The notes under the pieces: generated by a model
What the model was told of the DNA's origin: nothing
What the model saw: the letters and a program-made list of their open reading frames with translations, nothing else
Database searches by the model: none
Shown here: piece after piece, positions 1-64,000 of the stretch
Layout: every line of letters starts with the position of its first letter
Numbering within the stretch: the first letter of the stretch is position 1
Position numbers and translations under genes: made by a program
NCBI RefSeq assembly: GCF_030463535.1
Contig: NC_132883.1
Span: 34,114,741-34,178,740 of the forward strand
DNA length: 64,000 nucleotides
Source of the DNA: Salminus brasiliensis
Taxonomy: Eukaryota > Chordata > Actinopteri > Characiformes > Bryconidae
Direction of reading: 5' to 3'

Positions 1-894
1 AGAAGAGTGAGAGATTGAGAATAAAGAGAGTAAAGATTGATCATATTTGAGTCACACTCTCTACATGCAGCAGGGAGAGGAAGGAGGAGGGAGAGGAGCA
101 GGAGGGATGGTGGTGGGGCTGGGCAAATAAGACTGCATGTACCATAGTGATGCACTCAAATCTACTACAGTTCCCACAATACCATACAAATCTAACAGTT
201 TACAGCTTAAGGTGTCCAGGTGACACACATGTTTGTGTAGTACTATATCGCATTGCATTGCACGCACCGAACTCTGACCACTGTACCAAGGTTCAGTAAA
301 ATACACCTACTGTTGAACCCGTAATTACACAAGATAAAATACTGTAATTTAAAAAGCTGCAAATGTATCACTGATGGTTTACACGGTTCTTCTATGGATT
401 AATAGCGTGCACAGTTAACAACATTTACACAGTTAATACATGGATTATTAATGTGTAACTATACTGTCATTACAGATATGTAAAATCGAATGGGACTAGC
501 GTTTCATTATTCAGCTACTACTACTGCCAAGAAACTAATATGTAACCAGTGTTGTTTGAGAGGAAGCTGTTTGCTGAACCAGACAAGCTGTCCATCCTAG
601 TTAAAAACAATATCTGCATCAAAAGGAATATGAAGCTGTGTAAAATGACCAAAAAAGTAGAACAACAAAGCAAAGATCAACACAATAAAGCTGAATATCC
701 AAAACAGCACATTTACAGTAGATAGAATAGAAAGATTTTTTTATTTATATTGTCATTTCTGAGCATTTCTGTTTGGTTCATCCATCATGAAATAAACCAC
801 TTTTTGTGTGACAGCACCAATTATATTACTACATACCAGCAATATGTTTGCAATAAATCTGGATATTCAAATAGATATACAACTAACAATACCT
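1..894. other. no gene seen
   Basis: This is AT-rich sequence with only short chance ORFs. A GA-rich patch lies at 1-30 and a GGA-rich stretch at 72-118. No recognisable repeat or gene. Confidence 0.5.
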
Positions 895-895
895 A

Positions 896-1770
896 CAGTG
901 GGAAAAAAGTGAGAGAGGCCTGAAATTGACATCATAGGTGGACCTCAACTATGAGAGAACAAAATGAGAAAAAAAATCTGAAAATCACATTTTTAAAGAA
1001 TTTATTTGCAAATAATGGTGGAAAATAAGTATTTGGTCACCTACAAACAAGCAAGATTTTTGTCTGTCACAGACCTGTAACTTCTTCTTTAAGAGGCTTC
1101 TCTGTCCTCCACTCATTACCTGTATTAATGGCACCTGTTTGAACTCGTTAACAGTATAAAATTCACCTGCCCACAACCTCAAACAGTCACACTCCAAACT
1201 CCACTATGGTGAAGACCAAAGAGCTGTCGAAGGACACCAGAAACAAAATTGTAGACCTGCACCAACTGAATCTGCAATAGGCAAGCAGCTTGGTGTGAAG
1301 AAATCTACTGTGGAAGCAATAATCAGAAAATGGGAGACCTACAAGACCACTGCTAATCTCCCTCGATCAGCTCTGCGCAAGATCTCAGCCCGTGGGGTCA
1401 AAATTATCACAAGAACGGTAAGCAAAAATCCCAGAACCACATGGGGGGACCTAGTGAATGACCTGCAGAAAGCTGGGACCAACGTTACAAAGGCTACCGT
1501 CAGTAACACACTACCCCGCCAGGGACTCACATCTTGCAGTGCCAGACGTGTTCCCCTGCTTAAGCCAGTACATATCCGGGCGCGTCTGAAGTTTGCTAGA
1601 GAGCATTTGGATGTTCCAAAATGAATGAGATGAGATGAGTATTTGTTATTGACCAAATACTTATTTTCCACCATTATTGCAAATAAATTCTTTAAAAATC
1701 AGACAATGTGATTTTCTGATTTTTTTTTGGTCATTTTGTCTCTCATAGTTACAGGTCTGTGACATCTGCT
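896..1770 (+). mobile_element. Tc1-like transposon, internally deleted
   Basis: The left terminal region begins CAGTGGGAAAAAA after a TA. Inverted terminal sequence recurs at the right end: the ATGGTGGAAAATAAGTATTTGG block on the left has its complement at 1655-1676. The transposase start MVKTKELSKDTRNKIVDLHQ at 1206 is followed by a small deletion and frameshift. The frame resumes at 1295 as KSTVEAIIRKW through RRVPLLKPVHIRARLKFARE and stops at 1624. Only the N-terminal helix-turn-helix region remains; the whole DDE catalytic domain is missing. Confidence 0.85.
1295..1624 (+). pseudogene. Tc1-like transposase N-terminal fragment
   Basis: The 109-residue open remnant carries the DNA-binding region of a Tc1-family transposase (ARGVKIITRTVSKNPRTTWG, KATVSNTLPRQGL). 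It ends abruptly at LDVPK, where the right terminal repeat begins. It cannot catalyse transposition. Confidence 0.85.
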
Positions 1771-2585
1771 ACAAATACAAAAGTAATGCCTGTTCTGACT
1801 GAAGGGTTAGTTGTAACAGTTGCCACAAATCCTGTTAACCTGAAAAATACATCAAAAATAAATGTATGCATCCAAATAAATATAATTATAGAATTCACTC
1901 ACACTTAATACTTAATATAAGATATTAAATGGTTGTCATGTAGTATCATTTTGAAACATGTAAACAACTCTGATAGTTAAGCACTCAACTTTCAGTGAGG
2001 TGCACTCCTTTTCAGTGAGCACGGCAACTTGACACTTAAACTATATATGCACCATCACAGTAGCTAAAGAGCTCCCCCTAACACTGATACAGCAGGCACT
2101 TGGTATTGCATGTGCAGCATATAGTTATTCATCTCATTTCAGTGATGGGGTTCTATGCTGCAAAATTTATAGCAACATAGAGATATCATGGAATTTCTTG
2201 GGATAAATGAACCCTTGAAACATAAATATGGCATAGTTCCCAGCTTGCCAATAAATATCTCAAAATGATGCAAGTTTGATATAATTGCTTACAGCGAGTT
2301 TCACTATACAGCCTTATCAGCCAGAATGACTTGAGACATATTGAGTATGTAGGCCTCCTTCTCATTTTCCTGCCAGATGACAGCTCTAATCATGAGCTAG
2401 TATTTCCATACATTCCTTTCAAACTGAGTTGCTCAGACCTAAACAGTGTATGAACGCTATCATTTGCTTGTTTAGTGCAAGCTACTAATGCTAATACAAT
2501 CTCCCAAACGTGCATAGACCATTGACTTATAATCCGGTCCATAGGTATCATAAATTTCATAAAATAGTGGCACAATTTCTGTCAT
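1771..2585. other. no gene seen
   Basis: AT-rich unique-looking sequence; only chance ORFs below 65 codons. Confidence 0.45.
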
Positions 2586-2589
2586 TCAT

Positions 2590-2885
2590 TCTGTGATGCA
2601 TCAACCTATTGGTTTTGCAGCATTTGACCAAATCTGAGCAGAAAGTAACACCTCTAAATGAATCCTGCTACTTCTGTCAGCAGTCACATCATCCATGACT
2701 ACACCAGTGATCCAGTTCCATTGGCAGACATACATGTCTATGTAATGCCAAGTCTTCTGCCATGTTTGACAGACAATGTGGTGTTGCTTTAGATCAAGAA
2801 CCTTTCCATTTCTTCTCCAACCAAGTTTATCTTGGTTTCATCTGTCCAATCTTGTTCCAGAACTAATTGAAGAGGGGTGTTGCAA
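2590..2885 (-). mobile_element. Tc1/mariner transposase relic (short)
   Basis: Phrases such as CCAGTTCCATTGGCAGACAT, CCATGTTTGACAGACAATGT and TTTCATCTGTCCAATCTTG resemble the antisense of a common fish Tc1-like transposase. No open frame is left. Recognition is by remembered sequence style only. Confidence 0.5.
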
Positions 2886-5185
2886 GGCAAAATTACATAT
2901 TTCAGATCGCTCACTATTTTAACATTATGAACATTACATATAAATAGTCAGAAAACACACTGATCTAAATATATAAATAGTCAGATCCCTGTTGGTTTTT
3001 GGAAATAATTAAAATGACTGTTTTTTGTGTTGTAGACATTGTGACCCCTGATTCCTATTACCACTATTGTAGAGAAATCTGCTGAATGAACCATTTCACT
3101 TCAGATCACTCTTAATTACTTGAAATATTACTTGTGATGAAATTGTCATGGTTACATACCATGACGAGTACATCTCAGTATTAACGTGGAAAAGATGATA
3201 AAATATTAATGGTTACAATGACACTAACATATTCCATGAAACACGAGATGTTTTTAGACAACTGTGTGTTTATCATCCCTTGAAGACCTTTTGAGGTTTT
3301 GAAATAGTGTAATGGGGATGAAGGGATAGTATGATATTAGTCTGAACAAGAGATTAAAATAGCACTAAAAATAGTAATGGTAAGAAAATAGTAATATTTT
3401 GTAGTGATGACTATGACGAAGATGAAGCAAAATAAACCATGCAGTAAGGCTTGGAGAGAGAAGATATTTGTGAGAATGGACTGTTTGAGAAAGCACTCTG
3501 TGCTGCTTCCCCTAACCTTAATGAGTTGAGTGGAATGCTGCGGTTCGGACGTGTGTGGTCATCATTCTGGTATCATTCCCGCTCCATCTTGACAGCAGCC
3601 CACGGAACAAACCTAGGGGCCATGATGTCATGATGCTGTTGGTAACCACGGCGCCGTAGAGGCCCCAGGCATGACCTTCTGATGACCGCCTTGTTCCCAA
3701 TCCCCACTAAAACCGCTCAAGCTTTTACGCATTCCAGTTTCATTCAATGTAACAATATTTGGGATACAATCTTTAAATGATGTCATAACCCTTCCTCACC
3801 TCTGAAGTACTGAAGTAGAACGCTATTCATTTGTCCACAAATAATCTGAAACTTCTTTCAACACGATAATTGAAATCAAATCATGGAGAACACAAGGAAA
3901 ATGAGAAGAATTTTGAAACTTATGTGGCTTTAACAGGCTTAGTGCAGTTGTACTTATTGGGCCGAGTATCTTTTTTATAATCTGTTTCTCTTCTTTTCTC
4001 GCAAGTTTTACACCACAACTATTCAAATTGTAGTGGTTCACTGAAACAGACAAATAGAAGAAATGGTTCAGTGTTCTTGTTCTTTTACTATCTGAGGTAC
4101 TCAGGCTTGTGCTGTTGGAATTCATTGTCCTCAAGCTGATTTGTGATTCTTATTTTATAATATTTACAAAACAATTTCTGCTTTTATTTGAAAAATAAAA
4201 GAGTTCAAAGTTATCCTTTAGTTAGCACTGAGGTTAGGTTTGGTAGTGAAATATGTGTATTGTGGAAAATGTGTGGTATTGTCTATGGAACACAAAGGAA
4301 CATGGAAATACCCCACAAAGCCAGGAATACAAACTTGTGTGTGTGTGCGTGTGTTTATGCTCTGTTTTCAGTTCTGCATAATTTGCCCTGAAAACACAGT
4401 TGCACTCCTTGGTTCTGGCTTATCTGTATGACTCAGAGAAACAATCACCCCTGCCAGAAATAAAACCGCCAATGTTTCCACCAATCACATTCACAGTATA
4501 ATTAGGGATGCCAATGTTATAACAAATCACAGCCCTTGTTTTAAGATATTTTGACAATCAGACTCTAAAGCATCAAAAACCTACAGGGTAAAGGCTTTTG
4601 AAATTCTCTAGTCATTCACTTGCAATATACTGTTGGCCATGGGAATGTGCACAATGTACGTGTCCATATGTGGTTGGATGGTTTTGTGGCCTTTTCGCCT
4701 TTGTGCGCAGAAGAGGCTGCCCGGAAGAAACGAACCAACAAGCGAACACACTTGCCTTTCAAATTCCCACTGGCATTGAAATCAACTTTTTGAAATATTT
4801 AGCATGAAAGATTCACTTCCGAAAATTGAGTATCAGTTCCAGTGTTGGCCCCCGTCTTAAAGCGCTCACTGCCAAGCGCAGATCAGTCCACCAAAACATC
4901 CTCAAGTCCATTAGGGTGTGATAAATGAGAGGCCTCTGGGATGAAAGACAAGGAAATGAGAGAGAAAAAGAAAATAAAAAGAGGGGGTGGGTGGAATTAC
5001 TCGATATTACAGCTTAAGAGCTTCAGTAGCCTAGCCGTGCGTTCTTTAGTGTCACTACTAAAAATATCAATTTTCAATTACCCCCATTTGGAGTGGAAAC
5101 AAGCAATTATTACCATGTGGACTTTTATAGTGGAAAGTAATGCACTGAATTTACTAGTTCAAATGTGTATGTCATGTAGGAGCAG
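2886..5185. other. no gene seen
   Basis: AT-rich intergenic sequence. Small ORFs (for example 4941-5318 on the plus strand, 125 codons) have no recognisable domain and low-complexity composition. Confidence 0.4.
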
Positions 5186-5189
5186 CACA

Positions 5190-5815
5190 AATTACTCACT
5201 TCTGACTTCAAATATAGTTACTCAATTTAGGCATGCATTTGGAAGAATTATTTACTTTTGGTTTCATTTTGGCAATAAGTATTTCTGCAATAATCATTTG
5301 CATTTTGTTAATATTTAGATATAGGTACTTAGTTTAGTACTTTTTGTACTTTTGGCAATCAGTATGTACTGCTGGCTCACATTTAGATATAGTTGCTGAC
5401 TTTTGGCAAAAGTGAATTATGTCTTTCTTTTCCCATTTTTTTATTTTGGCAATAATTACTTACTTGTCCCTTACATTTAGCTGTAGCTACTTAAGTTTAG
5501 CAACAATGACTTACTTTTGCAGTAAGTACTTACTTTGAATATGTTTGACTAATTACTTTTGGCAGTAATAATTACTAACTATTACTAACTAGTACTAACT
5601 ATTTACTCTATACTTACTTTTTGCAATAGTTGCTCTTGGTTACCATTTTAAAGACATTGGATGTATGGGTTTTTTAAATAAAAGTGATTTCATGTCAATG
5701 AAATATTTATTTTCTGTTCATATTGGCAGTATTTACTTACTTTTACAATAAGTACTTACTATTTGCAATAACTACTTACATTTCACAATAAGTACTTATT
5801 TTTTACAACTTTTAA
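5190..5815. repeat. degenerate short-period repeat (TTTTGGCAATAAGTACTTAC-like unit)
   Basis: Words such as CTTTTGGCA, CAATAAGTA and TACTTACTTT recur many times at irregular spacing of roughly 20-60 bases. The array looks like a decayed minisatellite rather than a transposon; there is no terminal repeat and no ORF. Confidence 0.6.
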
Positions 5816-6187
5816 CAAAAAATATTTTATTCACATGGAATGATAAACATATGTGAAGCAAATCAATTCAAATAAATAACACATTTATCCATGTATCCTG
5901 TTGATTACTGCTGCTCATTTCAAGTAATCCCACTTTCTTAAAACACATGTTAAAAACAGCAACCAAAAATGTGCTGTCTTTATCGGGATATGCTAGATGT
6001 TGCTTTTAACTTCTGTATTTTAAGAATGTTGCATTATTTCCCTCATGCTCCTCTACCTGTGCTGCTCTGGCTTCATAGTATCTGGTTGCTTCTACTGTGT
6101 GTCAAACCAGAACTAGGGTCCATTCACCCAAACCAAGAAGTTCACTGAAATGAAAGAGAAGCACATTAATATAAAAACACACAGCAA

Positions 6188-6222
6188 ACCCCCCCCCCCC
6201 CCCACACACACACACACACACA
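6188..6222. repeat. poly(C) followed by (CA)n
   Basis: About 15 C directly followed by about ten CA units. Confidence 0.95.
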
Positions 6223-8210
6223 CCATCCCTAAACCCCTTTGTTGAAACCACAATACAAGATCATTGGCGTGTCAAGCAGCAAATGATGTCCCTCTTGCAG
6301 GATGTTTTCTCTTTCGGCTCTGCTGGCCCAATCCCTTGGTGGGACCCAAGACAACGGAGAAAAGCCATTTTGTGGTGGACCACTGGACAAAATGCTTCCC
6401 CCCTCAATTCAGCCGACTCTGTCACCATGGAGACACCACAACGACAGCTGGCGCGAGAGATGGAATGGAAAGGCGCGCAACGAGTCAATGCAGCAGAAAG
6501 GAACTGGATGGGAACATGATGTGGTCCATTATAAAAGAGCGAGAAGAAAGATCAGGCATGGCAGATCCTCATCTGTCAACTTCAGAAGCTGAGCACAGTG
6601 ATGAGAAGGGACTCTTCAGACCACAAATGAGCCTTTCAATCAGTCGGGAGAAAAATTACATGGTGTAACACCATGCTGATGGAAAATGGGGAAACATCAA
6701 AGTGTTGATAAAAGAGGAAGCTTTAAGAGCATTTGTCGTAAGGCTGCAATTCAGCTAATACACTGAAATCAAACATGACCCTGTAAAACAGTTTGTGATG
6801 TTCAGCAGAAATCAGTAAATGTTTGCATAGCACATTTTTACAAAACTGCACACACTGTGAAAAATGGTTTGCCCAACAAAACATCATGTGGTAGCAAGCG
6901 ATTTGACTGCTTTAAAAAAAAAACAATTGTTGTTGGTATTTATTGGAGTTAAATAACTAAGTGAAATTGATTGACACCGCAAGAAGGATTTCTCTTTTCA
7001 CAGTGTACAACAGCAGATGTGTGGATCGTGTTACAATGTTTGCAAGGTTATAGCATGTCAAATCTAATCTGAATCACATTTAGACACATCTTTGCCAAAG
7101 TGTTTACACTAGAATCCTAATGAAACCAGTATTATATTTATACAAAATCCCATTTTTCTGGAACTTTAATGCTAGTTACCACATAACATCAGGGAAAAAC
7201 ATCACTCTGCGATTAGGAAAATGCATGTTATTAAATGTAATTATTTCAACAACTAAGTGTCTTTTTGCCTATTAAACACAATATAACAATAGAATAATTA
7301 CTGAAGAACACAGATTTGATTGCTGACTTCTCTGTGAATTCCAGTCACTGTATGGATGTTCCACCAGCAGCTCACCTGACTTACTTTTAAAGAAGGACTG
7401 ATTAGATAAACAAGGCGTTGGGTGGTAACTGTAAATATTCAGCTTCCTAAGGAATGCGATGAAAATGGGTATCACACTTAGCCCATATAAATCACAATGT
7501 ACTGTTTATCTGTCTATTTGTATGTATTGTAGTAAATGCCTACTGCCTACATAACCAAATCTATATATCATTTTCTCAGAGGCCTAAACCCTGTGCACAA
7601 TACTGTGTATTATTTTGGGTGCAAATCCCAGAATTTGTAGACTGATTATAAAGATAGAACCTGCTCTGCTTGACCTCTTAATTCTGTTTGGACTTTATAA
7701 CCTCACCCTTACCCCCTCCCTGCACTTTTTGTCAGTAACAACGGGAGAATTTGGTCATCTACAGATAGTACAGCTGAAGGTCTCTGTGAAATACGGCTCT
7801 TCATTTCTGCTCTTCACACACACAGAATAAGAAAATTGCTCCCTCTACATAGGTCACGTCTGTCTGTCTCGCGCCATCCTAATGGACTACAGATGTGCAT
7901 AGAGCCACTTCTCATGCACATTGAGAGAAAGCCCCAGTATTTGATCAAATATGGCACACAGTCACAGTATACGCACACAAAACCAGACCCCACGCACTCA
8001 CCCAGTGATTGCTAATCTTCACAGAACGTTTTTTTTAAGGATCATTTTATTTCAAAAAGTACACAAACAGGACTAATTTCTCTCATTATAAGGCAAAGCT
8101 CATACACAACAACCACTCACATTTGTAGACTTAAAAGTCCATTATCACAGTTGTATGGTTACCACTTGCAAATGATAAATAAAACCTTCTCTTTTTTAAT
8201 GTATGATATG

Positions 8211-8212
<2 letters not shown>

Positions 8213-8276
<64 letters not shown>
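8213..8276. repeat. (TA)n microsatellite
   Basis: About 32 uninterrupted TA units. Confidence 0.97.
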
Positions 8277-8281
<5 letters not shown>

Positions 8282-8508
8282 TAACTTATTGATTTATTTC
8301 ATCTGTTTATTAATTCATCTTTCTGAGACTCACGATTAACAAACACAGCAGTAATACTCCAGTCATCATTATATTCATTATTCATTTAAATGCTCTTTTT
8401 TCATAAATGTCCATGTAAAATGTCTACGAAATAAAAAAGGGGGAAAAAAATAAATAAGAAGTGATCCCCACATCGCCGTGGGGCTGTGCCTTTTTTCCGG
8501 GTGATTTC

Positions 8509-8643
8509 TTTATTAATCGCTTATGTTAACTTACTTTGCTCAGTGTCAGGGGTTGTTGTTTTTTTTTTCATCGCTTTTGCATGCCGAGCCAAGTCGAGCG
8601 AGACCGAGCTAAGCCGGGGATTTTAGGGCGGAGCCAGTTCTCG
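8509..8643 (-). other. cacna2d3: cacna2d3 3' UTR (probable) with poly(A) signal
   Basis: Reading the minus strand from the stop, an AATAAA lies at 8514-8509, about 130 bases past TGA. Further AATAAA-like hexamers occur near 8299-8294 and in 8050-8060, so longer 3' UTRs are possible. The first 60 bases are unusually GC-rich with repeated CGAGC words. Confidence 0.5.
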
Positions 8644-8736
8644 TCACCTGGGAAACAGTGCAACCAAGATAGCCAAGAACGTTGCAGTAAGTGATGGTGT
8701 CAGACCTAATGCACGTCCACATTCCATAGAGTTCTC
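8644..8736 (-). CDS. cacna2d3: cacna2d3 last coding exon with GPI-anchor signal
   Basis: The acceptor is TTTTGCCCACAG. It encodes ENSMECGRALGLTPSLTATF then LAILVALFPR and TGA. The layout Cys-Gly, short spacer, hydrophobic run of about 14 residues and very short tail is that of a GPI-attachment signal, as known for alpha2delta proteins. Mammalian alpha2delta-3 has ECGGA where this reads ECGRA, so the modified residue may be the single Gly or a neighbour. Confidence 0.93.
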   Translation of the reverse strand, partial: ENSMECGRALGLTPSLTATFLAILVALFPR

Positions 8737-11700
8737 CTGTGGGCAAAAGAGAACAATAAAACAGATGAAATGAACTGATCATTATAAATACAGTAGTGCT
8801 CTAAATACAGTTCTAAACATGTTTTAAATTTGAATCTAAAAGACATGAATTCATAATTAATGTTTCATTTTTGCTATTTTTTTTCCTAAATGTTCAGTAT
8901 TTTCATATTAGGGGAGAGTGGGGCACAAAGTAACACAGGGTAAAAGTGCAATGTGGTCTTTTATATGTAGTCAAGTAGAATATGCTTATGGACAGGTATT
9001 TCTTCAACTTCTTTACCTGTAATTAAATCTTGACTTACTTATTATTTTTTTTATAAACTTAAGTTTTGATGTAACCCCTAAAACAGCCTAGGGCCTGCTG
9101 ACGGGCCAAAAGTGTTCTTGTAGTACAAAAGAACAGACCCACCAGTTTGTACAGAAGTCCCTGTAGTTACTGAATAATACGCCGTAGTGTGTAATAAGCC
9201 TTTCTGTGTTAAGGTGTTAGGTCACCTTCTAGGTGCCTGAAACGCTGTATTACTTTAAAGCACTTTAAAACTACTCACTGTGAGAACAAGCCAAGCTAAA
9301 GTACAGACTCCACATGAATAAAAAAAAAAAGGGTTACATCGTTATAAATTTCATCACAAATTTACTACAGTTCTCATAATTTATATGCAGTTGTATGAAA
9401 AGGTTTGAAAAAAATAAGATGCTGATTTTCTATGTGTAAATAACTTTCTTATGTACATTCTAAAGCATAATTACGGTTTAGAAGCTTAATTGAACATATT
9501 GACAAAGAACATAAAATGGCCTGAGAATACAAATAATGGCACTTTTAAATTGCATTTATTTATCTTTTTCAAATAAATAGAGTGTGCACTTTAAAACATA
9601 CAGGATATTTAAATATTTAAGTTCATGTCCTGTAGAAGATTTATTTAATTGTTAAATCGAATGTCATTTGTCCAGCGGCACAACGACTTTTGTATACTGT
9701 ATATATAAAAAACATTATAAATATTTATATTTAAATAAACATTATAAATATATAATGCATTGCTGATAAACAGTTGGTGCTGGAAGCAAAGTTTGTATTC
9801 TCATCTGTAGCAGAGATGTAGAGGCTGCTTGTGTAAAACTATTATTAATATAATAAAAAATTATGGAACAAAAATAAAACAACTAATTTGTGCCCCGCTC
9901 TTTCCTACACACTGACACTGCATTTTATTAAAAAACATAGGTGAAAAAAATCAAGTTCTCAAACTGATCCTCAGGCCTCCCAGACGGTCCACATTTTTTG
10001 CTCGAACCATACGTGTTCGTGAGTTGTGCTAGAGCACAAATCCGTCGGGCCTGAGGACCGGTTTGAGTTCTCTGTTGTTCTTTTGAGCTTTTCGAGGTAC
10101 CTCGGGATGGAAGGGGTGGCATGTTTCTGGACGCCTCCTGTCTTTCTGCAGCTTCAACCGCTCACATTTCAGAGATTCATTATGTGCAGCGAGGTTAAGC
10201 AAAACACACATGTAGCTGACACAGAGAAATCTAAAAACCTAGTCCACCAGCTTGCATAACTGAAGGAAAGCAGTTGCTGGTGCGCTAGGATGTGTGCAAA
10301 CCCTGCAATTGTAATATGACAGCTTGTTTGTGAAGTTAGACAACACTAAAGTAATTTAATGCTACTCAGATCCTAAATCAGCTAGAACTGCACTTGCGTA
10401 TTTATCATTCGCTGGGTCTTCGAATGACACACTCAGGCATGCGTCTGCAGAGCTGACGAAGAGCAGCTTCAGAAAACGATGCTGTCAGGCTTTGAGCATC
10501 AGAAACAGACCGGACCCAAATGAAGCCACCCATTTGAGCTTTTTTTGTCAAGAGAACGTCTGGTGTTGATCACTGGTCCATTCCAGGCCATTGTGAAACG
10601 CAACATCTGTTGGTGTTTCGCTTCGAGAAAGAGAGAGAAAGAGAGAGTGAGAAAGAGGAAGAAAAAGAGAGAGAGAGAGAGAGAGAGTGCATTGTATTCA
10701 AAAAACCTCAGCGTCTTCAATGATGGAAATCCATGGATTTCAGCACAAACATGTCGCATGCTTTTCATCTCCATGCATACAAAAAGGCCAAATAAACTCT
10801 CCCCAAAGAAAAGAAGCCGCAAATTAAAATCCTACCTATTTTTTCTCCCTTAACCCTCAGCATATTGTTCTCTTTTATGGGTCAGATGAAATACATCAAT
10901 TTTAACGAGCATAATAGGATTGGCACCCCGGAAATTTATGGGACAGTTATGTGTATTAAATTAATACATGAAAGAACACCACACTGTAGCAGTGTTCTGG
11001 ATCCTATTTAGTTTGTAAGTTTTTTGTGCTTTTTTTTGTTTTGCTGATCATGTATAAGAGGTAAACCAAACAAACCAAGACAGAGAAAAACAGACCTTGG
11101 AGCAGCTCATGTTGGAACAATAAGGGCTATAATGAGAACCTGCCCATCCCTGCCGACAGTTGGCAGGCTGGGAATTCAAAGAGCCGACATTACGGTTTTA
11201 TTACTAATGTTGTTTGGTGGCAAACTTAAACTTGCTGCTGGTAAATTAACTGATAAACACCATGCCCAGGCAGGACGGATCCTCCGACTCAAATTATATA
11301 ATGTTATAAAAACGAATCTAGAAGAATTTGTCACATTATGCATCAAATAAACCCTTTCGAGAAAGCACAAAGACAAAATTAGTGAACAACTTAACCTCAG
11401 AACCACCAAGTTGTGGATACCGGCTTATTTTCCCTTTGTTATAGCTTACGAACAACTCCTCCAGTGTGCACTGCTTGTAGTGCATGTAGTTATTGATTAG
11501 TAATCTTTAGGGTATAATAACAGTCACAGAGCATAAGGGGTTTTAAATCTCTTCTGATTATACTGAAAGCCCAATACCTTTTTTAGTACTGCAATTTGGC
11601 AAACAATTCAGTACAATAACTGTCAATACTTCCAATACTTTCATTTTTTATAAAAAAAAATCTAGCACATGCTCGATGCTGTGTTGTCTGCATTTAAAGA

Positions 11701-14700
11701 TTTCTGTACTAATAAAAAGACAGACTAAATAAGCTATACAAACCTGAGCTTATGATGAACGGTTTTCCCTTATTGCCTTAGTATTGTTTGGTGTCGAGAA
11801 CTGTAATGTTACAGTTCTCGACACCAGTATCAGTATCAAAATGAAAGCTCTGGTATCGTGACAACCATAGCTGGCAGTAATAAGTCGTCAACCACAGAAT
11901 GACTCTGCCAGGCCCTTCTGCTCCAAAACAAAACAAGAGACTACTTCATGCACCATGAAGATGCACTTTGGCATGAGAAACGTGAAATACAATTTGGTGA
12001 GTTTACTGAGAATCATAACGTCCATAATGCACAGTAATAACATGTGTAATGATCTGTCATCGACCATGCAGCAAGTCGTGGCACCAGAACTGCCGTTTTG
12101 GATGGGCATGACAAATCCGCGGGTGGGCCGAATTCGAGTTTCGCTCCTGCGGGAGCAAGGGGGAATATAGGCAAAAAACATAGTATAAGCATAACTGAGC
12201 CGTTTGCTGAGTGTCATTTTAAACACTGGAGAAGGAAAAAAACTGCAGTGGGAGACACTGGCTCATTAGTCGACCAGAACACATAAAACTCATGAGCTCA
12301 TGATAGAAAAACTACACTCTGATCTTTCCTTTGCAGACAGAAGAAATAAGGACCAAGATAACTTCCATATACTGGTGATTTCTACCATTTTTCATGCCTT
12401 TGTTAATGAGATGGGTGATGATTGTTCTGCGTTGAGACATAGCTCAGTAGAGCTACTACAGTAATGGTTCAGTAGCTGTAGTTTTAATTTGTAGCTATAA
12501 TTTGTGCTTGGCTACATTTAAGCGTTAAACAAGCCTCATTCATATGCTTTCAGCAATGGTCTTTCTCCTATTGATCTCCAAAACACTGACTTTAATAGCT
12601 GGACAGTCAACTCATTCCTCATAAGGACAATGAGAAGGACCCCTAGATTCAGACTGTAAACGCCACACTCTTACAAATATACATGTTATGAATGGTTGTT
12701 TGAGCAATTCCATCAAAAAAACACTTCTGTAAAACAATATGTTCGAAAAGATGTGTGTGAGTGTAAAGAAGCTTTAAATATGACATCAAGTTAAGGTTTT
12801 TAAACCCTTAAAAGGTTCTTTACTAAACCAAAGGTAGTTTCTTTAAGTCATTGCTCATAGAACCCTTAGTAGTGATGCCGCACAGTTATGCTTACTGGTT
12901 AAACTAGGCTTTCTGGGTGGCCTAACGGTTTAACTGTTGGCCCTAATATTATGAGAATACAGATTCGATTCCTAGTGATGCCACAACCCTCTCCCGTATT
13001 TGCCCACCCTTTCCCCTTCACTTTCCCCATCCCCATCACTTCAGCCAATGCAGAGGCATGTCAGTGGACCAGGCAATTGGAGTTCTCCTCCAAGCATGTT
13101 CATCTGTTCAATTTCAAATGTGTCATGTATGCAATAAGTGAATTGTAATGTGTTAATTTAGTTTACTCATTAAGGCATTATCTCATGCAGCATTGTTTAT
13201 CCCTCTTTTCTTTTGTAAAAGGATATACATGATTTCAATGGGGTCCATAGTGATGGGTCCATAATCCCTGCATATACACTTGTTGTCCACCACCACCATG
13301 AAGAGGTTACTGCTGGGAATTTGTTGAATGACGAACGACCTCGGAAAGACAAGAGACAAGAGAGAAAAACACGAGAAACATGATGTTTCTGTATGTGTGT
13401 GTGTGTGTGCGTGCCTGTGTTTGATGGGTGCGTATATGTTTTATAGTTCAAAATCTGTGAGACTGTAAGAAGTTTTAGGCAGATGCCAAAAAGATAACGC
13501 ACATCTCCGGCCACCTCATCTCTCAATTGTGTCTCTCGCACACACTTTCACGCACACGACATATTTCAAACAGGCCGAACGGGTGTGATATGTATATGTA
13601 TTAATGAGTTCGTACGTGCCAAGTGGACCAATGGGCCTCCATCCTTTGCTCTGCTCCGCCAGATGTGCTGCCATTGTTTCATCCTCACTCACCACTTTTA
13701 TCAAACCTCGCAGAGTGAAGGCAAAGGCTGGCCAATGAAGTGTTGCAAAATATAAAACATTCAAAGGGGGGGGGGGGGACAAATTGGAACCACACATTCC
13801 AACTTTTTTTTTTTAACAAGGTTTTTTTTATAGGTTGAGGAGATGGATTCTGAGCTGAAGTCGGCGTCCCTGATTTATGCATCTCTGCGAGACTTATGGG
13901 AAGGAATGGTATAGAGGATGATCCCTCTCTCTTTCTTTATCTTCGTCTCCCTCTTTTTTTTTCCACAGTGCGTGTGATTTATGGCCCTGCCCGTAGAGTG
14001 GTTTATCGCACATTTGGTGGAGTCTTGTCCGCTCGGCTAGAACCTTGGTGCAGACACGCTCAATCTATCCCAGATACACGCTGTCTGGGGCAGAGTGGCT
14101 CGATACAATCAAAGAGTCTGACCCAGACTATCTATTTCAAGCCCAGAGATGCACTGCTTAGCACATGATTTAGCACTGGTCATGAATTAATTCTTCAACA
14201 AATGCTTTCTTTATGAGAGAAATTATACTTGGACATGTTGTAAAATTCTGAATACATGCAGTGTAAAATTCAGGCTACAGGTTTTTGTGGTTTAATACAT
14301 CAGTCAGTTAGTTCTTTAAAACAGAAACATTCAAAATTCTCAACCATAGCTCAGTAAAACGAGAAGAGAAAGTGTGTAAAGAGTAGAATAATGCGTAGAA
14401 GTAGTAGAGGAGATATTTTCAAATAACAGAACGATCTTGTTGTGGGTACAGTCGTGCTTTGCTTTGTGAAAGGTCAATTTTACGTCTCAGTGTTGTTTTC
14501 CAGTACCGAAAATGGGCATTAACATGTTTTGTACTTGGACACTTGTATACTTAAGTATATTAAATATTATATAAACTATATAAAAAATATATAGTTTATA
14601 TATAAACTATATAAACTATATAAAAATATATGGGATCACACTTATGCACTGATGAAATACATGTAAAGTAAAAAAAGTAACGTGCACGTGTTTGTCACTG

Positions 14701-14734
14701 TACAGCAAAATTTGTCCTCCCATCTGTGGTAGTG

Positions 14735-14768
<34 letters not shown>

Positions 14769-16323
14769 GAGAGAGCGGTGGGCAGCCAACTCCAGCTTCC
14801 GGGGAGCAGAGAGGGTAAAGGGCCTTGCTCAAGGGCCCAACAGTGGCAGCTTGCCGAGCCCGGGAATCGAACCCACAACCTTGTTATCAATAGCCCGGTG
14901 CTCTAACCGCTGAGCCACCACTGCCCCTAAAGTGCTAACATATAGGATGTTTATATATTAGTACATAACTAATGTACTAACATATAAAATATTTTAGTAA
15001 TATGGTAATATTACTCTCTATTTTTTTTTATAGGAAAATACTGGACTTGGACACAAACAATGCACGGCATGTCACTGATCCAGTTATAGACTGGCATTTA
15101 AACAGCTGAGCAAATCAAAGGTAAAAATTTGTAAACCAGCAAGCAGACGTTTGGAGTGAATGGCTTTTCTAAAAAAAAAACAAAAAATGTCAAAGCACTG
15201 TTCCTTTTCATCTCACAGATCTGAAAAGATAAAGATTCGCCCACATCATGGTGTGTATTTTCCTGTCCAAGTTAGACGAGCTTTTCAAAACTAAAAAGCC
15301 ACATTTGTCCATTTCCATCAAACCTGTGCGGTTTCCGAGTTTACAAGCTCACTTTGCCATGTGGGTTACTTAGAATCTTCTAACTAACAAACCTGACTTC
15401 CAGCCCACCCAAGAACCCCCGGTGGCCCTCATCTTTGTCCAATTATCGACAAAAAATAGAGCAACAATTACATAACCAAATATAACTGCTGCCTGGATTC
15501 TAAGAAATGTATTAAAACCCAGAAACGTAGTATTTCTAGAACACATCAGTTTCAGTCAACACTTACACGTCACCTAACCTAGACCAGACCACCGACCACA
15601 AGCCAGTGTCAGCCAACAATAATCTGACCTTGCCGTAACCCAAAATAAGCTTGGGCACATTCAAATCGACCCATTCGACAAATAAAAAAAGGGGGCTATG
15701 AAGTCTTCTACGGAACCAGCATGATGTGAAAAACCCAGCAAAACAGTCTCTGAGACCAGCCTAAGATGGATTTTGGTTCATTTGGATGAGGAACAGTCCA
15801 AGCCCAGCGCAACCTCGCAAAAAAAGCTTGATTGAATGGAGACCTACAAAAAGTCAGTCCAACTTAATCAAGCGAAATAAAACAGAGACTAGGAGCGCTG
15901 GCCAGAGGAGCGTGTTTTGGCGGGAAGGGATAAACACACTTCCCACTCGAGCGGTGGCTGGCCTTGTGCTCCAAATGAAACACACACACGTATGCATATA
16001 CACAGACAAACACACACGGAAAACTGTCCATGCCTTCAGTGACGTTAATGGTTGGTGAATGAGCCAGACCTGAGCCAAAGATGAAACACAAAGCAGATAC
16101 AGGTGAGACGGAGCAGAGGCAGGCGCACACATTCACACAGACACACAGACACACAAACACACAGTAACAATTACAATCCTTTTTATAAGGCAGAGGAGAA
16201 CTGGACACAAACACAACTGTAACAGATTTTATGTAGTTATGCAGGTATAAACAGAACACGATTTTCGTCATCTTTTCAGATTGCCATGGCAACTGTTTTT
16301 GTACCATAAAAGCTTTACACGTG

Positions 16324-16386
<63 letters not shown>

Positions 16387-19300
16387 ATTCACATACTCAC
16401 TGTTATTATTTTAACCACTCTCCTCGTGGCACTCACAATATATTCTTACTGTGAGCACTACCCAGGCATAAGTTCGGCCCCCACGTGGTGGAGTTAGTTA
16501 CACAGCAGTCACGTTTACATGCATTCTGTTTTCACACTTGTCCCGAACATGCAGGTATTTTTATTATTTGCAGTCACACTGATAAATTAGCCAATCACAC
16601 AACCCCATGCACAGTGCCGGGAGCGGATAGCTTCTACACCTGCAGTGGACCACATTAGAATCCACTTGTAGCGAACCCCAGCCCACTAATGTCAGGAAGA
16701 CCAGAGATCACGCTGGACTGCTCCACACTGCTCAACAGCTTTCACACTTGACCAAATGTACCAAACTCTCAAAGCAAGCGGACCTGAGTCTGTAAATAGT
16801 TTTAGTGTGAAAACTCCCTTATAGCTCAGACAGAATAGAATACATCCATGTATATGCATTAACCAGAATAGACTAGTCTGATGGAGGCCACTCTAAATAA
16901 AGTTCTTATCTTATTAAAATTAGCCACTTGTATCCGATCACATTCTCAATGGGAAAGTTTTAATACATTCTGTGCAAGAGCCAAGCTTGTACAAGGCAAC
17001 AGCAACATATATTATTACTGGCAAAGGGGCTCTTATGGTATGTTCTGTGGGGGGCGAAATAATCTTAATCAAGTTGCATGTAAACAGATATTTTCATCAG
17101 ATTGTTGAATAGAGTGTACATATAAACACCTCAGTCTTAACTACAAATGAATTCAATAGGACTGGAGTAAACCTTTGCATGTCAACATGGCCAGTGTTAC
17201 AGCTAAGCCACAACCAGAGAAACAATGAGTCCATATTGCCCACATAAACACAATGTTTATCCATAGATAATAATAATAATAATAATACATATTCTATTGC
17301 AGTGGAAAAATGACTTCTGCAGAGACATGTGATGACGCCCAAGCCCGAGCAAGAGGGAGGGAGATATAAAGACAGGGAGAGGGGAGAAGAGAAAAGAATA
17401 GATTAAACAAGCTAATGTTTAAGTTAGTTAAAAAGAACATTCACTTGCAGTGTAACATAAAGCCTGGCGCATACCGGGCATGCCATGTTAAAAAATCTGA
17501 AACCATTGTTTTGTCTACCACGGCTGCTGAAAAGAATCCTAGAGGAAAAACTGAAGTTTCCAGACATTTACTGCATATGAAAGTATTAATCTTGCACAAA
17601 TGCTTTCAAAACACTCTTCCATCTAATATAGGCCTAACCAATCAGAAATGTATGCAAACATTCTTTAATGTATTTTCAGTCAAACATAGTCCCCAAGCAG
17701 AACACCATGAGCCTAATTCGTCTTTGTCAAATTGGGGGACATAAAACAGACATGATAAACTATTCATATATCTCACAGTCTGTGGGACATCTCTGTCAAA
17801 CTTTCTCAGAGGAAGTTATGCCCCTTTTTTAAAACTCAGTCTAATCCTAAACACACACTGCAAATATCTCCTATTTCAAACATCGTATATATACTGTGTA
17901 TGCAGTGCATGCGCTTCCGTCTAAGCCAAGACATCAGGCACTTAGCTTTACCTTAAAGCTGAGATATAAACCTAATACTACTTTATCAAAGGTTCATGTA
18001 GAGCATTTAAGCTGAATTTCAAACATCGTAAATACGTTCAGCACTGCATCTGACCCAGGGCTTCTCTCGTTCAAGGCATGACCTCAGTGTTAACCTAAAA
18101 CTGCAATATAAACGTAATACTACTTTATTTTACATTAATGCATAGTCTTAAACCTAAAGTGGTCCATTACGCCATGGTTTCTAAACACGAGCCGGCCAAG
18201 GCCCTAAAACATGATCAATACTTAGCATGCAGACTGTAAATCCATATTTTGGGGCTGCATCAGAGCTTTAAGGTTCAAGTTAAACGTCTCTCTGTGCATT
18301 CCTCTGAAAGGCTGAGTGCACTTAAATCGGGTTTATAAATGCTGGTGGTGGAGGGCTGATGTATATCATTGTGATAGGGGCACAGCGGTTGTAACAGAAA
18401 GTTTATACTGCTTGTAAAAGGGCTTTGATGATAAACCACCCACATCCCCCTTCTGACGGCACTCTTAGGAGAGTAAGGACAACCAAGTGCACAGGTGTGT
18501 GACCATCATGTGCCGCAATGTGCTTCAGAAGGGGGTCGTGAAGCACACACACGCGTGCTTTGTGTGGACGTGAGGTCATACAAATGTCCATATATTTACA
18601 CATTGCTAAGACCTCATATACACTTAAAGAATCGACTAACAGACTTGTTCTACAATAAATTGAGTTTATGTTTAGCCTCAAACATCGCCAATAATTTCGA
18701 AATGGCGAAATTTTAGAACAGTTTTTTAGGAAATATGAAATTTTATTTTACTTTTTATTTTATTTTATTTATTTATTTTTTTACAAAAATAGGTTATTTT
18801 GGAGTTACGGATCTGTACACACCCTTAGCAGCATTTACAGCTTTAAGGCGTGTTGGCAAAGAAGCTGCAAGTTTGGCACACTTGTTTCTGGATATTTTTG
18901 CCCATTCTTCTTGTAACTTCCTTGCAAGCTCAATCAGGTTGGATGGGAAGTGTCAGTATACAGCCAGATGTTCAATTGGTTTCAGGTCTGGGCTCTGGCT
19001 GGGCCATTCAAGGACATTCAAAGACTTTTATCCGAAGCCACTCCTTTGTTCTGTTGGCTGTGTGCTTTCGGTCATTGTCATGTTGGAATTGCCTCAGTCT
19101 GAGGTTTTGTTCAAACTTGATTAGTTTGTGTACTAATCAGGACTAGTCGCCCTAGTCCCGCTGCTGAAAAAGATCCCCACCTCATGATGCTACCACCACA
19201 ATGCTTCATTGTAGGGATTGTATTAGCCAGGTGAGCGGTGAGTGGTACATGATTTCCTCCTGACGTATTCAGGCCAGAAAAATCTTCTTTCTCATAGTTT

Positions 19301-22300
19301 GAGGGTCATTTAACTGCCTTTTGGCCAATTCTAAGCAGGCTGTCATGTGCTTTTTGCAAAGAAGTGGCTTCTGTCTGGCCACTCTACCATAAAGGTGTGA
19401 TTTGTGGAGTGTTAACATGGTTATTCCCCTAAAGGTTTTCCCATCTCCTTAAGGATATGCTCTGTCAGAGTGACCTTTGGGTTCCTGCTCACCTCCCTGG
19501 CCAAGGCCCGGGTGGCCAGGTCTAGGAAGATTCTTGGTGCTTCCAAACTTTTTCCAATAATGAATGGTGGTGGCCACTGTGATCTTTGGGACCTGTAAAG
19601 CTGCAGCAATTTTTATGTACCCTTATTCAGATCTATGCCGTGACACAATCCTTCTGAGGCCTGCAGATAATTCCTTTGACCGAATAGCTTGGTGTTTGCT
19701 CTGACATACCCCTGTCAACTGATATCAAACATCACTCCTGGACACTACTGATACTTTACTTAAATATAAAACCAATATATGTACATATTTATTCAGTATT
19801 GTTATCTATCTGCTGATACCCACTGCTCCTGCACATTATTAATTTCTTATTCTTTATAACTGCACTCATCTCCAGTTAGTTCAAATGCACATTTTAAACA
19901 TGCACATTTTTAACAAAATGCACCTCAGCTCATCAGCTCACTGGGTGTCATATCAATGTGTGTGCATATGTGATATTGTACATTCTGATTTTATTAAATG
20001 TCTAAAAACCTGCTTTCACTTTGTAATTTGAAGCCACCACCATTTTCTTATTGTTTTTTTTTCTCAGATTTTCCTACAAAGTCAGGGCATTTTTGTCCTA
20101 AAAAGGAATGAAAACAAACTCGGACACACACACTTACTTATATACACTCTCTCTAAAAGGTTAAGACTATAAAATGGGAGCGCTTTGCAAGACAAACACA
20201 CTTAACCCTTCACCCACTCACCGGAAAGCATGCAAAGGAAGAAGCCATAACTAACACTGTATTTAAACTCTAATTTATGTATTTATTTTCACCTCTGACT
20301 GTAGCTCAGCTCCCTACATGTTGGCACTGTTAAAAAACCCAGGCTCTATCCTTCTCTGTCAACCACACACATGGATGTGTGCACGTACCAGCACAGACAC
20401 ACACACACGCATACATACATACACAAGCAGATGGTTTTAAAAAGGCCCTGGGACCAAGCTGTGATGTCTGACCACACATAAAGAAAAAGATTAGACAGAA
20501 GACCATAAGGACACACACATGCACACGTTTACACATAAAGGCGGGCAGAGCAGTACTCCCTGTGTATGTGTGTATGTATGTGTGGAGAATTACAGTTCCA
20601 CAAAATCAATGTTACAGTGCATAAAGGACCCACACACAGAGCTGCACACTCATGCGGCCTCAAGAATGTACCCACTCGCATTCATTCAGATACACCACTA
20701 AATGTCAAAGCCTCAATCCCAGTCATAAAGCACTGCTGAGGTAGACATGAACACACACACATACACACACCATATTTAATGCAAAAAATCCTATCAAATC
20801 TCAATATACAGTCATATGCAAAGGTTTGGGCACCCCTATTCAAATGAAATGTTTTGTTGATTTTGTCAGTGAAAATGAATGTAAATGACTACAGAGCACA
20901 ATTCCTGTTTTTTAATATACTAGAAAAAACCCATTAACATAACATATCCAGCTTTTGCATATAGCTGTAAAAATTTGTAAAATAACATTTATTTGGTTGT
21001 AGACAAACCTAAAAAGATTTAAATTATTCTAAATATGCTCCTCCAGTGCATCTTAACAAGCTTCCCAGCCTTGGAGGAAATGAACTGACCTATGGATGAT
21101 TTATAAAATGAGTGAGGAAGGTGTAAACCATCCAAAAATAAGTTTTATTTTAGATTTTTTAAGTTAATCAAGAATAACACTTATATTCAAAATGCCTCAA
21201 GTTCCATACATGGTGAACAAATCTTCAGACAGAATATACTTCAACACTTTCAGAATGCACACTTTAATGCACAGTTAACATTTATCATAGTCATTTATAA
21301 TATTTTACATTGACTTGCATTAAACTTTAAGAAGGTTTTTTCCTTCTCCAGTAAAGTTGCCATTTTGAAGATATAAAGTTTGCAAGGTTTATAATATTTA
21401 ATCTTTAGTCTTGAGTAAATTAACAGAAATTATGATCAATATTTAGGTTTATGAAATTATTTTCACTTATAAATCAACAAAACATCTAAACCTGTTGCAT
21501 ATTAAATATAATATATTATATAGACATAAATAGACAATATAAATAGACAATTATAATAAATTACTTTCTATTGGTTTAGATTTTGTTTTACTTGTTCAGC
21601 AAAACAATACAATCAATAATAAAATTTTGAGATTTTAAGATTATCATATGGATATAAAATAACAAGTGATTCCTGTTTAAATAATCTTGTCAAAATGCCA
21701 GATGCTTTTTATATTGTGTGAACATTGTCCAAAGACTAAACCATTAAGAATGGACTAAAATCTTACTACAATAACAAGCATTACAGTTAGGAATGTTCCT
21801 CCTTTTCCTAAAATGGGGTTTTGTTACTGCAGTGACGATAACAAAGCAATAATATACAAAACACTTCATAAACTCTGCACAAAGACATGGTCAGATACAG
21901 ACTATCTAGCAATGGTGATGAAAAAGACATTACTGTCCTAAAGATGTGGCTACATTTCACCTAATCACCTAATACAACTAAGATCCAACTGAATAACTGT
22001 CCCTCTCTGTCTCTCGCTCTCTCCTCCTCCCTCCCATCTGCCCCGTTTAAAGGAAATTTGTTCTTAATAGAGCCGACAGTATGAACTCTCAAACACCTTT
22101 CATTCAGCAGATGTATGTGTCTGCAAATGTGTGTGTGTGTTTCTAATCAATTTCCTTCATCCAAACAAGATTAAGCTAATCTTAGCCTGGGGGGCAGATA
22201 CACTTAAGCAGATTACCTTGATTTTAGAGCTGCGTCATTTTGTACGGGCCTTTGGGAGGTCGAGCGGATGCAGGGCCTGGGGGGGCGGGGCTTTTGGCCG

Positions 22301-24744
22301 TTTTTGACACAGCCCTTCCATTGGCTGTAAATGTGTGAACGTAGCTGGGCCGGTGGTCATGCTGAGCTGTGGTTTACCGTAGGCAGAGAACGCTCTGAGC
22401 TGATTCCAGATGTGCTCTCTATCGTTCTGAAAACGCACTGGCTGTGGTGGTTGGAATCTCAGAATCTCAGAGGCAGATGGTAATTTTGAGAGTTTTTGAG
22501 ATGTAATAGCTTTGGCAAAATCTTTCTAGTCGTTACTATGTTATTATATTATTGCAAATTTTAGTTGTTGGAACCGCCATAGTGGTCATTTTGACAGTAT
22601 ACATGCAGATGGCTAATTTGTTTTCTATCAGACAGGATAAAAAAAGACATTTCCTAAGAATGGGATTCATATGAGAGTTCATACATTCTTTCCTCACTCA
22701 TATAAAATACATAATTCACAGTGTTACCCATATTGGCTATGCTTAGATTGCAGATATAACCAGGTATACTGATGGCTTGCCAAGTATATTCCATCCAGGA
22801 GTGAGCAACACGCCTTTATTTACTGTTATTGTGATAAACTACTGGTCATTATCACATTACAACTCAATCACTTTGTTCTGAGCATATTCTGGATATGACC
22901 AGTACTTCTGGAACACTGGACAACTATTTTTTTTGCTGTTCATTTTGTCCCATTTTAACATATTCCATGTAGACAATACTGCATATTGCTATAAATAATC
23001 AACTGCACACAGTGCCACTGATCCAAATAATCACTCTTTCCCCATCGTCATTTTTAGACCTAAACCACCACTTTAGCCAGGTCCCAAAAAACCTTTGTAA
23101 AAAGTTTGATGCCTTATTTGAATACTTTAAAGGCAAGCAAATGCTATGAGAAGTTTGTTTATCTATGTGTTCCAGGAACCGCTGACCCTTTTATAGTGCC
23201 CCCTCCAGGTTTGTTTGAGACACAGCAAAAAGCTTGTTCTTAACACGGTAAACTACAAGCATATAATAAAATAACAATGAATTAATAAATAGGTATGAAC
23301 TAACAACTGCAAAAAAAACTACAAAACAGTTTTTACTAATACTTTGGTTATTATTCATTATTATTGTATATAATAATAATAATAATAATAATAATTATTA
23401 TTATTATTATTATTATTATCAGGTATTAAATAAAGAAGAAATCTTTCTCAAATTATTGCTAAAAGCACATATCAAAACTCTCCTGCATCAAAGCACATAT
23501 AAACAGCTGAACAGTTTTAGCGGCAATGAGTGCTATTAATGCAACAAAGGGATAAAATATGTTGGGAATGGAAAATCATTGGAAGAAAGCATGTTTGATC
23601 CTCGGCGATGCCAGAGCCATTTGTGGCTGTAAGTTCAAGACCGCATAAAGGCCTTATTTTGGGTGAGTAGTATGTTTCTCCTTCTCCCCACATCACTTAG
23701 CATGATGTGGGGAGAACATGGTTGTCTGTTAGCTGACATAACTGTTAGTGATCTCCTCTAAGTGTGCTCAGCTTTTCAGTGATGTTGCTTTAGCATGGAA
23801 CCTTTGCAGTTCTTAGCTCATTCTTTAAAAATTTTGGACTATTATTGGAAAACCCACTTGGTAGCACAGTGTAATAGAAGGAGACCTAGCAAAAGGTTGG
23901 AAACGGGTCATGTCTAAGTAGAGGAGAAAATTGGTTTAAATAATAAAAAAATAAACTGAAAGCTTTAACAGTGTATTTTTACATATCTGGTAATCGTAAA
24001 ACAGCCCAGGTTTTTTTGTGAATTTCAAAGCACAAAATTTCCTAATATAGATCAAATCTGCTATTAAACATTACAAAAATAACTAAATTAAAGAGTAGTT
24101 ATTTGAAGCAACAAACTCTATTCTTCCCTCTTTTCCCTCTCTCCTTACTCCAGCGTTCCCTCTCCTCACCCCACCCCCAAGCATACTCGTATATTAAACC
24201 ACTAGAGCAGTTTCCTTCCAAATCATTTCTTTAATAAAAACATGTGTCTTTTAATCATACTGTAAAGCTATCCTCTGCATCTCTGTGTTTTGCTTTTTCT
24301 CTGCGCAGTCGAAGCAATAAAAGTGAAATATGGGCTGAATTGGGACAAAAGTGGCCTGCTCGCTTTGAGTCTCAGCGCTGAAAAAACAAGGCCGGCGTTC
24401 GATTTTTGGCATCTCGGGACCCCGGCAAGTCCAGTGATCAAAATGTCAGGGTGAGTTAATAAAAGCTTGTTATGTTTATTATATGGTATCAGTGGAGGTG
24501 TTGTGTTTTAAAGTGGGAGCCCGTGTGTGCAGACAGGAAAAAAAGGTAGTGGATGTTTGGGAATATGAGTGTATAATATTTCCACAGAATAGGTCAGAAA
24601 TCACAGGCACAATACACACAGACAAACCTAGCCTGACACCGTTTTACATAGTTAAGGCTATTGCCTCTAAATGGAGCTCTGTGGAGGTATTTCAGGACTT
24701 ACACGAGTACACACAAGTTGAAGGTTTTGGACAGGGGGTTACGT

Positions 24745-24782
<38 letters not shown>

Positions 24783-26790
24783 CCTCAATATTTTTATATT
24801 TGGAATGAGTATTGAAACAGTCATGGTCTTAGTCTATGAGCCTTAGTCTTCTTTTTCTATATGCTTGTTTAGAATTTCCACCTACTTGATGCAGTCTTCA
24901 CAGTCAATGTTCCCTGTGGTCTCCTTAATGGTTCTCTCTGAGATGAAGGCTGGGTATTCTGTATCGCACGGAACCAACATCGTCCGACCATCTCTATGAG
25001 CTAAAATAAGAGACAGAGATAAATAGTTAAATAGATATATACAGGCACACAGACTGCTAGACGGAGAGAGGGAGAGAGAGAGAGACAGCGAGAGAGAGGG
25101 ACAGAATGAGAGAGAGAAATTATATGACCTCAAACTATTCTTTTCTGGAAGTGGGAATATCAGTGTCTCAGGCAATCCATCATGCAGAAACAGTTCTAAG
25201 TATATGACAACTGAACTCCTTTCAATGCCAAAGGCAATCATGAGCATGTTTGCTTAGTTCTGATGCCACCTAGTGCTTGCATAGGTAACTGCAACCACCC
25301 AGGTTCACACTTTGCTGTCACAGTGTGTATTTGCGTTTATGATGATCTGATTTCATATTGTATAATTATATATAAATACCATACAAGCAGGATAACACAG
25401 TGAAAGCACATGTTAAATGTTAAAAACGTACAAAATTGACTAAAACTGGCTAAATTTATGTAGAATTAGCACTGCTTTTTTAAGCTGAGGTTAATATGGG
25501 TCTGAGAAACTGACCATTAGACAATTTAACAAAAAAAGTTATTTGAACAAAGTTGTTGACATTTTTGCATATGACTAATAATTAATTATAGCAAATATAA
25601 AAAAATATAGTAATAAATACAATTAATGATTAATACATGATTATACATGTATTATGTTATGGTAAAACATGTAAAGATACATGTTTATAACATTTTGGAT
25701 CTAATTACAAACATATTATTATTATTATTATTATTATTGAACTAAAATGTTTTAACTTACTTATTTAAATTATTTATATTTACAATGTAGCCTATAAGGT
25801 GTGCCCAGACAACCTTACAACCTATTTACCATCTGTGCACTTCTCCAAAACAGGCCTAATTCAAGGCTTCTTTCACTTTATTAGTAAGGACATGGGGTAA
25901 ATACTCTCTGTAAGCGGATTGGCAGAGGAATGAGGCTTAAATGTAGATCTTTAAAAGTCAGCACTGTCTCGTTGTGCCGCTGCCATGTTCCGTCTGAACT
26001 GAGGCAGGGATTTGTTCGGCTTCGTGAACACAACAGATTTGCCCTGCTGCTGGTTTTATTGGTGTGGATCGCATTTCTGTATTGAACTCTGCTCTACAGG
26101 TAAATGAGCACAGTAGCAGCAGCCAGCGGTATGTGAAACACTACAGTGATAAAGCCTGTAGAACTGGCCTATCTGTGTAGGATAATGAACACAGCTCTGA
26201 AAACCGTAAGTCAAGTGCCCGCTGGATTTTACAGTCAGAAACCTACAAAGCTAACTCCATCCACTGATTTTTTACATGTATTTAAAATGTATTGTTTTTT
26301 TACACTAATTGACACTGTGGGAACATTTCATGATGAACGGAGCAAATGAAATGGTCCAGTTGTTCCTTCTTCTCTAAACCCACCATTTGACTTCGTTAAA
26401 CCAAAAGAAGTAATCATACATATGCTGAGTTATGGCATCATGGTTAAGAAAATGTTTTTAATTGCAGCCTATGGTGTGTGTGTGGTGGGGGGTAACATAT
26501 CTCAGAGTAAAAACTACAAGGGATTTACAAAATTTATAATGGAGATATGTTTCAGGAAAGCCAAAAGTCAAGTATCTTTGGATTTACGAACATTTGAATG
26601 CCCCCTCGTACACTAATTTTAAAGGCAGGGACACCGGCTGAAGGGTAGAAACCGATGAACATGCTGTGAAATAACTTATGACTTAAAGTGCTTCACCCTG
26701 GCAGAAACAGGTCTGTTATTAAGAAGCGGATATTGCTCTAAAACACACTTTTCACAGTTCATAAAGTGTCTCGCTCAATAGCCACTAGAG

Positions 26791-26840
<50 letters not shown>

Positions 26841-29800
26841 ACACTTGCACAGGTCAGTTGAGGTGAACAGTGTTTGGCATTGCTGTCCTTTTGAATTTCC
26901 TCTAAGTGTATTTCTGAAATCATAACGAGCTGAACACAGTCCAGACATTTGTGTGCATGTGTGTTTATGTGTGTATGTATTCTTCATTTGACAGTGAAGC
27001 AGTGTGCACACTGAACAAAGACCCGTAGGAGATGTTAAAAAAGAGTGAAATATAAATTTTCTTTATAACTGAAATTATTTAAAAGGCTCTTATTATTTTT
27101 ACATTCTCTTCTTTGAGGTCCACTTCTAATTCTGCCTATTATTGTGTCTTATTTAATAAGCTGTCAGGGCTGCAACACTACTTGAAACTTTGGCATAAAG
27201 GGGCAAGGTTAAACTGTTGTAGGCTGAGTGGGTGGAGATATGTATTTGTTTTAATGATGTCACCAAAACAATCTAATTAAAAAGAGCTGTTTAAGCAGTT
27301 TATTTTCCGTGTATGGACTGTATGGATTGGGGACGGAATGGTTCATTAAGAAAATTTCCTTCTTAAAATAGAACAATAAAGTCTTTTATTGTCAAAAAGG
27401 CAAAGCAAATTCGTCCATTATATGGGTTCTTTGAAACCTTTGTATAACTGTATATATTTCTAATTTACTGACCCATTGTTCTCCTCCAATCAACCAGTAG
27501 AAAAATTCCTTACAGCAGCCAATTCACAAATTATTAATTAAAGCTGACTTTAGTTTTATTTGCCTAAAAAAAATAGTTAACAGAGCCTCTAAAAAGTTAA
27601 CAGAACAAGAATCTGTCTTACATTGACTGATTTTCTGAAGTTTTAAAGTAACCAAATTCTGAACTCATTTATAACTTTTCATAGTTCAGAGTTGTAAAAA
27701 AAACTATATTATTATGCAAACACTTGGCAAGCCTTAATTAATTCATGGGAAGTCGACATTATTGCCAGAGATCTCAAAATAATTGCTAACATTATGAAAA
27801 TGATATATTTTTACACAATGTGAATTTGGCTGGTTGAGCATGTCAGTTCCAGACAGTGTCAGTCCTCACCCTCCCAGTGTGGGTAACATTACATGTGATA
27901 GGGGAGAAAAGTAACAAGTGGGTTGGCTATCTAAACTGGGTCAAATATAAAAAAAAAAAATAAAAAAAAAAGCAAACACACTGAAACATACCCTTAACAG
28001 TAAAGTCTGAGTGCCACCAGCCATACAGGTTAAATTCCAGCAGAAATCTGTGGGCAAATAGAAAATTCACAGGTGACAACTGAGAAAAAGAGGGAACGGG
28101 AGAAAGATAACAACTTGAAACTCGCTTAAAATATTTATAGATGACTTTTTTGACTGCAATCAACACCACTGACAGAGCTAAACAACAACAAAAACAACAA
28201 CAATGTAACCAAAGTCAGCACTATGATGTCAGCCCACCCAGGAGTAACCGAGGTTGTAAGCTCTGCAATGGCGCCAGGTTCATAGAGGCATTCTGGGATT
28301 CCCCCAGCTAAGCTCCATCAGGCTTTCGTTAATTTACGAAGTTTTGGAAGACGCCGCTGCCAAAGCCCCATGCATATATCACCAGGCTAACGAGAGGTCT
28401 CAAAAATGCAGTCAGTTTCTTACATGACAAGCTCGGTCAGCAGCCACTTGACGGTTGCGAAGAAGGCGAAGTAGGGCTGCGGGGAGGAGGAAAGCCATCA
28501 ATCAGAAAACAAACGGTAAACAGTAAACAACAACAAGATCAGCATGGGGCACATGCGGCCGCACAGATACGGAGAGAGGCAGTAAAACACTGAGGGTTTA
28601 TTAGGAGTGAAGGGTCTGTGCTACATACTGATGCACATGCACGCGCGTACACACACACATGGACGCACACACACACACGCGCAGGGCGGTGGAGGTTTTC
28701 GCCACTCCACGGATGTGGCTTCCCCTCATCACTGAGTGGGTAGACCACCCCAGAGACAGGGATGTAAAGTGTGTGAGAGTGAAGTAGAGAGAAGGGAAGA
28801 CAAAAACACAGAGAGAGCGAGAGCGAGAGAATTAAATGTGCTCAGAGAGACACGAGGCACATTCACTCAATAATAACAGCATTATGAAGGCGTTATTGCA
28901 TCCAAATGCATTATTATTATGATCAAGCTAGATTCATTTATGCTCACGTCTAATAGCCTGCTCGAACCGTCGCTGCTTTCTGCATAGATTCTGCAGATGG
29001 CCTGATAGTCATAAAGAGTCACCCTGATAGAGACAGAGACAGAAAAAGATAAACAGTAATTAATACATTTTTATTAAGGACTCATATAAGGGTCTAAATA
29101 GGGGAAAGAAAAAAGAGAAGGGGGGGGGTGCTCTGATACATGGTACATGATACATGTTTTAGAACAGTGTGCTGCTTTTCAGATACCAGCCTAAATCACT
29201 TCCAATGTGCTCATTTTGCTTTTGCAACTAAGCAATTTGCTAAAATCCATTTGGAATGTGTGTATATTCCCAGCCCAAAAAACATAAAATATGCATGAGA
29301 CAGTGCATCAGACAGATAAAACATGAAATACAAGGTGGCGTAACAGTGTCATTTCAACACAACTGAAATTATGCAGTATAAAATCCTCCGTCTGAGGTCC
29401 CTAGAGTATTTGTGCAGTGTGCAGCGAGAGAGAGTAACAGGGGGGGCAAGACAGAAATATAAAGAAATAAAAAGAAAGAAAACAATAGAAAGAAAGAAAA
29501 ACAAATGAAAAAAAGAGATAGAAAGTAAGAATGAAAGTGATATAAAGAAAAAGGATAGAAAGAAAAGAAGAAAGAAAGTGATAAAAAGAAAACAGTACAA
29601 AGAAAGAACACAAAAAAGTGATATAAAGAAAATATATCTATGAATAAAGTGCAACAAAAACAGAAAGAAAAGAACTAAGAAAGTGATGTTAAGAAAAAAA
29701 TAGAAAGAAAGTTAGAAAGAAATTAGAAAGAAAGAAAAAAAGAAAGAAAAAGTGATATAAAGGGAAAAAATAATAAGGGGAAGAAAGAACAAAATTAAAA

Positions 29801-31297
29801 GAAAGTAAAGAAAGAAAGAGAAAAAAAGAAAATAAAATAACATTCCATGTCTTATGTGAAAGAAATGGAATGGAAATGAAATGCATTCCAATAAAGCAAT
29901 GTTAACCTGAATAATGAAATAATATAAGCGTATTTTGTCTTAATAATATTTATCGATAATTACTATTACATAGGGTAGAATTCAACATAATCCAGTAGAT
30001 TTAAATGTGGACTCTGGGTGACCTCAGCTGACATAATGAGCATATTTTTTCAATGCAAACAAAACAGAAGTTAAGGTGGACCTTTAGTCAAGACCCAGAG
30101 ATTTGAAAAGTTGGAAGAGGTACAGTTGTGCAGGAAAAGTACAGTTGCATCTGTCAACCTACATTGGGAGGAGTAAAGATGAGGTATTAAATACAAATAA
30201 TATTGTAATAACTTACAAGCATGGTGGTGGTAGCATCATGCTTTGGGGCTGATTTGTTTTACAAAGGGAATAGAATAATCAGAACTCGCAGACTGTGTGT
30301 TAAAAGTCAGGTGCCAGGAAATCAATTCTGCCAAAAAGGTTGGGAAAAGCTTCAACCAGAATGTCTTGTGGCTTTTTGATGGCTACGAAAATTGTCTGGT
30401 CAAGGTGCAATTGGCTAAGACACATTTAATCAAATATTAGGGGTGTTGTATGTATATATCTGACCCAGTATGTGAAATAATGACCCTGTCTACAAAAATC
30501 CAAACTTGTGCACCATTTTTTCCTTATGTTTGTACACTCATTCTGAATACTGTCTGTGTAAATTCCTGACTACAATTGCAAATAGACTTGCATGATTCAG
30601 GTGCAGTTATAGGCCAAAAGAAAATAAATAAGTCTTGAAGCTACATTTAAAATCCTCGCTGTCATACCTGCCCTTGTTCGGTTCTGTCTGCCTCTGCTTT
30701 GTGTTTCCATGTGCTCTCAAGCACATGGCTCTGTTTGTGTCTTGTCTGTCCTAGCTCCGCCTGTTCATTAGTGTTCTCAACTGTGTCTCCTTTGTAACCA
30801 CGCCCCGTTATCCTTCCTATAAGTTCCCCTTTGTTTCGGTCTTCCTATGTCTGGTCTTGTGCATGTTCATGTCTGTGTGTGTTCATGGCGATTTTATGGT
30901 TTGTTGACTTGGCCTGTTTGTGTGATTCTTGTATTGTTTCCTTTCGTAATCTTAGTGCTTGTTTGGTTTCTGTTTGTTTTGTTTTATTTTCCTTTATTAA
31001 TAAATACCCTGCGTGGTATCAAATTAAAAAGAGCTGTTTAAGCAGTTTAGTTTCCGTGTATGGACTGTATGGATTGGGGACGGAATGGTTCATTAAGAAA
31101 ATTTCCTTCTTAAAATAGAACAATAAAGTCTTTTATTGTAAAAAGGCAAAGCAAATTCGTCCATTATATGGGTTAAATAAATAAATAAAGTATTCAAACA
31201 GTTATGAGTTGTCATGAAACCAATGTCTTTACTATAGAACCACTGATAAACCTTTTTGGGGTCTGTGGGTCTGTATGAATGTATATGTTAAAATCTG

Positions 31298-31348
<51 letters not shown>

Positions 31349-32490
31349 TGCATGTGTGTCTTGAGTGACAGGGCAGGTGTGTGAAGGGGATTTAGGGGCT
31401 TCGAGGGCCACAGAGCAGTCTGTGTGTTTATGTGTGTGCGTGCGCATGAGTGTGTGAGAGCCGTGTCTGGGCTGTTGGAGTTTGACACCGCTCTGTACAC
31501 AGCCTGAGGACAGGTTCTGACCTGGCGGAAGCATAACGGCAGAGGAAGAAGTGAGACACAGTGCAGATGATATTACACCTAATCCCTCAGATCTGAGGAG
31601 ATTAACAACCTCACTGAGTTTAAGGCACACCCAGAGACGCAATACACACACCCACACATCTGAAAAACCATTGTCTTTACCCCTTCACTTTCCTTTTTCC
31701 CGTTTAACAGTTAATACATTCAAAACATAAATCTTTATGTACAGAAATCAAGGATATTACTCCTTTTATTGGAGTAACTGTTTTACTGTATATGGAAGGT
31801 TTTCTACTAGATTTTGGAGTATTGCTGTGAAAATTTGATTGCACAGGGAGTGTTATTGAGATCAGATCATCCCCAACTCCCCAACTCATCCTAAAAATAC
31901 TGGATGGAGCACCATCATTCCAGAGAACACAGTTCCACTGCTCCACAGCTCAATGCTGGTCTTAATCCCCTCTAGCCCATGCTTGGCATTAGGCATGATC
32001 CACAGGATAGGGGTGTCCACAAACATTTGGACATTCATATAGCCATTTGTTTCTCGAAAAGAATATCTATAATATCTTAATGACACCTAAAAGATGTCCA
32101 ACTCAACCCCTTTCTGCATGGCATGACTACTGTTCCTGCAGTTTAATGTACTTTTTAATATAAACAATGTGATGCTAATGCTGCATTTACTTGATATATA
32201 TATATCAATTTCTAAAAAAAAAAAACAAACAGTAACAGTAAAAAAAAACAGTATACATTTGAGGTTAAGAAGTTAACTCACACAAAGCATGGGCAATAAA
32301 ATAATAACAAATGGTAGCACAACAATTTATTTCGCCATGTGTATCATGAAATACACACAGTCGACCGCAGGTGTACTGCTGGTAGAATGGCCACTAGGGG
32401 GGACACAGGAAGGTTACACTGATGCCTGGTAAATAAGACAGCCTGGTATATTTTTGGTTAAACTGAAATATCAAATAAACATAATTCTAA

Positions 32491-32532
<42 letters not shown>

Positions 32533-35500
32533 CATAATTAGATGTAGGTATATTACTCAATTTCAAAATTTTGGTCTAAATTTAAAACCTAGAAAATAAG
32601 CTGTGTTGAGGTACAGAATATCGTCACTGAAACATCTCTAAAATGGTGACTTCTCAGGAGAAGGTAAAAATGATCATAGCAATGTAGATCATGTGTGAAT
32701 AGAGCATGCAACAGAATTTAGAAATTATGTTTTATAAAAATATTTTTATAAAAAATATCTTTAGAGTGTTTGGTCAGTGTTTGGGCTGAGGGCATGGATG
32801 TAATCTGGCCACGTGAGTGCTGAGCCCTGCATGGAAAATCCTCATCCACTGCCCTCACTCTTTCCTCCACCTCCTCCTCCTCCTCACATTCCACAGTTAA
32901 TCATGGCTAATAGCGTCACTGCCCATCGCTCCCGGCTATTCCCGTCCCACAACACACAGCAGAGGGCCCCATTCTCCAGATGTCTGAGTGTGTGTCAAAC
33001 AAAGCACATATGCATGTGTATTGGGTATGTGCATTATGTGTGTGTGAGAGTAAGAGAGAAATAGAGACAGTTGGTATAATTTGAATGGCTTTATTTACTT
33101 AATTTTAAATGAAAATATTCATTTATATCATTCTCAATGTAAGCACTTCTAAGTGCATTTAAACCATTTTGAGAAAAAAAAACAGACCAAGATGAATTTC
33201 TGCATGAATGGCTCCTTATCTGGGTCATAGTAATACATGATCTTATTAAATAGCACACACAACATAATATGGGTTACACAATGACATAACGCATGTCACA
33301 TTATATGACATGGAAAAGACCATGTTTTAAAAATGGGGTAAGGTGTTCCAGCTAGTTTTTCGTTAACAAAGTATTTACATATTACGTATTTAACAGAACC
33401 ACCTACGTTTCTTCACATGACTGTAGGCACGTTTGGAATTAAAAGGAATTAAAAACTATATTTCAAGAAACTGCTTTGGAGTTGAGCTTCCGTTTGGATG
33501 TAAATGTCAAACCATCTGTTAAAGGGCTGAAGAAGCTAAAAAGCTCACTTCTCCAACAGCATAAAGATCCAAAACAAACATTAAAACCTCCATGGATCAC
33601 CTGAAGATGCACAAACTGAAGTGTTGGGAATGGCCCTCAAAGGATCTCACTAAAACATCAAAGACAATTTGTGGACCTTATACAACCTGCGCATGCAAGG
33701 CCATCCAAGAGTATTTCAGAACTAGGGGCCTTCTGCACAGACGAGTGGGAAATAACTACATGAAGTGAAAGACATTTAGCTGTTACAAAAGGTGTTTGTA
33801 AGCTGTGATTTCTGTCTAAGCTGGTGTTACTAAGTACAGAGTCTGTAAGATTTTGCACAAGCCACACAGCTTAGATTTTTCTTTTTTATGTTATAAAAGA
33901 AGAGTAGCTTCGCATTATACTTTACTGAAAATGTTGTGTTTCATGATTGATTAGCTACAGAGGCTGTAGTTACTTGAAAGCACACACAAGGATGCACAGT
34001 GTTCGCATGCCACTGTAGCTAGGTTATTCATTTTCTTTTCTATTGACACCTCCCAATTTTACACAGACCAGAGATTCCTTTGGTACACAAAGCATGGAAA
34101 TTACATAGAAAAGGGGTAGATCAAGATAAAGTTGCAGATGCCTTTACACAGAAAAAAGGATTCAGTGCTAGCAAGCTTCTAATCTTGCTAACTAGTAGAA
34201 TCATTAATTGCAAACAACTGTAAAGCTTTGAAAGTATTACCATGAAAAGCTGACCTGAAGATGTCTAGGCATCTCTTGTAATTAATCTCTGGCTTTGTGA
34301 GGCCATACATTAAAGATATAGTGCTTTTTTTGCTCCATTCCTATGGTATTAGTCTAGCATGGTGAAAAATCATAGTTAATTCAAGTAACTCTTTTTAAGT
34401 CAAGGCAAGGAGGAAGAGACATGCTAACATGGCTGATGGAAATAAATTAACATAATATCAGCTGTTACCCCAGGACCCTATGTACATTTAAGCCTGTTCA
34501 ACTTGTGCATTAGATTCTCCATTTCCAAATTGTTCTTCAATGCTCAAAACATATGTGAGGGAGAATATTATACATTTAACAGTACAAAAATAGCTCTAAC
34601 TTGATTTACTAACTGTAAATCAAATATTGTGCCACTACAATGTTTTGAATTGCGTTTCAGGTACTACATAGTTTAATGTTACAACGTAGTTTTACATCTG
34701 TTAATTGAGGAATGCCGTGAACCGCTGTCTCCTATGTTTATTCAGAGGGTAAGCATCAGGTCTTTGGCCTATTTGCCCATTGATTTTTAGAAATTAAAAA
34801 GAAATATATATAATATGCAATTTAGTTCATTTCTATATAATAGAAGTCAATGACAACAAGGGTCAAGTTTGTACAATACTTTCATTTTTGTGTCAGTGGT
34901 ATTTAGGCTGATACAGCTAATGGAGCTCTCTCACTGCTTCCCACTGGACTTGCGCTGGAATAAACAATTACTTCTAGAATTTCAATGTTTTACCAGTAAT
35001 GTAAGATAAAACTGTCACTCTAGGCTCTCTGAAAGTCGTAGGTATGGTACTGACTGTGAATATTCATGTAGCCATGAACTTTTGGAAAACAGCTCTGTCT
35101 CCCCACTCACATTGTAAAACTGCTACATACAAGGTGAATTTATTGTCAGTTAATGTTAATGTCAGTTACAAGCTGTAGATCAAATATGGAATGTATTTTG
35201 CGAGCTTTGACAGCTGTGGCCTAAACCTAAGGCCAAGGCATGCATACCCAAATCTGTTTTATGGCTTACTTAGAGCATGTCACTAATTGATCTGGTCAGT
35301 AATTGTACTTTAGCACAACCTGTTGTTGCTTGCAGGAGCTATGGTCATATTGTGTGGCTGTGCGTCTTTGTACTGATGTGCAAGTGTCATTACATGTGAA
35401 TGTCAAGGTTAGCATGGCTGTTTGAGGAGGACAGTAACATTTCTAATGATATGCAGTACTGATACAAATCCTTGGTGAATATGTCCCAGCATCCTTTTCT

Positions 35501-36022
35501 TACCTCTTAAAAGAGCCCATTGCCAGTAATCTACTCATGACAGCCCCCTCTGCCTCTCCAAAGAAGACACCCGTCTGTGAGAGACAGATAGCGAGAGAGA
35601 GGCAGAGAGAAAGAGAGATCAGATTTTAAGACAATATCAAAAAGATAAAGGAGAAGAAAGACAGTAGAGACTAACACAGAGCTAAACTGGCTAGAAGAAT
35701 AGTAGCCAGTAAAAAGAAAAAAAGATCATGTGATGAACAAAAGACGAAAGCTCACTGACACAGCCTGAGGAATGACAGGATCCTTAGTGACGTGTGTGTG
35801 TATGTGTATATATGTGTGTATGTGTGTGTGTGTGTGTGAACAGGTGATTGCACATGTGATAAATGAATTACAGTGGCTGCCATACAAATGTGAAGACACA
35901 AATAGAGCAACAGTATGAATACCAGGAGAGGTTGCTGTGGAAAACGATTATATAACTGATTCCTGCTCTATAAAGCAATGATTCACAGTCTGAACACCCT
36001 ATGTAATATAGAGACCTCTAGA

Positions 36023-36090
<68 letters not shown>

Positions 36091-39000
36091 TATACCCACC
36101 TACCTATTCACAAGCATTCATAAGATCTCTAATCTGCAGGATTACACTGTGGAAGGTAACAAATGTCTAACCAGAATAGAATAGAATAGTAAGTAATGGT
36201 GAGTGTTTAGTAACAACATTACTATGTGTGCTGTAGTATTCAGAATATAAAAATGAATTATGAACAGCTGTTTACTTGTCACTTTATAGTCATTTCAAAG
36301 ACACTTTGTCTTTTACATTTATGTCATATTGAAACTGCACATATTGTAATGTATTACCCAGATTTTGTCTCTTCTTCTTTTGTCTCTATGTGCTATTTGT
36401 GCTAATAAGTAACAGTAACTCTTTTGGGGCCCAAAGTTTAATACCCCTGTGTTTAAAATAATCTCGAACAGAGCTACATTTTCTCATTAAGTTATATCTG
36501 AATAATGACCCAAATGTTTTCAAATACATTATAAACCTGCGTATTCTCACCTGTGTATTTCCTTTATGTTACTCATTATCATAAAAGTCTTACCAAAGAG
36601 GAGTCTTCAGCCACTAGGATAAAACCATTGTTGTCTATGAGGTAGCAGTTGATGTCCTGCAAAAATTAACAAGAGGAAACACAGGCAAGGACATGAAAAG
36701 TACACTGTTGCAGTTAAGAGGTTTGCAATATGGTGGTGTGTTATTGTTATCGTGACACAATATTTTTTGAGTGCATTGTAGATATTGTCAGTACGTAAAG
36801 GACGCTGATCTGCTGAATATTCCTTTCATGAAGCATGATTAGTCATGTTTAACTTTGCTCACCACTAGTAGTTGTGGGGGATACAATGGAGTAACGTCAG
36901 GCGTCAAGTTTAAGGACTCTTAAGTTGATATTCAGTTCAAGTTCACGTCGTTTATAACGGACTATGTTGACATTCTGTTCACGTCTCACATCATGTTTCT
37001 GTTAAGTTAGATTCAGGTGTATTTGGTACTGTTAATTTGGTTCACTGATTTGGTTCACCTGAGGCTGGGGTATTTAGGGAGCTAACGCTGACATTCTCGT
37101 GGCCGAGAATTTGCCGTTCTGAGCAAACCTGGAGTGTTGGTGTGTGTTCACGGAATCGAGGGTCGAGTCATTGTTTCACAAGGACGTCTACGAGAGTCCA
37201 TCACGTTTCCAAGAGTCCTGCTGGGCTATTTCTTGTTCATGAGAGTACTACTGCTCTGGTTTGTGTTGAGTCGCCTTGAGGAAAAGGCGACTGATCCCTA
37301 GGCTTCGTGTTCACATCCTGTAAGTTTGGTTGCGCCTGATGAGCGCTGTTTACGTTTCTCCCTAGCCTTTTACTGGCATGGCCAGTGTCCTTAGTTCTTG
37401 TTTTTCTCTCCCTGTTTTAGTTTATCTGCTCACGCCTAGCTCCCTGGCTATCCTCCAGCCTCAGGTGGCTTTCGTGTTTTTGCCCCATGTTCATTTGTCA
37501 AGTTTGTATTTTGGTTAATCATTACTTCCTGTGTTATTGCTGCGTTCTTGTGTTTACCCCTGTTTTGTTGCTTAATAAAGCATCCTTGCATTGCACTGTC
37601 CCTGCGAGTTTTCACCCGTCATTGTTTGATCTAGCCAGTCATGACAATCACTAATAAAATGATCCATGGCACCAAATATTTTTACACAATTACTACAAAC
37701 CACTCTTAAAATAGAACCGTTGTGTGCTGAATGACATATTTGTGAATGTCATTTAAAGTGTGCACACAAGCTCCCTTTAACTACAAGACTGCTTTATCTT
37801 TATTTTCTTTTTCTTTATTATGGTTTTCTTTATCTTCTGTATCTGTACCTACAAATGTGGTTTTATTGATCAAAAACAATGGTAATATATACATGTAAAG
37901 AGATGTGACCTCTGTTCTATTTGATTGGCTTGTATTTGTCATGCCTGCCCTCTTCTGTTAAGTCTGCCTCTGTTTTGTGCTGCCATGTGCTCCCAAGCTC
38001 TATTTGTGTCTTGTCTGTCCTCGCCCCGTCTGTCCCTTAGTGTTCCCACCTGTGTCTCTTTTGTAACCACGCCCCCTCGTTACTTCCAGGTGTTCCTTGT
38101 TATCCTTCCTATAGTACCACTTTGTTCATGTCGGTGTGTGTTCATGTAAGTTTTATGGTTTGTTGACTTGGCCTGTTTGTGTGTTTCTTGTATTGTTTTC
38201 TTTGGTAATCAGTCTTCAAGCTCGACGTACCGTGACAGTATTGTATAATTCAATTATATAATAATACCACAATTTACTTTTAAAATACTAAAACAAGAGC
38301 TGTGATAAAAACTATTTTGCTGTTTTCCATTTCTTTTTAACATAATTTGAATGGACAAATAGAAAAGGTGTAAAATAAATATGAAAAAATCTTTTTGCAT
38401 AGACTTCCGTGAAAGTTACTTTTTTTTTTTTTTTTTTTGCACAACAAGCTGATGTGTATATACTTACATCATTGTCACAGCTGATAGAACACCTCCCATC
38501 CAGAGCAGCACACTGAGGTAAGAGAAAAAAGCCATTTATATTACGTTGTACATTCTGCGAATGTGTATTTGTTAGTGTTAATAAGTACAGCAAAACAGTT
38601 ACATATCTAATTTGACTAGTGCCAAGAACATTTATAACTTTCAGGTTATACATTATGATTATTAGGCATATTTGGATATTAAGATTATACTCTAATTGGA
38701 TATAGTATATCAATATTTTACTTATGTTAATAAGCCAATTTAGTTAACATGAATGAAGTTGCTCAAGTCATTCAAGCTTTGCAGTGTTGTATAGCTACAT
38801 GTTTGTAGCCATACACTATTTTTTTTCATTACAATATATTTATGAAATGTTATTAATTTTATATTTTATTTGGTCTGCTTTTGCCTTAAATTAAGTGATG
38901 TTTATTTCCTCTGTAAGAGTTGGTCAACAAGAAACAATGACATATATTAGTCATTATATTATGTAGCAAGGTAAAGATAGCACTCAGCAGAATTAGCTAT

Positions 39001-39113
39001 GGTTTGGAACTCATAACAAAACAAAAAGCAATTGTAAATAAGGGTTTTTACCTGTCTGCTGGCAGTCCAGAACTTTCTCTGAAAGAACTCTAGTTTCATC
39101 TGGATCCCCACAG
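8644..39113 (-). CDS. cacna2d3: cacna2d3, 3' portion (alpha2delta-3 calcium channel subunit, C-terminal 275 aa), 11 exons
   Basis: Alpha2delta-3 is an extracellular, GPI-anchored auxiliary subunit that promotes surface trafficking and gating of high-voltage-activated calcium channels. Eleven minus-strand exons join in phase: 39113-39052, 38512-38468, 36656-36594, 35574-35504, 29023-28948, 28476-28424, 28047-27992, 25000-24886, 13339-13227, 10183-10101, 8736-8644. They total 830 coding bases: 275 codons plus TGA, with one split codon opening on the missing upstream exon. Diagnostic stretches include VGIQMKLEFFQRKFWTASRQ, CYLIDNNGFIL, CDTEYPAFISERTIKETTGN, SFVIQQIPSSNLFMVVVD and NESLKCERL. These match alpha2delta-3 rather than alpha2delta-1 or -2, which have clearly different residues here. 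The human protein is about 1,091 aa, so roughly the last quarter is present: the end of the extracellular Cache region, the delta part and the GPI signal. The rest lies beyond 64000. No frameshift or stop was seen. Gene assignment is very likely; the exact paralogue suffix in a teleost cannot be told. Confidence 0.95.
8737..10100 (-). other. cacna2d3: last intron of cacna2d3
   Basis: GT-AG intron (GTACCT to CCCACAG) almost filled by a roughly 1-kb AT-rich element with terminal inverted repeats. Confidence 0.8.
8911..9905. mobile_element. MITE-like element with GC-rich terminal inverted repeats
   Basis: GGGGAGAGTGGGGCACAAAG at the left is mirrored by TTTGTGCCCCGCTCTTTCC at the right, with only a few mismatches over about 19 bases. 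The interior is AT-rich with no ORF. A similar GGGGAGAG end occurs near 50974. Confidence 0.55.
10101..10183 (-). CDS. cacna2d3: cacna2d3 exon J (penultimate)
   Basis: The exon opens with AT, completing T|AT (Tyr), directly after an AC dinucleotide. It encodes NESLKCERLKLQKDRRRPET and CHPFHPE. The donor is GAG|GTACCT, phase 0. Reading through the donor would replace the GPI signal with a basic tail ending at 10029, so splicing to 8736 is preferred: it restores the family's HPEEN..ECG sequence. Confidence 0.94.
10621..10690. repeat. GA-rich simple repeat
   Basis: Imperfect (GA)n/GAAA purine tract inside the U12-type intron. Confidence 0.9.
11560..11885. repeat. MITE-like relic containing a 38-bp palindrome
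   Basis: The stretch carries repeated AGTACTG/AATACTT/GTATCAGTATC words and a GTATCGTGACAACCATAG end typical of small fish MITEs. At 11789-11826 two 18-base arms (TGGTGTCGAGAACTGTAA and its exact complement) are separated by 2 bases. Confidence 0.45.
12905..13110 (+). mobile_element. tRNA-derived SINE
   Basis: GGTGGCCTAACGGTTTAACTG resembles a pol III A box and AGATTCGATTCCTAG a B box about 45 bases later. The tail is C/T-rich without structure. Confidence 0.65.
13227..13339 (-). CDS. cacna2d3: cacna2d3 exon I, ends at a U12-type donor
   Basis: The acceptor is CTTTCCGAG after a long pyrimidine tract. The first base completes Lys; the exon then encodes SFVIQQIPSSNLFMVVVDNK, CICRDYGPITMDPIEIM and one base of a Tyr codon. 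The exon is followed not by GT but by ATATCCTTTT, the consensus 5' splice site of AT-AC minor introns. The cysteine pair differs slightly from mammals (CICRDYG versus CLCESVA). Confidence 0.95.
14560..14632. repeat. AT-rich hairpin/direct repeat (ATATAAACT unit)
   Basis: ATATAAACTATAT and its complement ATATAGTTTATAT flank A-runs, and the ATATAAACT word repeats several times. Confidence 0.8.
14764..14930 (-). mobile_element. tRNA-derived SINE (minus orientation)
   Basis: On the minus strand, GGTGGCTCAGCGGTTAGAGC (A box region) is followed by GGGTTCGATTCCCGGG (B box). The downstream part contains GGGCCCTTGAGCAAGG, typical of a common fish SINE. It adjoins a (CA)n at 14737-14766. Confidence 0.8.
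16328..16383. repeat. (GT)n microsatellite
   Basis: About 28 uninterrupted TG units. Confidence 0.97.
17873..18130. repeat. diverged tandem duplication, period about 144 bp
   Basis: TTTCAAACATCGTA at 17873 recurs at 18017, and ATATAAACCTAATACTACTT at about 17965 recurs as ATATAAACGTAATACTACTT at about 18108. The middles are alignable but diverged. Confidence 0.6.
18770..19745 (-). mobile_element. Tc1-like transposon relic
   Basis: Read on the minus strand, this is a decayed Tc1-family transposase gene. Recognisable plus-strand phrases are GGTCTGGGCTCTGGCTGGGC, CATGATGCTACCACCACAAT and GAAGTGGCTTCTGTCTGGCC. Stops and frameshifts break it throughout. Confidence 0.8.
20809..21502. mobile_element. 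MITE of the CAGTCATATGCAAA family
   Basis: The left end CAGTCATATGCAAAGGTTTG follows TATA. The inner part ATGTTTTGTTGATTTTGTCA is matched by the complement AAATCAACAAAACAT near 21472, and AAACCTGTTGCATAT ends the right arm with a deletion. The interior is AT-rich and non-coding. Confidence 0.65.
23371..23420. repeat. (AAT)n-(ATT)n palindromic microsatellite
   Basis: About eight AAT units run directly into about nine ATT units, a perfect hairpin. Confidence 0.95.
23590..23770 (+). mobile_element. SINE-like repeat
   Basis: TTTGATCCTCGGCGATGCCA resembles a B-box region of a tRNA-derived SINE, and the rest resembles other fish SINE bodies. Confidence 0.45.
24748..24779. repeat. (CA)n microsatellite
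   Basis: About 15 CA units, 107 bases from cacna2d3 exon H. Confidence 0.95.
24886..25000 (-). CDS. cacna2d3: cacna2d3 exon H
   Basis: The acceptor is CTTATTTTAG and the donor is ATCAA|GTAGGT. It encodes HRDGRTMLV, a species-variable linker, then PCDTEYPAFISERTIKETTG, then NIDCEDCI, and splits a Lys codon with the next exon. The CDTEYPAF and ERTIKETTGNI..CEDC motifs are near-identical to mammalian alpha2delta-3. Confidence 0.96.
26792..26838. repeat. (CA)n microsatellite
   Basis: About 23 CA units. Confidence 0.97.
27275..27428. repeat. 154-bp segment, copy 1 of an interspersed near-identical pair
   Basis: From AATTAAAAAGAGCTGTTTAA to CCATTATATGGGTT it matches 31022-31174 with about one substitution and one single-base indel. 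It contains AATAAAGTCTTTTATT, a small hairpin carrying AATAAA on both strands. Confidence 0.9.
27992..28047 (-). CDS. cacna2d3: cacna2d3 exon G
   Basis: The acceptor is TTGCCCACAG and the donor is AAGG|GTATGT. The first base completes Ile; the exon then encodes FLLEFNLYGWWHSDFTVK and ends with one base (G|CT, Ala). It matches FLVEFNLCSWWHSDMTAK of mammalian alpha2delta-3. Confidence 0.95.
28048..28947 (-). other. cacna2d3: two short cacna2d3 introns (28048-28423 and 28477-28947)
   Basis: Both are GT-AG introns: GTAAGA..CCCACAG (376 bp) and GTGAGC..CCCGCAG (471 bp). The second has (CA)/(CG)-rich simple sequence around 28630-28680. Nothing else seen. Confidence 0.85.
28424..28476 (-). CDS. cacna2d3: cacna2d3 exon F
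   Basis: The acceptor is CCTCCCCGCAG and the donor is GTCAT|GTAAGA. It encodes PYFAFFATVKWLLTELV and ends with AT of an Ile codon. This corresponds to the hydrophobic ...AVKWIMTELV stretch of mammalian alpha2delta-3. The exon is noticeably GC-richer than its surroundings. Confidence 0.94.
28948..29023 (-). CDS. cacna2d3: cacna2d3 exon E
   Basis: The acceptor is CTCTATCAG and the donor is GAC|GTGAGC. The first base completes AG|G (Arg); the exon then encodes VTLYDYQAICR followed by a variable IYAESSDGSSRLLD. The alpha2delta DYQ(A/S)(I/M/V)C motif is present. It lies 6.5 kb downstream of exon D. Confidence 0.94.
29447..29840 (+). repeat. long polypurine (GAAA-type) tract
   Basis: Nearly 400 bases are dominated by A and G on the plus strand (AAAGAAAGAAA words), with rare T and C. 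The cacna2d3 transcript therefore contains a long polypyrimidine run here. Confidence 0.95.
30050..30560 (+). mobile_element. Tc1-like transposase relic
   Basis: AAGCATGGTGGTGGTAGCAT then CATGCTTTGGGGCTG is the well-known 'KHGGGSIMLWG' segment of Tc1-like transposases. Flanking sequence is decayed, with no long open frame. Confidence 0.75.
30660..31017 (+). repeat. LTR-like repeat, truncated copy
   Basis: It begins TGTCATACCTGCCCTTG and matches 37937-38237 over most of its length (for example TTTTGTAACCACGCCCC-like and TTTTATGGTTTGTTGACTTG blocks). It ends near a TTAATAAATACC poly(A)-like stretch and runs straight into copy 2 of the 154-bp segment. Confidence 0.75.
31022..31174. repeat. 153-bp segment, copy 2 of the near-identical pair
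   Basis: It matches 27275-27428 in the same orientation, 3.7 kb away, in a different cacna2d3 intron. It abuts the end of the LTR-like repeat. Confidence 0.9.
31298..31346. repeat. (TG)n microsatellite
   Basis: About 24 TG units. Confidence 0.97.
31735..32045 (-). mobile_element. MITE of the 'ACACTATATGGACA' family, copy 1
   Basis: CTACTAGATTTTGGAGTATT, ATGGAGCACCATCATTCCAG and the end GTCCACAAACATTTGGACAT match three other window copies. Non-coding and truncated. Confidence 0.7.
32491..32531. repeat. (AAT)n microsatellite
   Basis: About 13 AAT units. Confidence 0.95.
35504..35574 (-). CDS. cacna2d3: cacna2d3 exon D
   Basis: The acceptor is TCTCTCACAG and the donor is AAGAG|GTAAGA. It encodes TGVFFGEAEGAVMSRLLAMG then SFK, ending with two bases (AG) of an Arg codon. 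The family signature FFGE...GAVM..LL.MGSFKR is intact. Confidence 0.95.
35575..36593 (-). other. cacna2d3: cacna2d3 intron (1.0 kb)
   Basis: GT-AG intron (GTAAGA to CTCACAG) with a GA-rich start, a GT-rich patch at 35790-35838 and a (TA)n at 36025-36084. Confidence 0.85.
36025..36084. repeat. (TA)n microsatellite
   Basis: About 30 TA units. Confidence 0.97.
36594..36656 (-). CDS. cacna2d3: cacna2d3 exon C
   Basis: This 21-codon phase 0/0 exon has acceptor TTTTTGCAG and donor TTG|GTAAGA. It encodes DINCYLIDNNGFILVAEDSS plus Leu, the conserved 'cysteine, then DNNGFIL' segment of the alpha2delta extracellular domain (DDGGFLL in alpha2delta-1). Confidence 0.95.
36880..37646 (+). repeat. LTR-like or unknown dispersed repeat
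   Basis: About 0.77 kb of GC-balanced sequence unlike its AT-rich flanks, with no ORF. It has a promoter-like GGGGTATTTAGGG at about 37069, AATAAAGCATCC at about 37574 and the terminus CAGTCATGACA. The left boundary and any target duplication were not resolved. Confidence 0.45.
37937..38237 (+). mobile_element. solo LTR with 5-bp target-site duplication
   Basis: It starts TGTCATGCC and ends CGTGACA. GTATT immediately precedes (37932-37936) and follows (38238-38242) it. Terminal TGTCA/TGACA is a short inverted repeat typical of LTRs. A related copy lies at 30660. No internal retroelement coding sequence is present. Confidence 0.75.
38468..38512 (-). CDS. cacna2d3: cacna2d3 exon B (45 bp microexon)
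   Basis: This 15-codon exon runs from ACCTCAG to GAT|GTAAGTA, phase 0 at both ends. It encodes CAALDGRCSISCDND, a Cys-rich loop with three cysteines that corresponds to the CASLDGKCSISC region of mammalian alpha2delta-3. It follows exon A after a 539-bp intron. Confidence 0.93.
38513..39051 (-). other. cacna2d3: cacna2d3 intron (539 bp)
   Basis: GTAAAA to TTACCTCAG; AT-rich, nothing else seen. Confidence 0.85.
39052..39113 (-). CDS. cacna2d3: cacna2d3 exon A (first in window)
   Basis: The acceptor is TTTCCAG after a pyrimidine run and the donor is CAG|GTAAAA. The exon starts with two bases completing a codon (G|CT expected, Ala) and then encodes VGIQMKLEFFQRKFWTASRQ, ending in phase 0. It matches the juxta-delta segment of alpha2delta-3 almost residue for residue. 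The preceding exon (expected to end in a DERKSPVVA-like peptide) was not found up to 64000. Confidence 0.95.
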
Positions 39114-39399
39114 CTGGAAAAAAATAAATAAATAAATAAATAAGCCACTCACAATACCTGTGTGTAGCAATAGAAAATATAAAAATTACAAGTTTTCCTT
39201 TTGTTTGTATAGAAGTGCTAAAGTGTGGCTGTGTAAGCATTGCAATATTCAGATGCAGCAAGATTTCTTATTTTGTATGTGACTAAAGCCCAATATACCA
39301 AAATACATGGTTTGAAATCGCGCATTTTGACAAAACGATACAATATATGATGCTTAATACAAATGCAACAATAACTCAATATATTCTGTTAGTCTAACA

Positions 39400-39685
39400 C
39401 TTTGTTTTTACTGTCCAGGGAAAGCTTTTTACTAGATTCTGGAGCATTGTTGATATTATTTGATTAAATTCAGCAAAAATATTGTTAGTGAGGTCAGGAT
39501 GTTGGATCATCACCATACGTCATGCCCAACTCCCCAACTTATCCCAAAGGTATTGGATGGAGCACCATCCTTCCAGAGAACACATGGTGCCAGAAGGGTC
39601 ATGTTTATGTGCTCCAGATAGTCCTATTTTGTTGGTAAATGTTCTCTACAGGGACTAGACAATCTGTGTGAGTGTGTGTGCAGTT
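39400..39685 (-). mobile_element. MITE of the 'ACACTATATGGACA' family, copy 2
   Basis: TTACTAGATTCTGGAGCATT, ATGGAGCACCATCCTTCCAG and GGGACTAGACAATCTGTGTG match the family body; both ends are eroded. Confidence 0.7.
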
Positions 39686-41166
39686 GAACCTCTTTTTTCT
39701 TTCTTTTTTTTTGGTGTACTTCCAATTGCTTTCATTTTCACTGGTCATTTATTTTTTAGTATATTAATCATGTTGCCCCCCCACACACACACACACACAG
39801 TATGATGTATGCTTGAGCGGGCTAGCTCTAGCAATTTGTAAATGATTGCTATAAAATGAAGATAAGTAAAATCAAAATCAACTCAAAACAATTCATATTA
39901 AAATATGAATATAATACATTTTATTGACCTATGAAGGTGCCATAAACACGGCTGAGCACACACAGCACAATATCAAAGTGGGTCGGCATTACTCTTCTGA
40001 CCCTCTAAATATTGAAACTGTACTCTAGGACATTCTTTTCGACATCCTGTTCATTCAGTTCAGGTAAAAATACACCACAGCTCACACATACTCTCCACAG
40101 CTCTCTCAGGAGATCACGTATCGGCATGTCTGGCTGCAGTCTCCTACTCTGCCACAACACGACCGCTTAGCACAGAGCTAAAAATGTCTCACACAAGCTT
40201 AGCATTACCAGGGCTGATTATAGATTCGGATGCAGTAAATTACTCTTGCATGAGTGTGTTGATTGAGAGGTATCCCTGCTGTCCATCGAGGACAGAGGAG
40301 ACCTCTTCCACTTTTAGAGAGAGTTAAAGAAGGAAGTAGGGGTGAATTGCTTTGTAAAAGGAAGCCTCAAATATCAACGAGAGCGACCTTTTGTAACATA
40401 GAGCAGGAAAAGATATGCAGGTTAGGGAAAATAAGCCCAACTCTTCTCAATACTAAAACTCATAAACCTCACCTAATAACAGCATACACAATGGTATAAC
40501 ACATTTGGCAAAGTGTATAAACTGCAATGTGTATGTGTTAGGGTTTTTTTTTTCTTTTCTATGTAGTTATGTAGTTCTTATTCCTATTTGTGCAATTCAG
40601 AACATTTTCTTTTGTGACTCACACAGTGCTTCATACATATATTCAAGTATCTAACAGTTAATAAATAATTTTTTTCACTGCTATTTGTTTTAGTAATAGT
40701 TTTCATTAATGAATAATAACCCCACTATGAGCCCAATAACATTCTCTATAAACCTCCAAAACCTTAATCATTAAAACATTGAGCCAGTAACAACCCTGGA
40801 GTCCAAACTTGACTTTTTTAACTTTTTCAAACCCACAATAACTGTATTAAAAGGTACAGGAGTGGTATATAGTGAGTGGATGTGACAGAAGATGGTTCAG
40901 AGGTCACAATTTCAAACACGCTGATGATTGTTATGATTGTTTTGCTTGTCAAAACTGCTCTACCAAGAGTTATTAAATCCCTCCACTGTTGTCTAGCACT
41001 CTGTTCTAGACAGTGGCTTAAAATTGAGACAGGAATGGAAATTCTGCAATTTCGTCTTTACTCAGTAACTTTGTGAGAATGCACATAAACCATATTCAGC
41101 ATTTTAATGCTACAGTATTGTTTATGGTTATTACAATTAGTTAATTTAAGTTATATGTAAGTAATT

Positions 41167-41452
41167 TAAAGCAGCACTATTGGGAACTTCCATTTTCCTG
41201 GGCTCCCCCTACAGATGGGAAGTATAATTTGTGCTTTGAGCCACCACTAAAGGACAAGTTTTTCTGGACAAGCTGAGATACAGAACCAGCACTGATACAG
41301 GGTACAGTTATTTTACCCAAATTTTACTTCTCCAAGGTTACATACTACAGTTAACAAAGTATTACAAGTCAGTGGAGACTCAATATGATTTTGAAACTGT
41401 TTGTTTAATTTAGAAAATCATAAAATATCAAAGCATAATGTTGCTTTAAGCA
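41167..41452. mobile_element. small MITE (TTAAAGCAGCACTAT ends), copy 1
   Basis: TTAAAGCAGCACTATTGG at the left and ATAATGTTGCTTTAAGCAAC at the right form an imperfect inverted repeat. The internal GGGCTCCCCCTACAGATGGG matches the copy at 63256. Confidence 0.65.
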
Positions 41453-43337
41453 ACTTACAGGATCTTAGATGCTTTGTGAAAACAATGGCAAACATACTTC
41501 ATCTGCTAATCATTTTAAATGATCAGGAGTTTGTGGTCTAAAGATTTCCTGGAAATTATTTTTATGATGAATTATTTAACATGTAGAGCCAAACACTTAT
41601 AAGGAACAGTATTTTCAACCACAGGAACACTGAGCAGAAATGTATTCACATGTAAAGACAGGACTCAGAATGCAAGGGAAGAAACTCATCGTTACACTAA
41701 TTTGATGTGCTATCATCCACCAGAAAGCTTACATGGCTTCAATCCAATGTTAGGGATTAGGAATTACCACATGGAGCGGATTTGATTAGATAAATTAAAT
41801 GAGAGTCGAGTGCAAATGTGTGCATGCGCCTCAGTGTGTGTGCTGACGATGCACTCCAGAGTATAAAATGTGTATTGAACTGTCTGTAGTTAAAATAAAG
41901 CTGTCAGATCTCTACTTAATCATAGCACTTATATTAGTACACTCTATTACATCAAAGCTCAGTCTTAAGCAAGAGTGACAAGATCTCTGTCTACTGCCCG
42001 GAGATCCAAACAGCCTCACACTTCATCAGGGGTTCCAAAAAAGGGAGCTCGGAAGATGAAGGGCCTGTCAGAGGTCATATTTCAGCACTCATACTGTAAC
42101 TCAACAACATCATGGACGCTCGGTTCATTCCTTGACCATGATCACCTGCCAGAATGCTCGACCCCATAGTGTCAGGAATTCTGTAAAGTCAAACGAAAGA
42201 CATCAGCAGACATCAGTCTTGCACACCATATTCCATCACAGACAGGTGGACTCAATACTTTACTAATCCCAAAGACTTGGTGAAACGTGACCACTGACAG
42301 CAGCAGTACCCTTTATGAGCTCCTGCTGGTCAGTTATCGTCAATCCATCTATCAGCCCTCCATCCATGGTACTGAAACATGGTACAACACATAGAGAAGA
42401 CAGTCACAGAGAGATACACAGAGAGAGCAATCACCTCTAAGGCTACTGGTCCTGTTCCAGCCATTAACCCCACAGCGGAAATAGGCAAGCTGCCAGCACT
42501 GTGGTTGCTGTCCAGAGCCCACATACCCGGATATCTGAGCTTAGCTCCACTCGTATGCCAACCACTGCAGAGCATATTTATTAGTGTGGTGTATGTCTTC
42601 GTCTCACATAAACATTTCAGGTGTTTGTTATTATGCCATTATCTAGTCAACAGCTGGTAGCAAAATCAAGCCAATAACTGCTAAATAACTAGCTGCTAAC
42701 TAATGATATTTGTTAATTACTACTGCAATATTTGTGTGGGGTGTGGCTGGTTTAGGGTAGCACACTTTTATATTCACACCAGCTGCCCACAAGTTAAAAG
42801 TCACAGTGTTCACAGAGTTTATTTTGAACGTGGTTAATGAGGCATACAGCAAACAAGAGTAGGGATGTCCCGGGCAAGTTTTTTGCCTCCTGACCTAATC
42901 TGAGTACTTTAGTGCTGACTGTCGGCTGATATCGATCTGATCCGACCTTTTTGTTCCTATAAATAATACAGCCCCACAACTAAGGTAAGAGGTGCTTTTA
43001 TCTAACATTAGTAAAATCACAGCATTTTTAGAGAACAGTTTATATAATGAGACTGATTTTAAACTTTAAATGAATGAGAATGACTGTTTTAAACTTATCC
43101 TTGAACTATAGTGTGCTTAATATCTTATAACTCAGTCTGACAGACCTACCTGACCATTCAGTTCACAGTTCCTTTAAAGCACTGAAGAAAAATCACTTTG
43201 TGTGTGTGCATAGTGGTATACCATCTAAGTATCATTTTAATGGTGCGTAGAGGATTCCAAAGGGTGCTCTGCTTCAATAAAACTAGGAATAAGGATTATA
43301 ACTGGATTGGGCTTTTAAAAAGCCAATACCTGATCTA

Positions 43338-44884
43338 CAAACTGGATTCCAAAAAAGTTGGGACACTAAACAAAACTGAATGCAATGATGTGGAGATGGC
43401 AAATGTCTATATTTTATTTGTAATAGAACATAGATGACAGATCAAAAGTTTAATCTGAGTAAATGTAACATTTTAAAGGAGAAATATGTTGATTCAAAAT
43501 TTCATGGCGTCAACAAATCCCAAAAAAGTTGGGACAAGTAGCAATAAGTGGCTGGAAAAAGGAAATTGAGCATATAACGAACAGCTGGAAGACCAATTAA
43601 CACTAATTAGGTCAATTGACAACATGATTGGGTATAAAAAGAGCTTCTCAGAGTGTCAGTGTCTCTCTAAAGCCAAGATGGTAAGAGGATCACCAATTCC
43701 ACCATTGTTGCGCAGAAAGATGCAGCAATATCAGAATGGTGTTACCCAGCGTAAAATAGCAAAGACTTTTAAGTTAACATCATCAAAAGATTCAGAGAAT
43801 CTGGAACAATTGCTGTGCTAAGGGTCAAGGCCGTAAAACTCTACTGGATGCTCGTGATCTCCGGGCCCTTAAACGTCACTGCACCTCAAACAGGAATGCC
43901 ACTGTCAAGGAAATAACAGAATGGGCTCAGGAATACTTCCAGAAATCATTGTCAGTAAACACAATCCACTGTGCCATCCGCCGTTGCCAGCTGAAACTCT
44001 ACAGTGCAAAGAGGAAGCCATTGCTAAGCAAGCTCCACAAGCTCAGACGTTTGCACTGGGGCAGGGGTCTTTTTCTTTGAGTGTGGCAAAATGGAAGACT
44101 GTTCTGTGGTCAGATGAGTCACGATTTGAAGTTCTTTATGGAACACTGGGACGCCATGTCATCCGGACCAGAGAGGACAAGGATAACCCAAGTTGTTATC
44201 AACGCTCCGTTCAGAAGCCTGCATGGGGTTGCATGAGTGCTTGTGGCATGGGCAGCTTGCATGTCTGGAAAGGCACCATTAATGCAGAGAACTATGTTCA
44301 GGTTCTAGAACAACATATGCTCCCATCTAGACGTCATCTCTTTCAGGGAAGACCCTGCATTTTTCAACAAGATAATGCCAGACCACATTCTGCAGCAATC
44401 ACAACATCATGGCTACGTAGGAGAAGGATCCAGGTACTGAAATGGCCAGCCTGCATTCCAGATCTTTCACCTATAGAGAACATTTGGTGCATCATAAAGA
44501 GGAAGGTGCGACAAAGAAGGCCCAAGACGATTAAACAGTTAGAGGCCTGTATAAGACATGAATGGGAGAGCATTCCTATTTCTAAACTTGAGAAACTGGT
44601 CTCCTCTGTACCCAGACGTCTGTTGAGTGTTGTAAGAAGAAGGGGGGATGCCACACAGTGGTAAAAATGGCCTTGTCTCAACTTTTTTGGGATTTGTTGA
44701 CGCCATGAAATTTTGAATCAACATATTTCTCCTTTAAAATGTTACATTTACTCAGATTAAACTTTTGATCTGTCATCTATGTTCTATTACGAATAAAATA
44801 TTGACATTTGCCATCTCCACATCATTGCATTCAGTTTTTATTCACAATTTGTTTAGTGTCCCAACTTTTTTGGAGTCCGGTTAG
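43338..44884 (+). mobile_element. Tc1-like transposon, near full length, IR/DR type ends
   Basis: The 1.55-kb element is flanked by TA at both sides (43336-37 and 44885-86). Its roughly 200-bp terminal inverted repeats each carry two copies of a CAAAAAAGTTGGGAC core (43350 and 43520 at left; complements at about 44676 and 44858 at right), the IR/DR layout of Sleeping Beauty-like elements. It encodes a broken DD34E transposase. Confidence 0.9.
43678..44664 (+). pseudogene. Tc1-family DD34E transposase, frameshifted
   Basis: The start MVRGSPIPPLLRRKMQQYQN at 43678 reads into a stop at 43819-43821. The remaining DNA-binding and linker part is spread over other frames. From about 44080 to 44664 the catalytic part is open: SDESRF (first Asp), QDNARPH (second Asp) and SPIENIW (Glu) with 34 residues between the last two. 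All three catalytic residues are kept, but the protein is not continuous, so the copy is probably inactive. Confidence 0.88.
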
Positions 44885-45299
44885 TATTAAAATGCTTGGA
44901 TCTGCCCTGATCCCGATTAGTACCGATCTATAAAAAAGACTCCACGATTAAAACTGAATCACATGTGCATACAATGACATGAAAAGGCTGTGAATCCCAG
45001 GTTAAAAAAAAGTTAGGCGATAAACTAATCTGAAAAAGGCATTAGTTATTAAAGCAATATTAGATTATTTTTGTTTTGTATAATTTTATAGTGGAATTAG
45101 TGATTTGAGCTCACAGATAACTTTTACTAAGGTCTTAGACATTGGCTAGCTTGTTATGGGTATAGCTTAATCACAATCTTTGCTAGGAAAGACCAGGTCA
45201 ATTGTTAACAAACAGGGAGAAGACTATAAGACCATTTTTTTAGCTTGTAATGTAATTATGTAAAGGCAGTTAACAGGAACTCATGGGAGGATAAGTGTC

Positions 45300-45372
45300 G
45301 GCTTAGTGGTATAAAACCATACTCATGTGATCAATAACCCAGTGCTCTAACCACTGAGCCACCACTGCCTTA
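45300..45372 (-). mobile_element. SINE fragment (minus orientation)
   Basis: GGCAGTGGTGGCTCAGTGGT then TAGAGCACTGGGTTATTGAT on the minus strand is the 5' end of the same SINE family as 14764-14930. Confidence 0.65.
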
Positions 45373-46439
45373 CAAAGCAGAAAGCATAGCCTTCAAAAAT
45401 AAGCAAAGAATGTCCCCTTTCATAGAAATCTTTTTTTTTTTTAGTAAAAGATGAAGGTTTTATATGCATTCTAAACTCTTCAACTGTGCATCAATGTGGT
45501 TATTATCAGTCATATCATATAGAGGCATTCATAAAGTAAGTTTCTGTATTCTCTGACACTCATTTTTCAAGGTCTGTTCTTAACTCTGCAGGATTGTAGA
45601 ACAGACTTAGGCAGCGCTGTCCTTTAAAATGAAGTGCTGAATGTGTGTATAAACCTTCCTCTTAGGCGTCCATTGTTTCCCTGCCAGGAATTTATCTTCT
45701 GACTTAAAATGACTTCTCTCCTTTTCACTCTCTGTGTAGGTAGCCTGAGGAAAGCTCTCCAAAAGAGAGAGCACATCTAGCTGCAGCCTGTTTCTGTATA
45801 TTAGTTAGCTCCTGCTGGATTTCCTAGTTATTTTCTTGTAGGCTTAATCATGTGTGCGCATGTGCTTTGCGTGCATGTGTGTGTGTATGTGTATCTGCGC
45901 ACTGCTGAAGGAGCTTTGCTTGAGGCATGTGTGATGTGGATGTGCGGTGTGTGTGTGGTTGTGAAAGGGGAAGATGATGGAGAGAGAAAGAGAGAGAGAG
46001 ATGCTGGAGGCATGTTCTGCCAGCTCCCTGCCTGCTGTCGGGATGTGATGTCAGTGGAGTGTAGCGGCTAATAAGGAGCTACAGTGCTGAAGCAGAAATA
46101 TCTGCAGCTCACTGAACTCTGAGTGTGTGTGTTTCTGTGTGTGTTGCTGCGAGTGGGTGAAGAGAGAGTCAGAATGTGAAGGTATTTTTGTATTTGTGTG
46201 GGAAGCAGTGGACGTAAAGCACTGATAACACAGTGTGGATGCACTGAACAAAGAGAAGGAATTTGAAGGTACTTGTTTGCCTTGTGTGTGTGTGTGTGTG
46301 TGCGCGCGTGTATAACGTACTGTTGAGGCCGATTAATCCAGCGGAAATGCAAAAGCTCTTGCAGCTTTTCCAGCGTGCTTTAAGAGCACAGCTGTCCACC
46401 GCACACTCACACTGTCACTCTCCACACTCAGTCACACAC

Positions 46440-46504
46440 TGCTCAGAGAGAGAGAGAACAAGAGAAAGCGTGAGAGAGATAAACAAGAGAGGGTGAGAGA
46501 GAGA

Positions 46505-46549
<45 letters not shown>

Positions 46550-46560
46550 GGAGAAGAGAG
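46440..46560 (+). repeat. (GA)n polypurine tract
   Basis: About 100 bases of GAGA sequence upstream of lrtm1. Confidence 0.95.
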
Positions 46561-46661
46561 AAAGGGGGCGTACGATAAGGCAGAAAATGACAGTAGATAG
46601 AAAGACACTGAAGTGAAGTCATGGACAGTACATGGACAGAGACAGACAGAGACACAGTCAC

Positions 46662-46662
<1 letters not shown>

Positions 46663-46721
<59 letters not shown>

Positions 46722-46755
46722 GGACGGACGGACGGACGAATGGACAGACAGATAC

Positions 46756-46808
<53 letters not shown>

Positions 46809-46870
46809 CGGACGGACAGACGGGCGAATGGACAGATAGATAGATAGATAGACAGATAGATAGACTGATA
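46663..46870. repeat. (GATA)n array with GGAC variants
   Basis: More than 35 TAGA units in three blocks separated by GGAC/GGACAGAC variants, ending about 390 bases before the lrtm1 start codon. Confidence 0.95.
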
Positions 46871-46899
46871 GACAGAAAAAACATGTCTCATATAATATA

Positions 46900-47260
46900 T
46901 ATACCAACTATAAATTTAAAAAGAGATCCAAGTACTTAAAGAGAGGGAGGGAAACACAGAGGGAGTGGGAGAGAGAGGAAGAGAGAGAGAGGGCGAGAGA
47001 GAGGGAGACAGAGAGAGAGAGAGAGAGAAAGTCTACTCCAGTAATAGCGGTTCACTATTAAGAGATTGGCTCACTCTCTGGCTGCTGACTGGAGAGATGG
47101 GGACGGTCTCTGCCATGGCCAGAGACACAGAAGACATGGCCAGGGTACGCTCCTGAACACACACACACGCACACACATACACACACTCTCAGAGTGGACA
47201 CACACACATACAGAGTGGACAACCCCTGGACGGGCAGTTTGGAGGAGTGGTCTAGGAGCC
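46900..47260 (+). promoter_or_regulatory. lrtm1: lrtm1 probable 5' UTR / promoter-proximal region with a uORF
   Basis: The region between the GATA array and the lrtm1 start is GA-rich to about 47030 and then balanced. A short upstream ORF starts at ATG 47097, with in-frame ATGs at 47115 and 47136, and stops at 47156 after 19 codons, 104 bases before the lrtm1 start codon. No TATA box stands out; the transcription start is unknown. Confidence 0.35.
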
Positions 47261-59714
<12,454 letters not shown>

Positions 59715-60540
59715 GAAGAAGCAAAAGAGATGCAATAATGCTCACATCTTTACATTACATTACGTTACAGAGACAGCTTTGATAACAGATACTGATAAAG
59801 CACTATAGGAGTGCTTCAGTGTTTTTCAACCTAATCTATATCTTCTGCATCAGTGTCATACAGTCGATTACTGGGTTTGATATTCTATGTGTATAGAAAA
59901 CCACTGCCTCCAGATTTAATAGAAGCCAGTGGCTGAATTCTGCCAGTAAAGGTTTATATGCAACATACATGTAACTCTGTAGAACCCTTTAAAAAGTCTT
60001 TATTCAAAATGTTTGTAAATTAATGTATAAAAACTGTACAGAGGGAGGAATTTGTGGTAATACATTTATTGCATATTTACTGTACAGCATTTGACTTAAG
60101 CTCTCATGCAGAGCTACTTATCTTTGAATCATGTTGCAGACGTAGGTGAATTTAGTGTTAGGAGTCTTGCCCAAGGACTCTTATTAGTGTAGTGTGGTGT
60201 GCTTTCCCGACCAGTGAATCAAACCACGGCCTGCCACAGGGAGGTATCAGTGTGGTTGTTTTGGTGGCCTACTAAATACCACACCTCTTGGCAAATGAAA
60301 TCATCTTAAATGTAGTCAATATATGTAATCTAGTCATTATAAATACATTTTAAAATAATGTAAAACATATTACACGTTTACTTTGTATTTCTACTTGTAT
60401 TTTGTACTTTTATCAGTTTGTGTGTGAATACGTGTTCCCATATTCAAGTATCGGTTTACCTAGTGCAATTCTTTAATATACTGGCAGATGTACTGTGTCT
60501 TGAAACGAGGAAGATCATCATAGAAATAAAAAAATAGTCT
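59715..60540 (+). other. lrtm1: lrtm1 3' UTR (probable)
   Basis: After the stop there is no ORF of note. A SINE in minus orientation lies inside (60075-60260). A candidate poly(A) signal AATAAA occurs at 60525-60530; another AATAAA lies near 60818. The true end cannot be set from sequence alone. Confidence 0.4.
60075..60260 (-). mobile_element. tRNA-derived SINE in the lrtm1 3' region
   Basis: Minus strand: GTGGCAGGCCGTGGTTTGAT, then ACTACACTAATAAGAGTCCT. It belongs to the same family as 56030-56175. Confidence 0.6.
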
Positions 60541-63008
60541 TAAATATTCTTCAATATGGTGTTATATATCACCAGTATAGTAGTGTTAGTGGGGTGGACA
60601 CCAAACTGCAAAATACAGACTGCATCCTGACAAGTGAATTCATAAAAAATTCATATAAAATCTAGTAAATGTATATATGATGGGGTTTTTTTGACACCTT
60701 TAAAATGTGTAATTTTGTGTAATGTTATGTTGTGGAACTGTAGAACAATGAATTACATTGTGTCTTAAAGCAATCAAAATAATCTACTAATGAAATAACG
60801 TTTAAAAAAGTATAAGAATAAAAAACTGAAATATGCATTATATATTTCAAATGATAACATTTAAAATAACATTTTTATTATAATCTTATATTTAATTAAT
60901 TACATTCTTATTATAATTTTTTATTCTTACAGTAGACTAGAGTTAAATTTCCAAGGCGGTCAAACACACTACGCTACAACAAAACAAATCTTTGGGCAAG
61001 ACTCTTGACACTATGTTGACCTACCTGTGTAACTTAAAGGTAATTCACTCTAAAGTGAATCCTTGTGTTGTCTTGAGGGAAATGACCCACCACAATGTTT
61101 AACAACAGAGAAAAAACCCTAAATGATCTTTTTGTTAGCTTGAAATTGAATGACTTCCTAGAGTGATCCTAACTTTCAGAGATGTTTGCCTTTTCATACT
61201 TCCATGAAAGCTGTACACCACCACGGTATATATTTTGTCTTTGGGTCATTTTTGACTCCTAGGAATAAGGGCACTATACAAGTTTTGTTTAAGATTATTC
61301 AACAACATCTTTGGCTCTCACGTCTGTCTCAAGCTAAGACCTGTAATGACAAAGTGTTCCGACAGCCATAGCTATAAAATGTATTCCTATTTAATGTTTA
61401 CTGATGGAATTCAGCAAGTGAAGGTTGGCTTTGATTATAAATAAGTTTTGAGTCCTACTCCAAGTCCAGGGGAAAGCGTTGAAATGATCAGGTGTGGTAA
61501 TTGACCATATGTTACAGATGTAGCAGAGATTAGGTTGAAGTACGCTGGCGTCTGGATAAAGACAAGCAAGCACATATACACACACTATTCCACACACACA
61601 CGCAAATGGCTATGGATGGAACGCATCTGACTCTTGCCAAATCTCTTGCTAAACCTTCTCAGAGGGACAAACTATTGCACACACACGCACTTACACACAC
61701 ATACACTTTTCTCTTTTCTTCGGTCCACTCTTTTCAACTACACTTTTGCAAAAGGGAAGCTGGACAGCTGGAAATCACTCCAAAAGGGGAGAAGAAGAAG
61801 AGACTTGTTCTATAATGCAGTATAGTTGGACAGAACATGACCTCCGGAGACACGATTAGGCCAAAGATAACGTACACAGATACATATCAGTGTGTTTTTA
61901 ATTGTGTATCAAATGACTCAGAGAATACGCATCTGTTTGTCCAATGCAAGCGCGTTTAACAGCAATATGTACATACTGACCTGTGTCGTGGTTTCATTCG
62001 TGTTTAGGGGGGTTTGGTTGGTTGGACTGTGTGTTTACCGGCCTATCAGGGTTTGACTGGTCAAGGAGGCAGCTGCTATCGTTCGTATGTCCTAGTTTTG
62101 CGTGTATGTGTGTGTGTTTGTGGGTGAGAGACCTGCCCCAGGATTATGCTTCAGGTTGATTAAAGTAGAATCCTAATCTAGGTATTTGCATACTGCGTGC
62201 ATATATTTGCACAGGGGAAAAAAATCTTCCAGCCTACTCATTTTAATTGAGCAAATCGTGGATTTGGGTTCCTGAAACGATGCCGGGTTTGCACACAGGG
62301 CTCGTGCTGGCTTTTGATTGTGGAAATGAGTGTTTGAAGCTACCTCGCACCCTCACACATGCAGAGACTGCGAGCAAGGGTGTGAAGGACACGAGGTTGT
62401 ACTGTCAGGATGTCTGAATTTATCCACCTTACGTAACAAGATAGTGAACAGCCAAGCAGCACGCGTGCACACAAAATCACATCAGACATGATGCTTTGAG
62501 TAATAACGTGAGGGCCAAACAGCCTGTGAGCAAGGCTGCTCAAATCAGAGATTTGCTGTCACACACGGACGCGCAAGTGCACCCACCCCTCCTTCGTTGC
62601 CCTGGGAGTGTGATGTCATCAGGTTGTCGGGTTGCATTAGTGCTGCCGGTGCAAATTCTTTACCACTGCATGCACATGTGTGTGTGTGTATATGTGTATG
62701 TGTGTGGACAGTTTGCCTCTATCCTGGCAGTCTGTCCTGGTCCTCTGTCAATTAAGCACAGCATCAAATTAATTGGAACATGTAAAGCATTAGCAAATAC
62801 AATCAGTGCCACATGAATGGCGTTCATATTTTTAGTCAGAAGACGAAAGCCATGAACAGCACCTTTGGGTTTCTGAGGCCTCCAGACGTGAGACTTTGGA
62901 CTGCAAACAGTACAGGTGCACCCTCAAAGCACACACAAAACAAATCTATGCAAAAGTCTCCTCTTAACCATAGATTCAGTTGGTGTACGACTGTTGTGTT
63001 TATGTATG
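60541..63008. other. no gene seen downstream of lrtm1
   Basis: AT-rich to about 61200, then ordinary sequence with short CA-rich patches. The small ORFs (for example 62496-62816) have no recognisable domain. Confidence 0.45.
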
Positions 63009-63010
63009 TA

Positions 63011-63815
63011 CAGTCATATGGAAAAGTTTTGACATCCCTGCTGTGTGAAAACAGCTACACCTCCTCCACATGTAACATCATTAAATGCAGCACTGTACTT
63101 TAATGCAGTGTTGGCATTTCTTTGTGGAATTTACCATATTCATTCATTGCTAAGATGCTGAGAGGGTGAATGCTAGCGTGTGCTTTAACAGCTCAACAAG
63201 CTTGAAGGAGAACACTAACTGCCAATTCTGCCAAGTCAGTTACCAGATGCCAGATGTTAAAGCAGCATTATGAGAGAATTGGTATTTCCTCCTTCTTGGC
63301 TCCCCCTACAGTTAGGAAGTGGAATTTAAGCCACACCTCAGGAAGGATATGCTGAGAGATTCAGAACCGGCATCTTAAGTGAAAGAAATGTAGACAGCGT
63401 TATGCAGTATCACGTGCTGTGTTGAAGCGTTCAATGATTTTAAATGATTTGAATTCTGGTATTTTTAGGGGAATATGCTACATAATAATGCTTTAAGTAA
63501 GTTACCAAAATTACCTTTGAATTACCTTTACAGTTATGTTTTCTAGAACTACCACCCACAGATTGCTGTGCCATCACCAGCCACAAACCTCACAATCTTC
63601 CAATGATAATGCTTAGACAGTTGGGATTTTGGGAACATTGTACATTTTATGTTACAGTTTTGTTTTTCACGTTGTATGTTAAATTCTCAAATCCACAGTG
63701 ATCATGCATTCAAAGGAGCAGACCTGTGATGTATGGTAAAACATTTAAATCATGTATTATCATATGTTTTAACTTCAACAAAGGTGTGGGGTGTCCAAAC
63801 TTCTGCATATGACTG
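63011..63815. mobile_element. MITE of the CAGTCATATG family, host of a nested element
   Basis: The left end CAGTCATATGGAAAAGTTTT follows TA; the right end AAACTTCTGCATATGACTG is its imperfect complement. It is related to 20809-21502. A second small MITE (63256-63500) sits inside. Confidence 0.7.
63256..63500. mobile_element. small MITE (TTAAAGCAGCATTAT ends), copy 2, nested
   Basis: TTAAAGCAGCATTATGAGAG and ATAATAATGCTTTAAG form imperfect inverted ends; the internal GGCTCCCCCTACAGTTAGGA matches copy 1 at 41167. Confidence 0.65.
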
Positions 63816-64000
63816 CATGTCTTAAATATATTTTTGTTAATGTTAACAGAGCAGAAAGTGCTGATATACAGTGCATATTGATGAGTAATATATAAATGTG
63901 TACTATATTAGAGTACTAAAATTTATGTTTGAGATTAAATGTTATGTTTGTTGAGAAATGTCTGGAGCTCTTCTCATTTGTTTATGTGTGTGTGTGTGTG

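Follow-up and report, generated by a model that had tools for sequence, protein, structure and literature searches.

A predicted U12-type AT-AC intron in an alpha2delta calcium-channel gene of Salminus brasiliensis and its counterparts in seven further loci of the genome

An alpha2delta gene on the minus strand of the window, by which we mean the whole 64,000-nucleotide stretch of Salminus brasiliensis DNA that was analysed, contains a 3043-base intron (13226-10184) that starts with ATATCCTTTT and ends with TTTTGCTTAACCTCGCTGCAC. This is almost certainly a U12-type intron, ancestral in the alpha2delta family and with AT-AC termini in this copy, which would be removed by the minor spliceosome. 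The assignment as U12-type AT-AC, already made in an earlier note on this DNA, is upheld by both splice sites, by the way the alpha2delta protein aligns over the junction, and by seven more loci in the same genome. Conservation across the eight loci is the strongest evidence for the predicted minor intron.

The finding is correct and of a known kind, the family being already listed as holding minor introns. In excerpts, PMC6865273, citing MIDB, counts all four alpha2delta genes among the minor-intron genes, and PMC8767276 names CACNA2D1 to CACNA2D4 as minor-intron genes. The human genes are members of the same family, each reportedly with a minor intron like the fish gene, and the possible novelty of minor introns in alpha2delta genes raised in the earlier note falls away because the human genes are in both lists (PMC6865273; PMC8767276). 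As excerpted, these listings give neither intron position nor subtype, and the human introns presumably occupy the same position as the fish intron. What is added here is the conservation across eight loci and the split in subtype. Among the matches listed in the literature on alpha2delta/CACNA2D minor introns and subtype switching, no position or subtype split was described.

Gene model and intron boundaries

Eleven exons (39113-8644, minus strand) join in a single frame that encodes 272 alpha2delta residues and a stop (Table 1). Nine of the ten introns in the chain are GT-AG, and one (13226-10184) is AT-AC. The gene is a putative cacna2d3, a name that rests on the human C-terminus. Seven of the 11 exons came from a splice-plus-codon score, while the exon at 29023-28948 and the three C-terminal exons were picked by reading; the long-frame listing was too noisy for exon choice. 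For the exon at 24886..24991, the phase called for a start at 24991 in place of the scored 24993. A candidate exon at 42180-42146 and other unused splice-plus-codon rows were left out of the chain.

The exon at 10183-10101 is not terminal, as one further coding exon (8736-8644) follows it; the hydrophobic C-terminus of this last exon is probably a GPI signal. Residues 1-249 match the Pfam family VGCC_alpha2 (PF08473) with 92.7 bits (cut-off 22) and an E-value of 3e-26. No match was returned by a Pfam scan of the exon upstream of the intron alone, or by an Rfam scan of the window. An earlier version of 226 residues, in which some exons were missing, also hits solved alpha2delta-1 chains (best E-value 4.9e-11), and a 95-residue C-terminal piece aligns with solved alpha2delta-1 chains through the junction, weakly when taken alone (E-value 0.019). 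The alignment with alpha2delta-1 contains one single-residue gap, which lies a few residues upstream of the junction.

Table 1. Exons of the assembled chain, signals of the minor intron, candidate major-type sites, and 5' splice sites of the eight loci
Feature	Location	Strand	Basis or remark
cacna2d3 exon, first in assembled chain (not necessarily the gene's first)	39052..39113	-	splice-plus-codon score
cacna2d3 exon	38468..38512	-	splice-plus-codon score
cacna2d3 exon	36594..36656	-	splice-plus-codon score
cacna2d3 exon	35504..35574	-	splice-plus-codon score
cacna2d3 exon	28948..29023	-	reading
cacna2d3 exon	28424..28476	-	splice-plus-codon score
cacna2d3 exon	27992..28047	-	splice-plus-codon score
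cacna2d3 exon	24886..24991	-	GT-AG introns on both sides; start by phase
Exon 5' of minor intron (SFVIQQIPSSNLFMVVVDNKCICRDYGPITMDPIEIM + T)	13227..13339	-	joined frame
Exon 3' of minor intron (NESLKCERLKLQKDRRRPETCHPFHPE)	10101..10183	-	ends at GT donor, GAG|GTACCT
Last coding exon, encodes ENSMECGRALGLTPSLTATFLAILVALFPR + stop	8644..8736	-	hydrophobic C-terminus
Predicted U12-type AT-AC intron	10184..13226	-	3043 bases, phase 1
5' splice site ATATCCTTTT	13217..13226	-	perfect U12-type match
Branch site TTTTGCTTAAC	10194..10204	-	10/11 against TTTTCCTTAAC
3' terminal dinucleotide AC	10184..10185	-	read at intron end
Weak U2-like donor GT, CAT|GTATAT	13227..13228	-	rank 746 of 3983 GT sites on strand (splice matrices)
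Candidate U2-like acceptor AG	10216..10217	-	+10 residues, in frame with GT at 13228
5' site ATATCCTTTT	window, C25		AT-AC
5' site ATATCCTTTA	C2		AT-AC
5' site ATATCCTGCA	C19		AT-AC; last 3 bases differ from ATATCCTTTT
5' site GTATCCTTCT	C13, C7		GT-AG
5' site GTATCCTACA	C2b		GT-AG
5' site GTATCCTTTC	C25b		GT-AG

The intron interrupts the frame in phase 1, between the exon that ends at 13227 and the one that starts at 10183 on the minus strand. U12-type branch sites are close to TTCCTTRAC, with some 10-16 bases between them and the 3' end of the intron. The branch site TTTTGCTTAAC is one base off TTTTCCTTAAC, and the 11 bases between its second A and the intron end fall within that range. The 5' site at 13226-13217 agrees throughout with the U12-type consensus ATATCCTTT (RTATCCTTT); a U12 splice-site consensus is in print in the excerpts of PMC6259924. 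The termini are AT and AC, and the 3' junction itself has no AG, the closest one upstream ending 32 bases away. The exons join as T|AT, a Tyr codon, followed by NESLKCERL. The earlier note had described a perfect minor-spliceosome 5' site after the exon ending at 13227, a near-consensus branch site about 11 bases from a terminal AC before the NESLKCERL exon (TTGCTTAACCTCGCTGCAC), the lack of an AG acceptor, and a codon joined as Tyr, and all of these are borne out at those positions.

The intron in eight alpha2delta loci of one genome

The genome searched was the window's own assembly, which comprises 1,066,335,885 bases (1.07 Gb). Thirteen places matched the C-terminal peptide: three belong to the window gene, six lie in loci on C25, C2, and C19, and four were weak. 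The weak matches (L018 to L021) were discarded, as they showed no alpha2delta pattern on reading. A search with an alpha2delta-1 segment gave six places in four loci, namely C13, a second locus on C2 (C2b), C7, and a second locus on C25 (C25b), with two of the four found at weak E-values (0.067 and 0.376). The eight loci are to be read as at least eight, and more alpha2delta copies may exist, because the search scores the best candidates only. Junctions in the relatives were placed by hand from frame, homology, and U12 motifs. The relatives are presumed to be cacna2d1-, cacna2d2-, and cacna2d4-like from their similarity.

All eight loci have a U12-type 5' site (RTATCCT) at the homologous codon in phase 1, and in all eight the split codon lies six residues before a conserved Cys. 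The comparison with paralogues at this junction, which the earlier note had proposed, comes out in favour of a minor intron at all seven other loci. The termini are AT-AC in the window gene, its near paralogue on C25, and the two cacna2d4-like loci (C2 and C19), and GT-AG with GTATCCT sites in C13, C7, C2b, and C25b, which are cacna2d1-like and cacna2d2-like. A branch site within one mismatch of TCCTTAAC is found in six of the eight loci; the cacna2d1-like loci C13 and C2b have weaker ones, with two mismatches in eight. The four AT-AC introns each end 11 bases past the branch A, at lengths of 3043, 208, 550, and 337 bases, and over the eight loci the minor intron ranges from 163 to 3043 bases.

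In a tree of the eight peptides (49-50 residues), the four AT-AC loci and the four GT-AG loci form separate groups (100/100); a long-branch warning applies to this tree. Each half has one resolved and one unresolved pair: the window gene joins C25 at 95/99 and stands apart from the remaining six loci, and C13 joins C2b.

The two cacna2d1-like loci, L031 and L032, keep the GTATCCT 5' site, but their branch sites (GCCTTAAT and TCCTGAGC) are weaker than those of the other six, a combination that would not be surprising in a GT-AG minor intron on its way towards the U2 type. Two contigs carry a pair of loci each. C25 has a cacna2d2-like locus and a cacna2d3-like one, 0.78 Mb apart (23.54 Mb and 24.31 Mb), and on C2 a cacna2d1-like and a cacna2d4-like locus lie at 37.4 and 42.9 Mb. 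These shared-contig pairs may be a trace of tandem copies that existed before genome duplication.

Predicted splicing route and proposed change of subtype

In the minor splicing pathway, U11 and then U6atac act at the 5' splice site, and U12 acts at the branch site. In the window intron, U11 followed by U6atac would pair with ATATCCTTTT and U12 with the branch site TGCTTAAC, after which the minor spliceosome would excise the intron and join the exons T|AT to give Tyr before NESLKCERL. Translation of the retained sequence shows that, if the intron stays in, the frame stops after 14 further codons, so that the conserved Cys-containing segment NESLKC...HPE and the hydrophobic tail would both be lost. 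A transcript that kept the intron would be expected to decay or to give a protein without its membrane anchor, and it may fairly be inferred that the C-terminal maturation of alpha2delta-3 would need the minor spliceosome.

The intron sits just before the C-terminal, probably membrane-anchoring, segment. Its presence supports listing accessory calcium-channel subunits, besides pore subunits, as minor-spliceosome-dependent genes, and with both on the list, defects of the minor spliceosome could hit both parts of the channel. In the genes of the SCN and CACNA1 pore subunits, U12-type introns were reportedly described by Wu and Krainer in 1999. These pore genes are also voltage-gated channel genes with conserved minor introns, some of them AT-AC, according to excerpts of PMC6259924, whose U12 passages, as excerpted, concern the pore-subunit intron only; they belong, however, to a different family from alpha2delta, and we claim no homology between the introns.

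Among the alternatives, the one that survives best is use of the major spliceosome for all or part of the splicing, with the GT at 13228 as donor and the AG at 10216 as acceptor. It would add 10 residues (...IEIIYMCVLLNLAAHNESL...), and we regard it as very unlikely. This GT-AG pair is present in the window copy and would keep the frame without a stop, and its AG scores 2.60, compared with 2.64 (rank 151 of 3756) for the used acceptor at 13339. Its donor is poor when ranked by splice matrices (Table 1), although a low donor score is no bar, given that the accepted donor at 10100 scores 0.24 (rank 351 of 3983). The other loci speak against it: GT is missing from that place in the three other AT-AC copies, of which two have one 7 bases upstream instead, and in all seven further loci the joined peptide keeps its spacing to the conserved Cys, without an insert.

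Still less probable, indeed highly improbable, is that the AT-AC intron is excised by the major spliceosome, as some sodium channel introns are. AT-AC ends alone leave the choice of spliceosome undecided, according to excerpts of PMC2831892, but in the same excerpts the AT-AC introns of the major spliceosome carry G at +5, whereas the window intron has C at that position, together with the full ATATCCTTTT and a U12-type branch site.

The 5' motif alone is not rare, and its weight lies in its exact position at an exon end. RTATCCTTT has one copy on the two strands of the window (1.40 expected; at least one copy in 74 of 100 shuffles). With up to one mismatch allowed, TTTTCCTTAAC has five copies in the window (2.29 expected), a number reached in 9 of 100 shuffles. 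Three of the five have AC or AG 8-17 bases past the second A, and only the match at 10204-10194 precedes an exon of the assembled chain. By simple arithmetic (1.40 and 2.29 over 128000 positions), about 1e-5 copies of each motif are expected at one given position. The case goes well beyond chance, and its weight lies in both motifs being placed exactly at exon ends. A chance arrangement was dropped as practically negligible, despite the abundance of ATATCCTTTT genome-wide (2785 copies, fewer than the 3187 of a reversed control), in view of two motifs at codon-consistent exon ends and the same arrangement in seven other alpha2delta loci.

The homologous intron is AT-AC in the cacna2d3- and cacna2d4-like genes and GT-AG in the cacna2d1- and cacna2d2-like genes. 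One old minor intron with a single change of subtype would be the simplest reading of the eight loci; one change would suffice because the two subtypes fall on opposite sides of the tree. A fuller history, which we propose tentatively and would put somewhat below even, is that the minor intron predates the alpha2delta split, has stayed U12-type in every copy found, and changed subtype once, so that the 1/2-like genes have GT-AG and the 3/4-like genes AT-AC.

Subtype switching of U12-type introns in other genes is described in the excerpts of PMC2831892, where, as here, the copies of a homologous U12-type intron differ in being AT-AC or GT-AG. The switching in those excerpts is among orthologues, whereas the present split is between paralogues of one genome (PMC2831892). 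The eight loci provide a clean example of what looks like a subtype switch within one family and one genome. If there was indeed one switch, the two halves of the family would be natural paired substrates for comparing the response of AT-AC and GT-AG introns to limiting U6atac or to minor-spliceosome mutations.

Neighbouring features of the window

Two open frames at 53288-59714 (plus strand), upstream of the 11 cacna2d3 exons and on the opposite strand, seemingly form one leucine-rich-repeat transmembrane gene. No Pfam family was matched by its C-terminal frame, and its leucine-rich-repeat part matches many solved leucine-rich-repeat proteins. The gene resembles lrtm1, which in human lies nested within CACNA2D3. 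Pieces of Tc1/mariner-type transposases are found on the plus strand at 43873-44664 (DDE_3) and at 1160-1624 (HTH_Tnp_Tc3_2 and a sub-threshold Sleeping Beauty HTH), and frames at 19622-18797 on the minus strand resemble, by eye, another broken Tc1-type transposase.
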